Assembly: GCF_000419585.1 (NCBI RefSeq)
Contig: NZ_ATTH01000001.1
Coordinates: 2,254,005-2,318,004 of the forward strand
Source: Salisaeta longa DSM 21114
GTDB lineage: Bacteria > Bacteroidota > Rhodothermia > Rhodothermales > Salinibacteraceae
Direction of reading: 5' to 3'
DNA length: 64,000 nt
Of this stretch, positions 1-64,000 are shown in pieces. The notes beneath the pieces were generated by a model. The model saw only the letters and a list, made by a program, of their open reading frames with translations, was not told where the DNA came from and ran no database searches. The translations under genes were made by a program, and so were the position numbers. Numbering within the stretch: position 1 is the first letter of the stretch; each line of letters opens with the position of its first letter.

Positions 1-447
1 GCGGGAAAGGTGGGTCCAGCGGCGGGTGAGGCGCGACCGCAGGTAATGAAGCTGTGCGAGCTCGACCTGTGTTTTGGCTGCCCGCGTTTTGGCGCGGCTC
101 GCAAAGATGTCAAGGATGAGCCCGGAGCGGTCGAGCAACTTGCAGTTGACCTGCTTCTCGATGTTGCGCACCTGCACCGGCGCAAGGTCGTCGTCGAAGA
201 TGATCAGGTCGGCGCCATGCCGGTTGGCCATCCGCTGGAGCTGCCGCACCTTGCCCGACCCGATAAACGTCGCCGGATCGGGGCTCGTCATGGACTGCGT
301 CATGCGCTCAACCACCGACGCCCCGGCGGTGCGCGCGAGTTGCTCCAGCTCGTTCAGGTTATCACGGACGTCCCAGCGCGACACATCGGGCGTTGCGACG
401 CCAACTAAAATCGCTGTCTCCAGCGTCTCCTTCGTAGGGGTGTGCAA
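1..447 (-). CDS. hflX: GTPase HflX, N-terminal part (runs off the left edge)
   Basis: This is the 5' portion of the ribosome-associated GTPase HflX, which rescues or splits stalled ribosomes in the cytosol. The readable part is the HflX N-terminal domain: AILVGVATPD near the start, the glycine-rich FIGSGKVRQL segment, LIIFDDDLAPVQVRNIE, then LLDRSGLILDIFA and TQVELAQLHYL leading into RLTRRWTHL. All are hallmarks of the family. The G domain lies outside the window. An in-frame stop precedes the only nearby candidate start, a TTG at 447 (protein beginning LHTPTKETLET), so the start is TTG or an even rarer codon. The family call is secure; the start is not. Confidence 0.9.
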   Translation of the reverse strand, partial: MHTPTKETLETAILVGVATPDVSRWDVRDNLNELEQLARTAGASVVERMTQSMTSPDPATFIGSGKVRQLQRMANRHGADLIIFDDDLAPVQVRNIEKQVNCKLLDRSGLILDIFASRAKTRAAKTQVELAQLHYLRSRLTRRWTHLSR

Positions 448-563
448 AAGTGGAGGGACCGGTTAAGCCCAGATTGTTCGGGGAATACATCGAAGCGGTA
501 TGGAGCAGGATGTACGGCGAATGCAGAGAAATGTTGCGGTTTTGCTGCGTGCGCGCCCCTTCT

Positions 564-2498
564 TTACTCGGGTTGCAGCGTACGCCGGATGGTGCGTGTG
601 GCGGTGGCCTGCGTGCGCGTATCCTCCACGGTGACGGTAATGGCCAGCGCCCGCGGCTTTTTGAGGGCTTCCGTGGCCAGGTCGAGCAGCAGGTACTCGC
701 TGCTGCGCGCAGACGTGCCGGTGTAGGTGGCTTCGGTGGTCGTCGTTTGCACGTCGTCGCGCCACAGGGAGCGCCAGCCGCCCTCGGTGCGCTCGTTTAC
801 GGTGTAGGCCACGCGGTAACGCGTGCGTCCGGTGGCATCTTGCGCGAGTCCGTACACCTCAAAATGCAGCACGAGCGGCGTGCTGGGGGTGAGGGTTGGA
901 AACGGATACGGCGTCGCGCGCGTCAGGGTGCGCGCCGCGGTGTCGGGGAGCGTCATCACTTGCAGATCGCTCATGCGCAGGCCCGGCCCCGGCGGAAGCG
1001 CCGCGAGCGAGTCGCGGAGCACGGTGCCTTGTGCGCGCCGCGGGCCCAGCGTGCGCGCCGCGATGTTGTCGTACTGCGCCCAGTGCACGCGCAGATGCTG
1101 CATGGCCCGCGTGGCTGGCACCTGTAGCGACGCAACCACCGCTGCATCGGAGGAGGCGCGCTGGGCCGTGGCCGGCACCGGACGCACCTGCCGGGCGCGA
1201 TGGGTGACGCGATACGCCCGGTTGTACTGATTGAGGCGAAGGTACAGCAACGCCGCCCGCGCAGAATCACCCCGCAGATCGGCACTGCGCACGCCCCAAT
1301 CAATGGCCAAGCGCGTGCGGCCATCGGGCGTTAGGAAGCGCGTGGTTTGCACCGCCGCAGGCAAGCGCGGCACATCGTCGAGCAGGGCCGTGTACTGCGC
1401 CGGCATCGCCGCCCGCCGCCGACGCGCCGCCTGCACCTCCGCGCGGCGCCCCTGCTGCACGATGCGCGTCACCTGCTGGTTGGGGGGCGGAATGCCCATC
1501 ATAGGATCCCACGAGATGATGCGCGTCTGGTTGATGCCGCTGCCCACCTCCACCGACTGCGTGCTTCCATTGCCAAACGACTGGCCGGTGCGTGCCTCGA
1601 AGGCCGCATCGGCACGGGCCTTCACTGCCTGCATCTCCTGCCAGTCCATGTAGTTGGCCACGTTGTCGTAGCGCGCGCCGTAGTCGATATGCATAAGGGC
1701 CAGTTGCCGGTAGATGTACTCCATGGCGGCCAAGCTGGAATACGCAATGTTGTAGCTGCGCTCCGAGTTGCCGCGCCCGTAGCGGAGGGTGGGGGGCAAC
1801 AGTTCGCGGGGCGTCCCCAGCCGGTAGCAGTCGCCCGGGCGGCGAATGAACAGGTAGTAGCCCGCTTCGTGGATATGGTCGTACGCCCAGAACACGTTCT
1901 CGGGGAAATCGGATGCGCTCACCGGTACGCCAAACCGAAACACGTCCAGGAAAAAGTCGCCACTGTCGTACGTGACGGTTTCGGTGCGCGACGGGGGGCC
2001 GTACTGCACGTACATGTCGCCACGCACGTCCCACCCGGCGGGGGCCTCGGGGCAAGCGTAGGCGTGCTGTGCATGCACAAGGCGCATCACGTGCTCCTCC
2101 AGCCGCTCGTTGACCGCCGTCCCCGGCAGCACGTCTTGGCTGCGCCACCACCGCACAAGGGTAGAGCCCGCCGCCGGGCGAAACCGCCACGCTTCGGCAT
2201 CGGCACCCGGGTTAACGAGAATCTGCTGCTTGAACGCGTCGGACAGCAGGGGGACGAGCTGGGCCACGCGCCGCTGAAAGATCGCTCGCTGCCGCGTGCC
2301 TGCGTTAGGTTTTACGGCGCCAAGCAGACGCCGGTACGTCGCGGCCGCCTGCAGGCGCTCTTGGGTTTGCAGGGGCGGCGTGAGGCGCTGCAGATACGCA
2401 TCGGCAGCGGCAACGGTGAGCGAGTCGCGCGCGGCCGTCGGGGCGGTATCCCCCGTAGGCCCGAAGCCCAAAAGGAGCAAAGCAAGAAGCACAGACAT
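564..2498 (-). CDS. GWxTD domain-containing exported protein
   Basis: A 644-residue protein that starts at the ATG at 2498; an in-frame GTG at 2519 is an alternative. A hydrophobic stretch (SVLLALLLLGFG) at the N-terminus looks like a signal peptide. Around residue 155 the segment AGWDVRGDMYVQYGPPSRTE matches the core of the GWxTD family, which is common in Bacteroidota, Rhodothermota and Gemmatimonadota. The C-terminal half is rich in beta-strand-like sequence, ending in a region that resembles the Ig-like tail of that family. The biochemical function of the family is not established. It lies between hflX on the same strand and a divergent lipid-synthesis pair. Confidence 0.75.
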   Translation of the reverse strand: MSVLLALLLLGFGPTGDTAPTAARDSLTVAAADAYLQRLTPPLQTQERLQAAATYRRLLGAVKPNAGTRQRAIFQRRVAQLVPLLSDAFKQQILVNPGADAEAWRFRPAAGSTLVRWWRSQDVLPGTAVNERLEEHVMRLVHAQHAYACPEAPAGWDVRGDMYVQYGPPSRTETVTYDSGDFFLDVFRFGVPVSASDFPENVFWAYDHIHEAGYYLFIRRPGDCYRLGTPRELLPPTLRYGRGNSERSYNIAYSSLAAMEYIYRQLALMHIDYGARYDNVANYMDWQEMQAVKARADAAFEARTGQSFGNGSTQSVEVGSGINQTRIISWDPMMGIPPPNQQVTRIVQQGRRAEVQAARRRRAAMPAQYTALLDDVPRLPAAVQTTRFLTPDGRTRLAIDWGVRSADLRGDSARAALLYLRLNQYNRAYRVTHRARQVRPVPATAQRASSDAAVVASLQVPATRAMQHLRVHWAQYDNIAARTLGPRRAQGTVLRDSLAALPPGPGLRMSDLQVMTLPDTAARTLTRATPYPFPTLTPSTPLVLHFEVYGLAQDATGRTRYRVAYTVNERTEGGWRSLWRDDVQTTTTEATYTGTSARSSEYLLLDLATEALKKPRALAITVTVEDTRTQATATRTIRRTLQPE

Positions 2499-2682
2499 GA
2501 TCCCTACCGCATAATGCACAGCATCGGGGCGGCTGGCACACCGCCTTCACGTGTTCTCTACGAAAAGCGGCGAGAGATGCTCCCTCATGCGACAACGTCG
2601 TGACGTGCGCTGTGCCTTGGATACTTCTGAGGATTCTATCGTAAGGCATTTTGTCTCTTGTTTTTCTGTGCTCTGTTGTGTC

Positions 2683-3369
2683 ATGGCCCTTGCCGTGCGG
2701 CGCTTTTTATCGGCCTCGCCCATCGAGCGTTGGTCACTCGTCAACGCACTGGGGCTGCTCGTGGCTACGGGCCTCACGCTGTCGTCGGCGTCAATGGCGC
2801 CGGTTGCTCTTGTGGGCATCGGGTTGCTGGCCGGCCTGGGCGGCGTGGCCCGCGAGGATTGGACGCCCAGCGGCCGCTGGGGCTGGGCCAATGCCGTTAC
2901 CGCCGCCCGCGCTGCGGCCGTGGCCGTGTTGCCGCTCGTGCCCCCCACCGGCATCGCGGCTATAGGCCTTGTCATCTTGTGCACGGACGGCCTCGACGGG
3001 TGGCTCGCACGTCGCCAGGGCGAAGCCTCCACCTTTGGGGCCTTCCTGGATAAAGAAACGGACGCCTTCTTTCTGCTTATGCTGTGCCTGCTGGCTGCCC
3101 GTGCGCAGGTGCTGCCCGCGGGCGTTGTGGCGGCGGGGCTGCTCCGTTACGTGTTTGTGCTGGCCCTTTTTTGGCTACAGCCCGAAGCCCCCACGGAACA
3201 GCGCTCGTCGGCGGCCCGCTACGTCTTTGTGGCCGCCGTGCTGGGCCTGCTCCTGCCGTTTGTGGCCCCCCAGGCCCTGGCAGTTCCCGTAGCCCTGCTC
3301 GCGCTCGCTGCTCTGGGGCTCTCGTTTGCCCGATCGTTCTGGTGGATTTTTCGCTTTCGTACCGCCTGA
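2683..3369 (+). CDS. CDP-alcohol phosphatidyltransferase family membrane protein
   Basis: A 228-residue integral membrane enzyme of the CDP-alcohol phosphatidyltransferase family, which moves a phosphatidyl group from a CDP-lipid to an alcohol. The diagnostic motif D-x2-DG-x2-AR-x8-G-x3-D-x3-D is complete: TDGLDGWLARRQGE, then FGAFLDKETDAFF. Several hydrophobic helices surround it. The ATG at 2683 was chosen because the upstream in-frame extension is Cys/Arg-rich and not protein-like. The stop codon shares its last base with the next gene's start (TGATG), so the two are probably translated together. The acceptor alcohol cannot be read from the sequence. Confidence 0.85.
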   Translation: MALAVRRFLSASPIERWSLVNALGLLVATGLTLSSASMAPVALVGIGLLAGLGGVAREDWTPSGRWGWANAVTAARAAAVAVLPLVPPTGIAAIGLVILCTDGLDGWLARRQGEASTFGAFLDKETDAFFLLMLCLLAARAQVLPAGVVAAGLLRYVFVLALFWLQPEAPTEQRSSAARYVFVAAVLGLLLPFVAPQALAVPVALLALAALGLSFARSFWWIFRFRTA

Positions 3370-5120
3370 TGCCTACCGCCTCCCCTTCGCGCTCCGAGGT
3401 GCTGATCTGCTGGATCGGCTTTGCTGCGCTCAACGTGCTGCTGTTTGTGCCTGCGTGGGCCGCTGGGCAGCCCCTCAGTCCCTTTTTCCCGATGAGCGTG
3501 GAGGCGGTGGTGCTAGGCTCGGCGGTGCTGTGGAGCGCGGACCGCGCGTATGCAACGGGGGTGCGGCGCACGGCCGCCGTGCTGTACGGGGCGCTTTTTC
3601 TGTACGCGCTCTACGATGCGGGCATCTACCTTGCCACGCAACGTAGCGCCATCTTTTACGAGGACGCGCAGTACGTCGTGTCGACGGCCTACCTGCTGCA
3701 AAGCTTGCTGTCGTGGTCGCGTGCTGCGCTGCTGGTGGGTACCCTCGCGGGCCTCGCGGTGCTGCTTGGCGGCGTGATGCCGTGGACGTTCCGCGCCATG
3801 GCGCGGGCCGGACGACATCGCGCGTCACGGCGCATCCTGGCCGTCGGACACCTGGTGGTGTGGCCGCTCGTGTTCGTCGTGGCGCCGTGGCAGGCCTGGG
3901 GGGCCGAGAACCTCACCTACCAAACCGGAAACGAGCGCACCCGCGTGCGCACGCTTTCCGGCAAAATTGTGGAAAACGTCCAGGCGTCGCTGCGGCTACA
4001 CCAGCTGCTGGATGAATTGGAGCAGGCACCGGTAGACTCCACCTATTTTGGATACCGCTCGGTGCCGCTGCGCGAACGGCCCAACATCTACCTCCTCATG
4101 GTGGAGTCGTACGGCGCGGTGCTGAACTCGCACCCGGCGCTGCGCGCGCCCTACCGCCGCATGATGCGCCGCATGACCGATTCGTTGGCCGCCGATGGCT
4201 GGCACATGGCCTCGGGGCATGCCGTGGCGCCGGTACGCGGCGGCCGCTCGTGGCTGGCTATTGCCTCCACCCTCACCGGCGCGCGCGTCGGCCATCAGTT
4301 GCTGTTTAAACGATTCGAGCAGCATGCCGCCGGCTACCCGCATCTGGTGGATTTCCTGAACCGGCGCGGCTACCAGACGATGGCCGTGCAGGCGGCCACC
4401 CGCGCGCGGCCCGGCCTGCCGGCGCCCAACACCTACGGCTTCGACCGACTGCTCTACCAAAATGCGCTAAACTATCGTGCGCCCCTGTACGGCTGGGGCG
4501 GCGTGCCCGATCAGTACAGCCTCCACTACGCGCACGCCGTAGCCGACAGCAGCCGGGCGCCGCTCTTCCTCTTTTTTGAGGGCGTCGACTCGCATGCCCT
4601 CTGGAATTACGGATTGCCCCCGTACCTGCCCGACTGGCGCACCTTCAATGCGGCGGCTGCCCATCCGCAGCCCAGATCATGGCTCGATGCCCGCGCGCGC
4701 CTCGAGACGGCGATGCTGCCCGATTCGGTGACGAGCCCACGCATCTACGATGCCCCGGTCACGCAGCGCTACCTGCGCCACATCGCACACGACCTGCGCG
4801 TGGTGCGCGACTTTTTGCGCACGGCGGTGCCGCCCAACAGCCTGGTGCTGCTGATGGGCGATCACCAGCCGCCGGTACTGCCCAGCACCACCGCCGACGT
4901 CCCGCTGCACGTCCTGAGTCGCAACCCGGCGCTGCTCCGCGGCTTCACCTCGCACCTGGGGTTTACGTCGGGGCTGCTGCGACCGCCGGGACAGCCGCTG
5001 GCGCGCGTCCGGCAAGAAGCGCTCTACAGCATCCTCGTGCACATGCTGGCCGACACGTCGCGCACCCCGCGGCCCGCGATTCAGCCCAACGGCATCAGCC
5101 GCGCCCTGCTGGTCCGCTGA
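3369..5120 (+). CDS. Membrane-anchored sulfatase/LTA-synthase-like phosphatase-superfamily protein
   Basis: A 583-residue protein with about five N-terminal membrane helices (residues about 10-190) followed by an extracytoplasmic alkaline-phosphatase-superfamily domain. Visible landmarks are NIYLLMVESYG (first metal-binding strand), RGGRSWLAIASTLTG (the nucleophile region; Ser294 sits where lipoteichoic acid synthases have Thr) and LLMGDHQPPVL (late metal ligands). The family includes phosphoglycerol and phosphoethanolamine transferases acting on envelope lipids or glycans. The start at 3369 overlaps the stop of the CDP-alcohol phosphatidyltransferase by one base, which suggests both act on one envelope lipid. 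The substrate is inferred, not shown. Confidence 0.8.
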   Translation: MPTASPSRSEVLICWIGFAALNVLLFVPAWAAGQPLSPFFPMSVEAVVLGSAVLWSADRAYATGVRRTAAVLYGALFLYALYDAGIYLATQRSAIFYEDAQYVVSTAYLLQSLLSWSRAALLVGTLAGLAVLLGGVMPWTFRAMARAGRHRASRRILAVGHLVVWPLVFVVAPWQAWGAENLTYQTGNERTRVRTLSGKIVENVQASLRLHQLLDELEQAPVDSTYFGYRSVPLRERPNIYLLMVESYGAVLNSHPALRAPYRRMMRRMTDSLAADGWHMASGHAVAPVRGGRSWLAIASTLTGARVGHQLLFKRFEQHAAGYPHLVDFLNRRGYQTMAVQAATRARPGLPAPNTYGFDRLLYQNALNYRAPLYGWGGVPDQYSLHYAHAVADSSRAPLFLFFEGVDSHALWNYGLPPYLPDWRTFNAAAAHPQPRSWLDARARLETAMLPDSVTSPRIYDAPVTQRYLRHIAHDLRVVRDFLRTAVPPNSLVLLMGDHQPPVLPSTTADVPLHVLSRNPALLRGFTSHLGFTSGLLRPPGQPLARVRQEALYSILVHMLADTSRTPRPAIQPNGISRALLVR

Positions 5121-5137
5121 ACCATCGGCTACGTGCC

Positions 5138-5593
5138 TCAGTCGCGCTCGTAGTAGATGTGCTGCGAGACAAAGTGCTCGCCGCTGTCTGATGACGAAAA
5201 CGACGTCTCCACACCGCAATCCTGCGAATCGCTCACGCTGAACGACACAAGTGCGGAGTCATCATAATCATCGTCTTCCGCAACAACATCGAATCCGCAT
5301 TCGACTTCAACGTCAATGTCGCTGATTTCGGATGAGCCTCGGACGTAAATGTAGTAGCGATTGCCCGCATAGAACCGGCGCGTAAACGTCTTACTCTTGT
5401 CCGTATCCAAACGAAAAATCCGATACCCTGAAAGGTTCATGCCGGACCGGCTAAGCATTCGATCCATCGAGTCGTGATCGTCATCAACCAGTAGAAGCAA
5501 CTGATCGTCAGATGTTTGTGCCAAAGCAGGGTGCGTGGCAAAGCCAACGACAAAAACCAAGACAGCCCATAGTACAGCGTTTCTGTAGGTCAT
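5138..5593 (-). CDS. Small acidic secreted protein, unrecognised
   Basis: A 151-residue protein that starts at the ATG at 5593, giving a clean signal peptide (AVLWAVLVFVVGFATHPALA, cleavage likely after ALA-Q). The mature part is very acidic, with runs such as AEDDDYDDS, two cysteines (ECGF and DCGV) that could form a disulfide, and many serines. I do not recognise a family. Base composition is clearly lower in GC than the neighbours, and the 140 bp upstream are AT-rich, which hints at a later acquisition. It is transcribed convergently to the sulfatase-fold gene, with 17 bp between the stops. Confidence 0.6.
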   Translation of the reverse strand: MTYRNAVLWAVLVFVVGFATHPALAQTSDDQLLLLVDDDHDSMDRMLSRSGMNLSGYRIFRLDTDKSKTFTRRFYAGNRYYIYVRGSSEISDIDVEVECGFDVVAEDDDYDDSALVSFSVSDSQDCGVETSFSSSDSGEHFVSQHIYYERD

Positions 5594-5732
5594 GGGGCGA
5601 GACAGGTGGTGTTTTGTATTGTGATGTTGCAAGAAATGCACAAAAGTGTAAATTATGCAAGCAAGAATGACTCTTATCTACACCTCATCGCAATGCTATA
5701 AATGTTTTATTGCACAAACTGGCATCCAACAA

Positions 5733-6839
5733 CTAATCGAAAGCATCTTGCGTAGCTTTCCATAGGCGCATTGCTGCTTCGTCCCATGTAGGAAATGATG
5801 CAGCCGCTTGCTGCGCCGCTGCCTGCGCCGCTTCGCGCGCGGCGCCATCCACAATGAGGCGTTGCAGCGCCTTCCGGAGCGCTTCCGTGTCGCCGGCCGG
5901 TACCAGCGCGCCCGCCGGGGCCGCTCCCAGATTGTCGGGGAGGCCGCCCACCCGGTAGGCCACCACCGCACAGCCGCCGGCGAGGGCCTCGCGCGTGGCC
6001 ATGCTGCACGTCTCGAAGCGCGAGGGCAACACGAATACGTCGGCCGCTTGGTACAGCGCCGGCATCTCAGGCGACGGCACGGCGCCCCGGATGTCGAAGC
6101 GGTCAGCGACCGGCGTGGCCTCGATGGCAGCCCGCACCGCGCGGCCCGCGTCGGGGTCCAGCGCATCGTCGCCCACCAGCGTCCACTGCCAATCCTCCGC
6201 CGGGAGCGCGCTGAGTACCGCTACCAGTTGTGGCACTTGTTTGCCTGGCACCCAGTTCGCTACGGTAAGCAGTTGTACCGGGCGCTGCGGCGGGGCAGGG
6301 GCAGACGCGTCGGTACGAAAGCGGGCGTCGAGGCCGGGCGGCACCACATGACAACGTGCGGGGGCCGTTGGCACCGCATGCAGCGCCCGGCACACATACG
6401 CGCTGGGGGCCACTACGGCGTCAAACAACGCCAGCGCCCCGTGCTCGCCCGGATCATCTGCGGCCGTCGGGTCGACGCACGCGAGGTAGTGGGCCAGCAA
6501 CACAAGATGCGCATCGGGATGGGCGGCACGGAGCGCCTGCAGCGCCTCACGATGCCGCAACAGCAAGCTGTCGACAATCACCACCGCGCCGGGCGGCACC
6601 GCCGGAAGGGACGGCGGCGCATGGGCTGTGGGCCACGTCCACACGGTGGGCGGCGGCGCGGGCCACGCATCCAGCACCCGCCGGTTGTAGCGATTCCCGC
6701 CGGTGGGCAGCGCTTGGATGTCGGGCACGATCCAGCCTACAGGGCGCGGCATATCCCACAACGTCAGTTGCGTGCGGAGGCCAAGCACAGGCCCGTACCA
6801 AAACGGAGCGTCTGCGCTTGCATGAGCAGTGTGCTGCAT
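5733..6839 (-). CDS. Glycosyltransferase family 4 (GT-B fold)
   Basis: A 368-residue cytosolic glycosyltransferase. The C-terminal half has the GT4 signatures: QLLTVANWVPGKQ (start of the donor domain), VPSPEMPALYQAADVFVLPS, and the FETCSMATREALAGG nucleotide-sugar binding motif with the E-x7-E pattern, followed by VVAYRVGGLPD. The N-terminal acceptor domain is Ala/Pro-rich and less conserved. The start ATG at 6839 follows a region with no other in-frame start. The acceptor and donor sugars cannot be deduced. It stands apart from the polysaccharide cluster at 33-39 kb. Confidence 0.85.
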   Translation of the reverse strand: MQHTAHASADAPFWYGPVLGLRTQLTLWDMPRPVGWIVPDIQALPTGGNRYNRRVLDAWPAPPPTVWTWPTAHAPPSLPAVPPGAVVIVDSLLLRHREALQALRAAHPDAHLVLLAHYLACVDPTAADDPGEHGALALFDAVVAPSAYVCRALHAVPTAPARCHVVPPGLDARFRTDASAPAPPQRPVQLLTVANWVPGKQVPQLVAVLSALPAEDWQWTLVGDDALDPDAGRAVRAAIEATPVADRFDIRGAVPSPEMPALYQAADVFVLPSRFETCSMATREALAGGCAVVAYRVGGLPDNLGAAPAGALVPAGDTEALRKALQRLIVDGAAREAAQAAAQQAAASFPTWDEAAMRLWKATQDAFD

Positions 6840-7068
6840 CTGTTCTGAAGCGGCGCTGCCTTACTCGGGGACTGAGCCCAATATGCGACAACAGAGGCGC
6901 CGCCGTGTCGCGCTATTTGGTCAGGGATCAAGGCACCAGCTTGGGAGACCCGCCGCCATCCTAATTGATCGCTAATCCGGTTCTCATTGCGCTATAAGAT
7001 CTCCAGTCAGAGCGGACAGTCGGAGAGGGTGACCCTCCGGCGAACTTCATATCAATCACCATGGCGCA

Positions 7069-8427
7069 ATGATTCAATCGTTCTGGCAGAGAAAGCTCCT
7101 TATGGGCATTTTGGTGAGTGCCCTGGGGCTTTTGGCAGCCTCCGGCAACTACGACGTCTCGGCACATCCGCGCTCGGTTTCCGACACGCTTTTCTTCAAA
7201 GAAGCCACGGCGCTGCTCCTGAAGAACAACCCGCAGCTCCGTGCGGCCCGCGCTCGCACACAAGCCCTGAGCATGGGGGCACAGGCCCAATCCCTCTTCC
7301 CCAACCCAACGCTTGGACTGTCCGAAGAATACACGCCGTATACCAACGCCGACGGCGCCGACAATGAGTGGTTTCTGCAACTCAGCCAGCCCTTGAGGTA
7401 TCCGGGCGAGCAGCGCGCCCGGCGCCAGGCGGCAGAAGCAGCAAGTCGAGCAGCGAAGGCAGCGCTCCAGGAAACGCGCACCGCGCTGTACAACTCGCTT
7501 CGCCGCCGATACCTGAACGTTGTGGTTGCAAGCGCCCGTCTGCGAATTTTGAAGCGTTACACAGAGGCCGTCCGCCGCGCGGCCCGTGCTGCTACCGCAC
7601 GGTATGAGGAGGGCGACCTGAGCGCCATTCGCTACAGTCGGCTCATGAGTGCTCGGGCCACCTATGAAAGCGACCTTGCAGCCGCTCAGCGCAAGCGCCA
7701 AGCAGCTCAGATGCAGCTGACATACATGCTTATGGGCCAACAGACGCAAGGCCTCGACGGGCCCTCGCAGATCGGAGCATACGTGATTCCAGACTCCCTT
7801 TCTTTTCGAGCAATCACCGTAAACGCGCCAGCCGCCGTAGCAGCAGCCACGAGCCGGCGCCCGCTACTGAAGGCCCAGCAAGCCCGCGTTGAGTATGCGC
7901 GACAGACCCTCAGGGCCACGCGCTACCAGCAATATCCGGGGTTGGGCCTTTCGGCAGGCCCCAAACGGCTTGCCACGCCCGGTGGCAGCAGCCTCGGCTT
8001 TACCGCTGGAATAACCATGACACTGCCGTTGTGGAACGGCGGTCGCACGGCGGTGGAGGCACAACGCGGGCGTCGCAACCAGGCCCAGGCCCAGCTCGAC
8101 GCCTTCCAGCGCAGTGTAGCGGGAAGCGTACACGACGCTCTGCGCCGCCTCAAAAGCGCACAAACTCTTCTGCAGACGTCAGATCTCCAGGTGACGACCT
8201 CCCTCCAAGATGCGCTGTTCGTCTACGAGCAGGGCGAGATCACCCTGTTCGAACTGCTGGACACCATCGCCTCGGCCCGTCGAACGGAACTGCTGCAAGT
8301 TCGCCTAAGGGCCGAGTACTTCCGCGCCCTCTACGACCTGGAGACGGCCATTGGCGTTGGGCCGCACGATGCACCGATTGTCGTGGAGGGGGCGCTCTCC
8401 CCGCTTCGCTCTGCCCGACTTCCGTAA
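7069..8427 (+). CDS. cusC: TolC/CusC-type outer-membrane efflux channel
   Basis: A 452-residue outer-membrane efflux protein with an N-terminal signal-like segment (GILVSALGLLAASG) and two OEP repeats of long amphipathic helices. The typical phrase KNNPQLRAARAR opens repeat 1, and LFPNPTLGLSEEY follows. It is the channel of a tripartite heavy-metal exporter whose adaptor and RND pump follow in order. An ATG at 7102 would also give a signal peptide. A short dyad (GAGGG-TGA-CCCTC, 7025-7037) lies 31 bp upstream and could be an operator or a chance hairpin. The gene symbol reflects operon position, not proven metal specificity. Confidence 0.85.
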   Translation: MIQSFWQRKLLMGILVSALGLLAASGNYDVSAHPRSVSDTLFFKEATALLLKNNPQLRAARARTQALSMGAQAQSLFPNPTLGLSEEYTPYTNADGADNEWFLQLSQPLRYPGEQRARRQAAEAASRAAKAALQETRTALYNSLRRRYLNVVVASARLRILKRYTEAVRRAARAATARYEEGDLSAIRYSRLMSARATYESDLAAAQRKRQAAQMQLTYMLMGQQTQGLDGPSQIGAYVIPDSLSFRAITVNAPAAVAAATSRRPLLKAQQARVEYARQTLRATRYQQYPGLGLSAGPKRLATPGGSSLGFTAGITMTLPLWNGGRTAVEAQRGRRNQAQAQLDAFQRSVAGSVHDALRRLKSAQTLLQTSDLQVTTSLQDALFVYEQGEITLFELLDTIASARRTELLQVRLRAEYFRALYDLETAIGVGPHDAPIVVEGALSPLRSARLP

Positions 8428-8472
8428 CACGTACCCACCGCACCTTCACGAATGACTTTCTTTCCGCACTGT

Positions 8473-9579
8473 ATGTCTTCCGTTCGACTGTTTTCCCTTG
8501 TATTTCTCGTTCTCCTGCTTGCGGGTTGCGGAACTTCAGACCAATCGGCTGCGCCCTCTACGGCAGCCGACACCGCTGCCGCACCTGCAAACACCATTAC
8601 GTTGTCGAGGGCTGAGCTCGACGAAATAGACCCACAAACTGTTAGGGTTGCCCTGAAGCCTGTTATTACTACCCTTGAGTTTCCGGCAAAGGTACGTCCA
8701 TCGGCAAATCAGGAGGCATATGCCACCGCGCTGGTAAGCGGTCGCGTGGAGCAGCTCCGCGCCTCGGTAGGCACGCGCGTCGAGAAGGGCGAGGTGCTCG
8801 CCGAGATCACTGCTCCCGAACTCAGCCAGATGGTCGCGGACCTGCGCGCGGCCCGCGATGCGCTGGACCGCCAGCAGCGCCTCAAGGAACGGGGCCTAGC
8901 TGTTGAAAAGAATGTGCGAGCGGCCAAGCGCAACTGGGAAGCCGCCCGGCAACACCTCCGCTCCATTGGGCTATCGGCCGGCCGCATCAAGCAAGTAGCT
9001 TCAGGAAAGAAAGACCTGTTCACCTTGCCGTTAGAAGCTCCGATTGCCGGCACCGTACTTAACCGCATGGTCGTGCTCGGCGCTCCGGTGAACGCGGGCA
9101 GCAAGCTCTATCACATCGCCAGCCTGCAGCCTATTCGGGTGGTGGCTCGCATCTTCGAACAATCCCTCGACGAGGTACGGGTGGGCCAATCGGTCGCCAT
9201 CACCACACCGATGACCGATCGCGTTTATGAAGGCACGATCGACCGAATCACGCCGCAGGTGGATGACAAGAGCCGAGCTGCTACTGCCCACGTCGTACTT
9301 GACAATTCCGACGGGACGCTTCGTCCGGGCATGTACGCCGCCATGAAGGTCCACCAAACGTCTGCCGTGCAAGCGTCGCTCCCTTCCGACGTGCTACTGA
9401 CCGATGATTCGGGCGCCTACCTGCTTGTCCGCGAGGGTGCCCGGCAGTTTCGGCGCGTTTACGTAGACGCACAAGCAGAGACGGCAGGCGACGTTGCCGT
9501 ACCTTCGCTCAAAGTGGGCACTGAGGTTGTAACGAAGGGCGCTTACCAAATTGCAAGCGCCCTCAATCAGCGCGGATAG
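8473..9579 (+). CDS. cusB: RND efflux periplasmic adaptor lipoprotein (CusB/CzcB type)
   Basis: A 368-residue membrane-fusion protein. The ATG at 8473 gives a lipoprotein signal peptide with lipobox LAGC (Cys19), so the protein should be anchored to a membrane from the periplasm. The order is typical for the family: beta-barrel start (TTLEFPAKVRP), lipoyl half-motif (VEQLRASVGTRVEKGEVLAEI), short coiled-coil hairpin, second lipoyl half (LEAPIAGTVLNRMVVLGAPV) and the barrel segment GQSVAITTPMTDRVYEGTID. An in-frame ATG at 8452 is less likely. It connects the RND pump encoded next to the outer-membrane channel encoded before it. Confidence 0.88.
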   Translation: MSSVRLFSLVFLVLLLAGCGTSDQSAAPSTAADTAAAPANTITLSRAELDEIDPQTVRVALKPVITTLEFPAKVRPSANQEAYATALVSGRVEQLRASVGTRVEKGEVLAEITAPELSQMVADLRAARDALDRQQRLKERGLAVEKNVRAAKRNWEAARQHLRSIGLSAGRIKQVASGKKDLFTLPLEAPIAGTVLNRMVVLGAPVNAGSKLYHIASLQPIRVVARIFEQSLDEVRVGQSVAITTPMTDRVYEGTIDRITPQVDDKSRAATAHVVLDNSDGTLRPGMYAAMKVHQTSAVQASLPSDVLLTDDSGAYLLVREGARQFRRVYVDAQAETAGDVAVPSLKVGTEVVTKGAYQIASALNQRG

Positions 9580-9664
9580 GCCCTAACGCCTCGGCAGACG
9601 ATCGTGCCTGTCATGCCTAATGCCCGCTCCTTTACCATCTTCTCTTGAAACGCGCCCTGTATTC

Positions 9665-12600
9665 ATGTTTGACCGTCTCATTGCATCCGTTATTAAAAAC
9701 CGCGTGCTCGTCCTGCTCCTCACGGCTGTATTGGCCGGGTGGGGCATCTACAGCTGGCAGGAGGTACCTCTTGATGCTTACCCAGAGCTCACCAATAACC
9801 AGGTGCAGATTCTCACGCGCGTGCCGGGGATGTCTCCTGTAGAGGTGGAGCAGCTTGTGTCCTACCCTATCGAAACGAGCATGACCAACCTGAAGGGCGT
9901 GATAGACAACCGCTCCCTGAGTCAGTTTGGGCTTAGCGTGGTCACGCTCGTCTTTGAGGAAGACATGGATCCCTACTTCGTCCGTCGGCTCGTCTTCCAG
10001 CGCCTTTCGCAAGTAAAGAGCAAGCTGCCAGAAAAGGCCGAGGCGAGTTTAGGCCCGCTGTCAACAGCGCTCGGGCAGGTCTACCAGTACACGCTTACAG
10101 ACAAACCAGGCGATGCGTACTCGTACTCGCCGATGGAACTGCGCACCATCCAGGACTGGATTTTGGCTCCCGAACTGCGCACCGTAAGCGGAGTGGTGGA
10201 AGCCAACGCTCTCGGCGGATTCGTCAAGCAGTACCACGTGCGGTTCGACCCGGATCAACTCATTAACTACGATCTCACGCTTGACGACGTCTACGAAGCC
10301 CTACGAAAAAGCAATCGAAACGCCGGCGGGAGTTACATCACGCGCAACAGTCAGCAATATGTGGTGCGCGGCGTTGGGCGATTAGGAGCCGGAGACGACA
10401 GTATCATTGCGGACATCAAAAACACCGTTGTAACGAGCCGGAACGGCACCCCCATCTTGATCAGTGATGTGGGAGACGTAAAGGTGGGCCACGCGGTGCG
10501 CTACGGCGCTGCCACGGCCAACGGCAAAGGCGAAACGGTAACAGGCATCGTCATGATGCGCCGCGGCGCCAACGCCCAACAGGTTGTCCGCAATGTGGAG
10601 GCCAAGTTGGAAACGTTGAAGAAGCAGGCGATGCCCCCAGGGGTGGGCCTTGAAGTCTACTACAACCGCAACCAGCTGACGAGCGCTGCCATTTCGACGG
10701 TAACATCGAGTCTGCTCATTGGGGGCCTGCTTGTCCTCATTGTTCTCATCGGCTTTTTAGGCGACTGGCGTTCGGCGCTCATTGTGAGCCTCGTACTCCC
10801 CATGACGGCGCTTATCACGTTTATCCTCATGAACTACCTGGGGTTTAAGGCCAACCTGATGAGCTTAGGCGGCCTCGCCATTGGCCTCGGGATGTTCGTG
10901 GACGGGGCCATTGTGATGGTGGAAAACATCTACCGCCTCCGCGAGCAGAACCCAAACGAGTCGATTGGCCTGATTGTGGTACGCGCCGGGCGCGAGGTTG
11001 CCCGCCCCATCGCGTTCTCGGTAGGGGTTGTAATCGCGGTCTTCCTGCCGCTGTTCACCTTGCAAAACATGGAGGGGCGCATGTTTAGGCCTATGGCGTT
11101 TACCGTCTCTTTTGCCCTCCTTGCGTCGCTCTTCCTGGCCCTCACCATGGCCCCCGCCTTGAGTTCGTATTTGCTTGCCGCCGTAGGACAATCGTCGGAC
11201 GGCGACGCACCCGGTGATGATACGCCATCAAAAACCGGACTGTCATATCGGTTTATGCAAGCTTTGCAATCGGTGTATCAACCGGTGCTCGATGTTGCAT
11301 TGCGCTACCGCAGGATGACACTGGGGGCTGCAATCGTCATAGTGCTCCTGGGGGGATGGCTCTTTACATCGCTGGGGACGGAGTTTGCACCAGACCTTGA
11401 GGAAGGATCTGTAGCCATCCAGGTGGCACTCGAGCCGGATGCATCGCTTGAAACATCGACCGAGATCCAGACCAAGGTCGAACGTGCCCTCATGGAGTTT
11501 CCAGAGGTGACTACGGTCGTAAGCAAGACCGGCCGCCCCGCCGTGGCGTTCGACCCGATGGGCCAGAACCTGACCGACATGTTCGTGGGCCTTAAGCCTC
11601 GCGCAGAGTGGACGTACGACTCCAAAGAAGCCCTCGTGAATGCGATGCGGGACCGGGTACATCAGATTCCTGGGGCTAAATTTGCCTTTACTCAGCCCAT
11701 TGCTCTCCGTCTTGACGAAATGGTGAGCGGAACCAAAAGCGAGATTGCTCTCAAGATATTCGGGGAAGACCTCAAAGAACTCAAGCGCCTACAATCGGAG
11801 GCCACTGCGGTCGTGTCCGACATTGAGGGGGCTGCAGACGTGCTACCCTCGCAAATTGCTGGTTTTGGCTATGTGGAGGTCACCCTCCAACGCGATCTGG
11901 CGGCACGGTACGGCCTACAGGTAAGCACCGTTCAAAATGCCATCGACGCCGCAATTGGGGGCGATCAGCTGAGCACAATCAGCGACGGAGACCGCCGCTT
12001 TGCGCTAGTTGGCAAATTCAACAAGGCATCGCGTAGCTCCGTTGCATCCATCCGCAACCTGCCATTAACAACCGAGGAAGGGGGCCGCATTCGTCTCCAA
12101 GACGTCGCAACGATTCAGCTTACCGAAGCCCCGGCAGAAGTGACCCGAGAACAGGGCAAGCGCAAGGTCACGGTAGGCGTCAACTTGAGTGGGCGTGATG
12201 CCGGAAGCTTTGTAGAGGAAGCAAAGAAGGCCTTTCGGCAGAACGTGGATCTGCCCGCCGGCTACACGGTGGACTGGGGCGGTCAGTTCGAAAACCAGCA
12301 GCGGTCGCGTAAGCGTCTCATGCTTATCTTGCCGATCACGCTGATCATCGTGTTTGTGCTTCTCTATATGACCTTTAACTCCGTAAGCCAGGCCCTCCTC
12401 GTATTCCTGAATATCCCCGTTTCACTGGTCGGCGGTACGCTCCTCCTCTGGGGAATGGGCCTTTACATGAGCGTGCCGGCATCGGTCGGGTTTATCGCCG
12501 TGTTAGGCATTGCTGTACAGAACGGTGTGGTGATGGTCAGTTTTATCGATGATCTGCGCGAACGAGGACACTCGCTCACGGAGGCCGTACGAAACGGAGC

Positions 12601-12832
12601 CAGGCTGCGCCTACGCCCCATTCTAATGACAACGCTTACCTCGTTGCTCGGATTGGCACCGTTGCTGGTGGCTACGGGCATTGGGGCCAACGTTCAGCGT
12701 CCGCTGGCGGCGGTTGTGGTTGGAGGCATCTTTACGCTGGTGCCGTCAACCCTTCTGCTTCTCCCCACCCTCTACGGCTGGTTTGAGCCCAAGGCCCGCT
12801 CCGAACAGTCCACCGTACAAGTAAAACCATAG
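9665..12832 (+). CDS. cusA: Heavy-metal efflux RND pump (CusA/CzcA family)
   Basis: A 1055-residue inner-membrane RND transporter of the heavy-metal-efflux class, at the usual family length. It opens with FDRLIASVIKNRVLVLLLTA and the conserved VPLDAYPELTNNQVQI. TM4 reads AIGLGMFVDGAIVMVEN, closer to the CusA-like pattern than to the DFG-containing CzcA pattern, so monovalent Cu/Ag is a reasonable guess but unproven. TM10-12 motifs include SVGFIAVLGIAVQNGVVM and LRPILMTTLTSLLGL. Proton-driven export would move ions from the periplasm or cytosol through the adaptor and channel. The ATG at 9665 is preferred over 9620 because homologues begin at MFDRLI. Confidence 0.93.
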   Translation: MFDRLIASVIKNRVLVLLLTAVLAGWGIYSWQEVPLDAYPELTNNQVQILTRVPGMSPVEVEQLVSYPIETSMTNLKGVIDNRSLSQFGLSVVTLVFEEDMDPYFVRRLVFQRLSQVKSKLPEKAEASLGPLSTALGQVYQYTLTDKPGDAYSYSPMELRTIQDWILAPELRTVSGVVEANALGGFVKQYHVRFDPDQLINYDLTLDDVYEALRKSNRNAGGSYITRNSQQYVVRGVGRLGAGDDSIIADIKNTVVTSRNGTPILISDVGDVKVGHAVRYGAATANGKGETVTGIVMMRRGANAQQVVRNVEAKLETLKKQAMPPGVGLEVYYNRNQLTSAAISTVTSSLLIGGLLVLIVLIGFLGDWRSALIVSLVLPMTALITFILMNYLGFKANLMSLGGLAIGLGMFVDGAIVMVENIYRLREQNPNESIGLIVVRAGREVARPIAFSVGVVIAVFLPLFTLQNMEGRMFRPMAFTVSFALLASLFLALTMAPALSSYLLAAVGQSSDGDAPGDDTPSKTGLSYRFMQALQSVYQPVLDVALRYRRMTLGAAIVIVLLGGWLFTSLGTEFAPDLEEGSVAIQVALEPDASLETSTEIQTKVERALMEFPEVTTVVSKTGRPAVAFDPMGQNLTDMFVGLKPRAEWTYDSKEALVNAMRDRVHQIPGAKFAFTQPIALRLDEMVSGTKSEIALKIFGEDLKELKRLQSEATAVVSDIEGAADVLPSQIAGFGYVEVTLQRDLAARYGLQVSTVQNAIDAAIGGDQLSTISDGDRRFALVGKFNKASRSSVASIRNLPLTTEEGGRIRLQDVATIQLTEAPAEVTREQGKRKVTVGVNLSGRDAGSFVEEAKKAFRQNVDLPAGYTVDWGGQFENQQRSRKRLMLILPITLIIVFVLLYMTFNSVSQALLVFLNIPVSLVGGTLLLWGMGLYMSVPASVGFIAVLGIAVQNGVVMVSFIDDLRERGHSLTEAVRNGARLRLRPILMTTLTSLLGLAPLLVATGIGANVQRPLAAVVVGGIFTLVPSTLLLLPTLYGWFEPKARSEQSTVQVKP

Positions 12833-12904
12833 ATAGGCTGGTCGCCTGCGCAGCGTCGAAACGCGCTCTTAAACTGCTAAACGTATCACCAACATTCTTA
12901 CGCC

Positions 12905-13252
12905 ATGCAAATGATTGTTGCTTACTTTCGCCCTATTGTACAAGACGAGGTTATGGAGCGACTTCGCCAAATGGGAGTGCCCGGAGCTAGCCTGAGCAAG
13001 GTACATGGCTTTGGGCTAGAGGCCGATGCGGCGGGCAAAGAAACCTATGGCCCCCAGGTTTCTCCTTACAAACACACAGTGAAGCTGGAAGTCATTTGCC
13101 CGGACGACCGGGAAGCGGAACTCGTCGATACTATCGCCCAAACAGCGCAGACTGGGCAGCGAGGCGACGGAAAGATCTACGTTCTGCCCGTTCAGCGCGC
13201 TGTCGACATTCGCTCTTACGAGGCTGGAGGTGCAGCCCACGGGCGGGCCTGA
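12905..13252 (+). CDS. PII-like protein linked to the metal efflux pump
   Basis: A 115-residue protein of the PII/GlnB superfamily. The C-terminal signature TGQRGDGKIYVLPVQRAVDIRS is nearly canonical (TGxxGDGKIFVxPVxxAxxIR). The start MIVAYFRPIVQDEVMERLRQMGV matches the first beta-strand and helix. The T-loop region (EADAAGKETYGPQVSPYKHT) lacks the classical uridylylated tyrosine context of GlnB and GlnK. PII-like proteins next to CusA-type pumps form a recognised but poorly studied group (PII-NG), so a role in sensing nucleotides or metals for the pump is likelier than nitrogen control. It sits 72 bp after the pump gene. Confidence 0.82.
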   Translation: MQMIVAYFRPIVQDEVMERLRQMGVPGASLSKVHGFGLEADAAGKETYGPQVSPYKHTVKLEVICPDDREAELVDTIAQTAQTGQRGDGKIYVLPVQRAVDIRSYEAGGAAHGRA

Positions 13253-13469
13253 CCCGTGTGCCTTCCCTTTCCGTGCTCCTTCCACTGAATACCCCCGCCC
13301 GGCGGGTGGCTGCTGCCCCCATCATCGGGTACGGGTTCATACGCAAGATCGTAACACGCTAGGCCATCGGACACCTACACGCAGCTGTTTGGACGAAGCC
13401 CGGCTCCTTGAAATAGAACTTCCGTATGTAGGAGGCTTTCGTTTCTTTCGCAATGATTGCTACGTGCTC

Positions 13470-14225
13470 ATGATACACCCAAGCGAACATCACCTACTTC
13501 TTGTTGAAGATGAGCCCGACGTGGCTTCTTTTGTCCAACAAGGTCTGTCGGAAGAAGGCTATAAGGTGAACTGGGTGGAAACGGGGCAGCGCGCGCTGGA
13601 ATACATCCGCCAATCGACCTTCGATCTCGTCTTGCTCGACGTTCGCCTGCCGGACCTTTCGGGGTTGGAAGTGTGCGAGCGCATGCGTCTGCATCGCCCC
13701 GCGCTTCCAGTACTCATGCTCACGGCCCTGGATGCGGTCGAAGATCGAGTGCGCGGGCTACGGGCAGGTGCCGACGACTACCTTCCCAAGCCGTTTGCTT
13801 TCGACGAACTAGTCGCGCGTATCGAAGCCCTCCTGCGGCGGACGAACCGACCACAGGAATCCGGTATGCTCAAAGACGGCCCGCTCGTGATTGACCCGGC
13901 CGCTCGCACCTGCACCTACAAGGGCCAACGCGTGGATGTTACACCAACGGAATTTGATCTGCTCGCCTACCTGATGGCGCGTTCGGGGCGGGCCTTGAGC
14001 CGCGATACGATCCACCAAGAGGTGTGGGGGCATGCCTTCGACCGGGGCACCAACTTGATCGACGTGTACGTCAATTACGTGCGCCGAAAGTTAGAGGCGG
14101 TCGGCTGCAAGCCGCCTATCGAGACCGTGCGAGGGGTCGGCTATCGGTACGCTCCCTGCGCCGATGAAGCCTCCTCCCAGCAACTGCCTTCCGAATCCTC
14201 TCCCCCGGCCCCCAACGACCGATGA
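13470..14225 (+). CDS. OmpR-family response regulator
   Basis: A 251-residue DNA-binding response regulator. The receiver domain (residues about 6-120) has the acidic pair in LLVEDEPD, phosphoacceptor Asp57 in LVLLDVRLPD and Lys107 in DDYLPKPFA. The C-terminal winged helix (TPTEFDLLAYLM, then IDVYVNYVRRKLE and IETVRGVGYRY) is typical of OmpR/PhoB proteins. The ATG at 13470 was chosen because the domain begins right there. The stop overlaps the kinase start by four bases (ATGA). By position it should regulate the efflux genes upstream, in the manner of CusR or CzcR. Confidence 0.93.
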   Translation: MIHPSEHHLLLVEDEPDVASFVQQGLSEEGYKVNWVETGQRALEYIRQSTFDLVLLDVRLPDLSGLEVCERMRLHRPALPVLMLTALDAVEDRVRGLRAGADDYLPKPFAFDELVARIEALLRRTNRPQESGMLKDGPLVIDPAARTCTYKGQRVDVTPTEFDLLAYLMARSGRALSRDTIHQEVWGHAFDRGTNLIDVYVNYVRRKLEAVGCKPPIETVRGVGYRYAPCADEASSQQLPSESSPPAPNDR

Positions 14226-15739
14226 CCGGTTCCCTCCTTCCGTTTGGTGCCTCTTCGGACGAGTCAACAGGGGAGCGCCCCTCGTTTCAGCGGCGCCTCC
14301 TGGTGCAGTTTGGCCCGGCCCTTGTGCTAGCGCTTGGGGTACTAGCCCTGATCGCGTGGACCGGGGCCTACCTGGCCGTGCACCGGAATGCCGTCGAGGC
14401 GTTGGAGACGGAGATCGGCGAAATGCGGACTATCATTGGCGTGCACGATACCCTCGACGTGTCTGGGTATGCGTGGAACGAGGCACACCATCGCCTTGCC
14501 ATTAACCGGGTGGATCCGATTTTTGTACAAGTGTTTTCTACCGATGGCCGCCTCATACGTCAGTCGGCCAATATCGACTCGCTGTCGGGATCATTTCCTC
14601 GCCGGCGCCTACCTATTCATCCGGAGAGCTTCTGGCCGTCGATTCATATATTTACGGTGAGTGGCCAGGCGCTCTACTATCGCACGCGTTCGCTTCGGAC
14701 TGCCTCGGGCACACGGGTGGGCTTTGTACAGATTGCGCGCCACGTGCCGGAGCACCGGTCCCTCCTCTGGACATTTGCGGGAGTGTTGCTTGGGCTCTGG
14801 ATTGTCCTCTCGCTGGGCCTGCTGGCCCTTGTCAAATGGTCTGCCCGACGCGTCTTAGAACCGCTTCAGTCCATCACCGCAGTTGCACAGTCCGTCACCA
14901 CAACCGACTTGAACGAGCGCGTGGTGGTCCCTCCCTCAGCCGACCGCGAGACTGCCACCCTCGGACGTGCCTTTAACGCACTCCTCAACCGCATCGGAGA
15001 CCATGTAGCTGCCTTGCAAGCGTTTACCGCTAACGCGGCCCATGAGCTACAAACCCCGCTTACAGCCTTACAGGGCCACGTTGAGCTGGCGCTGCGCCGC
15101 GAACGCGACCCCGAGCGGTACCGCGAGACGCTCCGCCTTCTTGAACGCAAGCTGAGCGTTCTCATCGATACCCTTCGCGCGCTCCTCACGCTTACGCGCC
15201 TTGACCGAGACGCCCTTGTGGACATAAGCCCGGTCAACCTCTCAGCCCTCGTTGGCGATGAAATAGAGGCTCTCCAAGACGCGGCAATCGAGAAAGGCCT
15301 CTCGCTTACCGTGCAAACTAGTACACCCGTCTGGACGAAAGGACTGCCCAATTTGCTTCATAAGGCAGTCCGAAATATCATTGACAATGCCATCAAGTAC
15401 ACCCCCGGGGGCGATGTGGTGGTGACGGTAGACTACACGACGGACGGGCAGGCGCGCTTCACATGCACAGACACCGGTGTTGGCATGACCGCGGAAGAGT
15501 GCAAAGCGGCCACCAGTCGCTTCTACCGTGGCGACGGCGCCGCCCAGGTTGCAGAGGGCAGCGGGCTTGGGCTCTCGTTGGTGCAGCAGATTGTCAACGC
15601 GCATGGCGGCACGCTACGCCTTAAGTCTACCCCGGGTAAGGGCACACAAGCTATTATCTTGCTCCCCACCGCGCCCTCTCCCCACCATTCTGATGGATCC
15701 GACGAACCGGTGCCCCACACCCATCGGGCCGGTCAATAG
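14222..15739 (+). CDS. Sensor histidine kinase of the efflux operon
   Basis: A 505-residue membrane histidine kinase. TM1 (LVLALGVLALIAWTGAYLAV) and TM2 (LLGLWIVLSLGLLALV) flank a periplasmic sensor of about 150 residues, followed by HAMP (RVLEPLQSITAVAQSV). The H-box is AFTANAAHELQTPL with His274. The N-box (NIIDNAIKYTPGG), G1 (DTGVGM) and G2 (GSGLGLSLVQQIV) complete the ATPase domain. It overlaps the response-regulator gene, so the two are co-translated partners. The periplasmic sensor probably reads envelope metal levels, inferred from the six-gene context. Confidence 0.93.
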   Translation: MTGSLLPFGASSDESTGERPSFQRRLLVQFGPALVLALGVLALIAWTGAYLAVHRNAVEALETEIGEMRTIIGVHDTLDVSGYAWNEAHHRLAINRVDPIFVQVFSTDGRLIRQSANIDSLSGSFPRRRLPIHPESFWPSIHIFTVSGQALYYRTRSLRTASGTRVGFVQIARHVPEHRSLLWTFAGVLLGLWIVLSLGLLALVKWSARRVLEPLQSITAVAQSVTTTDLNERVVVPPSADRETATLGRAFNALLNRIGDHVAALQAFTANAAHELQTPLTALQGHVELALRRERDPERYRETLRLLERKLSVLIDTLRALLTLTRLDRDALVDISPVNLSALVGDEIEALQDAAIEKGLSLTVQTSTPVWTKGLPNLLHKAVRNIIDNAIKYTPGGDVVVTVDYTTDGQARFTCTDTGVGMTAEECKAATSRFYRGDGAAQVAEGSGLGLSLVQQIVNAHGGTLRLKSTPGKGTQAIILLPTAPSPHHSDGSDEPVPHTHRAGQ

Positions 15740-15839
15740 CTTAACGAGCGTGTGCGTCGCGGCCTGACGGATCCTGCGCTCCGTGTGACCCGTGAGATCA
15801 TGTCCATTCGCCCACGCCTCCCAACCCGCTGCTGCCGCC

Positions 15840-17204
15840 ATGGCCTTCACGTCTGTCAACCCTGCGACCGAAGAAGAAATTGCCCGCTACGCGGCCCACA
15901 CACCCGATGCGGTGGAGCAGGCCCTCGACCGCGCGGTGGCCGCCCACGCCGTGCAGCGCGAACGCTCGTTTGCGGCGCGCGCTAGGCGGATGCGGCGCGT
16001 AGCCGATCTGCTAGAGGAGCGCGCCGACACGTACGGCCGCCTCATGACCCGCGAAATGGGCAAGCCGCTCGACCAGGCCACCGGCGAGGTGGAAAAGTGC
16101 GCCTGGGTGTGCCGCTACTACGCCGAACACGCCGCCGACTTCCTGTCCGACGAGCCGGTGGCCACCGATGCTACCGAAAGTTTTGTGGCGTACGAACCCC
16201 TGGGCCCCCTCCTGGCCATCATGCCGTGGAATTTTCCGTTCTGGCAGCTCTTTCGTTTTGGCGCCCCGGCGCTCATGGCGGGCAACAGCATCGTGCTGAA
16301 GCACGCGCCCAACGTGATGGGCTGCGCCGAAGCCATCGAGGCGGTGGTGCGCGACGCGGGCTTCGATGCGCACGAGCTGCAACACCTGCGCGTAGACACC
16401 GACACGACGGCCGATATCATCGCCGACGATCGCGTGCGCGGCGTGACCCTCACCGGCAGCGTGGGCGCCGGGCGCGCCGTGGCCCAGCAGGCCGGACAGC
16501 ACCTCAAGCCCACGGTGCTGGAGCTCGGCGGCTCCGATCCGTTCATTGTATGCGCCGATGCCGACCTCGACCGCGCCCTCGACGTGGCCGTGCAAGCGCG
16601 CATGCAAAACAACGGACAAAGCTGCATTGCGGCCAAACGGTTCATTGTGGAAGAACCCGTAGCGGATACCTTCCGCGACCGCTTCGTTGCTGCGGTCGAG
16701 GACCTGTCCGTTGGCGACCCAACCGATGCCGTAGACCTCGGCCCGATGGCCCGCGCCGACCTGCGCGACCAGCTGCATGACCAGGTGGAACGCGCCATTG
16801 GCGACGGCGCCCTCGCCCTTACCGGCGGCCACCCGCTGCATCGCACCGGCTTTTACTACGCACCCACGGTGCTTGCAGAAGTGGAACCCGGCACCGTCGC
16901 CTTCGACGAAGAGCTGTTCGGTCCGGTGGCCGCGTTCACCACCGCCCGCGACCTCGACCACGCCGTGGCGCTCGCCAACGCAACCGACTTTGGACTGGGC
17001 GGAGCCGTCTTTACCGAGGACCTTTCGAAAGGGCAATCCGTTGCCCGGCGGCTTGCGTGCGGCTGCGCCTTCGTCAATGCAATGACCAAGAGCGACCCGC
17101 GGGTGCCGTTTGGCGGCATTAAGAACAGCGGCTACGGGCGCGAGCTCTCGCATCACGGCATCCACGAATTTGTGAACGCCAAAACCATCTGGGTGACTGC
17201 GTAG
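15840..17204 (+). CDS. NAD(P)-dependent aldehyde dehydrogenase, succinate-semialdehyde dehydrogenase-like
   Basis: A 454-residue aldehyde dehydrogenase that oxidises an aldehyde to the acid in the cytosol. Seen in the sequence are MPWNFPFWQ (cofactor-binding loop), GVTLTGSVGAG, catalytic base Glu228 in LELGGSDP, nucleophile Cys262 in NNGQSCIAAKRF and PFGGIKNSGYGRELS near the end. The short N-terminus and the overall pattern place it with the GabD/Sad-like succinate-semialdehyde group. No other GABA genes lie nearby to support that substrate. The ATG at 15840 gives MAFTSVNPATEE, the expected family start. Confidence 0.88.
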   Translation: MAFTSVNPATEEEIARYAAHTPDAVEQALDRAVAAHAVQRERSFAARARRMRRVADLLEERADTYGRLMTREMGKPLDQATGEVEKCAWVCRYYAEHAADFLSDEPVATDATESFVAYEPLGPLLAIMPWNFPFWQLFRFGAPALMAGNSIVLKHAPNVMGCAEAIEAVVRDAGFDAHELQHLRVDTDTTADIIADDRVRGVTLTGSVGAGRAVAQQAGQHLKPTVLELGGSDPFIVCADADLDRALDVAVQARMQNNGQSCIAAKRFIVEEPVADTFRDRFVAAVEDLSVGDPTDAVDLGPMARADLRDQLHDQVERAIGDGALALTGGHPLHRTGFYYAPTVLAEVEPGTVAFDEELFGPVAAFTTARDLDHAVALANATDFGLGGAVFTEDLSKGQSVARRLACGCAFVNAMTKSDPRVPFGGIKNSGYGRELSHHGIHEFVNAKTIWVTA

Positions 17205-17253
17205 CCCGGTGCCTGCACGCCGCACGGCTTTTTCTTTCGCCTTTTCCCCTGCT

Positions 17254-17823
17254 ATGGCAAACGACAAACGACTGATTGTGGGCCTCGGCAATCCCGGCCC
17301 CGAGTACAAAGACACCCGCCACAACGTGGGCTTTCGCGTCGCGCAGATGCTTCTTCACCGCCTCGATGCCTCGGCGCGCCGCGAGCACCAGGCCCTTGTG
17401 GGCTGGGGCGTGCACGAAGGCACCCAGACAGGCGTCGCCCTGCCGCAAACCTACATGAACCGCAGCGGCCACGCGGTGCAGCCGCTCTGTGCCGCTTACG
17501 ACCTCGACGTGTCGGACCTGCTCGTCATTGTGGATGACCTGCATCTCGATGTGGGACAGCTGCGCCTGCGCCCCGGCGGCAGCAGCGGCGGACACAATGG
17601 CCTCGCCGACATTGCTGCGCAGCTTGGCACCACCGACTATCCGCGGTTGCGCATTGGCATCGGCAACGATTACGCCGACGGTGCGCAGGCCGAATACGTG
17701 CTGTCACCGTTTACTGCGCAGCAGGCAGACACCATGCAGGAGGTGCTGATTGACGCCGCCAACGCGGCGCTGCTCTTTGTGCGCGACGGCATGGAGGCAG
17801 CCATGAACCGCTACAACAGTTAG
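17254..17823 (+). CDS. pth: Peptidyl-tRNA hydrolase
   Basis: A 189-residue bacterial Pth, which frees tRNA from prematurely released peptidyl-tRNA. The first motif, LIVGLGNPGPEYKDTRHNVGF, contains catalytic His23. QTYMNRSGHAV and LLVIVDDLHLDVGQLRLRPGGS follow, then GGHNGLADIAAQLGT; together these cover all the conserved blocks. Length is normal for the family. The ATG at 17254 was chosen because the first beta-strand starts within five residues. The aldehyde dehydrogenase stop is 49 bp upstream on the same strand. Confidence 0.95.
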   Translation: MANDKRLIVGLGNPGPEYKDTRHNVGFRVAQMLLHRLDASARREHQALVGWGVHEGTQTGVALPQTYMNRSGHAVQPLCAAYDLDVSDLLVIVDDLHLDVGQLRLRPGGSSGGHNGLADIAAQLGTTDYPRLRIGIGNDYADGAQAEYVLSPFTAQQADTMQEVLIDAANAALLFVRDGMEAAMNRYNS

Positions 17824-17864
17824 CGTTGTCTACGATCTCATGTTCTGGGGTTCTCATGCAGTGC

Positions 17865-18539
17865 TCAGCGCACGCTGCCCCTTGCTTCCAGGGCGTTAAC
17901 CTTTTTTCGCGCCTGCATGAGCACCTTTCGGAAATCGGCGATTTCCTCACGCTCGTCAAATGAGACGAGGTACTGCAACCTCTGTTTAGGGGCATTGCCC
18001 AAAATCATCCGTGCTGTTGGTCCCTTTGGCGTATGGGAAAACGTAAAGCGGAGAGCAGGTGTCCACGTGGTTACTGTTGGACCGTCCGGTTCGATATCTG
18101 TGACGGGCGCATGGATCATTTCCGCAAGCACACCGCGCGTCGCCTTTGGCGTCGGTGCCCACTGCTGATGCACATACGTGAGCGTCTGAATGAGCGTATC
18201 GAGCGCGGGCCGGTGGAGCGGGACGCCCCGCACGATTACGGCGTCGTTAAACGAATATGTTGCCCCCGCTCCTCGCGACGTGCGTGGCGTGAGCAACACA
18301 TACGGCGTACCGCCACGGTCGGAAGCAGCAAAAACCACGTAGTTGCGTTGGAGGGCATTTGCATCATCGCTTCCCACCAGGTAGAGCTGCGTCTTAGTGG
18401 CGGCTGTCTGGTAGCTAATTTCTGCTGTGGAATGATACGCGACGTGACGTGCGCCCCCGCAGCCCGTTAGGAAAAGCAACGCGCTGCCAACAATGAGGAG
18501 TACTTTGCGGGATGCGCGGCGGACAGATGGACAAAACAT
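17865..18539 (-). CDS. Putative lipoprotein, unrecognised family
   Basis: A 224-residue protein that starts at the ATG at 18539, giving a basic N-region, the hydrophobic LLIVGSALLFLTGC and a lipobox cysteine. The mature part has no family I recognise. It is predicted to be mostly beta with a basic C-terminal helix (DFRKVLMQARKKVNALEARG). It is convergent to pth and upstream of nothing on its own strand. Because of the lipobox I infer an envelope location; function unknown. Confidence 0.6.
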   Translation of the reverse strand: MFCPSVRRASRKVLLIVGSALLFLTGCGGARHVAYHSTAEISYQTAATKTQLYLVGSDDANALQRNYVVFAASDRGGTPYVLLTPRTSRGAGATYSFNDAVIVRGVPLHRPALDTLIQTLTYVHQQWAPTPKATRGVLAEMIHAPVTDIEPDGPTVTTWTPALRFTFSHTPKGPTARMILGNAPKQRLQYLVSFDEREEIADFRKVLMQARKKVNALEARGSVR

Positions 18540-18658
18540 AGGTAGAAGGCATCGAATACGTGAATCGGAGGTGCCTTCACGATATGAAACGTGCCTGTGC
18601 CCGGTGGACATTCGGCGTCCGCCCCATCATGCAATCGCTCCTACCAAACAGGCGTCGC

Positions 18659-19618
18659 CTACACGTCGTAGTTGAAGTCGGGCCAGTCGCCGGGGGCCCA
18701 TCCGTCGTCCCGTTCGTCCTCGGCGGTTGTTTCTTCTTTTTGCTTCTTCTGCTGCTGTTTTTCGGAGGCCCGCTGCGCGGCCTTGGTGGCCCGCTCCATG
18801 ATCGCCGCGTCGGTGGCTGCGGAGCGTCCATCCGCGGAGGATTCGGCCGGGTGATCATCAGAGGCCGCACCAGCTTTCGGGAAGCCCCAAAGCGACCCAA
18901 GTTCGTCGTCCGACAAGTCATCGATGGAGCGCTGCGGCCGATCGCGCCCTTGTGGTTCACCGTCTTCGCGGGCCCACGGGGCCGTCCAATCGGGGCCCCG
19001 TTCATCCGCTGCTGCAGGGGCGGGATAGCTAGGCGCTTCTGTATCCGCCGCAGTTGGTGGAGGCTCTGTGGTTGCTGTGGACTCCGGCGACGCGTCGTCA
19101 CCCGCTGCATCGGCGGCCGCGTGTGCATCGTCGGCGTGGGACGCCTCGGCCTCCGGCTTCGTGGCTACCGCGGCCACCGCCAGGAGCACCAGCGCAAAGA
19201 GCGAGACGAAGAACTGCAGCATCCAGGCCGCCGCGGTGTCGGGTGCTTGAAACACGGCAATCAGGCTGTACACCATCCATCCGGCCACGCCAGCATTGAT
19301 GAGGAGCAGTCCGCCCCACAGCACGTAGCGCCCCGTGCTTGGCCTTGCTGCCGCCGGGGTTTTCGGTGCATCGGAGGGCGCTTGCACGGGCTCTGAGACA
19401 GCCGCGGCGCGCGCGTCGGGTGCGGGGGCGTCCGCCACATCAGGCGCGTCCCTTTCGAGAAGCGGTGCCCGCATGAGGGGGCGCCATGTCACCAGGCACG
19501 CCCCGTATGTAACGAGACTCGCCATGGCGGCATACGCCAACAGGGTGGCGTGCGCCGGTACGAAAAAGAGCGCGATCGTGCAGCCTGCAGGTATGAGGAG
19601 CGGCAGAAGGAAACGCAT
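18659..19618 (-). CDS. Membrane protein with long disordered acidic tail, unrecognised
   Basis: A 319-residue protein. From the ATG at 19618 two hydrophobic hairpins follow: RFLLPLLIPAGCTIALFFV with LLAYAAMASLVTYGACLV near the N-terminus, and LWGGLLLINAGVAGWMVYSL with MLQFFVSLFALVLLAVAAVA around residues 105-160. The C-terminal half is Ala/Asp/Glu/Pro-rich low-complexity sequence containing a Lys/Gln-rich helix (SEKQQQKKQKEE), ending in GWAPGDWPDFNYDV. The composition suits a halophile cytosolic tail. No family was recognised. Upstream (19619-19917) I see no gene. Confidence 0.55.
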   Translation of the reverse strand: MRFLLPLLIPAGCTIALFFVPAHATLLAYAAMASLVTYGACLVTWRPLMRAPLLERDAPDVADAPAPDARAAAVSEPVQAPSDAPKTPAAARPSTGRYVLWGGLLLINAGVAGWMVYSLIAVFQAPDTAAAWMLQFFVSLFALVLLAVAAVATKPEAEASHADDAHAAADAAGDDASPESTATTEPPPTAADTEAPSYPAPAAADERGPDWTAPWAREDGEPQGRDRPQRSIDDLSDDELGSLWGFPKAGAASDDHPAESSADGRSAATDAAIMERATKAAQRASEKQQQKKQKEETTAEDERDDGWAPGDWPDFNYDV

Positions 19619-19917
19619 GGCTCCAACGGAATCCAGTTGAGGCGGACAATAAATGCCCAGGCGTGTGTGCTCCAAAGAGGCCACCCTACGGCAACCGTTA
19701 CGCTACAATGACGCTGCAAACACGCACCGACACGCAATACAAGAGCAGGTTCTACGAGATGGGCAATGCCGGGGACGCCATCATCATCTTATGGATGATA
19801 GGTGTATCGTCTCTTGGATGACGTTTTATTCGGCATGCCACGCCCAGAGCACTTGCAGTATAATGAGCAACGCGTGAAGATGCAACAAGAACGCCTAAGC
19901 GCTTACGCTACGTAGGG

Positions 19918-20598
19918 TTACGAGAACCAGGCCAGCCGCGCGAGGGCCGCTTGGTGGTCGGGGCGCAGGGCGGCTTCCCAGCGATTGGGCACCGGCGCGG
20001 TGAAGCTGCAGAGCCGCTCGGTCGTCGGATGCTCCACGCGCAACAGGGCATGATGCAGGGCGATGGTGCGTCCGCCAAAGGGGCGTGTGGCGCCGTAGCG
20101 CCCATCGCCCAGCACGGGGTATCCGCGCGTTGCAAACTGTAAACGGATCTGATGCGGCCGCCCGGTGTGCAGCGTCACCTGCACCAGCGTTACCCCGTGC
20201 GCGGCCGCCAGGGCCACCCACGACAGCTCGGCGGCTTTGCCCTCCGGATGGTCGGGCGCTACGAGCTGCGGCTGCTGGTCTATTTTGGCAATGACGTCGG
20301 CGTAGCGCCCAATGCCTGTGAGGGTGCCTTCCACCAGCACCAGGTAGCGCTTTTCGGACGTGCGCTCACGAAACTGCCGGGTTAACTGGCGGGCCGCGGG
20401 ACGCGTGCGTGCTAGCACCATCACGCCCGATGCGGGCCGGTCGAGCCGGTGGACGAGCCCGAGGTACGACGCATCGAGCGCACGCTTGCCCCAGGTGAGC
20501 ACGTCGAGGTCGCCGGTGCGGTCGGCCTGCGAGAGCATGCCCGGCGGCTTGTTAATCACGAGCAGCGCGTCGTCGGTATGGAGGCGTTCAGGAGTCAT
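19918..20598 (-). CDS. RluA-family pseudouridine synthase
   Basis: A 226-residue RNA pseudouridine synthase of the RluA/RsuA-like superfamily. The catalytic motif GLVHRLDRPASGVMVLA carries the catalytic Asp53. Also visible are VINKPPGMLSQ at the start, SEKRYLVLVEG and HTGRPHQIRLQFATRGYPVLGD. There is no S4 domain, so this is a single-domain enzyme; the target uridine in rRNA or tRNA is unknown. The start at 20598 overlaps the 3' end of the upstream methyltransferase gene by 11 bp, suggesting coupled translation. Confidence 0.9.
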   Translation of the reverse strand: MTPERLHTDDALLVINKPPGMLSQADRTGDLDVLTWGKRALDASYLGLVHRLDRPASGVMVLARTRPAARQLTRQFRERTSEKRYLVLVEGTLTGIGRYADVIAKIDQQPQLVAPDHPEGKAAELSWVALAAAHGVTLVQVTLHTGRPHQIRLQFATRGYPVLGDGRYGATRPFGGRTIALHHALLRVEHPTTERLCSFTAPVPNRWEAALRPDHQAALARLAWFS

Positions 20599-21280
20599 GG
20601 CGCCGGAAGTGAGCCGTGAGGATGCCGTAGCGTTCGGACAGGTCGTCGTGGTCGAACGGCCGCCCGCGCCGCACGCTGCTGTAAATCTTCCATCCGTCCT
20701 TTTCGAGGTGTTGCACGCGCACCGGATCGAACCACGGGCGAAACCGCTCCACAACGCGCCACCCAAAGGCTTGCGGCTCGGTAGGCGTTGGGCGATGCCC
20801 GACATCGGTGATGAGCAGCAGATGGCCGCCCAGCGCCGTTACACGGCCCATCTCGGCGATGGTGGCAGCCAGGTCGTCAACATGATCGAGCGCGTTGAAG
20901 CAGCTGACCACGTCGAACGAGGCATCGGCAAACGGCAGCGCCTCGGCATAGCCCTGCACGTACCGCATGGCGTGCTGCGTGGTGCCCAGCGTGCGGTATG
21001 TGTCGGCGAGCGGGTCGACCCCGACGCGCGCGGCGGCCTGCGGCGCCCACTCAAGGCTTCCCAGCGGCCCGCAGCCCACATCCAACAGGCGTTTGCCTTC
21101 ATAAAACGCGGGCGTCAGCCCAAAATGCGTGGTAAAAAGCGGCGCAAAGTGGTCGTTGCGAAAGTGCGACGGCCGCAGCCAGCGCAGCCCCCACCAAAAC
21201 ATCCCCTCGTACCACTCCTTGCCGGCGCGGGGCAGCCAGCGCGCGAGGCGTTCTTGCCAAGAAAGCAACCAGCGAGACAT
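20588..21280 (-). CDS. SAM-dependent methyltransferase (class I)
   Basis: A 230-residue methyltransferase-fold protein. Motif I reads LLDVGCGPLGS, the acidic strand-2 end is VGVDPLAD, and the post-motif region FDVVSCFNALDHVDD and VTALGGHLLLITDVGH follows the usual order. An aromatic N-terminal segment (WYEGMFWWGLRWL) is unusual and may contact a membrane or lipid. The substrate is not evident. The gene is downstream of an amidohydrolase and overlaps a pseudouridine synthase. Confidence 0.82.
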   Translation of the reverse strand: MSRWLLSWQERLARWLPRAGKEWYEGMFWWGLRWLRPSHFRNDHFAPLFTTHFGLTPAFYEGKRLLDVGCGPLGSLEWAPQAAARVGVDPLADTYRTLGTTQHAMRYVQGYAEALPFADASFDVVSCFNALDHVDDLAATIAEMGRVTALGGHLLLITDVGHRPTPTEPQAFGWRVVERFRPWFDPVRVQHLEKDGWKIYSSVRRGRPFDHDDLSERYGILTAHFRRHDS

Positions 21281-21304
21281 ACGCGGGTGGTGGTCAGGGG
21301 TGCG

Positions 21305-22510
21305 TTAGGACGAATGTTCGTTGCCGTAGCGCCAGGCCAGGTAGGCCATGAAGCCCGCCCCCACGCGCAGCGCCTCTTCGTCGACGGTAAACTGGGGCGT
21401 ATGCAAGCCGTGCGTACTTTGGGCCTCCTCGTTGCCCGTGCCCAGGCGATAAAAGGTGCCTGGACGCTCCTGCAGGAAATAGGCAAAGTCCTCGCCCGCG
21501 TACCACCGGTCGAGGTCAACCGTCTGCCCGGCACCCACATAGTCTTCAGCCGCCTGCTTTACCAGCGCCGACGTCTCGGGATCGTTGTGCAGCGACGGAT
21601 AGCCCACCCGCACCTCCACATCGGCGGTAGCGCCGTGGGCCTCGGCGGTGTGCGTCACCACGCGGCGGATCAGGTCGTGCGCCCGAAAGCGCCAGTCTTC
21701 GTCCATCGTGCGGAAGGTACCTTCCAGCCGCGCGTGCTCCGGAATCACGTTGGTGGCCCCCTCCGCCATCAGCTTGCCCACCGACAGGATGGTGGGCGTG
21801 CCGGGCGGACTGTGCCGGCTGGCAATGCTCTGCAGTGCCGTTACCACCTGGGCCGCCACGTACGTGGCATCGGCCGACAGCGTGTGCGGCGCTGCTGCGT
21901 GGCCGCCCGCGCCGTGGATGGTGATGTGTAGCTCATCGGCCGACGCCATGTAGGCGCCGCTGCGCACGCCAATCGCGCCGGTGGGCAGATCGGGCGCTAC
22001 GTGCTGCCCAAACACGGTGTCAACGGCCGATCCCATGCCGCGGCCCTCCAGCACGCCCTGCTCAATCATGAACTTCGCCCCGCCGGGGATGCGCTCTTCG
22101 CTGGGCTGAAAGCAAAACCGAATCCGCCCGTGGATGTGCTCCTTGAGCTCCGACAAGACGATGGCCGTGCCCAGCAGCGAGGCGGTGTGGGCGTCGTGAC
22201 CGCAGGCATGCATCACGCCCGCCGTCTCCGAGGCAAAGGGCAAGCCGGTCGCTTCGGAAATGGGCAGCGCGTCCATGTCGGCCCGCAGCAACAGCGTCGG
22301 GCCCGGCTTCAGGCCATCCAGCGAGGCTACGACGCCAGTTTCATAGATCCCCGTTTGCACGTACAGCCCCAACGGGCGCAGTGTCTCGGCGACCAAGGCG
22401 GCCGTCTGCGTTTCTTCCAGCGCCAGCTCGGGGTTGCGGTGGATCTGGCGGCGGAGCGCCACGATGGTCTCAAAGGCATCGCGCGCCCGGTTACGAATAC
22501 GATCAAGCAC
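21305..22510 (-). CDS. M20 family amidohydrolase (peptidase M20D)
   Basis: A 401-residue zinc/metal amidohydrolase from the GTG at 22510; an ATG at 22594 would add 28 residues that do not look like protein. Conserved features are RRQIHRNPELALEE, LLLRADMDALPI, MHACGHDAHTASLLGTA (metal ligands), FCFQPSEERIPGGA (general base region), HGAGGHAAAPH and GEDFAYFLQERPGTFYRLG. The M20D group contains IAA-amino-acid hydrolase-like and N-acyl-amino-acid deacylases, so the enzyme probably cleaves an N-acyl amide in the cytosol. The exact substrate is unknown. Confidence 0.9.
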   Translation of the reverse strand: MLDRIRNRARDAFETIVALRRQIHRNPELALEETQTAALVAETLRPLGLYVQTGIYETGVVASLDGLKPGPTLLLRADMDALPISEATGLPFASETAGVMHACGHDAHTASLLGTAIVLSELKEHIHGRIRFCFQPSEERIPGGAKFMIEQGVLEGRGMGSAVDTVFGQHVAPDLPTGAIGVRSGAYMASADELHITIHGAGGHAAAPHTLSADATYVAAQVVTALQSIASRHSPPGTPTILSVGKLMAEGATNVIPEHARLEGTFRTMDEDWRFRAHDLIRRVVTHTAEAHGATADVEVRVGYPSLHNDPETSALVKQAAEDYVGAGQTVDLDRWYAGEDFAYFLQERPGTFYRLGTGNEEAQSTHGLHTPQFTVDEEALRVGAGFMAYLAWRYGNEHSS

Positions 22511-22748
22511 AGGCCAGCGGATTGAGTGGAGAGGAAAAACGCACAGGCGGTAACGAATGAACCATCGGTTAAGGTCGGCCGGACCGAAAAACATCAATGA
22601 AAATAGCGTGAGCGGTGGATGTTTTCACCCGCCCTTGGTGCAGTCTATGGCGCATCGCAGGCAACGCGTGATCTTTTGAGACGCTCGCGCATTCATCGTT
22701 TATGCCTTACGGCGCCAATAAGACTGTGATGACACAACTGCCCTCCAT

Positions 22749-24146
22749 ATGGAAACGACGCTGAATCAAGTCAGCCCCGTAGAATACGAACTGACGGTAC
22801 GGGCCACGGCCGACGACCTGTCCGACCAACTCAACGACGCGCTGCGCAAGCAACGCAAGCAAATGGACCTGCCCGGCTTTCGCCAGGGCAAAGTCCCCAT
22901 GCAGATTGTAAAGAAGAAATACGGCGAATCCATTGGTTTCGAGGTCGCGCAGCGGTTTGTAAGCCAGACGTTTGCGTCGACCATGGAGGAGGAGCACGAG
23001 GATATTGAGCCGCTGGGGCGCCCCGAGATTATGTCGCTCGATTACGACTTTGAGGGCGACCTGGAAGCGACCGTGCGCTTTGGCGTTGAGCCCGACATTG
23101 AGCTGGCCGATCTTTCGCAGGTCACCATCCCGATGCTCGACCATACGGTGAGCGATGCGGATGTGCAGGACGAGATCGACCAGATCTTGCGCGATCAGGC
23201 CGACCTCGTGCCGGCCGAAGATGCCGAGATCGGTCCTGAGGACTACGTGGATGTTGACCTTCAGCGGGTCGATCCGTCGACCAACACGCCCATCATCGGC
23301 GAGAAGGAAGAGGGGCTCACGTTCTTTTTGGACGACGACTGGTTGATGGACGCGCTGCGCGATGAGCTTTTGGGGCATCAGGCCGGCGACACGGTGCGCG
23401 TGGAGCTCCCCAGCGATGAAGGCGAGCAGCACGTGTACGACGTCACCATCAACGATGTGAAGCGCCGCGAGCTACCGCCCTTCGATGAAGCCGTGGTGCG
23501 CGAAGTTACCGACGGCGACCTCGAAGACCCCGAGGAACTGCGCGAAGAAATCCACGACCGGCTGCAAAACGCATATACGCAGCGAAGCCGCGAGCTTGTG
23601 GAGCAGGAGATCGTGGAGCAGATGCTGGACCGCCACCAGGTGCCGGTTCCCAACTCGCTCATAGAATCGGTGCTCGACTCCTTTGTCGACCAGGTGCGTC
23701 AGCAAAACGACGGCGACCTGCCCGACGACTTCGACGAGACGCACTTCCGCCAGCAAAACCGCAGCGATGCCGAGCAGCAGGGGCGCTGGATGCTCCTCCG
23801 CAACCACGTCATTGCTACGTCCGACCTCGAAGTCACCGATGACGACATCGACGCGTTCTTGATTGAACAGGCCGGGGGCGATGCGTCGTCGGTCGAGCAG
23901 ATGCGCCGCGTGTACAGCCAGATGCCGCGCATGATGGAGCGCGTGCAATCGCAGGTGATGAGCCGCAAGGTGTACGACCACCTGCTGGAACAGATGGACG
24001 TAGATGAGATGGATCTGGAGGCTTTCCAGGAAGCGATGGAGGATCGCCACGCGCATCACGACCACGCCGGTCACGATCACGATCATGACCATGCGCACGA
24101 CGCTGCGCCCACGAACGCGCCCAACATCGTACAGGCCTCTTCTTAA
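22749..24146 (+). CDS. tig: Trigger factor with histidine-rich tail
   Basis: A 465-residue ribosome-bound chaperone. The ribosome-binding motif in the N-domain is LPGFRQGKVPMQIVKKKYG, close to the GFRxGKVP signature. The PPIase domain (about 150-240) and the helical C-domain follow in normal order. The protein is very acidic, as expected for a halophile. The C-terminus departs from the family with a His/Asp run (HAHHDHAGHDHDHDHAHD, about residues 434-451) that could bind metal. A strong terminator follows 40 bp after the stop, so the gene may be a single transcription unit. Confidence 0.95.
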   Translation: METTLNQVSPVEYELTVRATADDLSDQLNDALRKQRKQMDLPGFRQGKVPMQIVKKKYGESIGFEVAQRFVSQTFASTMEEEHEDIEPLGRPEIMSLDYDFEGDLEATVRFGVEPDIELADLSQVTIPMLDHTVSDADVQDEIDQILRDQADLVPAEDAEIGPEDYVDVDLQRVDPSTNTPIIGEKEEGLTFFLDDDWLMDALRDELLGHQAGDTVRVELPSDEGEQHVYDVTINDVKRRELPPFDEAVVREVTDGDLEDPEELREEIHDRLQNAYTQRSRELVEQEIVEQMLDRHQVPVPNSLIESVLDSFVDQVRQQNDGDLPDDFDETHFRQQNRSDAEQQGRWMLLRNHVIATSDLEVTDDDIDAFLIEQAGGDASSVEQMRRVYSQMPRMMERVQSQVMSRKVYDHLLEQMDVDEMDLEAFQEAMEDRHAHHDHAGHDHDHDHAHDAAPTNAPNIVQASS

Positions 24147-24187
24147 TCCGAACGATTGGCACACACGCCGATCAAGTGCAGGTCTTT

Positions 24188-24224
24188 AAACGCCCCGACG
24201 GGCTAATCCCCGTCGGGGCGTTTT
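24188..24224 (+). terminator. Intrinsic terminator after tig
   Basis: A perfect 15-bp inverted repeat (AAACGCCCCGACGGG at 24188-24202 and its complement at 24209-24223) with a 6-base loop, running into a T tract. It lies 41 bp after the trigger factor stop. Confidence 0.9.
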
Positions 24225-24526
24225 AATGTCTGCGTTCGCCTGGGCGGCCCGCGCACACGCCCATCGCCCCCGCCGGTTTGCGGCGACAGCGCGTACGTGC
24301 ACCCGTGGGGAAAGCCATTGCGCCGGACTCGGTACAATCCTGTGCGGGAAGTTCAAACGACGCCTCGCCGCCATCGACAGGCGCGCATCTCCAGCGCTGT
24401 AGCGCCGCGGTTCGTACTGCCGTACGCCCCAGGCCCTGCTTCATCGGTAGCTGAGGCGACCCGAAAGCGCAATCCTGCGCCTGGACTTGAGCCGTCCGCC
24501 GCAGCCCTGGGCTGGCTGTACCCAAC
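24225..24526. other. Intergenic stretch between two terminators
   Basis: About 300 bp of GC-rich sequence between the tig terminator and the facing terminator of the PKD-OmpA gene. I see no gene, RNA or repeat in it. Confidence 0.5.
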
Positions 24527-24557
24527 AAAAAAACGAGGCGACCCGAAGGCCGCCCCG
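24527..24557 (-). terminator. Intrinsic terminator of the PKD-OmpA gene
   Basis: Read on the minus strand: CGGGGCGGCC, loop TTCG, GGTCGCCTCG (ten pairs, two of them G-U), then seven T. It starts 30 bp after the stop of the PKD-OmpA gene. Confidence 0.9.
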
Positions 24558-24586
24558 TCGTGCAAAACCGCTATGTCTTCAGGTGC

Positions 24587-25525
24587 TTACTGACGCACCG
24601 GGATCGAGTCGGCACGGCGGAACTGACGCGTGCCGCCCTTCTTGCTGGTTTGGCCTTCCACTTCGCCTTGGCCTTCGGCCATGACGCGGGCGCCGGGGAC
24701 GCCATTCTCCGTGTAGAACTGAGCCACCGCGCGGGCACGGTCAGCCGACAGCTCTTGCGGGCTACGCTCGCCGGGTGCCGCGAAGCCTTCCACACGGGCG
24801 CTCAGGTTCGAGCACTGGTTCAGCACATCGAGGTTCTCCTGCAGGGCGCTCTGGGCTTCATCGGTGAGCGTGCTGGAGTTGTAGCTGAAGAACACCGGAT
24901 TGAACTCGGTGATGCTCGTGCAGATGGGCGGCAGCGCCGGCTCAACCGTAACGCTGAGCGTGCGCGAGTCCGAGCCGGCGTTGTTCGACGCCTGCAGCTC
25001 GACGGTATACTCGCCCGGGTCGCTGTAGGTGTGCGTCACGCTAGCGCCCGATCCTGTGGCGCCATCGCCGAACGACCAGTTGTACGTGAGGGGCGTGTCG
25101 CCGCGCACGTTGCTCGTGAAGCGCACCGACTCGCCCTCATCCACGGGGTTCGGCTGGGCGTTGATGCTTGCGATGCTCGCGGGCTGCGGGGGGCGCTCCA
25201 CCATCACCGTCAGCGTATCGGTGTCGCTACCGGCCTCGTTGCTCGCGGTAAACGTAACCTGGTACTGTCCTGCGCGCTGGAATGTATGGGTCGTCAGCAG
25301 CCCAGAGCCCGTCTCACCATCCCCAAAGTTCCACTGGTAGGTAAGCGGCTTGTCGGCCTCGGCATTGATGCTGGCCTCGAAAGTGCCCGACTCGCCCGTC
25401 TGCAGCTGATCAGGGCCGGACATGGAGTCTACCGTGGGGGCTGTTTTACCACAACCAGAAAGGAAAAGGCCACCCACCACAAGCAGCAGCGGGAGCCAGA
25501 GCGTAAACCGTTTGGATGTTCGCAT
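24587..25525 (-). CDS. OmpA-family lipoprotein with two PKD domains
   Basis: A 312-residue envelope protein. From the ATG at 25525 (25543 is possible) the signal peptide ends in lipobox LSGC. Two PKD-type Ig domains follow; each has the WNFGDGETGSG or WSFGDGATGSG motif and a TLTV end strand. The C-terminal OmpA domain binds peptidoglycan: FNPVFFSYNSSTLTDEA, then ARVEGFAAPGERSPQELSADRARAVAQFY. The Asp of the usual NxxLSxxRA helix is present as ELSADRARA. It probably ties the outer membrane to the cell wall. It has its own terminator. Confidence 0.9.
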   Translation of the reverse strand: MRTSKRFTLWLPLLLVVGGLFLSGCGKTAPTVDSMSGPDQLQTGESGTFEASINAEADKPLTYQWNFGDGETGSGLLTTHTFQRAGQYQVTFTASNEAGSDTDTLTVMVERPPQPASIASINAQPNPVDEGESVRFTSNVRGDTPLTYNWSFGDGATGSGASVTHTYSDPGEYTVELQASNNAGSDSRTLSVTVEPALPPICTSITEFNPVFFSYNSSTLTDEAQSALQENLDVLNQCSNLSARVEGFAAPGERSPQELSADRARAVAQFYTENGVPGARVMAEGQGEVEGQTSKKGGTRQFRRADSIPVRQ

Positions 25526-25543
25526 AGAAGTTTGTGTATCCAT

Positions 25544-25901
25544 GATGATTGTGTTGCGCTGCGTCGAGATCGTGTAAACCGATGTCGCAAACCAGAAACC
25601 GGTGCGGCGTTTAAGCTTGGCGTGTCACCAGTGTCCGTTAAGAAACGGAATCTATCATCAACACGCAAGCCCCAACAGGTGAGGATTCACCGGAGACGTC
25701 CACTTCGATAGCTTGTACCGCGTATGCCGTTGCAACCAGCCTCCCATCTGGCGCATCAGCGATTACGTACATTCCGGTGCAAGGACCATACAGACCGAAT
25801 AATGCAAAGCACAGCGGGCAATCGCAAAATAATCTACGCGCGCACTGTAAAAAATGTGTATGTGCTACGCGCGTCGCCCACAAGCCCCGGCGCACAACTT
25901 C
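25544..25901. other. Intergenic region between the PKD-OmpA gene and rpsT
   Basis: About 360 bp of somewhat AT-richer sequence. It should hold the promoter of the PKD-OmpA gene and the 3' end of the rpsT transcript (both minus strand), but I see no convincing terminator stem or promoter boxes. A 44-codon minus-strand reading frame at 25638-25772 is too weak to call. Confidence 0.4.
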
Positions 25902-26156
25902 TTACGCCAACGACTGCACGTGCTTTTCAAGCTTGCTCTTGTAGTTCGCTGCCTTATTTTTGTGGATGATCCCTTTGCTTGCCAACCGGTCAAGGCCGCT
26001 CTTTACTTCCGGGAGAAGCGCCTTGGCTGCCTCGTAGTCCTCCGTAGCCCGCAACTTCTTCATCTTGGTCCGGACGGCGCTCTTTTGCGACTTGTTGCGC
26101 TGGCGCCGCTTCTCATTCTGGCGCATGCGCTTGATGGCTGATTGATGCTGTGGCAT
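25902..26156 (-). CDS. rpsT: 30S ribosomal protein S20
   Basis: An 84-residue, strongly basic protein. The start MPQHQSAIKRMRQNEKRRQRNKSQKSA is the S20 N-terminal helix that inserts into 16S rRNA, and GIIHKNKAANYKSKL is the conserved C-terminal motif. Length is normal. The ATG at 26156 is the family start. It forms a single-gene unit, with non-coding sequence on both sides. Confidence 0.96.
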   Translation of the reverse strand: MPQHQSAIKRMRQNEKRRQRNKSQKSAVRTKMKKLRATEDYEAAKALLPEVKSGLDRLASKGIIHKNKAANYKSKLEKHVQSLA

Positions 26157-26641
26157 ACCGCTCGCTCTTCTGTGGTCAAAAAAGATGATCGAAGCAATAC
26201 CCGCTACGCACGGCTTTGTGCGCACGCTGTGCTACGACTATTGCAGACTGAACCAACGCAGCCTGCGAACACAATAGTTCCGCACACTTGAAAAATTAAG
26301 ATTGCAAACCTGTTTTAATTCGTGCCTCCGGGCTGCGCGCGGCCCTGATGGGCTACACATCGCCCCCGGCCTTGGCTTGTAGCTTCACTGCGAACCGCGC
26401 CCGTCGTCCGATGTTCGCGTCATCGTTGCTCGCGCGCGCCGTCTGATGCAACATCAAGACAGGTTCTATTCCCGCTTGCACCTGACATGGCCACAGGGGT
26501 TTGCCTACCAGCGGTCGTTGCCTGTGTGTTCGTGCGTCCCGCGTCCGCGCCTCGCGCAGGCCGCGCACTGTTCGGTTCACGAATCGCCGCCCGCACGTTC
26601 CCGTTAGGCCACTGGTTTTTCCAACGCCTGCCCCCGTACCC
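26157..26641. other. Intergenic region upstream of rpsT and the barrel protein gene
   Basis: About 485 bp between two divergent genes, so it must hold promoters in both directions. The AT-rich patch at 26285-26325 is the likeliest core. No gene, RNA or repeat is evident. Confidence 0.4.
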
Positions 26642-27949
26642 ATGCGAATCCTTGGCTTTGCGGTTGTCCTGATGCTGTGGAGCGCCGGTGCGCCTCGTGC
26701 CACGGCGCAGTCGTGGTGGCTGCGCGCCGACAGCGGCCGGGCCGATTCAACCCGCGCGGCCCACTGGCGTGCCCAGCGCCTTGCCAAGGCCGGCATCATG
26801 CAGCCTCCGAGCGATACGTGGGTCGAAGACGCAGCCCAGTTCGTAGCGCGCAACCGCAGCTTCATCACCCCCGACCAGCTCGTCATCGACATTGCGGCCC
26901 TCGACCTCTACGGCATAAAGCCGGTGTTTGGCGGCTTGGGCAGCGGTGCAGGGTTCACCGGCGGCCTGTGGTATGCCCCACCCCTTGCCCTGGGCAGCGG
27001 CCGCTATGCCAACGTGCAGGCGCTGGCCAGCCTCCGCGGGTACTACGGCGCCGAAGCTGTCCTCGGCGAAGAGCGCCCGCCGTACATCCGCTACGCGTTT
27101 GCGCGCTACCGCCACCAACCCGGCGAGCTGGTGTACCCGATGGAAACGCGCGTGGATGAGCCGGCCGCCTTTCGCCTGAACGAAGGCCTGATGGGCGGCC
27201 TCATTGGGCGCTACCTGACGCCCCGGCTGCTGAGCGGGCTGCATGCCTCGTACCAAACGTACCGCTACGGCCCCGGGCGCCGCGACGGGTACGCTCAGCT
27301 TGACACGGCCTTTACGACCCCCCTGCCCGGACAGCAAGCCGACGTCGACTATGCCACAGCCGGGGGGTTTGTGGCCTACGACGGCCGCAACATCCCCGAA
27401 GTGTGGACCTACGGCCGCGCGTTTGCGCCTACGGGCGACCGCCTGCGCGGCCTCTCGCTAAGCGCCACCGACGGCCTCTTTGCTGCTGCCACTGCCTCCT
27501 ACCATCAGGATGTGCAGGGGCAGTTTAGCTTTGCACGCGCCACGGCAGACGTGCAGTGGTACGTCCCTGTTCGGCGGGGCACCGCGCATGCCTTTGTGCT
27601 GCGGCACTATGCCGAGCTCACCCACGGGCGCGTTCCGTTCTACCTGATGCCCGTGCTGGGCGGCGCGCGCTCCGTGCGCGGCTTTGGGGGCGCACGCTTC
27701 CGCGACCAAAATGTGATGCTCATCAACGCCGAATTTCGGTGCCAGGTATGGCACTGGCTCGACATGGCCGTATTTGCCGACGTCGGCCATACGTTTAACC
27801 GCTTTCGCCGTATCGCGCCTTTGGAGGCCCACGTGGGCTACGGCATCGGCTTTCGTGTGCGATCGAACCAGCGAGTGCTTGCCCGCTTTGAAGTAGCCGG
27901 CAGTGCAAGCGGTGTTACCACGTATCTGGCCTTCGGATCGTTGCTGTAG
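26642..27949 (+). CDS. Omp85/BamA-like outer-membrane barrel protein without POTRA domains
   Basis: A 435-residue exported protein with a signal peptide ending in ATAQS. After a short N-terminal region (LDLYGIKPVFGGLGSGAG) the sequence is a series of alternating amphipathic strands typical of a 16-strand barrel. It carries LPVLGGARSVRGFGGARFRDQNVMLINAEFR-like features (the VRGF motif of the Omp85/surface-antigen family followed by a strand), and it ends with a hydrophobic residue (FGSLL). No POTRA repeat is visible. The ATG at 26642 is chosen because upstream sequence in frame is Arg-rich noise. It probably works with the next gene; its cargo is unknown. Confidence 0.72.
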   Translation: MRILGFAVVLMLWSAGAPRATAQSWWLRADSGRADSTRAAHWRAQRLAKAGIMQPPSDTWVEDAAQFVARNRSFITPDQLVIDIAALDLYGIKPVFGGLGSGAGFTGGLWYAPPLALGSGRYANVQALASLRGYYGAEAVLGEERPPYIRYAFARYRHQPGELVYPMETRVDEPAAFRLNEGLMGGLIGRYLTPRLLSGLHASYQTYRYGPGRRDGYAQLDTAFTTPLPGQQADVDYATAGGFVAYDGRNIPEVWTYGRAFAPTGDRLRGLSLSATDGLFAAATASYHQDVQGQFSFARATADVQWYVPVRRGTAHAFVLRHYAELTHGRVPFYLMPVLGGARSVRGFGGARFRDQNVMLINAEFRCQVWHWLDMAVFADVGHTFNRFRRIAPLEAHVGYGIGFRVRSNQRVLARFEVAGSASGVTTYLAFGSLL

Positions 27950-27976
27950 CCGTCTCGGAGCCTTCGTTTTTGCGTG

Positions 27977-29590
27977 ATGCATGTTATGGGTACTCGGTCG
28001 GTTGCGTGGTGGTGGAGGGCTGCGTTGCGCGTCGTGGCTGCGGGCCTTCTGCTTGCCGGAAGCAGCGCCGCGCAGGCCCAGGTCTTTCTTCCGGATGACC
28101 CGCTCTGGACCGACCCTGACCGGCTGGACATGCCCCTCCCGACGCCCACTACGCCCTCGGCCGCCTACGACTTTGTCGTCAACACCTTTCGTGATCCGGG
28201 CGACTACGAAGGGCCGGCGCGCAACATCAACACGGTGGGTGCGGTGCCCACGTCGTCGTGGTTCGTGAACGCCCGGCACCGCCCGCGGCCACGCGCTGCG
28301 GTACGCATGGGGCCGCGCAGCGGACGTCCGCCCGGCCGTCCGCCCTGGACGGTGCTCGATGCCAACAGCACCGGCGCGGCGCTTTGGCTGGACGTGCGCG
28401 ACGTGAGCGGGCGCCGCTACCGACTGTGGCTCGACCCGCGCGGCCATCCGGAGCTTGTAACAGGGGCGGCCATGGTGGCGCAGCGCCTGTACCACGCCTT
28501 GGGCTACCGGGTACCCACGCACTTCCTTGTTGCGCTCCGCGCCGCCGACCTGGAGGCCGATGCCCCGACGAACGAGGTCAACCGTGTGCTTAGCGCTGCG
28601 CAGCGCAACGACGATGGCACGTACCGCGCGGTGGCCGCCCACCTGCCGCATGCGGAACGCCGCATTGGGCCGTTTCGCTTTTTTGGCACGCGCCCCTACG
28701 ATGGCAACGACGTCTTCCCGCACGAAGCGCGCCGCGAGCTGCGCGGCCTGCGGGTCGTGGCGGCGTGGCTGCACCATGCCGGCCTGCAAGGCGCTGCCAC
28801 CCGCGATGTCGTCACGGTGCGCGACCAACGACAGTTTGTGCTGCACTACCTGTACGACTTCACGTCGGCGCTGGGGAGCAGCGGGCAGGGGCCCAAGCCG
28901 GCATGGGTGGGCCACGAGTATCTGCTGGAAGTTGGACCGGTGCTGCGCCGCGCCGCCACGCTAGGACTCGCGGCAACCCCCTGGACGCGCGAGCCGTTGT
29001 CGCCGCATCCGGCCGTGGGGCGGTTCTCGTCTTCCTTTTTTGACCCGCGCGCCTGGAAACCACGCGTCCCGAACCCGGCGTTTTTGCGGTGCGATTCTGC
29101 CGATGCTTTTTGGGCGGCGGCCCGCATTCGTGCCCTCTCGCAAGAAGCGATTGAAGGCGCGGTGGCTGCTGCGCACTATAGCAACCCGGTAGCCGCCAAC
29201 GCCATCACCCGCACCCTACTGGCGCGGCGCAACCGCATTGGGGCCACGCACCTGCGATTCGCCGGCGGCCTCGACCGGTTCGTTGTGCGGCGCGACACGC
29301 TCCACTTTGCGGACCTGCCGGCGCGCTACGGGCTACGCCCCGACGCCCTCCGCCGCCTCTACAACTGGCATGTGTTCAACAACGCGAGCGGCCAGCGCGG
29401 CGAGCGGCTGGGCGGGGGCACCGTGCACGACACCTCCGTAGCCCTACCGCCCGACGCCCGCGCCCCCTTCCTGCAGGTCACGCTGCGCACCCCGGGCCAC
29501 GGCCACACGTACGTGTACCTGCGCCGCCGCGCCTCGGGCGCCTATGCCGTCGTGGGCGTGCGGCGCCGCGACGCCGCGGAGGGAACATAG
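27977..29590 (+). CDS. Exported protein of unknown family
   Basis: A 537-residue protein with a signal peptide (LLLAGSSAAQAQ). It is rich in Arg, Pro and Ala, with an aromatic/charged central region (FRFFGTRPYDGNDVFPHEARRELRGL, split across two strands) and ELRGLRVVAAWLHHAG. A possible kinase-like or nuclease-like fold cannot be argued from motifs. I do not recognise the family. The GTG at 27974 directly precedes the ATG used here. It follows the barrel gene by 27 bp and precedes an MtfA-like peptidase by 2 bp, so the three are probably one operon, and a shared envelope job is inferred. Confidence 0.6.
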   Translation: MHVMGTRSVAWWWRAALRVVAAGLLLAGSSAAQAQVFLPDDPLWTDPDRLDMPLPTPTTPSAAYDFVVNTFRDPGDYEGPARNINTVGAVPTSSWFVNARHRPRPRAAVRMGPRSGRPPGRPPWTVLDANSTGAALWLDVRDVSGRRYRLWLDPRGHPELVTGAAMVAQRLYHALGYRVPTHFLVALRAADLEADAPTNEVNRVLSAAQRNDDGTYRAVAAHLPHAERRIGPFRFFGTRPYDGNDVFPHEARRELRGLRVVAAWLHHAGLQGAATRDVVTVRDQRQFVLHYLYDFTSALGSSGQGPKPAWVGHEYLLEVGPVLRRAATLGLAATPWTREPLSPHPAVGRFSSSFFDPRAWKPRVPNPAFLRCDSADAFWAAARIRALSQEAIEGAVAAAHYSNPVAANAITRTLLARRNRIGATHLRFAGGLDRFVVRRDTLHFADLPARYGLRPDALRRLYNWHVFNNASGQRGERLGGGTVHDTSVALPPDARAPFLQVTLRTPGHGHTYVYLRRRASGAYAVVGVRRRDAAEGT

Positions 29591-29592
29591 CC

Positions 29593-30558
29593 ATGCGCAT
29601 CGTTCGCCCGCTTTCTCTTGCATTGCGCCTGCTCGTGGTGTGGAGCGCCGCCGGTGGCGCCGCGGCTATTGGATGGATGGCCGCGCCCGGTGCACGTCCG
29701 TGGCCCCTTCTCATCGGTGGAGCACTGGGCCTTGTGGGCAGCGCCTGGGCAAGCCGCTCGGCCGTGCGGCGCTGGCAGCTCACCCGCCAGTCGCCGCCGG
29801 CCGCCCTCATCCGCTGGTTGGAGGCGCACGTTCCCTTCTACGGACGGTTGGATGCGGCCGGGCGCGAACGCTTTGTGCGCGACATGCGGTTTGTCCTTGC
29901 GGAATACACCTTCGAGGCGGTGGGCGCGGCCCACGTGACCGATGCGCACCGGTGGGCGGTGGCTGCCGGCATCGCCCTGCTTGTGCACGGGCGCCCCACC
30001 TGGGAGATGCCCGGCACGCGCACGATCTTGTTCTACCCCGATCGCTTCGACGATGCCTACGCCGAGGGTCCGTACGCCGACTACGACGGCATGGCCCATG
30101 CGCAAGGCCCTTTGCTGATGAGCGCCCCGGCCGTAGCCCGCGCCTGGGCCAACCCTCACGACGGCGACAACGTCGTGCTGCATGAGCTAGCGCACCTGTT
30201 CGACCTTACCGGCCACGGCGCCGATGGCGTGCCCACGCTTGTTGCTGCGGCTTCGGTGGAGGCGTGGCAGGCTCTCGTAAAGCGCGAGCTGCGGGCCGTG
30301 CGCCGCGGCCGCTCGCCGCTTCGTTCGTACGCGGGCACCGCGCCGTCTGAGCTGTTTGCCGTGGCCGTGGAGGTCTTCGTGGAGCGCCCCGACATCCTCG
30401 CGGATGCGCGCCCCGCGCTGTTTGACGCGCTCGTGGCGCTGTTTCAACTCGACCCGCGACGGCCCTCGGCCGCGCCGCCCCAGGCGGCCCCCAACGAACA
30501 AACGATCCCTAGCGAAACTGAATCTCCCCCACCAGCGCCTCGCCCAGATGCTCGTTGA
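29593..30558 (+). CDS. MtfA-family zinc peptidase with N-terminal membrane segments
   Basis: A 321-residue protein. Two hydrophobic segments (about residues 8-30 and 36-52) precede an MtfA-like metallopeptidase domain. The zinc motif HELAH (His197, Glu198, His201) is followed by FDLTGHGADGVP and, further on, SYAGTAPSELFAVAVEVFVERP, where the glutamate after PSE is the expected third ligand region. In enterobacteria MtfA binds the repressor Mlc; here the membrane anchor suggests a different role. The C-terminus is Pro-rich and overlaps the convergent dciA gene by 50 bp. Confidence 0.85.
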   Translation: MRIVRPLSLALRLLVVWSAAGGAAAIGWMAAPGARPWPLLIGGALGLVGSAWASRSAVRRWQLTRQSPPAALIRWLEAHVPFYGRLDAAGRERFVRDMRFVLAEYTFEAVGAAHVTDAHRWAVAAGIALLVHGRPTWEMPGTRTILFYPDRFDDAYAEGPYADYDGMAHAQGPLLMSAPAVARAWANPHDGDNVVLHELAHLFDLTGHGADGVPTLVAAASVEAWQALVKRELRAVRRGRSPLRSYAGTAPSELFAVAVEVFVERPDILADARPALFDALVALFQLDPRRPSAAPPQAAPNEQTIPSETESPPPAPRPDAR

Positions 30559-30826
30559 TGCGCGTGCGCCAGGTGCGCCGCTGCCAGTGCAGCTCTTGCC
30601 GCCACGCCGCCGACGAAATCTTGACGTAGAGCGTGTCGTTCTTCATCCACAGCCGCTGCGTGACGGCGCGAATGCGCGCGTCGGTCACTTGCTCCCACGC
30701 GTTTAGCACGCGGCCTTCGTTTAGGCCGTCGCGCAGGCCCATCCGGTCGATGAGGTCGCCAAGGACGTGGCCTAGCTTTTCGGGGCGGTTGTTCATCCAG
30801 CGCTTGCTGTAATCCGACAGATGCAC
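30509..30826 (-). CDS. DciA family protein (DUF721)
   Basis: A 105-residue basic protein of the DciA/DUF721 family, which is linked to replicative helicase loading in bacteria that lack DnaC or DnaI. Conserved features are LNEGRVLNAWEQV, the KNDTLYVKISSAAWRQELHW core (a KH-like fold), and INEHLG. Its 3' end overlaps the end of the convergent peptidase gene by 50 bp. Confidence 0.82.
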   Translation of the reverse strand: MHLSDYSKRWMNNRPEKLGHVLGDLIDRMGLRDGLNEGRVLNAWEQVTDARIRAVTQRLWMKNDTLYVKISSAAWRQELHWQRRTWRTRINEHLGEALVGEIQFR

Positions 30827-30964
30827 ACAAACTTCCTATGCGCAGGGCCACGCAAAGTTGTTACGTGTTGGCGTTTGGGCGCGTCTACCGCTACGATGTG
30901 TACGGCCATGCGATGCCCTTGGGTGCCGCTCCTTCGTTCGTTTCACCGCTTGCTGCCCTGCGTT

Positions 30965-32413
30965 ATGCGCCTTTTGCTTGCCTGCTTGGTTGGTTTTGTC
31001 CTGCTCGCCAGTAGTGGACGTTCGTCGCGGGCGCATGCCTTCAACGAACACGCGGCCCCCGACACGGTGCGCCTGTCGCTTGAAGAAACCATTGCGCGCA
31101 CGCTCAACCGAAGCCCCGAGGTGGGCGTGGAGGAAGCCCAGCGCCGCCGCGCCGCCGCCCGCTACGGAGAGGCACGCGCCAGCCGCTTCCTCACCGAGTT
31201 CTCCCTGAACACGGCCCACTCGTTCGCGCCCGGGCTCGACATTCCCCCTGGCAACACGCAGCCGCTCGACCAGCTGTACCTGAACCCCGAGGTGGATAAC
31301 GACTGGACGCTGGGCGCGCTTCGACCGTTCAACCAGCTGGAGGTGAAGGCGACACAGCCGCTGTACACCTGGGGTGAGCTGAGCGGCAGCATCCGCGCGG
31401 CCCGCTTTGGCGTGCAGGTAGACGCCGCCGCCGTTGAGCGGAAAGCCCTGGAGGTGGCCCTACGCACCGGCCGCCTCTATTACGACCTACAGCTTACGCA
31501 AGAGCTGCAGCGCCTCGCCAACGAAACGGAGTCGGTGATTGACCGCGCGGCCCGCGAAATGCAGCGGCTCATTAAGGCCGGCAGCACCAGCGTAGACCTT
31601 GCCGATGAGTACCAGCTCAAGCTCTTTCGGCAGGAATACCAGCGGCGGGTCGTCGAAATTCGCGAGCAACAAGCCACCGCCCGCGCCGCCCTGCAACGCC
31701 AGCTCTTTTTGTCCGACACGACGGCGTTTGCCCCCGCTGCCGGCCCGCTGCAGCCGCTCAACGTCTCCATCGCCCCCGACGCGCTGCAGCACTACATCAC
31801 GATGGCGCTGCGCCGCCGCCCCGAGATTAATCAGGCGCAAGCCGGCATTCAAGCCCGCAAGGCGCAGGTAACCGTGGCCCGCTCCGACTACTATCCGAAA
31901 CTGGGCTTGCAAGCGTCGTACACCATCCGCGGCACGCCCGGGCGTTACCGCCAGGAAAATGCCTACATCAACGACCCCTACCGGGGCCAGGGCACGCGCA
32001 CCGGCATTGGCATCCAACAAAACCTGAACTTCTTCCAGACCGAAGCGCGCGTCGAGCAGGCGCAGGCCCAGCTGGCCGCCGTGCGGTACCAGCTCGATGG
32101 CGCCCGGCAGCTCGTGAAGTTTGAAACAGAAGAAGCCTTTCGCAAGCTGCTCATCGCACAGGCCGCTCTCAAATCGCGCAGAGCGTCGCTCGACCTCACC
32201 AAAGAGTGGCTGCGCACCGAGCAGATCAACTTCGACCTGGGCGTGGGCAATGTGGACAATTTGGTACAGGCCGTGCAGGCCAATCTGGACGCCGAGGTAC
32301 GCTACTGGCAGGCCGTGCGTGACTTTAACGTCGCGGTACTGCGGCTTTACCGAGCAACCGGCGTGCTCGTCGACCGCACTAAGTCCGGCATGCTTGTTGA
32401 ACCCAACCCGTAA
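30965..32413 (+). CDS. TolC-family outer-membrane protein
   Basis: A 482-residue outer-membrane channel with signal peptide MRLLLACLVGFVLLASSG. Two OEP repeats are visible: LEETIARTLNRSPEVGVEEA opens the first, and YITMALRRRPEINQAQAGIQARK opens the second, followed by YYPKLGLQASY. Long coiled-coil helices follow each. No adaptor or pump is encoded next to it; instead an MlaC-like lipid-binding protein follows 51 bp later. It may therefore serve lipid or generic efflux with partners elsewhere. The ATG at 30965 is set by the signal peptide. Confidence 0.88.
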   Translation: MRLLLACLVGFVLLASSGRSSRAHAFNEHAAPDTVRLSLEETIARTLNRSPEVGVEEAQRRRAAARYGEARASRFLTEFSLNTAHSFAPGLDIPPGNTQPLDQLYLNPEVDNDWTLGALRPFNQLEVKATQPLYTWGELSGSIRAARFGVQVDAAAVERKALEVALRTGRLYYDLQLTQELQRLANETESVIDRAAREMQRLIKAGSTSVDLADEYQLKLFRQEYQRRVVEIREQQATARAALQRQLFLSDTTAFAPAAGPLQPLNVSIAPDALQHYITMALRRRPEINQAQAGIQARKAQVTVARSDYYPKLGLQASYTIRGTPGRYRQENAYINDPYRGQGTRTGIGIQQNLNFFQTEARVEQAQAQLAAVRYQLDGARQLVKFETEEAFRKLLIAQAALKSRRASLDLTKEWLRTEQINFDLGVGNVDNLVQAVQANLDAEVRYWQAVRDFNVAVLRLYRATGVLVDRTKSGMLVEPNP

Positions 32414-32464
32414 CGGACGGTGCCTTGCATCGCTCCTGTGCTTTCTGACAAACTGCTTCTTGCC

Positions 32465-33076
32465 ATGAGACATTTTCGCACGTTGTTGCTTGCTGTCGTC
32501 GTTCTTCTAAGCGCCGTGCCGATGGTTCACGCCCAATCGGCTGAGCGGGCCGCGGCCGAAATCCGCCAGATGCTGACCGAGCGCGACCAGCAAATCAAGG
32601 CCATCCTGGAGGGCGACACCAAGAACTTTTCCGAGGCGCAACGCGAGCGCCTCAAAACGCTCATCAACAGCGTGATCGACTTTCGCGCGATGGGCAAGCA
32701 AGCCTTGGGGCCGTACTGGAGCGACCTGTCCGCCAAGCAGCAGGATGAGTTTGTCGCCGTCTTCCGCGACATCGTGCGGGCGCAGTCGCTGGCCGACCTG
32801 GAGGTGTACAACTCGAAGGTTACCTACGACACGATCGAGGTGGTGGGCGACAGCGCTTTTGTGCGCACCATCACCGAGTACAAGAACACCCGCACGCCCG
32901 TCAACTACATCTTACGCCGCAGCGATGGAACGTGGAGGGCCGAAGATATTATTCTGGATGGCGTGAGCACGGCCGAAGGCTATGCGCGCTCGTTCCAAAC
33001 CATGATACGCAAACGCAGCTACGACTTTCTGATGAAGCGCCTGCGTGCAAAACGCGAGGCGGTTGCCTCCCGCTAG
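32465..33076 (+). CDS. MlaC/Ttg2D-family periplasmic lipid-binding protein
   Basis: A 203-residue secreted protein with a signal peptide ending VHAQS. It matches the MlaC (toluene tolerance, Ttg2D) family: IDFRAMGKQALGPYWSDLSAKQQDEFVAVF at the centre (written in two family blocks), then TPVNYILRRSDGTWRAEDIILDGVS and a C-terminal SYDFLMKRL. MlaC proteins carry phospholipid between outer and inner membranes. The usual partners MlaD, E, F and A are not in the window. It is probably co-transcribed with the TolC-like gene. Confidence 0.88.
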   Translation: MRHFRTLLLAVVVLLSAVPMVHAQSAERAAAEIRQMLTERDQQIKAILEGDTKNFSEAQRERLKTLINSVIDFRAMGKQALGPYWSDLSAKQQDEFVAVFRDIVRAQSLADLEVYNSKVTYDTIEVVGDSAFVRTITEYKNTRTPVNYILRRSDGTWRAEDIILDGVSTAEGYARSFQTMIRKRSYDFLMKRLRAKREAVASR

Positions 33077-33127
33077 CCACCGGGCGCCGCTGCGCGGCTC
33101 GCGGACCAATGAATCAATCCACACTCC

Positions 33128-34072
33128 ATGTCCTCCCCCACCGAAGGGTACGTTTATCACAGCTACGGTCCGGAGCGGTATGTGCATCACGTCGTAGCTT
33201 CGGTAGAGACCTTGCGGCGGTATGATACCACCCGGCCCGTAGCCCTCTATTGCCCGCCCCATCACCAAGCGGCCCTCGCGGCGCGCGGTTTAAGCGATGC
33301 GTTCGCGGTTTTGGAAGATCTCCCCGAACCCCACCACTCCATCGTTGGCTTCAAGCATTCGCTGGACCGGTTCAAGCCCTTTGACCGGTCCCTTTTCTTG
33401 GATGCCGATATGGTGTTCTGCCGCAACCCCGACCCGCTGTGGGCCCAACTGTCGTCGTATCCGTTTACGGCTACCGGATTGCAACGCGCCGACTTTTTCT
33501 TTGGCGGGCCGAAGGGGGCAGGCGTCCTTTTGGACATGCTGCTGATGCGCCGCCAGCGCACCCTTCGCCGGTTTGGCCTCACGCACCTTCCCCGCGTACA
33601 AGCGGGCATGATTTACGCCCAAGACGACGCGCTTACTGAGGAAGTGTGCGCCCTGGCGTCTTCGTTCCTCGACCAGGTCGATGCCATGCACTTTCGGAGC
33701 CGCCTCGACGAGGGGCGCTCGGAAGAAACCTGCGAGTGGAGCCTGGCCATGGCCATGAGCAAACGCAACGTGCCCGTCTTCCCGTGGTGGCAGGGCATCA
33801 ACAGTCCGCAGCTTGACTTCATTGAAGGGCTCACAACCTACGACCCGGACTTTTGCACCGTGCGCTGCCGGTACTACAGCTCCCGCTTTACGTACAGCCT
33901 GCGCGGCATTCCCCTGGAAGGCCTGCGCGATACGCTCATTTCCCTCGTCACGAAGCTCCCCGGGTTTGGTGACTACATGTACGTGACGCCCTTCATCCTT
34001 CACTTCGGCTGGATTCACCAAAAGCAGCCGTTCTACGAATTTGCAGAGCGGGTATGGGCGCAGCACGCCTAA
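33128..34072 (+). CDS. GT-A fold glycosyltransferase (GT8-like)
   Basis: A 314-residue enzyme with a DxD-type motif in RSLFLDADMVFCRNPDPLW, the metal and nucleotide-sugar site of GT-A transferases. The N-terminus (GYVYHSYGPERYVHHVVASVETLRRYD) resembles the opening strand of GT8-like and putative nucleotide-diphospho-sugar transferases. A conserved C-terminal aromatic stretch (PFILHFGWIHQKQPFYEFAERVW) may bind the acceptor. It leads a group of surface polysaccharide genes on the same strand. Confidence 0.75.
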   Translation: MSSPTEGYVYHSYGPERYVHHVVASVETLRRYDTTRPVALYCPPHHQAALAARGLSDAFAVLEDLPEPHHSIVGFKHSLDRFKPFDRSLFLDADMVFCRNPDPLWAQLSSYPFTATGLQRADFFFGGPKGAGVLLDMLLMRRQRTLRRFGLTHLPRVQAGMIYAQDDALTEEVCALASSFLDQVDAMHFRSRLDEGRSEETCEWSLAMAMSKRNVPVFPWWQGINSPQLDFIEGLTTYDPDFCTVRCRYYSSRFTYSLRGIPLEGLRDTLISLVTKLPGFGDYMYVTPFILHFGWIHQKQPFYEFAERVWAQHA

Positions 34073-34244
34073 CCGCGCCCCCTCTTTCCCTAACGAGCTT
34101 TCATTGCGTCTTATTTGAAAGCCTAGATTTCGGGGTAGCGATTCCTTGCCCCGTCTCTTACATTAGCTACTGGTTTGTGCTGGCTGTTAACATATCCGTA
34201 CGGCCAGCCTCTTCTGCTTTCGTTTTTTGCTTAGTGAATGCCCC

Positions 34245-35246
34245 ATGCGCTACCTCATTACTGGCGGAGCCGGCTTTATAGGCAGCCATCTGGCGGATGC
34301 CCTCCTCGCTGACGGCCACTCGGTTCATGCGTTCGACAACCTATCGACCGGTCGGCGCACGAACATCGAGCATCTTGCCAGCAATGATCGGTTTGCGCTT
34401 ACCATAGGCAACGTCCTCGACGCGCACACGCTTGAGCAGATCATGCGCCCGTGCGATGCGGTGATCCATCTCGCCGCCGCGGTGGGTGTGAAGCGCATCA
34501 TGGAGCATCCGGTGGAAACGATTCAGACCAATGTGGGCGGCACCGAAAACGTTTTGCAACTCGCCCATCATCTTGACAAGAAGGTGCTGCTTGCCTCCAC
34601 GTCGGAAGTGTACGGGAAGGCCATGCAAAAGGACCCGTCGCTCAACGACCTCTCCGAAGGTGACGACTGGACGCTGGGCACGCCTGAAAAGCGGCGGTGG
34701 GCCTATGCTTGCTCGAAAGCCATGGACGAATTCCTGGCGCGCGCGTACTACGACGAGTATGATGTGCCGGTGGTGTGCATGCGGTTCTTTAATACGGTAG
34801 GCCCGCGGCAGTCTAGCCAGTACGGCATGGTCATCCCCACGTTTGTACGCCAGGCCCTCGCGGGTGGCCCCGTGCGGGTATTTGGCGACGGCACGCAGTC
34901 GCGGTGCTTTACCCATGTGCGCGACGCGGTGGCGGCTGTGCGTGCGTTGCTCGACGCCCCCGCGGCCGAAGGCGAAATCTTTAACATCGGCAACCACGAA
35001 GAAGTCACGATCAACGATCTCGCCGCGCGTGTCATCGCGCGCACCGGCTCCTCCGCAGCGATTGACCACATCCCCTACGAAGAGGTCTACGGGCCGGGGT
35101 TCGAAGACATGAAGCGGCGCACGCCCAACCTCGATAAGATTCGCTCGGTGGTGGGCTATGCCCCCCAACACACCACAGAAGACATTCTTGACGATGTGAT
35201 CGCCTACGAAAAGCAGCGGCCACGCCCAGCTCCGGCGGCCTCGTAA
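34245..35246 (+). CDS. NAD-dependent sugar-nucleotide epimerase/dehydratase (UDP-glucose 4-epimerase or UXS-like)
   Basis: A 333-residue extended short-chain dehydrogenase. The NAD motif ITGGAGFIGSHLADALL opens the protein. STSEVYGKA and the catalytic YACSK (YxxxK) follow, then RFFNTVGPRQSSQYGMVIPTFV and RCFTHVRDAV. These fit UDP-glucose 4-epimerase, UDP-GlcNAc 4-epimerase and UDP-glucuronate decarboxylase; the sequence does not settle which. The ATG at 34245 leaves the Rossmann glycines at the expected distance. It supplies a sugar nucleotide to the surrounding polysaccharide genes. Confidence 0.85.
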   Translation: MRYLITGGAGFIGSHLADALLADGHSVHAFDNLSTGRRTNIEHLASNDRFALTIGNVLDAHTLEQIMRPCDAVIHLAAAVGVKRIMEHPVETIQTNVGGTENVLQLAHHLDKKVLLASTSEVYGKAMQKDPSLNDLSEGDDWTLGTPEKRRWAYACSKAMDEFLARAYYDEYDVPVVCMRFFNTVGPRQSSQYGMVIPTFVRQALAGGPVRVFGDGTQSRCFTHVRDAVAAVRALLDAPAAEGEIFNIGNHEEVTINDLAARVIARTGSSAAIDHIPYEEVYGPGFEDMKRRTPNLDKIRSVVGYAPQHTTEDILDDVIAYEKQRPRPAPAAS

Positions 35247-35476
35247 CACGTTATGGCCGCTGCTGGCCCAAAGGCACGCATGTTACGCTAGGGTCACCCT
35301 TTGCGTCTTAGACAAAGAAGAAGCTATTTCTTGTGGGGAGGGGACCTGCGGGGCTACACCGTGGCACACATACGGGCGACATTGTCCGTTCACAAGCGTG
35401 AAGCCTTTGCTGCTTCATGCAATTTATCTTCCTCCTTGGTTCACAACGTGCACGTGACACCATACGTCCGACCAAC

Positions 35477-37333
35477 ATGAATTGGCCCTGGTACATCGCG
35501 GGAAGTGTTGCGTTCTTTGCCACGCTTCTGTTTACGCCGCTTGTTATTCGGTTAGCTCACGCCCGCGAGTGGCTCGCCTATCCCGAGGCCGATCGGTGGC
35601 ACGAGACGCCCACGGCGCTGATGGGCGGCCTGGCCATCGCGCCGGCCGTTTTTGCCGGTTGGATGGGCAGCGGTCCGTCGCAGGCCTCCTTCCTTATTGC
35701 CGGCGGTGCCCTGCTGATGTTTGTGGTGGGCTTCATCGATGATCGGTACGGCGTTCAGCCCAGCGCAAAGCTCGCGGCCCAAAGCATAGCCACCGCTCTG
35801 CTCCTGTTTGCCGGCTACGCATTTGCCGAAAGCTGGTCGATCTGGATCTCGTTTCCGCTCACGTTCTTGTGGGTGGTGGGCATCACCAATGCCATCAACC
35901 TCCTTGACAACATGGACGGCCTCGCGGCCGGCATTGCCGGCATTGCCGCCCTCGTGATGGCCGGATTTGCTGCCTGGGTTGGCCAGCCGGTGGCTGTGCT
36001 GTGGGGACTGGTGGTGAGCGGCGCATCGCTGGGGTTCCTCGTCTTCAATTTTAACCCCGCCCGCATTTTCATGGGCGACTGCGGCAGCCTCTTCCTCGGC
36101 TACCTGATTGCCAGCCTGGCCGTCATGATTCAGCAAGAGGTGCCGCCGGCGGTGCAGGGTGCCGCCGTTCTTGTGCCTGTGGCGGTTCTGGCAGTGCCCA
36201 TTCTGGATACGACCCTCGTCACCTTCGTGCGCAAGCTCGCGGGCCGCGCGGTCTCGCAAGGAGGCCGCGACCACACCTCCCACCGGCTGGTCTTTCTCGG
36301 ACTGTCGGAGCGCCATGCCGTGCTGATGCTGTACGGCCTCAGCCTGTTGTCCGGCGGGCTCGCGCTGGCAGCCCTCGTCGTTGACCTCAAACTCTTTTAC
36401 GCCCTCATGGGCTTTTGGGCCATCGCCCTGATTGTGTTTGGCATTCAGCTGGCCCGTGCCGACGTGTACGAGTCGTCGGGCGCTCCCACGCAAGGCGACG
36501 GGCACGGCGCCGCCGCCTCGCGGCGCCGCAACCCCTCGCACTTGCTGTATCGCTTGTTTGGCGATCGCTGGAAAGCTTTTCTTGGCGTCCTCGCCGATAT
36601 GGTGCTGGTGGCCGCGGCCTTTGTCCTTGCCCACTACCTTCGGTTTGAACAGGGCTTGTCGGTGCCGCATGAAGAGCAGTTGACGCTGCTCCTGCCCCTT
36701 GTCGTGGGCATCAAAATTGCTGTTTTCTACGCGATGGGCTTATACCGCGGCATCTGGCGCCATGCCGGAACGCCCGAGATTGTTCGTGCCGGCGCCGCAA
36801 CGGCCCTTGCGTCACTCGTCGTGGGCGGCCTCATTGCGGCGTGGCAGGGCCCCAATCGCGTGTCGCTGGCTGTGCTCATCATCGACTGGATGACCGTCAC
36901 CCTGGCGGTGACCGGCGTGCGCTTCGGATTTCGCGGCCTGCGGCAGTACTTGGCGTCCAAGGCCAACCAGGGGGCGCGCGCGCTGCTCTATGGCGCCGGC
37001 GCCGCCGGTAGTCTCGCGGTGCGCGAGCTCCGGCAAAATGACCACCTCGACCTTGTTCCCGTGGGCTTCCTCGACGACGATCCACTCAAACAGGGCCAGC
37101 GCATCCAGGGCCTCCAGGTGCTGGGGCGCGGCGGCAGCCTCGAAGCGCTGTGCCAAGCGCACGACATCGAGACGCTTATCATTACAACCGACCACCTGTC
37201 GGCTCGCAAGCGCCTTCGCCTGCACGAACGATGCGCGGCCCTGGGCATTCCGTGCCGGCAGTTCGACCTTAGCATTCAGGCCGTCCCTACCTCCAACGAG
37301 CGCCCGGTCCTGATCCGCCCGTCCGGCCCGTGA
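35477..37333 (+). CDS. Fusion of WecA/MraY-type glycosyl-1-phosphate transferase and CapD-type N-terminal domain
   Basis: A 618-residue membrane protein. Residues 1 to about 350 form a polyprenyl-phosphate sugar-1-phosphate transferase: VGFIDDRYGV (the DD metal pair), NAINLLDNMDGLAAG, ARIFMGDCGSLFLG and GGRDHTSHRLVFLGLSERHA (HxxHR). From about 372 a second part begins with four helices (RWKAFLGVLADMVLVAAAFVLAHYLRFE) like CapD/WbpM. It continues into a Rossmann domain (ALLYGAGAAGSLAVREL, then PVGFLDDDP and TLIITTDHLS) and stops at RPSGP, before the catalytic dehydratase domain. The first part starts lipid-linked glycan synthesis. The second part has no visible active site, so its role is open. 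Confidence 0.88.
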   Translation: MNWPWYIAGSVAFFATLLFTPLVIRLAHAREWLAYPEADRWHETPTALMGGLAIAPAVFAGWMGSGPSQASFLIAGGALLMFVVGFIDDRYGVQPSAKLAAQSIATALLLFAGYAFAESWSIWISFPLTFLWVVGITNAINLLDNMDGLAAGIAGIAALVMAGFAAWVGQPVAVLWGLVVSGASLGFLVFNFNPARIFMGDCGSLFLGYLIASLAVMIQQEVPPAVQGAAVLVPVAVLAVPILDTTLVTFVRKLAGRAVSQGGRDHTSHRLVFLGLSERHAVLMLYGLSLLSGGLALAALVVDLKLFYALMGFWAIALIVFGIQLARADVYESSGAPTQGDGHGAAASRRRNPSHLLYRLFGDRWKAFLGVLADMVLVAAAFVLAHYLRFEQGLSVPHEEQLTLLLPLVVGIKIAVFYAMGLYRGIWRHAGTPEIVRAGAATALASLVVGGLIAAWQGPNRVSLAVLIIDWMTVTLAVTGVRFGFRGLRQYLASKANQGARALLYGAGAAGSLAVRELRQNDHLDLVPVGFLDDDPLKQGQRIQGLQVLGRGGSLEALCQAHDIETLIITTDHLSARKRLRLHERCAALGIPCRQFDLSIQAVPTSNERPVLIRPSGP

Positions 37334-37377
37334 CGGCCCTGCATAACGACGTACCTCCTCACTTTTGACCTGCACGT

Positions 37378-38802
37378 ATGAACAGCCCAACCCACGTATC
37401 GACGCCCAATGGCGAAGCCCCACCCGCCGGCCCGGCATTGAGCGGACCGGCCCAGCAATTGGCCGACCGCCTGCACGACAAATCCGCGACCATTGGCATT
37501 ATTGGGCTGGGGTATGTGGGCCTGCCGCTGGCCGTTGAATATGCGGCCCAAGGGTTTTCCACCATCGGCATTGACGTAGATGAGCAACGGGTGGCGCGCC
37601 TCAACGCCGGCGACAATTACATTGAAGACCTCGACGACGACCACGTGCGCAGCTTGGTTGATCAGGAGACGCTGCAGGGCACGACGTCCTTTGAGGCGTG
37701 CGCCGATGTCGACGTGTTTTACATCTGCGTGCCGACGCCCGTTACTCCTCAGAAGGAGCCAGACACGACCTACATTGAGTCCGCGGCCCAGTCCATTGCC
37801 GACCACCTGCGACCTGGGCAGCTGGTTATCCTGAAGAGCACCACCTATCCCAACACCACAGAAGGCGTGGTGCAGCCCATCCTAGACCGCGAGGGCCGCG
37901 ACCACGGGTGGACCCTCGGCGAGGATTACTTTTTGGCGTTCAGCCCCGAGCGCATCGACCCCGGCAACAAAGAGTACACCACCGCCAACACGCCGGTGGT
38001 CGCAGGCGGCGTCACGCCGGTGTGCACCGAGCTCACGCGGCGCGCGCTCGATGCCATCGTCGGCGAGGTGCACACGGTGGCCAACCCCAAAGTGGCCGAG
38101 ATGGAAAAGTTGCTGGAAAACATTTTCCGGTCGGTCAACATCGCGCTGGTGAACGAGCTGGCCCGCCTTTGCGACCGCATGGGCGGCGTTTCGATGTGGG
38201 AGGTCGTAGAGGCCGCTGCAACAAAGCCCTTCGGCTTTATGCCGTTCTACCCGGGCCCGGGCCTCGGCGGCCACTGCATTCCCATCGACCCGCACTACCT
38301 GGCCTGGATTGCCAAGCGCTACGACTTCGAGACGAGCTTCATCACCCTCGCGGCCCGCATCAACGAGGGCATGCCGTTTTACGTCACCGAGGCGGTGGTC
38401 GAAGCCATTGCCAAACAGCCCATCGCGCTGTCCGACGCACGCGTCCTCATCCTGGGCGTTGCCTTTAAAGGGAACGTGGACGATACGCGCCACTCCCCGG
38501 CCGAAACCGTCATCAAGCAGCTGCGCGCCAAAGGCATCGACACCATCCACTTTGCCGATCCGCACGTAGATGGGTTCACGGTACCGCAGCCCGATGGCAC
38601 GCGGCGCACCATCGAGAAGGTCGACTGCACGCCAGAGGTGCTCGCCAACCACGACGTGGCCGTCATCATCACCGACCATGCGGCGTTTGATGCGGCCCTC
38701 ATCGCCGACCATGCCCCGGCCATTGTGGATACCCGCAACCTGCTTGCCGACGTGGATGATGACGCGTTGCAGGCGAAAATGACGCTTTTGGGCGGCGGAT
38801 GA
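37378..38802 (+). CDS. UDP-N-acetylhexosamine/UDP-sugar dehydrogenase (WbpA/TviB-like)
   Basis: A 474-residue nucleotide-sugar 6-dehydrogenase that makes a uronic acid for surface glycans. Conserved blocks are IGIIGLGYVGLPLAVEYA (NAD), FYICVPTPVT, LKSTTYPNTTEGVV, LAFSPERIDPGN, the catalytic cysteine in GPGLGGHCIPIDPHYLAW and GVAFKGNVDDTRHSPAE. The FSPERIDPGN and KEPDTTYI patterns are typical of UDP-GlcNAc or UDP-ManNAc dehydrogenases rather than UDP-glucose dehydrogenase. It overlaps the next gene (M50 protease) by four bases, ATGA. Confidence 0.9.
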   Translation: MNSPTHVSTPNGEAPPAGPALSGPAQQLADRLHDKSATIGIIGLGYVGLPLAVEYAAQGFSTIGIDVDEQRVARLNAGDNYIEDLDDDHVRSLVDQETLQGTTSFEACADVDVFYICVPTPVTPQKEPDTTYIESAAQSIADHLRPGQLVILKSTTYPNTTEGVVQPILDREGRDHGWTLGEDYFLAFSPERIDPGNKEYTTANTPVVAGGVTPVCTELTRRALDAIVGEVHTVANPKVAEMEKLLENIFRSVNIALVNELARLCDRMGGVSMWEVVEAAATKPFGFMPFYPGPGLGGHCIPIDPHYLAWIAKRYDFETSFITLAARINEGMPFYVTEAVVEAIAKQPIALSDARVLILGVAFKGNVDDTRHSPAETVIKQLRAKGIDTIHFADPHVDGFTVPQPDGTRRTIEKVDCTPEVLANHDVAVIITDHAAFDAALIADHAPAIVDTRNLLADVDDDALQAKMTLLGGG

Positions 38803-40052
38803 ACATCGGGCGGAAGGGGGCGTACGCGAAACGTGGCTCATTACCCTTCGCTTCAGCCCCGCTCGCCTCTGTGCGCCCCTTTTCTACTGCGCCTTCTGAT
38901 GCTTCGGCCGCGTCGTCGGCCGCTCCGCCACGCAACCGCTACTGGCTGCATGCGCTCCTTTTCGTGCTCACCGTGGTCTCTACGATCTACGCGGGCGCTC
39001 AGTGGGCCAGCCGCGTGCTGCTCTACAACGACATGGGATGGTGGCTGGCGGTGGTCGATGGCCTGCGGTACGCCGTGCCCCTTGTAGGCTTCCTTACGGT
39101 GCACGAGTTTGGGCACTACTTCGCCTCGCGGCACCATCGTATCAACGCATCGCTGCCCTACTACATTCCGTTTCCGTTTAATGGCATCGGAAACTTTGGG
39201 GCCGTCATTCGCATCCGCGACCCCATTCCCTCCACGCGCATCCTGTTCGACATTGGCGCCGCGGGCCCCCTCGCAGGCTTCGTTGTGGCGCTCGGCGTTC
39301 TCTTGTATGGGTTCGCCACGCTCCCAGGCCCCGAGTATCTCCTCACGCAACCCGGCCACGAGGCGCTGAAGGCCTACATTCAGCAACACGGCGCGTTTCC
39401 CGCCGAGCGCCTGCCCGCCCAAAGCGCAACGGTGATCCTCATCGGCCAAACGCCCCTCTTTTGGTTCCTGTCGCAGTTCTTTGCGCACGTGCCGCCGATG
39501 TACGAAATCTATCATTACCCGGTGCTGTTTGCCGGCTGGCTGGGGCTCTTTTTTACCGCCCTAAACCTGCTGCCTGTCGGACAACTGGACGGCGGTCACA
39601 TTCTGTATGCCCTTTTTGGTCGTCGCTGGCACCGGCGCCTTGCGCGCGGCTTTGTCCTGTTGCTGCTGTGGTCGGGCGGCATTGGGTTTATGGACGACAT
39701 CCGGCCGTGGCTGGCGGAACAGTCGGTGTGGCTGGGCGAAGGAGCCTGGATTCTGATGGCCGGCTTGTTTTACGGTCTGCTGTACCGCATCATGAATGGC
39801 GCGCATGAGCACATTGCCCCGTCCCTTGCCGGGCTGCTGCTTGCGGTGGGCGGGGCGCGCTGGCTGGGCATTACCCACATTGGGTACACCGGCTGGTTTC
39901 TTTGGGTGCTCATCATCATCTTCTTGGTGCGGGTAGAGCACCCGCCGGTGCGCTACGAGCAACCGCTCACGCGCCGCCAGCGCTACCTGGGCTACGCCTG
40001 CATTGCCATCTTTCTTCTGTGCTTCAGCTTCCAACCAATCACCGTGGCCTAA
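38799..40052 (+). CDS. Site-2-protease-like M50 membrane metalloprotease
   Basis: A 417-residue multi-spanning protein. The zinc motif HEFGH (His102, Glu103, His106) lies in a helix and is followed by YYIPFPFNGIGNFGAVIRI. The second metal motif LLPVGQLDGGHILYALF sits about 155 residues later. These define the M50 (S2P/EGY1-like) intramembrane protease family. The first 45 residues are a disordered cytosolic leader. It is translationally coupled to the sugar dehydrogenase gene; whether they work together is not evident. Confidence 0.88.
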   Translation: MNIGRKGAYAKRGSLPFASAPLASVRPFSTAPSDASAASSAAPPRNRYWLHALLFVLTVVSTIYAGAQWASRVLLYNDMGWWLAVVDGLRYAVPLVGFLTVHEFGHYFASRHHRINASLPYYIPFPFNGIGNFGAVIRIRDPIPSTRILFDIGAAGPLAGFVVALGVLLYGFATLPGPEYLLTQPGHEALKAYIQQHGAFPAERLPAQSATVILIGQTPLFWFLSQFFAHVPPMYEIYHYPVLFAGWLGLFFTALNLLPVGQLDGGHILYALFGRRWHRRLARGFVLLLLWSGGIGFMDDIRPWLAEQSVWLGEGAWILMAGLFYGLLYRIMNGAHEHIAPSLAGLLLAVGGARWLGITHIGYTGWFLWVLIIIFLVRVEHPPVRYEQPLTRRQRYLGYACIAIFLLCFSFQPITVA

Positions 40053-40053
40053 C

Positions 40054-40527
40054 ATGAATCCGTTTCGATGGCGCTGGTATGGCGTCTGCGGCGTGCTGCT
40101 GATACTGGCTGCGTGCGACAACAACCCATCGGGCGTAGCCCCAACGCCCACCCCGCCACAGGTGGGGGCCTTTCAGTACGCACCCGACAGCATAAACGCT
40201 GCGGCGCTTCCGCCCGATCAAGTCTCAGACGGCACCGCTCGCGTGCTGATTGACATGGGCGTGCGCGCCGCTGATGCCGACGGCGCGGTGGCCCGCGTGG
40301 TGTACACGTTGGCGCCGGCCAGCGCCCCACAGGCTGCCATCAGCGGACCGTTGCAACCGGCTGCGGGCAACCGCTACGAAGCGCGCCTCAACGTGGGCGT
40401 GCCGGCTACCCTCAACACGCAGTACACCCTCCGCGTGTACGCCATCGACAACGACAGCCTGGTGAGCAACCAGGTGCAGGGCCGTATTCGCTTCGTTCCC
40501 GCTGACGCCCCCGAGGCCTCGCCATGA
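40054..40527 (+). CDS. Lipoprotein with Ig-like fold, unrecognised
   Basis: A 157-residue protein from the ATG at 40054, one base after the protease stop. The signal peptide ends in a lipobox (LILAAC). The rest is a short Pro-rich linker and one beta-rich Ig-like domain (ADGAVARVVYTLAP, TLRVYAIDNDSLVSNQVQGRIRF) that resembles extracellular adhesin-type domains. The stop overlaps the next start (ATGA). It forms an operon with the BNR protein and the PorV-like barrel. Confidence 0.7.
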   Translation: MNPFRWRWYGVCGVLLILAACDNNPSGVAPTPTPPQVGAFQYAPDSINAAALPPDQVSDGTARVLIDMGVRAADADGAVARVVYTLAPASAPQAAISGPLQPAAGNRYEARLNVGVPATLNTQYTLRVYAIDNDSLVSNQVQGRIRFVPADAPEASP

Positions 40528-42149
40528 TGCGTTTGTTCTGGATGTTTTTCGTGAGCGGTTGGTTGATGGCCGGCGCGGCGCACGCGCAAGTCCAACCCGC
40601 GCCGCAACGCCCCGCCACCCCGCCGATGCTCCGCCCTGTGGGCGGCCCGCCCAGCAACCTGGTGCAGGTGATGACGGCCACCGGCGACTCGCTCTGGTTT
40701 GGGCCGCTTATCTACCTGGCGCCCAACGGCACCACCAACTTCCTGGCGGCAGAGGCCCCGGCGCTCACAAGCGGCGAAAACGTGGTCTTCGGGCTCGATG
40801 TCGACGCCACCCCTGCGCGCACCGTGCTGTGGGCCGGCCTGGCTTTCGATGCCGGCGGCGGCAGCGCAGCGGCGGGCGGGTTCCTCTTCTCCACCGACGG
40901 CGGCGAAACGTTTACGCAGCGCCCCCCTGCACTCGACAGCCCCACCGATACGACGGTGCAGTACGGCGCCAATACCCTTCCGGCGGTGCCCACGGTGCAG
41001 GAAGAGAGCGCAACGCCCCAAAGCATCGCCTACGTGCCCTCTACAACGGCCGTGTGGGTGGCCGGCGCGGCAAGCGGGCTGCGGCGCTCGGTTGATAACG
41101 GTCAAACGTGGGAGCGCATCGTCCTCCCGCCCGACACCGCCTCGTTCATCACGCCCACCGAAGCATACAACTTCCCGCTGGTCGCGCCCACGCAATCGCG
41201 GCAGGGCTTTCTGAACCACTTTGCGTACAGCGTCGTCGTCGACGAGACCGGTACCGCCTGGGTGGGCACCGCCAACGGATTCAACTACTCGGAGCCGGTG
41301 GCCGGAAGCAGCGACCGCGCCTGGCGACACGTGCCCTTCGATGGAACGCCCAATGCCCCCACCGGCGATGCGGTGGTGCGCATTGCCGAGCAGCCCGCGC
41401 CGGGCCGCAATCCGCTGTGGATGGCCAGCTGGGCCCTCAACCGAAGCACCCAACGACCCGAGCGCTTTGGCGTTACCGTCGTGCGCGGCGGCGGGCGCAC
41501 CATCGAACAGACCTTACTCGGCCAGCGCATCTTTGACTTTGCCTTTCGCAGCACGGCCGCCGGCGACACCGTTGTGTATGCGGGCGGCGACGACGGGCTG
41601 TTCGTGTCGACGGACAGCGGCCGCTCGTGGGAAGCGGTGCAGCAGTTCGACGTGCCCGCGGCCGATGTGCGCCTGCCGCCCGGCGTAGGGGTGCGCAGCC
41701 TCGCCACCACCACGGGCGCCCTGTGGGTGGGCACCACCGAGGGCCTGCTGCGCACCACCAACGAGGGTGCCCTCATCGACGGCGACCTCGGCACGCACCC
41801 CACATGGCAGCTCTTTCGCGTGAACGTTCCGCTGCAACCAGAAACGCCCAGCGAGGCGGTGCCTGCGGTACGCACGTACGCCTATCCGAACCCGTTCACT
41901 CCTTCGGCCGATGGCCAAACGCGCATCCGGTACGCCACCGAGCAGGCCGGTAGCGTTACGGTGCGCATCTACGACTTTGGCATGAACGAGGTGCGCGTGC
42001 TACGCGACGAAGCCCCGCAAGCGGGCGAGCACGAGGTGGCCTGGAACGGACGCGGGGCTGGCGGCTTGCGTTTGCCCAACGGGCCGTACTTTTACGAGGT
42101 GCAAACGCCTTCGGCCACCGCCCGCGGAAAAATTCTCCTGATTGACTAA
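40524..42149 (+). CDS. Secreted BNR/beta-propeller protein with FlgD/T9SS-like C-terminal domain
   Basis: A 541-residue protein with a signal peptide (GWLMAGAAHAQ). The body has Asp-box (BNR-type) motifs such as STDGGETFTQRPP, SVDNGQTWERI and STDSGRSWEAV, giving a sialidase/Ycf48-like propeller. The last 90 residues form an Ig-like FlgD or type IX sorting domain: TYAYPNPFTPSADGQTRI, VTVRIYDFGMNEVRVL, HEVAWNGRGAGG and LPNGPYFYEV. In Bacteroidota such domains direct export and surface attachment through the type IX system. The following PorV-like gene supports that reading. Confidence 0.82.
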   Translation: MMRLFWMFFVSGWLMAGAAHAQVQPAPQRPATPPMLRPVGGPPSNLVQVMTATGDSLWFGPLIYLAPNGTTNFLAAEAPALTSGENVVFGLDVDATPARTVLWAGLAFDAGGGSAAAGGFLFSTDGGETFTQRPPALDSPTDTTVQYGANTLPAVPTVQEESATPQSIAYVPSTTAVWVAGAASGLRRSVDNGQTWERIVLPPDTASFITPTEAYNFPLVAPTQSRQGFLNHFAYSVVVDETGTAWVGTANGFNYSEPVAGSSDRAWRHVPFDGTPNAPTGDAVVRIAEQPAPGRNPLWMASWALNRSTQRPERFGVTVVRGGGRTIEQTLLGQRIFDFAFRSTAAGDTVVYAGGDDGLFVSTDSGRSWEAVQQFDVPAADVRLPPGVGVRSLATTTGALWVGTTEGLLRTTNEGALIDGDLGTHPTWQLFRVNVPLQPETPSEAVPAVRTYAYPNPFTPSADGQTRIRYATEQAGSVTVRIYDFGMNEVRVLRDEAPQAGEHEVAWNGRGAGGLRLPNGPYFYEVQTPSATARGKILLID

Positions 42150-42158
42150 CCCGGCGTC

Positions 42159-43196
42159 ATGATTTCTTTTCGTTCTGTTTGCCTATGGGCCGCCGGCGCT
42201 GCGTTTGTGCTGCTGGGCCTCGTTCCGCCGGCCGCTGCCCAAGCGGTGGGGCCTGGGGCCTTTGCGCGCCTCGGCTTTGGGGCGCGGGGCATGGCACTGG
42301 GCAATGCGCAAACGGCCGACGTGTCGGGCGACGTGAGCGCGTACTACAACCCGGCGCTGGCCGCCTACGCAACGGGCCAGCACGTGCAGCTCTCGGCGGC
42401 GCTCATGACGTTCGATCGGTCGTTGCAGTTTGCTGCCTTTCAGACGCCGCTGGGGCCCACGGCGGGCCTCGAAGTGGGCGTCATTCACGCAGGCGTGAGC
42501 ACCATCGACGCCCGCAACGCCGATGGCTTTCGTACCGGCACCCTCTCAACCGACGAGTACAACCTCTTCTTGGCGTTTGGCAATCGCTTTAGCGAACAGT
42601 TCGCCGCGGGCGTCGCGTTGAATCTCTACCAAGCCAACTACTACGATGTCACCGATGCCTCTGTTGGGTTTGGCGTTGACCTGGGGGCCACGTACCGCGC
42701 CACCCCGCAACTAACGGTAGCCCTGGCCGCAAACGACATTTTGGCGACGTACAACTGGGACACCGGCGCGGTGGGCGGCCAAAGCAGCTCCGACCGTTTT
42801 CCGGTGCGGGTGCGCGTGGGTAGCCATTACACGATAGCCGACGGCCGCTTCCGCGTGATGGCTGAATACGAAACGCGGATCGTAGAGCGCGAGCGCCGTG
42901 TACGTGTGGTGCGGCAGGGCGGCGGCCGCCTCGTCAACCAATTTACCACCGAGACGGTGCGGCGCTACGACCAGCGTGCGCGCCTGGGCGTGGCGTACCG
43001 CCCGCTACAGAAGATGACGCTGCGGGCCGGCGCCGATCGCATCAGCGACGATGGCATGGACGGGATGCGGCCCACGGCGGGCTTTGGCATTCGCCACACC
43101 CTGGGGACGCTCAAGCTGCGCGTCGGCTACGCGTTTATGCTTGAACCGTTTGTGCGCGACCCGCTGCACGTGCTCACCGTCAACCTCTTTTTATAG
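42159..43196 (+). CDS. PorV/PorQ-family outer-membrane protein
   Basis: A 345-residue outer-membrane barrel with a signal peptide (GLVPPAAAQ). The opening FARLGFGARGMALGNAQTADVSGDVSAYYNPAL (read in two blocks) is the hallmark of the PorV/PorQ/UPF0164 family, and LKLRVGYAFMLEPF lies near the end. PorV is the shuttle that binds cargo C-terminal domains in type IX secretion. The preceding gene encodes a protein with such a C-terminal domain. Its 3' end overlaps the convergent def gene by six bases. Confidence 0.85.
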   Translation: MISFRSVCLWAAGAAFVLLGLVPPAAAQAVGPGAFARLGFGARGMALGNAQTADVSGDVSAYYNPALAAYATGQHVQLSAALMTFDRSLQFAAFQTPLGPTAGLEVGVIHAGVSTIDARNADGFRTGTLSTDEYNLFLAFGNRFSEQFAAGVALNLYQANYYDVTDASVGFGVDLGATYRATPQLTVALAANDILATYNWDTGAVGGQSSSDRFPVRVRVGSHYTIADGRFRVMAEYETRIVERERRVRVVRQGGGRLVNQFTTETVRRYDQRARLGVAYRPLQKMTLRAGADRISDDGMDGMRPTAGFGIRHTLGTLKLRVGYAFMLEPFVRDPLHVLTVNLFL

Positions 43197-43778
43197 CTGC
43201 GAGGCGGGTTCGACGGTCGAGCCATCGCGGGCGACGAGGGGGTACCCGGCGTCGACGTCGCCTTCGGCGATGCGGCGCAGGCGGCGCTTGAGCAATCGCT
43301 TGCGAAAGCTGCTGAGGTAGTCGGTAAACAGCACGCCCTCCAGGTGGTCGTACTCGTGCTGAATGACGCGCGCCAGAAACTCGCCGACGGCGTACTCCTG
43401 CGGCGCAAACGAGCGGTCGAGGTATTGCAGGCGCACCTGCTCGGGGCGCGTCACCGCTTCACGGATCTCCGGAATCGACAGGCAGCCTTCTTCGTACTCA
43501 ACCGTCGCCTCACTCTCATCCACAATCTTGGGGTTGATGCAGACCATCGGCTGGGGCGGCAACGGCTCGTCGAAGTCATCCGCCAGGGCCGAAACGTCGA
43601 CCACAAAGAGGCGCTCGGTGCGGCCCACCTGCGGGGCGGCCAGCCCAATCCCCGCCGCGGCGTGCATCGTCTCAATCATGTCATCAATGAGCTGCTGCAA
43701 CGCGTCGGAGTCTTCGGTCACCGGGTGCGTTTCGGCCCGCAGCGCGTCGTGGCCGTAGGCGTAAATGGGAAGAATCAT
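43191..43778 (-). CDS. def: Peptide deformylase
   Basis: A 195-residue enzyme that removes the formyl group from nascent proteins. All three motifs are present: GIGLAAPQVG (43-52), EGCLS with metal ligand Cys99, and HEYDH with His141 and His145. Length is normal, with a basic C-terminal tail (SSFRKRLLKRRLRRI). The ATG at 43778 matches the family start MILPIYAYG. Fmt is not adjacent here. Confidence 0.96.
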   Translation of the reverse strand: MILPIYAYGHDALRAETHPVTEDSDALQQLIDDMIETMHAAAGIGLAAPQVGRTERLFVVDVSALADDFDEPLPPQPMVCINPKIVDESEATVEYEEGCLSIPEIREAVTRPEQVRLQYLDRSFAPQEYAVGEFLARVIQHEYDHLEGVLFTDYLSSFRKRLLKRRLRRIAEGDVDAGYPLVARDGSTVEPASQL

Positions 43779-43863
43779 GCGCAGAAAAAGCTGACAAACA
43801 AGTACATGCGCTAGCTCAACGCGTGGGGGCTTTACGTGTGCCCAGCGCGCTCCCAACGCAGCC

Positions 43864-45693
43864 CTACACGCCCCAAAGCGCCCAGATGCCGCCGCACGTT
43901 ACAACAGCCAGAATGAGCTGCAGCGGCGCGCCCACGCGAAAGAAGTCGGTAAACCGGTAGCCGCCGGGGCCGTACACCATCAGATTCGTTTGGTAGCCCA
44001 CGGGCGTCATAAGCGCCGTGCTTGCGGCAAAGGTAACGACAAGCACGAACGAGAACGGATCGCCGCCCACCAGCTGGGCCGACTCAATCGCGATGGGTAT
44101 CATGAGCACGACGCTCGCGTTGTTACTCAGCACCTCGGTGATTACGGCCGTAAACAGGTAAAACAGAAACAAAATGAGCACCACGGGCAACCCGTCCACG
44201 CTGCTCGCCAAGTAGTGCGCCATGTAGGCCGCGGCCCCCGAGCGCTCGAGGGCCATGCCCAGTGGAATGAGCCCCGCCAGCAAAAAGATGACGCTCCAGT
44301 CAACGGATCGGTACATCTCGTTGGGCTGCACGCAGCCGGTCACCACCATAGCCACAATGCCGGCCAGCGCCGATTCCAAAATGGGCACCACCTCAAACGC
44401 GGCCAATCCCACCACGCCGGCCAGAATGGCCAGCGCAATGGGCAGCTTCTCCGTGCGGTATTCCGGCGCCTCTTGCTGCTGCACCACCACAAACGAGCGG
44501 TTGTTGTTCAAGCGCTGCAACGAGGCCGAGGCGGCCTGCACGAGCAGCGTATCGCCGCCCTGCAGCGGAATGCTATCCAGATGGTTGTTTAGGACCTCGC
44601 CCCGCCGGCGAATTGCCAGCACGAGCGCATCGTAGCGCTGCGCAAAGCGGATGGAGCGAAGCGTCTCGCCAACCAACGGATTTTCCGAAAGCAGCACCAC
44701 CTCGACTAGCGACTCGCCCGGTACGTCAAAGTCTTCTTCGGTGATGGTGCTCGACCCGGCCGGCTCCAATCCCTGGGTGCTCATGAGCTGAAGCAGCTCT
44801 TCGCGGCCGGTGCGCAGCAGCAGCGTGTCGCCCGCCCGAAACTGCTTGTTGCCAATGGGCGCCGGAAAGACGTTCCCGTCGCGCACCAGATGCACCACGT
44901 CAACATCAACGTGGAGGGCAGCCATCGTGGTCTCGACCACCTTTCCAATGAGCGGCGAATCGGCGTGCACCGTCACCTCGGCGAGGTAGTTGCTCAGGGC
45001 AAACTCCTCCGTCAGGTCGTCCTGCGGCTTCACGCGCACCGGAAGCAGCGCGCGCCCCAGGGTGAGCAAGTAAATGGTGCCCGCCACAAGTACGAGGGCC
45101 CCCAGACTTGTGAACTCAAACATGGAAAAAGGGTGGCCCAACAGCCGGGCGCTCACGTCGCTCGCCAAAATGTTTGTTGACGTGCCGATGAGCGTGAGCA
45201 TGCCGCCCATCATGGCCGCAAAGGACACAGGCATGAGCAACTTCGAGGGCGACGTGTTGGTGCGCCGCGCGATGCTCATCACCATGGGTATCATCATGGC
45301 CACCACGGGCGTGTTGTTAATGAATCCGGCGGTGGTGCCCGAAACGCCCACCAAGGCCCCGTAGGCCCGAAAGGATCGGCCGCCGGCCCACGCCACGATC
45401 CGGTTGCCAATGGATTGCAGCAGTCCGGTACGCCGCACGCCCTCGCTTATGATGAACATGGCGAGCACCGTGAGCGTGGCCGCGCTCGAAAAGCCCGATA
45501 CCGCGTCGCTCGGCGACACGCCCGTCCACGGCTCCAGCACCATCACCAACACCATCACGGCAATGGCCGACACGTCGAGCGGCAACACTTCGGTGATAAA
45601 CAAGAGAAGCGCGCACCCGATGATGCCGAAAACCACCAGCATATCCATGGTGAATACGACGGTAGACGACGCAACCAGAAATGAAAGAATCAT
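43864..45693 (-). CDS. SLC13-family permease with two TrkA-C domains
   Basis: A 609-residue transporter. The first membrane half contains SGTTAGFINNTPVVAMMIPMV (first helical hairpin/SNT-type motif) and MLTLIGTSTNILAS. Two cytosolic RCK-C/TrkA-C domains follow (around 215-300 and 310-400, each ending in a phrase such as GNKQFRAGDTLLLRTG or LDSIPLQGGDTLLVQA). The second membrane half has the mirror motif TEVLSNNASVVLMIPIA and TPVGYQTNLMVYGPGGY. Members move sulfate, dicarboxylates or other anions with Na+. The substrate is unknown. The ATG at 45693 is the first in-frame ATG. Confidence 0.88.
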   Translation of the reverse strand: MILSFLVASSTVVFTMDMLVVFGIIGCALLLFITEVLPLDVSAIAVMVLVMVLEPWTGVSPSDAVSGFSSAATLTVLAMFIISEGVRRTGLLQSIGNRIVAWAGGRSFRAYGALVGVSGTTAGFINNTPVVAMMIPMVMSIARRTNTSPSKLLMPVSFAAMMGGMLTLIGTSTNILASDVSARLLGHPFSMFEFTSLGALVLVAGTIYLLTLGRALLPVRVKPQDDLTEEFALSNYLAEVTVHADSPLIGKVVETTMAALHVDVDVVHLVRDGNVFPAPIGNKQFRAGDTLLLRTGREELLQLMSTQGLEPAGSSTITEEDFDVPGESLVEVVLLSENPLVGETLRSIRFAQRYDALVLAIRRRGEVLNNHLDSIPLQGGDTLLVQAASASLQRLNNNRSFVVVQQQEAPEYRTEKLPIALAILAGVVGLAAFEVVPILESALAGIVAMVVTGCVQPNEMYRSVDWSVIFLLAGLIPLGMALERSGAAAYMAHYLASSVDGLPVVLILFLFYLFTAVITEVLSNNASVVLMIPIAIESAQLVGGDPFSFVLVVTFAASTALMTPVGYQTNLMVYGPGGYRFTDFFRVGAPLQLILAVVTCGGIWALWGV

Positions 45694-45744
45694 AGCCAAC
45701 GGATAAGACGAAGCAAGCGAGGACCGCGGATACCGGCGGGCAAT

Positions 45745-46098
45745 CTATGCATCCGCAGTGGACGATGGGACGGCCTCTTCTGGTTCCGGAAGCGCTGCAT
45801 CGGCAACGGCTTCCGCGAGTTGCTCCGTCAGCTTGTGCAACGCGGCGGCCGCTTGCTCCGCTTCCTGATCGCGCTGTTCGTTGACCGTGTGGAGCTCATC
45901 GGCCAGTCCGAGGGCTGTAATGACGGCGGTGGTGAGCTCGTCCTGCTCGGGATGCGCCGCGCGAAAGGCTTTCATGCGCTCGTGCACCACGCGCGCCACG
46001 CGGTGGGTGTGCTCCTCATCTTCGGCCGAGACACGGAGTGCGTATTCTCGCCCCAAAATTTGAACCCGAACGGACTTCGACGCAGCGTCTTCACTCAT
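45745..46098 (-). CDS. zapA: Cell division protein ZapA
   Basis: A 117-residue protein. The globular head reads VRVQILGREYALRVSAEDEEHTHRVARVVHERM (read in two blocks), the ZapA signature, followed by a dimerising coiled coil (ALGLADELHTVNEQRDQEAEQ). An acidic, Ala/Pro-rich tail ends the protein. ZapA cross-links FtsZ filaments at midcell. It follows a coiled-coil gene by nine bases on the same strand, so they are probably co-transcribed. Confidence 0.88.
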   Translation of the reverse strand: MSEDAASKSVRVQILGREYALRVSAEDEEHTHRVARVVHERMKAFRAAHPEQDELTTAVITALGLADELHTVNEQRDQEAEQAAAALHKLTEQLAEAVADAALPEPEEAVPSSTADA

Positions 46099-46107
46099 AA
46101 GATATGC

Positions 46108-46653
46108 TTAGGACGATTGGGGGGCACGATCTTTCACCGCCGATAGCGCGGCTTGCAAGGTTTCGGGCACTGGCGCCTCCAGGTACCGATCGATGGCCTC
46201 GATGAAGGCGTTCAGCTGACGACGCACCTCGTGCGGGGGCGCCTGCAGGTGCAGCAGCGTTTCGTCGTCGGCCACCTCGGGGTACTGCGCCAGCTGCTCC
46301 TCCAGGTTTTCAATGATCATGTTGAGGTCCTCGTTCGTCCCCTCCAGCGCATCGGCCTCTTCCATCAGGCGCTTGTTGGCGGCTTCCAGCCGATTGCACT
46401 CGGAGGTTAAGGCCTCGATGCGGCGCTCTTTGGCAGCCAGGGCCTCCTGCAATCCGTCGATGGTTGCGCGGGCGGCGTGCAGCGCCCCTGCGGCCCGCTC
46501 GGTCTCTTGCTGCATGCCCGACAAGGCCTCCTGCAACACCTGCGGCAGGTGCTCCAGCGTGTGCGTGGTCGCGGCGCGGGCCGCCGCATCCTCGGCGGGC
46601 GTAAATGAAGGGCGCTCCGATTCAGGAAGTGATGGGTGGGCCGAATCGCTCAT
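46108..46653 (-). CDS. Coiled-coil protein upstream of zapA
   Basis: A 181-residue protein: a disordered N-terminus, a long heptad-rich coiled coil (about residues 45-120, including AAKERRIEALTSECNRLEAA and NEDLNMIIENLEEQLAQ) and a short C-terminal helical domain (EVRRQLNAFIEAIDRYLEAP). I know no named family. Its placement, nine bases before zapA and 86 bases after the PYP-like coiled-coil gene, suggests a role at the division ring or a related scaffold, by context only. Confidence 0.75.
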   Translation of the reverse strand: MSDSAHPSLPESERPSFTPAEDAAARAATTHTLEHLPQVLQEALSGMQQETERAAGALHAARATIDGLQEALAAKERRIEALTSECNRLEAANKRLMEEADALEGTNEDLNMIIENLEEQLAQYPEVADDETLLHLQAPPHEVRRQLNAFIEAIDRYLEAPVPETLQAALSAVKDRAPQSS

Positions 46654-46739
46654 GGCAGGCCATTACGTCCGTAAGCAAAGGTAAGATGAACCGGCCAACG
46701 TCAAAACACTGCGTGGCGTGTGCGTTCCCACGGTTCGGT

Positions 46740-48428
46740 TTACGGGGCGGTGAGGGGACGCAGGAGTAGCCACGTTCCGGTAGATGCGCGATACATATGA
46801 ACGGCGAACGCCCGCGGCGTGTATCCGGCGGCTGTAAACGTGTAAAGAAACGCGGTGTCGAGGGCTTCTTGGGCTACGCCGGTTGCGAAGCGCCCGTAGA
46901 ACAGCGGCGTGCGCGCAGCCGGTGCGAGGGCATCGAAGAACGGCTTTCCTACAACGGAGGCCGGATCGCTCGCTGTAATGCCCGGCACCTCGAGGGCCAT
47001 GGCGTTGGCGCATTGCACAACGCCGGCATCGTCGAGGCAGAAGGCGCCCACCGTCAAATCGTTCACCACGTCGCAGCCGTCCGCGTCGAGGCGCGCGAGA
47101 ACATCCGACGGGACCACCGGCGGCGTGCGGTGCGGCGTAGGGGCCGGATCGGCCGGGGGCGCGGGGTCAGTCGGCGGCGGGGGCGGGGCTTGCAAGGTCT
47201 CCATCACCTGCGCGAGATGCTCGGCCAGCTGCTTGCGGTCGTGCTCCAGCTGTTCGACGCGCTGCACGGCCGTCTCGGCGTTCTGCAAGCCGTGCTCAAT
47301 CAGGATGCGCTGCTGGTCTTGAAGCGCATCGAGCTGCGTCTCCAGCGTGTTGATGAGCAGCCGCATGCTCGCGGCTTCGGTGGCGGGCAGGTGCCGGTCG
47401 GCCGGCGAGCGCGCGCCGCGGAGGGCCTGCAGGTGATCGATAATCTCCGGCACCTCAAAGCCGGTGGCGTCGAGAGCAGCGTGTTGCTCTTTGAGCGTGT
47501 CGATTTCTTCGGCCATGCCCCGAATCATATCGGCCAGTTGTTGCGCGTCGGGCACCGACTCGATGCCCAATAAATTCCGCAGCTTCTTGGGCAACACGCG
47601 CACCGGGTCGGACTCGTGCAGGGCGGTGGCGTACGCCTCGATGCGCGTGATGAGGTCGGGCGCCTTCCGCGCATTCTCGGCTTCGCCGGCATCAGAAGGC
47701 ATATCCTCAGGGGCCGCATCGGCCGGCAGCAGCTTGCGCAGCTGTTGCTCGATGGATTCCAGGGTGTGCACCACGGCCTGCGCCTCGCCCACCGTGTCGA
47801 TGCCCAGCACCCGGCGCAGCGCCGTAGCCGCCTGCAGCACGGCGGTATCGGGTCGAATGCTGCCTGTGGCCGTGCGCTTGGTCTGCTTCAGCTTTTGCTT
47901 CTCGCGCTTCAGCTTTTTGTATTTCTCTGCGCGTACCTCGGCCTTGTGCAGGTCGTCGAGCAGCGCGTCTACCGATTCGTAGCCGGCGTTCACCAGCTTC
48001 TCTTTCTCGCGGTACAGCCGCTCCAGGTGGTTGGTCAGCGACTGCACGCGGTTGCGGGCCTCGTCAATCGACGCTACGCCCAGGGCATCCAGCAGGGCCT
48101 CGGTTTCGTCGTGCAGGGCCCGGAAGACCGCCTCCTTGCGATCGGCGCCCCCGCCGTGTTCCAGCTGCTCGACCAACGTACGGTTGCGGTCGCGCAGGCG
48201 CTCCAGCCGCTGGTTCATCTGCTGAAACACATCCTCGACCTCGCTCACCGTCACGAGCCCTTCGCCCCGGCTGTTTTGCTCGTCGAGCCGTTGCATTTGC
48301 TCATGCAGCGTGCGCACACGCGGCACCACTTCCGACGGGTCGTCCGTTCCCAGCACATTGCACAGCGCCGTCCACTGCGCTTCGTACCATTCGGCCGGCG
48401 GTGAAGACGTTGAAGTAGCCATAGGCAT
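46740..48428 (-). CDS. Coiled-coil protein with C-terminal photoactive-yellow-protein-like PAS domain
   Basis: A 562-residue protein from the ATG at 48428 (48422 also fits). Residues 1 to about 420 are mostly coiled coil, interrupted by short repeats with an LGxxSxxEA-type helix start (DALGVASIDEARNRVQSL, RVLGIDTVGEAQAVVHTL, NLLGIESVPDAQQLADMI). A Pro-rich linker (about 423-445) leads to a PAS domain that follows photoactive yellow protein closely: TVGAFCLDDAGVVQ, TASDPASVVGKPFFDALAP, LFYGRFATGVAQEALDTAF, then YTF and AVHM. The chromophore cysteine of PYP (APC) is alanine here (LAPAA, residue 504), so p-coumaric acid attachment is not expected. It leads the zapA group on the same strand. Confidence 0.8.
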   Translation of the reverse strand: MPMATSTSSPPAEWYEAQWTALCNVLGTDDPSEVVPRVRTLHEQMQRLDEQNSRGEGLVTVSEVEDVFQQMNQRLERLRDRNRTLVEQLEHGGGADRKEAVFRALHDETEALLDALGVASIDEARNRVQSLTNHLERLYREKEKLVNAGYESVDALLDDLHKAEVRAEKYKKLKREKQKLKQTKRTATGSIRPDTAVLQAATALRRVLGIDTVGEAQAVVHTLESIEQQLRKLLPADAAPEDMPSDAGEAENARKAPDLITRIEAYATALHESDPVRVLPKKLRNLLGIESVPDAQQLADMIRGMAEEIDTLKEQHAALDATGFEVPEIIDHLQALRGARSPADRHLPATEAASMRLLINTLETQLDALQDQQRILIEHGLQNAETAVQRVEQLEHDRKQLAEHLAQVMETLQAPPPPPTDPAPPADPAPTPHRTPPVVPSDVLARLDADGCDVVNDLTVGAFCLDDAGVVQCANAMALEVPGITASDPASVVGKPFFDALAPAARTPLFYGRFATGVAQEALDTAFLYTFTAAGYTPRAFAVHMYRASTGTWLLLRPLTAP

Positions 48429-48793
48429 AAGAGGCTGTAAGGTGCTGCTTCGATATAGCAGCACGAACATATCATAATACCAAAACGCATACTGTTACTC
48501 AAGCCCGCTGCCTAAAACCCAGGCAATCGCATCAATTTAAGGTTCGTCCTGACGCCGTTCAGGGATGGTATGCAAAAAGACGACGGCATGCCCCGGAAGC
48601 ACGAGCCATCTTTGAAGCGCACGTGTTGTTTGCACGGTTACTCATGCGATTGCCCTGGCCTGAAGCCAAACATGACGATCTTTTTGGAGCACCGGATTCC
48701 TGTAACCATGTCGGTATCTGCGGAATCCTTGCGCCGACCGCCGGCTATTCTTAAGGTGTTCGTTTTACCATTTCGTACTTACGCTCTTGCCTT
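48429..48793. other. Intergenic region between the divergent PYP-like gene and the 139-residue gene
   Basis: About 365 bp of lower-GC sequence holding the divergent promoters. I see no gene, stable RNA or repeat. Confidence 0.4.
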
Positions 48794-49213
48794 GTGACTG
48801 CCATCGACTCTGTTCCGGACGCCCACCGCACCATTGAAGCTGCCCTGCGCGAAGATCTCGACGACCAATGGACCGAAGTGCTAGGCAACTGGGAGGGCAG
48901 CACAAGCGCGCAACGGCGGGCGGTGCACATGTATGTCTCGGGGCTGCGAAATCGCATCTGCAAGGGATTGCTAAATATCGAAACGCCCGATGAGCTGATG
49001 CGCGGGCTGGCGCTTCAGTACATGGAGATGAAGTGCCACTGGATGATGCTGAACACGCAGATTCAGCAGCAAACGTTCGATAACGGTCGGGCCGACGAGA
49101 GCCTGATGTACCGCGCAACGTGCGTGAGCCTCATCATTCAGGCGCTTGAGCCGCTTCTTGAGCGCGAACGGGTCGACACGCTGTCCCGCTTTCTATCTGA
49201 GCCGTTTGAATGA
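48794..49213 (+). CDS. Unrecognised 139-residue helical protein
   Basis: A small, mostly helical, acidic protein from the GTG at 48794 (no ATG is available without losing the first helix). It has no signal peptide or membrane segment. Features are WTEVLGNWEGSTSAQRRAVH, a Met/Trp-rich helix (ALQYMEMKCHWMMLNTQIQQQ) and a final helix ALEPLLERERVDTLSRFL. I do not recognise a family. It lies upstream of terC but is 155 bp away, so linkage is uncertain. Confidence 0.6.
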   Translation: MTAIDSVPDAHRTIEAALREDLDDQWTEVLGNWEGSTSAQRRAVHMYVSGLRNRICKGLLNIETPDELMRGLALQYMEMKCHWMMLNTQIQQQTFDNGRADESLMYRATCVSLIIQALEPLLERERVDTLSRFLSEPFE

Positions 49214-49368
49214 CGCGGGCGCCGGGCGTGCCGTTACCGCATCATGACCATCTGCCCAAGCGTCATATCTTAACAAATTCTACACAAAAATAAGCACGCA
49301 TTGTCGGTCGCTGATGGGGATGCTACAGGTGCTTGATCGCATCTTTTCTCATCAGCCATCAACCGCTC

Positions 49369-50154
49369 ATGGAGTGGATTGCCAGCCCGGAAGCCTGGAT
49401 TGCCCTGGGCACGCTCACGATTTTGGAAATCGTGCTGGGCATCGACAATATCGTCTTCATCTCTATTCTCTCGAACAAGCTGCCGGAAGATCAGCAAGCC
49501 CTGGCCCGGCGCGTGGGACTCATCGCGGCGCTCGTGGGCCGCGTGGCGCTCCTCCTTGCCGTTGGGTGGATCATGGGCCTTACCAAGCCGCTGTTTGCGT
49601 TGTTTGAGCATGCCTTTTCGGGCCGCGACCTCATCCTGGTCACTGGCGGCCTGTTCCTGATTGGCAAAAGCACGCACGAGATTCACGGCAAGCTGGAGGG
49701 CGATGACGAGCACGACACAGCCTCTGCGCAGGCAACGTTTGCCAGCGTGGTGGCACAGATCTTTGTCCTCGATGTTGTGTTTTCGCTCGACTCAGTCATT
49801 ACCGCTGTGGGCATGGCCAAGGACATTGCGGTCATGATTATCGCGGTCACCATTGCCATTGGCATCATGATGCTCTCCGCGGCACGCATCTCTTCATTTA
49901 TCGATAAGCACCCCACGGTGAAGATGCTGGCCCTTAGCTTTTTGCTTCTCATTGGCGTCACGCTCATGGCGGAGGGCTTTGGCACGCATGTCGCCAAAGG
50001 GTACATCTATTCGGCGATGGGCTTCTCGCTGCTGGTTGAGATGCTGAACCTACGTGTGGGGCGCGCTCGCAAAGACAAGAAAGAAGCTCCGGTGCACTTG
50101 CACCAGCCGCGGCTGCGCAAAGCCGTTAAGCGCGCGATGCAGGAATCGAAGTAA
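49369..50154 (+). CDS. TerC-family integral membrane protein
   Basis: A 261-residue multi-spanning protein. The signature EWIASPEAWIALGTLTILEIVLGIDNIVFISIL (read in parts) holds the conserved acidic residues of the TerC family. The second copy of the motif is FVLDVVFSLDSVITAVGMA. The family is linked to metal homeostasis, including manganese export and loading of secreted enzymes. The start ATG at 49369 gives MEWIASP, the family start; an upstream TTG at 49333 is unlikely. A basic, cytosolic tail closes the protein. Confidence 0.92.
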   Translation: MEWIASPEAWIALGTLTILEIVLGIDNIVFISILSNKLPEDQQALARRVGLIAALVGRVALLLAVGWIMGLTKPLFALFEHAFSGRDLILVTGGLFLIGKSTHEIHGKLEGDDEHDTASAQATFASVVAQIFVLDVVFSLDSVITAVGMAKDIAVMIIAVTIAIGIMMLSAARISSFIDKHPTVKMLALSFLLLIGVTLMAEGFGTHVAKGYIYSAMGFSLLVEMLNLRVGRARKDKKEAPVHLHQPRLRKAVKRAMQESK

Positions 50155-50161
50155 TGCCCCA

Positions 50162-50428
50162 ATGCCGGAGGAGCCTACACACTTTGTATACATGGTGCGC
50201 TGCGCCGACGGCACCCTGTACACGGGATACACCACGGATGTAGCGCGCCGCGTGGCCGAGCACAACGCCGGCACCGGCGCCCGCTACACCCGCGGCCGTA
50301 CGCCGGTTACGCTCGTGTACAGCGAAGCCCACGCGACGCAGTCGGAGGCCATGCAGCGCGAATACGCCATCAAACAACTGCAGCGCAGCGCCAAACAGGC
50401 GCTCATCGCCTCCCCGACCGATGCTTAA
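50162..50428 (+). CDS. GIY-YIG domain protein (YhbQ-like)
   Basis: An 88-residue single-domain GIY-YIG protein: FVYMVRCADGTLYTGYTTDVARRVAEHNAGTGARYTRG (read in parts) holds the GIY-like and YIG-like strands, the conserved Arg and the His of the family. VTLVYSEAHATQSEAMQREYAIKQL contains the catalytic-type Glu. Members are small nuclease-like proteins of mostly unclear substrate. The start ATG at 50162 is seven bases after the terC stop. Confidence 0.9.
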   Translation: MPEEPTHFVYMVRCADGTLYTGYTTDVARRVAEHNAGTGARYTRGRTPVTLVYSEAHATQSEAMQREYAIKQLQRSAKQALIASPTDA

Positions 50429-50581
50429 AGCGCCCCACTCGACGGGAAACGCGTACAGACCAACCATTTCCGTTACATTAAACGGGAACGAGGAAGGAAA
50501 TAAGTTGTGGTCACCTCTCAAAAGCTCGTGCACGCATGCTCGCGCGGGGATAGAACCTTTACGACCAACCACCCCTTTGGT

Positions 50582-51343
50582 ATGCAACTGTCTACGCTGC
50601 GCTACCTTCTGTTCGCTTTCCTTTTCACCCTGTATGTACCGGTTGCGGCTGCGCAAGACCCCGCCACCGCGCGCGACCTCGCGGCACCGCTTACGGCCGA
50701 AACGCAGGCCGCGCTTTCCCCAACCGAAGTGATCCAGCTGCTTAAAGACGGCAACCAGCGGTTTATCAACGGCGAGGCCCTTGAGCGCGACTTCATGGCG
50801 CAGGTCCGCCAAACGGCGGAGGGGCAGTACCCCATGGCCGCCATCTTGGGATGTATTGACAGCCGCGTGCCCCACGAGATTGTGTTCGATAAGGGCGTGG
50901 GCGACGTGTTTTCGGCCCGCGTGGCGGGTAACTTCATCAATACCGACATCTTGGGCAGCCTGGAGTTTGCCACCGCCATTGCGGGTTCAAAGGTGATTGT
51001 GGTGCTAGGCCACACCGAGTGCGGCGCCGTAAAGGGCGCGTGCGACCAAGTGGAGATGGGCAACCTAACGGCCACCCTGGCCAACCTCGCACCGGCCATC
51101 TACTCGGTAGAGGATGTTGACGGGCCGCGCACATCGAAGAACAAGGACTTTGTGCGGGCTGTGGCCCACGAAAATGTGAACATCACCGTGCAGAACATCG
51201 TCGACCGCAGCCCGGTCATTCGCGGATTGGTGCGCGACGGGAAGCTCATCGTGATCGGCGCGATGCACGACGTGTACACCGGCAAGGTCACGTTTTTCGA
51301 GGACCGCATGATTACGGCCGAAACGCTTAGCCAAAACAGCTGA
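50582..51343 (+). CDS. Exported beta-class carbonic anhydrase
   Basis: A 253-residue zinc enzyme for CO2/bicarbonate conversion. Zinc ligands are Cys91 (CIDSRVPHE, with the Asp93-Arg95 dyad), His144 and Cys147 (LGHTECGAV). The ATG at 50582 gives a good signal peptide (LLFAFLFTLYVPVAAAQ), so the enzyme should work in the periplasm, unlike the common cytosolic type. The usual GVGDVFSARVAGNF core is intact. The gene stands alone; an upstream in-frame GTG at 50507 would bury the signal and is rejected. Confidence 0.9.
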   Translation: MQLSTLRYLLFAFLFTLYVPVAAAQDPATARDLAAPLTAETQAALSPTEVIQLLKDGNQRFINGEALERDFMAQVRQTAEGQYPMAAILGCIDSRVPHEIVFDKGVGDVFSARVAGNFINTDILGSLEFATAIAGSKVIVVLGHTECGAVKGACDQVEMGNLTATLANLAPAIYSVEDVDGPRTSKNKDFVRAVAHENVNITVQNIVDRSPVIRGLVRDGKLIVIGAMHDVYTGKVTFFEDRMITAETLSQNS

Positions 51344-51448
51344 CCTCCATCATTGAGCGTCGCGTCTGCGGGCCACGGGCATGCCATAGCTCGGGGCCCG
51401 CGTGGTATGGGGGCACACCGATGCCGTTGCTGCTTGCACCGGCGCTGC

Positions 51449-52321
51449 TCACCCGCGCTTGGGCGCCTGCGGACGTTGTCCCGCCGCAACACGCGGCCGC
51501 CCGCCCAGGTCGTGCTGCACCGCGACGCCGGTGAAGCCGTGCGCCCGCAGCACATCCGCCACGCCTGTTGCGAAGTCGGCATGGGTTTCGAACACGCACC
51601 AGCCACCCGACGCAAGGACCGTAGCCGCGTGCTGCGCGATGCAACGATAGAACGTCAGCGGGTCGTCGCCCGCAAAGAGGGCGAGGGCGGGGTCGTAATC
51701 GCGCACCACGGCATCGAGCGTGTGGGCCTCGGCATCCGGGATGTACGGCGGGTTGGAGACGAGCAGGTCACACCCGCCCGGCACCACGTTCGGAAAGGAA
51801 GCGGCCCGCGCGTCGGCTTCCACCAGCGCAACCGATAGATCCAGCCGCGCGGCGTTGCGGCGCGCCACAGCCAGCGCCGACGCGCTCACGTCTACGCCCG
51901 TCACCTGTGCATCGGGCCGCTTGTGCTTGCACGCCAGCGCGATGCAGCCGCTTCCGGTGCCCACATCCAAGATGCGGGGCGCGGCGCGATCGTCTATTCG
52001 CGCAAGCGCGGCCTGCACCACCTCTTCGGTCTCGGGCCGCGGGATGAGCACCGCAGGCGACACCGCGATGCGGAGTCCGCAAAACGACACGTGGCCCACA
52101 ATGTGCTGCAGCGGCTCGCCGGCCGCGCGGCGGCGCACCCACGTGCGATAGCGCGCCGCCTGTTCGGGCGGCACCGTCGCGTCGTCGAACGCCAGCAGGC
52201 GGGCCGTAGCAAGCGACAGCAGGTCGGCAAGCAGCCACACGGCGGTGCGGCGCGGCTGTTCGCACGCCGCCGCCGTCAGGTGCTGCGTCGCTTCGTTGAG
52301 CAGAGCGCGGCGCGTAGGCAT
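51449..52321 (-). CDS. prmC: Release factor glutamine methyltransferase PrmC
   Basis: A 290-residue enzyme that methylates the GGQ glutamine of release factors. The N-terminal helical domain includes RRAAGEPLQHIVGHVSFCGLRI. The SAM motif is ILDVGTGSGCIALACKHKRP and the substrate-binding NPPY sits in CDLLVSNPPYIPDAE. VLIPRPETEEVV is the family landmark. The start ATG shares a base with the acyP stop (TGATG). prfA is not in the window. The C-terminal residues after LGGRPRVA are basic and probably disordered. Confidence 0.93.
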   Translation of the reverse strand: MPTRRALLNEATQHLTAAACEQPRRTAVWLLADLLSLATARLLAFDDATVPPEQAARYRTWVRRRAAGEPLQHIVGHVSFCGLRIAVSPAVLIPRPETEEVVQAALARIDDRAAPRILDVGTGSGCIALACKHKRPDAQVTGVDVSASALAVARRNAARLDLSVALVEADARAASFPNVVPGGCDLLVSNPPYIPDAEAHTLDAVVRDYDPALALFAGDDPLTFYRCIAQHAATVLASGGWCVFETHADFATGVADVLRAHGFTGVAVQHDLGGRPRVAAGQRPQAPKRG

Positions 52322-52608
52322 CAGTGGTGGCGCACCTCGAATTGGGAGAAGGCATCTTCGGCCGCCCCGCGCGACGACGTCACGTCATCGACGCGGGCCG
52401 CGGGCGGGCCCTCGTGCACCGCCTCCACAAGCGCCTGCAGGTCGTCCGCCGGCCCCTCGGCCACGAGGCGCACCGAGCCGTCGGGTTCGTTACGCACCCA
52501 CCCGGTTACGCCCAGGCGGCGCGCGGTGGTGGTCGTAAAGTGGCGAAACCCGACGCCTTGCACGCGTCCGGTGATGTGAGCCTTTATGCGTTGTGCGGTC
52601 TCGGCCAT
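52321..52608 (-). CDS. acyP: Acylphosphatase
   Basis: A 95-residue enzyme that hydrolyses carboxyl-phosphate bonds. The signature GRVQGVGFRHFTTTTARRLGVTGWVRNEPDGSV (read in parts) contains the catalytic Arg and Asn of the family. The segment VRLVAEGPADDLQALVEAVHEGPPAARVD completes the ferredoxin-like fold. It is coupled to prmC by a one-base stop/start overlap. Confidence 0.93.
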   Translation of the reverse strand: MAETAQRIKAHITGRVQGVGFRHFTTTTARRLGVTGWVRNEPDGSVRLVAEGPADDLQALVEAVHEGPPAARVDDVTSSRGAAEDAFSQFEVRHH

Positions 52609-52808
52609 GGCGAAAAGGGCGCGATAAACAGAAAACGGAGGGCCTGTACGCGGGCCGCGTGCGTCCGATTCCCCGTTCAGAAGTCACAGCCCACGCGCTC
52701 ACACCATCGTTAAACAACACGGGATCATGCCCCTACGCAAGGGGTGTGATACCATGCTGTCAAGATGACAGTTGTTTGCTTTGCTTGTGTCTACCAATCG
52801 CGCTGCGT

Positions 52809-54155
<1,347 letters not shown>

Positions 54156-54175
54156 CCCCGGCGTGCCCGTGCGTG

Positions 54176-55093
54176 CTACTCCGCTTGCAGGCGCACAATG
54201 TCGCCGCGTGCAAAGCCGCTGCCCGACACGATGGTACACTTCGCGGCCCGGCCGCTGCCCATCGTGTTGTCGGTGACCCGGATGGTGCCGATGGTTTTTT
54301 CTACCGATCCCAGCTTGAGCCCCGTCTCGGGGTCCACGAGGCTCTGCCCGGGCTTCTTCACCACCAGCGTCTGCCCGTTCTCCAGCCCGCTATTGGCCCC
54401 GGCGTTGATGAATACGTTGCCGTTTTGCACCGTAATCACGCTGGCGCTCCATTGCACGTTCTGCGCCCCGTTGTCAATCAGCGCTACGATGCGGTCGATG
54501 GCCTCGCGCGTGGCCTCGCCCACCAGCGACTCGTCGAACGCACTCTGCGAGCCAAAGTCCAACTTGTCGGTGTCTACGCTGAGGCCGCGCTTGCTCTCCT
54601 CCTTGCGCACATTCTCGGCCGCGACAATCTCGCCCGTCGTCGCGTTCACCATGCGCACGTCGGTGGCCACCACAGCCGTCGTGCTCTTAATGCCGATGCC
54701 AAAGCGCCGCGTGGCGCCGCCCGTTGAGCGCTGCTTGTAGCCAAACTCGGTGATCGCGCCAAAAATAACCAACTCGGCGCCCAGCATCTTTCCAACCTCG
54801 GCAGCCGACTGTGCCGTTACGATGCCGCGCGCGCCGAGGTCTTGCTCTTGCAGCACCTTGTTGATCTGCGTGCGCTCGAGCACCGTGTAGCGATCCGACT
54901 GCACCAGCTCAGTAATCAGCATGTCGGCCATCCCTTCGCCGGCGCTCTTGCTGCCCCAGCGGTAGTTTTGGTCCGTTTTGTCTTCGAACGACAGCACGGC
55001 GATGCGTTTTTTGATCGTTTGGGCCTGTGCCGTGCGTAGGCTCCACCCCCCAATCAGGAGGCACATCAGTACTGCGGATACGCGAAACATCAT
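54176..55093 (-). CDS. CsgG/HfaB-family secreted protein
   Basis: A 305-residue protein with signal peptide LMCLLIGGWSLRTAQAQT. The CsgG-like domain is seen in KRIAVLSFEDKTDQNYRWGS, GEGMADMLITELVQSDRYTVLER, EQDLGARGIVTAQSAAEVGKMLGAELVIFGAITEFG (read in parts) and TTAVVATDVRMVNATTGEIV. The C-terminus adds a domain resembling a FlgT or PEGA-like fold (VFINAGANSGLENGQTLVV). There is no lipobox, unlike CsgG. The family often assists curli or other surface assembly, and many members are single genes of unknown role. It is convergent to the sigma54 activator. ATGs at 55093 and 55090 are equivalent. Confidence 0.8.
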   Translation of the reverse strand: MMFRVSAVLMCLLIGGWSLRTAQAQTIKKRIAVLSFEDKTDQNYRWGSKSAGEGMADMLITELVQSDRYTVLERTQINKVLQEQDLGARGIVTAQSAAEVGKMLGAELVIFGAITEFGYKQRSTGGATRRFGIGIKSTTAVVATDVRMVNATTGEIVAAENVRKEESKRGLSVDTDKLDFGSQSAFDESLVGEATREAIDRIVALIDNGAQNVQWSASVITVQNGNVFINAGANSGLENGQTLVVKKPGQSLVDPETGLKLGSVEKTIGTIRVTDNTMGSGRAAKCTIVSGSGFARGDIVRLQAE

Positions 55094-55289
55094 GGCTTTG
55101 GGTCTTCGCTGAATGAAATACGGCCTCACTAGGTAAAAGCGCAGCCGCCGCGTTTTACCGGACAACGCATGCCCGCCGGGCGAGCCGTTGCATAAATATC
55201 CCGAAGTGACATAATAATTTGAAAACACGCGTGGGGCGCCCTAATACGACGGGACGCTGATTCGCTTAAATTAACAGCCCCGATGTGCC

Positions 55290-55898
55290 ATGTCGCGCCC
55301 TTCGTCCTCGGCGTCCCCCGATGCCCTTCAAGCCGCCATTGCCAACGACCCCCGTGGCATCGCCAAGCAAACCTTTGGCGTGGTGCCTAACTTCCTGTCG
55401 GATATTGCCGCGCACACCGAAGCGCCCATGGTGGCCTACCTGTCGGCCAACGTATTTTTGCGCGACGGCCAGCTGACACCGCGCGAGCGCCAAGTCGTGC
55501 TCCTTGCGGCCGTTGCTACGTACCGGAGCCGCTACGACGCGGTGGTGCACGCGCGGGCCGCGCTTGATGCAGGCCTGCCGCCCGACGTGGTGAACGCGCT
55601 GCTCCAGAACGACCCGCTGCCCGATCCGCGCCTCAACCGCCTCGCCGAAACCACCCGGCACGCCATTGCGCAGCGCGGCGTGTTTGATGAGGACGTGCTT
55701 GCATCGCTTGCAGACGAGGGGTTCGGGCGCGGCGCGCTTTACGAAATGTACGCCCTCATTGGCATGAAAGCGTTCAGCTGCTTTGCCAACAACCTCATCG
55801 CGCCCACGATTGACGCGGCCCTCCAGCCCACCGACGACGCCCTTCCGCCGCTCCCCGTCCAGACGGCTGCTCGCCAGCGCCTCTACGAAGGGGCCTAG
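55290..55898 (+). CDS. AhpD-like protein lacking the CxxC motif
   Basis: A 202-residue carboxymuconolactone-decarboxylase/AhpD-fold protein. GVVPNFLSDIAAHTEAPMVAYLSA and LTPRERQVVLLAAVATY match the family, but where the redox motif should lie the sequence reads YRSRYDAVVHA, without either cysteine. The C-terminal helices (LYEMYALIGMKAFSCFANNL) parallel those of the downstream paralogue. It is presumably not a peroxidase. The start at 55290 is 197 bp upstream-divergent from the CsgG gene. It may be a regulatory or structural partner of the following gene, by inference. Confidence 0.8.
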   Translation: MSRPSSSASPDALQAAIANDPRGIAKQTFGVVPNFLSDIAAHTEAPMVAYLSANVFLRDGQLTPRERQVVLLAAVATYRSRYDAVVHARAALDAGLPPDVVNALLQNDPLPDPRLNRLAETTRHAIAQRGVFDEDVLASLADEGFGRGALYEMYALIGMKAFSCFANNLIAPTIDAALQPTDDALPPLPVQTAARQRLYEGA

Positions 55899-55946
55899 CG
55901 CTTGTACCGTCCCCCCTGGTCCTCCTGTATTCTCTATCTCCGTATT

Positions 55947-56468
55947 ATGGAAGCTTCTGCAGCCCAACAAAACGACCTCGACAACTTCATCATTCGCTCG
56001 GCCCAAGAGGCGTTCGGGTTCCTGCCGAATCTGTTGCAAGAGATGATGGAGCACAATCCTGCGGTGGCGCGCACGTACCTTACCACCATGAAAGCCATGG
56101 AACAGGGCACCATGCATCCCGCAGAGCGCGAAACTGTCGTCCTAACCATTTCACGGTATAACGACTGCCACTACTGCAGCGCCGCCCACGGCAAGTCGTG
56201 CGCCATGGTGGGCGTACCCGAAGCCGATATTGAGGCCGTCCGTACCGGGCAGCTCCCCGATGACGAGCGCCTGCGTGATTTGGTGCGCGCGACCCGGCTT
56301 ATTATGGACAAGCACGGCGCGCTCTCGGATGACGAAAAGGACGACCTCCGCAGCCGCGGCATCTCGGCCAGCGACCTCTACGAAATTACGGCGCTCATCG
56401 GCATCAAAACACTCTCCAATTTTGTAAATCAAACCGCCCAGACGACCGTCGACGAGGCGTTTCAATAA
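55947..56468 (+). CDS. AhpD-like carboxymuconolactone decarboxylase-family protein with CxxC
   Basis: A 173-residue AhpD-fold protein. The active-site motif NDCHYCSAAHGKSC holds the CxxC pair and the conserved His that reduce peroxide or act as a disulfide reductase. The rest follows the family (GFLPNLLQEMMEHNPAVARTYL, then LYEITALIGIKTLSNFVNQTAQT). The ATG at 55947 is 48 bases after the upstream paralogue, so the two are probably co-transcribed. An inverted repeat at 56534-56571 probably ends the transcript. Confidence 0.9.
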   Translation: MEASAAQQNDLDNFIIRSAQEAFGFLPNLLQEMMEHNPAVARTYLTTMKAMEQGTMHPAERETVVLTISRYNDCHYCSAAHGKSCAMVGVPEADIEAVRTGQLPDDERLRDLVRATRLIMDKHGALSDDEKDDLRSRGISASDLYEITALIGIKTLSNFVNQTAQTTVDEAFQ

Positions 56469-56533
56469 TCCGCTGGCAATCCACAACCGTCGCATGGCAC
56501 TCCACACGAGCCGTTGGCCGAACACCTAAATGC

Positions 56534-56571
56534 CAAACAGCCAAGGGCCCCGGCGGCACCTTGGCTGTTTG
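56534..56571. terminator. Perfect inverted repeat between convergent genes
   Basis: CAAACAGCCAAGG (56534-56546) and its exact complement (56559-56571) around a 12-base GC-rich loop. It lies 66 bp after the AhpD stop and 96 bp from the ferritin-like remnant's stop on the other strand. The T run is short, so it is a probable bidirectional terminator, not a textbook one. Confidence 0.6.
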
Positions 56572-56666
56572 ACTACGGCAACACAACGGAGCGGCAAGCG
56601 ACAGCAGCGTGCATACGCTGTACGGACCCGTCAACCCGTACGGCTGTCGCCGGCCGGCTCCGTAGA

Positions 56667-57029
56667 TCAGGACGAGGAGGCAAAGAACGGCGTCGCGATG
56701 CCGTTGGGCCCGGCCACAGCCTCCATCGTCAGTGGTTCGTCGTAGGCTTCGCTGGGCGCTTCCGCGGAGTAATTCCCGAGCGACGTTTGCTCGATGCCGG
56801 CCTGCGTGAGGTTGCCTTCGCCGGCGTACACAGCGGCCGACGCGGCGCCCGCGTTGTCCCCCGTGATCCAGGGCTGAAGCGACGCGCCGCGTTCGGCCCG
56901 CAAGCGGCGCACTTCAGCGGCATGACGTGCCTCTACCGAATGAATCTGGAGCGCGGCCACCCCCATCCCTGCTCCTGCATGCTTCAAAAAGCGGCGCCGC
57001 GACGCATCGGGACGTTGTTGGTTGGCCAT
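56667..57029 (-). pseudogene. Ferritin-like protein with Tat signal, internally deleted
   Basis: A 120-residue open frame from the ATG at 57029. It opens with a Tat-type signal (SRRRFLKHAGAGMGVAAL) that runs straight into LQIHSVEARHAAEVRRLR, the last helix of a ferritin-like domain, then PWITGD and AVYAGEGNLTQAGI, the usual tail of these proteins. In the intact family, as I remember it, about 130-150 residues of four-helix bundle lie between the signal and this helix; here they are missing in frame. The iron-binding glutamates and histidines of the first helices are therefore absent. Expression is possible, but iron storage is not. The deletion is inferred from comparison by memory. Confidence 0.6.
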
Positions 57030-57336
57030 AACCATCTGTCGGTTGTCTGGAAGGTGTGAACCGCCGACGCGCACTGTCGCGCCTCGACGATGGGCATAGT
57101 AGCAGCGCGCACAGGCGGTGTCCAGGCCATTTCCTGTTCATCTTTTGTCCGATCGGTGTTCACATACACGTTCGTTACAATTCCGTCCGGCATGCGAGCC
57201 GCTTGTTGGGCCCGGCCGCCCCGGGTGCAAAATAACGACGGAGGGGAATCACGCGAAGGGCCGCCTCGTTTTGGCTGCATCGGCGCCCCGCGTGCCGTCT
57301 TCGTCCCGGGTCTTCTTCCAAAGCAGTCGCGTGCTC

Positions 57337-58644
57337 GTGAGCACCTTCCAGAACATCAAAGGCACCTTCGACATCCTCCCCGACGCCTACACCGACGACG
57401 GGGGCACGCGCATTGCCAGCAGCGCCGAATGGCACCATGTGGAGTCGGTGATTCGTGACGTGATGGCGCGCTTCAACCTGGAGGAGATCCGCACGCCTAT
57501 TTTTGAACCTACGGCTCTTATCGCGCGCGGCGTGGGGCAGCTTACCGACATCGTGTCGAAGGAGATGTTTGCCTTTGAGCGCGGCGATACGCAGTACGTG
57601 CTGCGCCCCGAGGTGACGGCCCCCGTGATGCGCGCGTACCTGCAGCACCACCTGGAGCAGCGCGGCGGCGTGCAGAAGCTGTTTTACATCGGTCCGTGCT
57701 TCCGGGCGGAGCAGCCACAAAAGGGCCGCTACCGGCAGTTTCATCAGTTTGGAAGTGAGCTCCTGGGCACCGATGACCCGCGGGCCGACGCCGAAACCAT
57801 CGCGCTGATGATGGCCGTGTACCGCGCACTGGGCATCCAGAACATGGAGCTCCGCCTGAACACGCTGGGCAGCGCAGGCACGCGCGACAGCTACCGCACG
57901 GCGCTTCGCGACTACCTGGCCCCGTACGCCGACGAGCTTTCGGATACGAGCCGGCGCCGCCTGGAGCGCAATCCGCTGCGCATCCTCGACACGAAGCGCG
58001 CCCACGAACAGAAGATCTTGCAGGAGGCGCCCCGCATCCTCGACTTTGTGAGCGACGACGCCCGCGCGCACTACGCCACCGTGAAGACGTACCTGGACGA
58101 CCTTGACGTGTCGTACACCGAAGATCCGTTCCTTGTGCGCGGCCTCGACTACTACACGCACACCACGTTCGAGCTCACCAGCGACGCCCTTGGCGCCCAG
58201 AGCGCCCTCGCCGGCGGCGGACGCTACGATCTGCTTGCTGAGGAGGTGGGCAGCCCCCGTCCGGTGCCGGCCATCGGCTTTGCTGCGGGAATGGAGCGGC
58301 TCTTTCTTGCGCTCGACGCGGCGGGCATCGACCTGCCGGGGGCCGCGGCGCCGGATGTGTTTATCGCGGCCCTCGGGGATGCGGCCGAGCGATGGGTCTT
58401 TTCCACCGTGCAAGACCTCCGCGCCGCCGGGTTGCATGTGGCCCTCGACCTGAAGGGGCGCTCGCTCAAGGCCCAGATGAAGGAGGCGAACCGCCAGAAC
58501 GCCCCGTACACGCTCATCATTGGCGGCAACGAGCTCGCCGACGAGGCCGCGCAGGTGAAGGAGATGGCCAGCGGCGAACAGGTAGAAGTGGCCTTCGACA
58601 AGTTGACGGACTACCTGCTGGCCCGCACCGGAAACGCGGCATAA
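57337..58644 (+). CDS. hisS: Histidine--tRNA ligase
   Basis: A 435-residue class II synthetase. Motif 2 is seen in FYIGPCFRAEQPQKGRYRQFHQFGSELLG (read in parts). The histidine signatures are LVRGLDYYTHTTFEL and GAQSALAGGGRYDLL, and GFAAGMERLFLAL is motif 3. The C-terminal anticodon domain (FIAALGDAAERW, then LKGRSLKAQMKEANRQNAPYTLIIGGNE) is normal. No ATG is available; the GTG at 57337 gives STFQNIKGTFDILP, the expected start, with another GTG at 57331. Longer readings to 57118 do not resemble the family. Confidence 0.95.
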   Translation: MSTFQNIKGTFDILPDAYTDDGGTRIASSAEWHHVESVIRDVMARFNLEEIRTPIFEPTALIARGVGQLTDIVSKEMFAFERGDTQYVLRPEVTAPVMRAYLQHHLEQRGGVQKLFYIGPCFRAEQPQKGRYRQFHQFGSELLGTDDPRADAETIALMMAVYRALGIQNMELRLNTLGSAGTRDSYRTALRDYLAPYADELSDTSRRRLERNPLRILDTKRAHEQKILQEAPRILDFVSDDARAHYATVKTYLDDLDVSYTEDPFLVRGLDYYTHTTFELTSDALGAQSALAGGGRYDLLAEEVGSPRPVPAIGFAAGMERLFLALDAAGIDLPGAAAPDVFIAALGDAAERWVFSTVQDLRAAGLHVALDLKGRSLKAQMKEANRQNAPYTLIIGGNELADEAAQVKEMASGEQVEVAFDKLTDYLLARTGNAA

Positions 58645-58654
58645 GCACCGCGCC

Positions 58655-59254
58655 CTACATGCGCCGCTCGGGCGGCGCCAGGCGACGCCAACGCTGCGTC
58701 ATGCGCACCGGCACGCGGCCCAACACCACGCGGCGCGTTACTGTTTGCAGGGTGCCGTCGCGCCGAAACTGCACGGTGGCCGTCAGCGCTTGCGGGCGGT
58801 CGCCGGTGACGAGCGTCCACCGCCCCCGCACCCGCGCCGTATCGCCAGCCGCTACCGCGCGGCGCACCGTTTGCCGCAGCGTGTCGCCCTCTGTTGTCAC
58901 CACCGGGCCCAGCGTGAGCGCGTAGCCGGCAAGCGAGTCGTTGCGCACCGCCACCACAAACCGGAACGTCCACGGCCCATCAGAGCGCGCGTTTACAGCC
59001 TGCAGCCGCACGACCTCTTGCGCGGGCGACGCGGGCAGCAGCTCATCGCCCGGCGCCACGGTGGGCACCGTCGCCGCGGCCGTCGTATCGGCAGGCGGCG
59101 GGCCGTCGCCAAACAGCTCGTTTTTGATCGTCAAGAACAGCGTGCGCCCCTCAATGGCAAAGGCCAGCCCAAACGCCAGCAGCAGCATGAGGCGCACAAT
59201 CCATTGGCTGGACGTGCTCGATTCGTTGGCGGCATCGTCGGGAGAAGAAGGCAT
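58655..59254 (-). CDS. Membrane-anchored protein beside the cytochrome oxidase genes, unrecognised
   Basis: A 199-residue protein: a short cytosolic N-terminus, one membrane helix (IVRLMLLLAFGLAFAIEG), a Thr/Pro linker and a single beta-rich domain (WTFRFVVAVRNDSLAGYALTLGPVV) resembling an Ig- or FixG-like accessory fold. It sits downstream of the ba3-type oxidase genes on the same strand, 90 bp away, so an accessory role is possible. I do not recognise a family. The ATG at 59254 precedes the hydrophobic segment by about 25 residues. Confidence 0.55.
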   Translation of the reverse strand: MPSSPDDAANESSTSSQWIVRLMLLLAFGLAFAIEGRTLFLTIKNELFGDGPPPADTTAAATVPTVAPGDELLPASPAQEVVRLQAVNARSDGPWTFRFVVAVRNDSLAGYALTLGPVVTTEGDTLRQTVRRAVAAGDTARVRGRWTLVTGDRPQALTATVQFRRDGTLQTVTRRVVLGRVPVRMTQRWRRLAPPERRM

Positions 59255-59344
59255 GAAGCAAGCAAAATCAGTCAACAATACACCACACGCCCGGAGCGCG
59301 CGGCCCCGAGCGTGCAGTAAGCAGCCGTAGACAACCGTTGGCGC

Positions 59345-61021
59345 CTACATGGGCGAGGGGAAAGCCCCCGGACTGAACAGCCCATCAGCCACCATCTCGT
59401 AGAGGGGCACCGTGTAAGCGATGATGACCAGCACCACCGCGACGGCCGTCCACAACCCGATGTTGTCGAGGATCTTCGGCGAGTGCTCCGGCCCCGACAG
59501 CGGCGGCGGAATCGTGTCGTCGATGGCGGCCTCCGTCGTTTCGCTCTTCGACCAGCTCGCGCCAATGACGGCCAGGAACGCCAGCAGGGCGATGAACAGG
59601 ATGGTGCCGCCAATGGCCACCTGCCAGTCCATCTCGGCCATGGTGCCAAACGGCGGATCGTACGAGAAGCCGCTGTATTGCGGTTCGGCGGTGCGGCGCG
59701 GTACGCCGGCCAGGCCCTGCCGGTGCAGTGCGTTGGACATGAGCGTCATGCCAATGAACCACAGGTACGGCTGCGCCAAGGCTAACTTTTTGAACTTGAG
59801 CGCGCGCCCCGTGAGCTGTGGCAAGAGCCAGTACGTGATGGCCATGAACGTAAGCGCCGAGGCCGTGCCCACCGTGAGGTGGAAGTGGCCCGGAATCCAC
59901 GCCGTGTTGTGAATGAGCATGTCGATGTTCAGCGACGCGTTGATCATGCCGCTAAAGCCCCCGGCGGCAAACATGATGCCCGCGAGGGCACACCCTGCAA
60001 ACGCCGGACGATCCCACGGCAAGGCGCCCATCCACGCAAAGTAGCCCGAGCCGCCGCGTTGGCGGGCGCCGTGCTCCATCGACGAGATCACCGTAAACGC
60101 CGTCATCAGGCTGGGCAGTAAAATGACGAGCGTGGCGATGAGCGCCCACATCTTGTATCCAATGGAGATGCCCGGGTCGGCGTACTGGTGGTGGTAGCCG
60201 ATGGGCGTGGAGAGCAGGAGGAAGAAGATGAACACAATCCGCGCCAGCGGATCGCTAAAGAGCCGCCCGCCCGAGAGCTTCGGCAAGATGGTGTACCACA
60301 CGAAGTACGCCGGCAGCAGCCAGAAGTAGACCACCGCGTGGCCAAAGTACCAGAAGAGGGTGCGCGGCAAGAGCGGATCAATCTTCGTCACCCAGCCCAT
60401 CGACCAGGGAATGAGCAGCACGACCACCTCTAGCGCAACGCCCAACGAGCAGATGTACCACATGAGCATCGTGAAGATCGTCATGTAGGCCTGCAGCGGG
60501 ATGCGGGCCTCGGGATGCTCGGCGCGCCACTTGCGGTACGACCAGAACCAGTCGGCCCCGGCCAGCCACGAGCCCACCACGAGCAGCGCCGCGCCAATGT
60601 AAAAGAGCGGGTGCGCCTGCAGCGGCGGGTAAAACGTGTACAGCACCGCAGCGCTGATGCTACTGTTGGGGATGAGCCCGCCCAAAATGGCGACCGTGGT
60701 CATGAGCGTGCCCACGAGGGTCATCCCATACCAAAACCACGTAAACGTCATGTTTTCGGGCTCCCGGTCGAAGCTGCGCGAGACGCCCCACTGAAAGAGC
60801 CCAAGGATAAAGAACGTTGTGAACACGAGCGCCAGCAGGACGCCGTGGCCCGTGAGCACATCGTAGTACTGCACCGACGAGATGAATCCGCGGAAGACAT
60901 CGGTACGATGCAGCGCCTGAATGAGGCCAAAGAAGCCGCCAATGGCTAACGCGCCAAAGGCCACCGCGAACGCTGCTTTGATAATGCGCGTCGATTTAGG
61001 ATAGCGATCTACAAACGTCAT
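59345..61021 (-). CDS. cbaA: ba3-type cytochrome c oxidase subunit I
   Basis: A 558-residue heme-copper oxidase catalytic subunit with 13 or so helices, in the inner membrane. Heme and CuB ligands can be located: TGHGVLLALVF (low-spin heme His), WYFGHAVVYFWLLPAYFVWY (CuB His and the cross-linked Tyr), TPIGYHHQYADPG (the CuB His pair), and HNTAWIPGHFHLTVG (heme ligands). The lack of the E(286)/D-channel motif and the overall pattern fit the B family (ba3). It reduces O2 to water and pumps protons. The start at 61021 overlaps the subunit II stop by four bases. Confidence 0.94.
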   Translation of the reverse strand: MTFVDRYPKSTRIIKAAFAVAFGALAIGGFFGLIQALHRTDVFRGFISSVQYYDVLTGHGVLLALVFTTFFILGLFQWGVSRSFDREPENMTFTWFWYGMTLVGTLMTTVAILGGLIPNSSISAAVLYTFYPPLQAHPLFYIGAALLVVGSWLAGADWFWSYRKWRAEHPEARIPLQAYMTIFTMLMWYICSLGVALEVVVLLIPWSMGWVTKIDPLLPRTLFWYFGHAVVYFWLLPAYFVWYTILPKLSGGRLFSDPLARIVFIFFLLLSTPIGYHHQYADPGISIGYKMWALIATLVILLPSLMTAFTVISSMEHGARQRGGSGYFAWMGALPWDRPAFAGCALAGIMFAAGGFSGMINASLNIDMLIHNTAWIPGHFHLTVGTASALTFMAITYWLLPQLTGRALKFKKLALAQPYLWFIGMTLMSNALHRQGLAGVPRRTAEPQYSGFSYDPPFGTMAEMDWQVAIGGTILFIALLAFLAVIGASWSKSETTEAAIDDTIPPPLSGPEHSPKILDNIGLWTAVAVVLVIIAYTVPLYEMVADGLFSPGAFPSPM

Positions 61022-61536
61022 GGGCTCACCAGGGTGCTTTCGTCAAATTCCGACTTGGGGACAATGTTGATCATTCCGGCCATTGTATGATGCGCCGGGC
61101 CGCAATACTCGTGGCAGATGAGGCCATAGCTTTTGGGCTCAGGAAAGATCGTCGTAAAGGTGGTGATCTGTCCCGGGATCACCGTTGCGTTGAGGTTGGT
61201 GCCTACCACCTCCAGCCCATGCAGCACATCGGGGCTCGTCACCCGGAAGGTGATGCGTGTATCGGCGGGCAACGTGAGGGGAATGCCGGTGCCCGGCATA
61301 AAGAGAAACTGCCGAGCCACCATGTACACCTCGTAGTGGTTGGGCCCAACCTTGCGAATGCCCGGATCGGCAAAGGGCGTGGCCGCCAGGTTGGTCGGGT
61401 CGATGGTCTTCTCATTCTCCAGCCCCGGCACCTTCATCTCCAGCACCGTAAAGCCAAACAGCACGATGCCAATAAAGGCCGCAATGAGGCCAAGCGAAGC
61501 CCCGATCCATATCTTTTCAAACTTATGTATGTGCAT
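61018..61536 (-). CDS. cbaB: ba3-type cytochrome c oxidase subunit II (CuA)
   Basis: A 172-residue subunit with a single N-terminal helix (WIGASLGLIAAFIGIVLFGF) and a periplasmic cupredoxin domain. The CuA ligands are His106 (SPDVLHGLEV), Cys141 and Cys145 (CHEYCGPAHH), Glu143, His149 and Met152, all present. It accepts electrons from cytochrome c or a blue copper protein. The short length fits the B family. Confidence 0.95.
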   Translation of the reverse strand: MHIHKFEKIWIGASLGLIAAFIGIVLFGFTVLEMKVPGLENEKTIDPTNLAATPFADPGIRKVGPNHYEVYMVARQFLFMPGTGIPLTLPADTRITFRVTSPDVLHGLEVVGTNLNATVIPGQITTFTTIFPEPKSYGLICHEYCGPAHHTMAGMINIVPKSEFDESTLVSP

Positions 61537-61548
61537 AACAGCAAGGGG

Positions 61549-61761
61549 CTAATCGATGATTGACGGGCCGTGGCCGGCAAATTCGACGAAGTACATGAGG
61601 GCGTACATGACCAGCAGCAACAGGAAGTAGCCCCCGGTTACAGCGGCCGTACCGTACGGCGTGAACTCGTCCAGCGGCACCTGCTGCTTAATTTCTGGAT
61701 CATGCACCGCCTGCTCTGGCGGCACATCGGCGCCCCCCTCCGTAACGGTTGTATCAGTCAT
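61549..61761 (-). CDS. cbaD: Small subunit IIa of ba3-type oxidase (CbaD-like)
   Basis: A 70-residue protein with one membrane helix (YFLLLLVMYALMYFVEF) preceded by a charged cytosolic part with DEFTPYGTAAVTGGYF. The PxGT-type turn before the helix is typical of CbaD/subunit IIa. It starts the operon, 12 bp before cbaB. The promoter should lie in the 61762-61830 segment; no convincing boxes were seen. Confidence 0.8.
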   Translation of the reverse strand: MTDTTVTEGGADVPPEQAVHDPEIKQQVPLDEFTPYGTAAVTGGYFLLLLVMYALMYFVEFAGHGPSIID

Positions 61762-62079
61762 TTGAGCGCAGAAGTTATGGGAATGAGTACGCGTTTACTA
61801 TCTCATAAAACGCTAGCAAAACGTCAAGGGCAAGAAGGCAACGGGGCGGCCCCGCTGCACAGAGGAATGTGCGGAGATGCCTGTGGGGGAAATCCGCACG
61901 CCGACGTGGCCCGGCCTCCCACAGCTCTGGTGGCTGCAGGGCCGCGAACACAACGTGCGCACCGGTAGCGGCTTGACGCGGCCGCATGCGAGCGGGCCTG
62001 TAAGGGGAGACCCCTAGACGTCGGCTGAGCTGCAACGGATGGCTGCGTCAAAGACCAACGATCGACGCGCCGATGGGTG
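61762..62079. other. Intergenic region upstream of the oxidase operon
   Basis: About 320 bp. The first 70 bp are AT-rich and probably hold the operon promoter. The rest is GC-rich with no gene I can support. Confidence 0.4.
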
Positions 62080-62310
62080 TTCATTTTTGGCTAGGTCTCG
62101 CAATGAACCAAAAAGATGCTGTGCCGCAGGTTTTTGCTCGTTTGTGGAAATTGCCGCGTACCACAGGCATGACCTACGGCTCTCGCCCTTCGCTCCTCGC
62201 AATCACATTGAGGGTGGAATGCGAGAACGGTACGTTGATGGTTCTGATGGCTGCTCGGACCGAATTGCGCAACGGCACGCCCAACATTCCGAAAAATATA
62301 AACCTCACTT
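62080..62310. repeat. Degenerate copy of the palindromic repeat plus spacer
   Basis: Weakly aligns with the element-and-spacer unit that follows. It has TGGAAATTGCCGC for GGAGATTGC, GCATGACCTACGG for GCATGACCTAACGG, and GCTCCTCGCAAT for the right terminal repeat. It then has ACGTTGATGGTT and GCGCAACGGCACGC corresponding to the spacer. Confidence 0.55.
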
Positions 62311-62465
62311 GTCATCGCGAGGAATGACCGAAGGGAATGACGCGGGGGCCGGAGGTCATATCTACGATGCGATCTCCATGTACGGGCAGGAGCGCCCCAT
62401 TGCGGAGATTGCGCTTTCAGCATGACCTAACGGCCCCCGCGTCGCCTTCGGCTCCTCGCAATGAC
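62311..62465. repeat. Palindromic repeat element, copy 1 (155 bp)
   Basis: Bounded by GTCATCGCGAGGA (62311-62323) and TCCTCGCAATGAC (62453-62465), which are inverted copies with 12 of 13 matches. Inside lie a second inverted pair (GCGATCTCC and GGAGATTGC) and one 24-bp unit (62345-62368). Non-coding on both strands. Confidence 0.85.
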
Positions 62466-62567
62466 AACAGTGGTCGGAGAAAAAACGATACGTTAATGGT
62501 TCAAATGGCCATTCGGGCCGGTTGGCTCAACTGCACGCGCAACGCACAAAAAAGCAAAAATCAGTGT

Positions 62568-62953
62568 GTCATCGCGAGGACTGACCGAAGGGAATGACGT
62601 GGCGATCTCCATGTATGGAGTATAACGCTTCACTGTGGAGATTGCCCCTCCAGGATGACCTCCAGGGCCCGCTCCAATCACCATACGCGTGCCGTTCTAC
62701 GGGTGGATCAGGTCGCGGGGCAATAACCTGCAAGACCACCGTGGGGGCCGAAGATCATATCTATGATGGGGCCGGAGGTCATGCCCCTGGTGGGGCCAGA
62801 GGTCATACCTACGATGGGGCCGAAGGTCATGCCACTGGTGCGATCTCCATGTACGGAGACCAACGGTCTATTGCGGAGATTGCCCGACTGCGGAGATTGC
62901 CCCCCAGGGATGACCTAACGGCCCCCACGCTCACTGCGTTCGCTCGCAATGAC
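62568..62953. repeat. Palindromic repeat element, copy 2, expanded (386 bp)
   Basis: The same boundaries as copy 1: GTCATCGCGAGGA at 62568-62580 and GCTCGCAATGAC ending at 62953. It contains GATCTCCATGTA twice and GGAGATTGC several times, plus a four-unit minisatellite. The spacers after copies 1 and 2 (62466-62567 and 62954-63056) are also alike, so the whole unit was duplicated in tandem. Confidence 0.85.
62744..62839. repeat. Four tandem 24-bp units nested in repeat copy 2
   Basis: Units start at 62744, 62768, 62792 and 62816, each beginning GGGGCC and containing RGNTCAT. Units 1 and 3 end in TAYGAT and units 2 and 4 end in CTGGT, so the array is a duplicated 48-bp dimer. Copy 1 of the element has a single unit. 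Confidence 0.85.
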
Positions 62954-63056
62954 AACAGTGGTTGATGTCAAAAACAAGGCGTTGATGGTTCAAATGGTCG
63001 ATCGGCTTGATTCGCCCACCTGCACGCGCGACGCACAAAAAAGCAAAAATCAATGT

Positions 63057-63130
63057 GTCATCGCGAGGAATGACCGATCGGACGGGGGCTGATACTTCAA
63101 TGCGACGTAGCAAATATGGAGCGTCTCCGC
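63057..63130. repeat. Partial third palindromic repeat (left end only)
   Basis: GTCATCGCGAGGAATGACCGA at 63057-63077 matches the left end of copies 1 and 2, then the similarity fades. The preceding spacer (62954-63056) repeats the one after copy 1. Confidence 0.7.
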
Positions 63131-63288
63131 ATTGTGGCGTCGATGATCCCCATCTTTTTTCTCCGCTTGACAAGCCGATGGGCAAGAGCCTTGCAAGCGC
63201 GCTTGACTTCTTTCAGCGGCACGAGGCGCTCAACCAGCGGCGCCTTGGGGCGCGCGTTCGTTCGGCCGCTGGCCCCTCGGGCAGAGCC
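63131..63288. other. Short non-coding stretch before the permease stop
   Basis: About 160 bp after the repeats with no gene. An AT-rich CATCTTTTTTCTCC patch at 63150-63164 has no clear stem before it on either strand. Confidence 0.35.
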
Positions 63289-64000
63289 CTACGAGAAGCA
63301 TTTCTTTAGCGCCTTCCACAGCCGGGTGCGCAGCGGCGGCGTTGCCCCCAAGTCCTTTACCGTGTACACCGTAAGCCACGCACCTGCGATGATGGCCAGC
63401 GTGTTGGCAATCCACATGCCCAGCCAGGGCGGCAAGATGCCACGGTCGGCGAGCTTTTCGCCCTGCACCAGCGTCACCCAGTAAAACATGAAGATGCCCA
63501 GCGCCACGCCGCCAATCACCCCCAGCCCGCTGCGGCCGAGCGCGAGCCCCAGGGGGGCACCAATGAAGATAAACACGAGGCACGCCAGCGCAATCGAGAA
63601 CTTTTTGTAGACCTCCACCCAGTACCGCTTGATGCGATCGCGCGTCCACGAGAGCCGCCGGTTGCGGCGCTGTACAGCCTCTTGCACCTGCCGCGCCGCC
63701 CGCGTGGCCTTCGATACGATGGTGCGCTGCGCGGCAAGGGGATGCCCGTTGAGCACCGGCCAGCCGGTAACAAGCGACGTATCGACCCGCACGCCGCGCA
63801 CATCGAGCGTGTCGGTCTGCCCCGTATCGGGCCGGACGGCGTGCTGCAACGTCGTCCTCAACGCATCGATGCGCCGCTGCATCCGCGTGCCCAGCGAGTC
63901 GATGGTGTGCAGCATCATGGGCGTGGGCATGGTGCGGTCGGTGCGGTTTACGTCGTCGTCCTCGCGCGTAAACATCAGCTCGGAGAGGTCGAGGTGCAGC
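63289..64000 (-). CDS. LptF/LptG-family permease, C-terminal part (runs off the right edge)
   Basis: The last 236 residues of a YjgP/YjgQ-type permease of the LPS transport complex (LptBFG). The readable part continues a periplasmic beta-jellyroll region that includes LHLDLSELMFTRED and a long Arg-rich juxtamembrane helix (RLSWTRDRIKRYWVEVYKKFSIALACLVFIFIGAPLGLALGRSG, read in parts; the coupling and TM5 segments). It then has IGGVALGIFMFYWVTLVQGEKLADRG and WIANTLAIIAGAWLTVYTV (TM6). It is either LptF or LptG; the N-terminus is outside the window. Confidence 0.85.
   Translation of the reverse strand, partial: LHLDLSELMFTREDDDVNRTDRTMPTPMMLHTIDSLGTRMQRRIDALRTTLQHAVRPDTGQTDTLDVRGVRVDTSLVTGWPVLNGHPLAAQRTIVSKATRAARQVQEAVQRRNRRLSWTRDRIKRYWVEVYKKFSIALACLVFIFIGAPLGLALGRSGLGVIGGVALGIFMFYWVTLVQGEKLADRGILPPWLGMWIANTLAIIAGAWLTVYTVKDLGATPPLRTRLWKALKKCFS

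Follow-up and report, generated by a model that had tools for sequence, protein, structure and literature searches.

A gene of Salisaeta longa, cc-PYPlike, encodes a long coiled-coil protein that ends in a photoactive yellow protein (PYP) domain without the chromophore cysteine, and comparison of gene order among genomes indicates that it is a stray member of a two-gene module conserved in Rhodothermales, in which such a Cys-less-PYP coiled-coil protein is followed by a small PYP with Cys69 and Glu46. PYP is a bacterial blue-light sensor and a textbook photoreceptor; the relatives with the module are salt-loving bacteria. We give a probability of about one half to the reading that proteins of the cc-PYPlike type are pseudo-PYP coiled-coil scaffolds or effector partners of PYP, which would themselves no longer sense light. 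The gene lies in a 64,000-nucleotide stretch of the S. longa genome (the window), in which an Rfam search of the whole 64 kb gave no match; the features discussed here are collected in Table 1.

Table 1. Features of the window around the cc-PYPlike gene (positions are those of the window)
Feature	Position	Strand	Description or basis
zapA	45745..46098	-	Pfam PF05164, E=4.6e-18
cc181	46108..46653	-	Coiled-coil protein of the zapA operon; neighbour outside the PYP module
cc-PYPlike gene	46740..48470	-	576 aa, coiled-coil protein with C-terminal Cys-less PYP domain
Cys-less PYP-like PAS domain	46752..47111	-	Residues ~454-573 (576 numbering); TIGR02373, PDB PYP, AF2/Foldseek
Ala codon at the chromophore Cys69 position	46917..46919	-	Alignment
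Proline-rich linker, coil to PYP-like domain	47090..47180 (approximate)	-	Sequence
Coiled-coil region of cc-PYPlike	47180..48370 (ends approximate)	-	Four LGxxSxxEA-like repeats
up139	48794..49213	+	All-helical protein, divergent from cc-PYPlike; co-occurs with PYP

Fold and residues of the PYP-like domain

The open reading frame on the minus strand that a sequence-only reading of this DNA had placed at 46740-48428 (562 aa) is real and intact, and it can be extended to 48470 (576 aa). A start at 48428 or 48422 is more likely than one at 48470, since promoter-like sites upstream of the gene end at 48471-48474 and therefore favour a downstream ATG. Within the coil, the LGxxSxxEA-like repeat reported by the same reading was recovered, in four copies instead of the three counted (residues 40, 130, 222 and 301, with starts near 48353, 48083, 47807 and 47570), against a mean of 0.05 in shuffled sequences. 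No MCP signalling domain was detected in the protein with Pfam.

The C-terminal domain is a PYP-type PAS fold and a sequence homologue of PYP, as had been proposed, and the profile search and structure prediction suggested at that time as checks both placed it inside the PYP group. The TIGR02373 (photo_yellow) profile matched it at E=1.8e-15 and PYP chains from the PDB matched it at E~1e-14 (phmmer). In addition, its AlphaFold2 model reached a pLDDT of 93.3, and in a Foldseek search each of the 40 best matches was a chain of PYP or of the PYP-derived FAST/nanoFAST (top E=1.4e-11); the best PAS domain outside this group reached only E=1.3e-4. The domain scored 57 bits with TIGR02373, below the curated cut-off of 143 bits, which also misses the genuine Cys69-containing PYPs of S. 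longa (110 and 99 bits), so that NCBI annotation will tend to overlook these.

Residues were numbered in a multiple alignment that took the conserved Asn43 as its anchor. The alanine already noticed in place of the chromophore cysteine was confirmed at its codon, and a cysteine assigned to the Tyr42 position proved to be off by one, as the domain reads Cys-Ala-Asn at 41-42-43. The alignment also gave Glu46 to Ala and Thr50 to Pro, two replacements that the earlier reading had missed, as it had the other five PYP domains of the genome. Measured against the residues that mark the PYP family, the window domain thus has Ala at Cys69, at Tyr42 (or Phe) and at Glu46, and the loss of the chromophore residues should make it light-independent by itself, as the sequence-only reading had thought possible. 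A redox reading built on Tyr42 to Cys is ruled out because position 42 is Ala; redox-type Ppr-PYPs have Cys at both 42 and 50, where the window domain has Ala42 and Pro50.

The PYP gene pair and its genomic company

The genome of S. longa encodes six PYP domains: the window copy, two pairs (C1:604207/603385 and C1:283228/282678) and one on contig C2. Each pair begins with a gene for a long coiled-coil protein that carries a Cys-less PYP domain, and its second gene encodes a small PYP keeping Cys69 and Glu46. The pair at C1:283228/282678 is followed in turn by a gene for an AMP-forming ligase, presumably one of those that load PYP with its chromophore; its match to the 4-coumarate ligase model is weak (E=4e-6), so its substrate is read from context. 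A gene of the histidine/tyrosine ammonia-lyase family lies elsewhere in the genome.

PYP was found in 24 of the 245 genomes of the class and in 19 of the 27 Salinibacteraceae genomes. Two other families of the order have the long/short pair as well; at a locus of one of them (L140), up139, cc-PYPlike, PYP and ligase genes all lie in one cluster. The comparison set held 86 PYP domains, 27 of them Cys-less and 59 with Cys69. All 27 Cys-less domains are carried by cc-PYPlike proteins of 354-1225 aa, spread over three families, and 57 of the 59 Cys69-containing domains belong to proteins of at most 257 aa. A Cys69-containing PYP lies immediately downstream, on the same strand, of 22 of the 27 Cys-less genes (gap of at most 289 bp, or overlapping), and two more Cys-less genes come directly after one; the 15 class genomes in which cc-PYPlike occurs all encode such a PYP too (Fisher 4e-18). 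Outside the class, PYP matches in a phylum-wide sample were short open frames, except for a weak partial match in a 1059-aa frame, and plasmid records contained only ordinary PYPs.

All the Cys-less domains form one clade (UFBoot 100), sister to the clade-B Cys69-containing PYPs of the same lineage (support 99). Finite dN/dS values for Cys-less domains in close pairs were 0.05-0.19, which is purifying selection as expected for a functional domain. Furthermore, the replaced core positions are conserved (Pro50 in 24 and Ala46 in 21 of the 27 domains), a consistency unlike random decay. A pseudogene or simple decay is rejected for the family on the basis of dN/dS and for the window copy on that of its intact reading frame.

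The divergent neighbour up139 encodes a protein of 139 aa in which the motif YRATCVSLI is nearly invariant; Pfam gave no match to the protein. Of the 24 class genomes that have PYP, 21 also have up139, against 1 of the 221 that lack PYP (Fisher 4e-26), and in 18 of its 22 genomes up139 adjoins a PYP or cc-PYPlike gene, being usually encoded divergently next to PYP even where cc-PYPlike is absent. Its structure model is confident (pLDDT 90.7) and gave no PDB fold match at E<=0.001; a sequence match was likewise not found. From this distribution up139 is a candidate second partner of PYP. A single up139 homologue was found in a genome of the class that lacks a PYP match (locus L149, G186:C312, 8923-9375); it adjoins a ribD-like gene.

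Other genes were observed around these loci. At seven relatives' loci (L066, L067, L068, L078, L079, L082 and L084) an OmpR-type response regulator adjoins, convergently, the form of the pair that we call module A. Two clusters (L077 and L083) read cc-PYPlike, PYP, second cc-PYPlike and AMP ligase, with two Cys-less proteins around one PYP, and their second cc-PYPlike is highly diverged. In S. longa itself, a gas-vesicle cluster (GvpF/L, GvpN, two GvpA/J, GvpK, GvpG and an ArsA-like ATPase; L007, G000:C1:595001-612000, 298-12407) follows directly, on the same strand, after a cc-PYPlike gene (1069 aa) and a Cys69-containing PYP, an order that suggests blue-light control of buoyancy in this organism. 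None of the PYP loci examined in relatives showed such a cluster. For Rhodobacter capsulatus, gas-vesicle genes next to a PYP gene have been described before, according to PMC3646047, which cites Kyndt 2004. A coiled-coil protein of 264-280 aa, cc280, whose repeat starts with LGxxxPxxAxxxIRTM, is encoded repeatedly just downstream of module A PYPs (L007 7541-8380, L066 10576-11403, L068 7928-8722). Another unpaired cc-PYPlike gene (L009 10521-12719), near the end of the 151-kb contig C2 of G000, precedes a gene whose product is related to the 280-aa coiled-coil protein from the gas-vesicle locus.

The window copy and a possible role of the Cys-less domain

The window protein fits the cc-PYPlike family, with its domain in the Cys-less clade and its coil homologous to the N-terminal coils of relatives' members (E down to 7e-58). 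The coil matched relatives' module A proteins at E=7e-58 and 2e-56, against 4e-31 for the gas-vesicle-linked paralogue of its own genome (L007), and the gene is divergent from up139, as at relatives' module A loci. The window gene is thus the module A orthologue at its ancestral site. No Cys69-containing PYP lies beside it, there being only 86 bp to cc181, and two are encoded elsewhere in the genome, so that it is a family member that has lost its PYP neighbour. The ratio of domain to coil identity was 0.74-1.02 between the window orthologue and relatives, against values near or above 0.9 for most paired orthologues. Relative to most paired orthologues, the domain has drifted more than the coil, as expected from relaxed constraint, the effect being modest. 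There is a suggestion that unpaired Cys-less domains evolve faster than paired ones, but rapid change is also seen in some of the paired domains (L069/L071).

Taken together, the gene pairing, the co-occurrence with PYP and the conservation described above suggest, from genomic context, that the Cys-less domain is a fixed partner of the light-switching PYP, the coiled coil being scaffold or output. The sequences show that a PYP duplicate was fused to a coiled coil in Rhodothermales, that it lost the chromophore residues Cys69, Tyr42 and nearly always Glu46, and that it stayed paired with a small chromophore-competent PYP. The Cys-less domain could then dock PYP by PAS-PAS contact or by a docking face shaped like PYP; under blue light PYP would unfold or be reshaped, which would alter this contact, and the coiled coil may pass the signal on by changed assembly or effector recruitment. 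The window copy might work in trans with the two Cys69-containing PYPs encoded elsewhere, or might now be a light-independent scaffold, an option which the faster drift of its domain relative to the coil fits. Against the partner model, gene pairing can reflect inheritance alone and the window copy has no adjacent Cys69-containing PYP; in addition, six Salinibacteraceae genomes keep PYP and up139 with no cc-PYPlike gene found, so PYP can work without cc-PYPlike there. More tentatively, these genes could make up a dedicated PYP output system of Rhodothermales, in which cc-PYPlike would act as the receptor of PYP activated by light, up139 would be another component and, in S. longa, a paralogue would head the gas-vesicle operon.

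Since long repeated coils make up most of the protein, and the domain of the window orthologue is less conserved than its coil, the PYP-like domain could instead serve a cytoskeletal coiled coil purely as a structural cap or for dimerisation, and its closeness to PYP would then be historical. We consider this unlikely: the strong purifying selection on paired Cys-less domains and, across the family, the repeated adjacency to a Cys69-containing PYP both argue for more than a cap. Rather unlikely, too, is a role of the Cys-less domain as a sensor of another cue, such as a small ligand or redox state, with the coil as output and independent of PYP. In its favour, a redox-sensing role has been put forward for the Cys-less Ppr-PYPs of methylobacteria (PMC9664959), and the core of the Cys-less domains shows a consistent set of changes, namely Pro50 and a small hydrophobic residue at each of 42 and 46; however, the Cys42/Cys50 pair is absent, and the domain keeps the gene company of a Cys69-containing PYP, not of redox enzymes.

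The sequence-only reading had rightly recognised zapA and had tentatively tied the domain to it and to the division ring. The cc-PYPlike gene indeed lies upstream of cc181-zapA on the same strand, and no terminator-like site was found in the 86-bp gap between them, so co-transcription is possible in S. longa. However, none of 20 relatives' zapA loci had a cc-PYPlike gene or any PYP domain, whereas cc181 was found at 15 of the 20. In all three relatives' loci read, cc181-zapA sits after pheT, and pheT of S. longa is at C1:1548056, about 750 kb from zapA, which makes the junction of cc-PYPlike and zapA a local rearrangement. The linkage is thus unique to S. longa among the genomes examined, an outcome that the sequence-only reading had itself named as refuting; zapA is a chance neighbour brought adjacent by rearrangement, with no role, and the link drawn earlier is not supported. 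A division-ring scaffold of the ZapA/ZapB type is therefore a very improbable identity for the window protein, and the cell-division angle can be dropped.

Comparison with known PYP systems

The PYP family has been defined by Cys69, the site of the p-coumaric acid thioester, and its clade B includes Salinibacter and Leptospira (PMC9664959). The window domain shares with clade-B PYPs the fold and the profile similarity, and the Cys-less clade is sister to Cys69-containing PYPs of the same lineage; it differs from them in the replacement of Cys69, Tyr42 and Glu46, in the long coiled coil and in its score (57 bits against the TIGR02373 cut-off of 143). In methylobacteria, Ppr-PYPs lacking Cys69 are N-terminal in phytochrome-histidine kinases, carry Y42C/S50C and have been proposed to have a redox role (PMC9664959). 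Together with the 'PYP_like' group of that study, in which some cc-PYPlike members may be included, they are like the window domain in being PYP homologues without the chromophore cysteine. In contrast to the Ppr-PYPs, the domain described here is C-terminal on coiled coils, has Ala42/Pro50 and is paired in the family with a separate Cys69-containing PYP, and the published redox proposal does not apply to the window domain as it has no Y42C/S50C. The MCP-PYP fusions (PMC12826048) likewise place PYP at the C-terminus, behind a long helical coiled coil; unlike the window protein, they retain Cys69 and possess an MCP signalling domain.

A PYP-binding protein of R. capsulatus is cited in PMC9664959 as a proposed partner of a stand-alone PYP. 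By its description alone, it can be likened to cc-PYPlike as a proposed partner. To our knowledge, no PYP-like domain has been reported on it.

The signal output of PYP was named as an important knowledge gap in a 2025 survey (PMC12826048), which took in only Cys69-containing homologues and so could not see the cc-PYPlike family. The conserved cc-PYPlike/PYP pair and up139 provide specific candidate partners for this long-sought output, and the window gene, a natural orphan, provides a useful control. No description of a coiled-coil/Cys-less PYP protein paired with PYP was found in the searchable literature, the 'PYP_like' list of PMC9664959 lying outside that search. PYPs without the cysteine, and MCPs fused to a C-terminal PYP, were already known (PMC9664959, PMC12826048), and what appears to be new here is the Cys-less-PYP coiled-coil protein paired with PYP.
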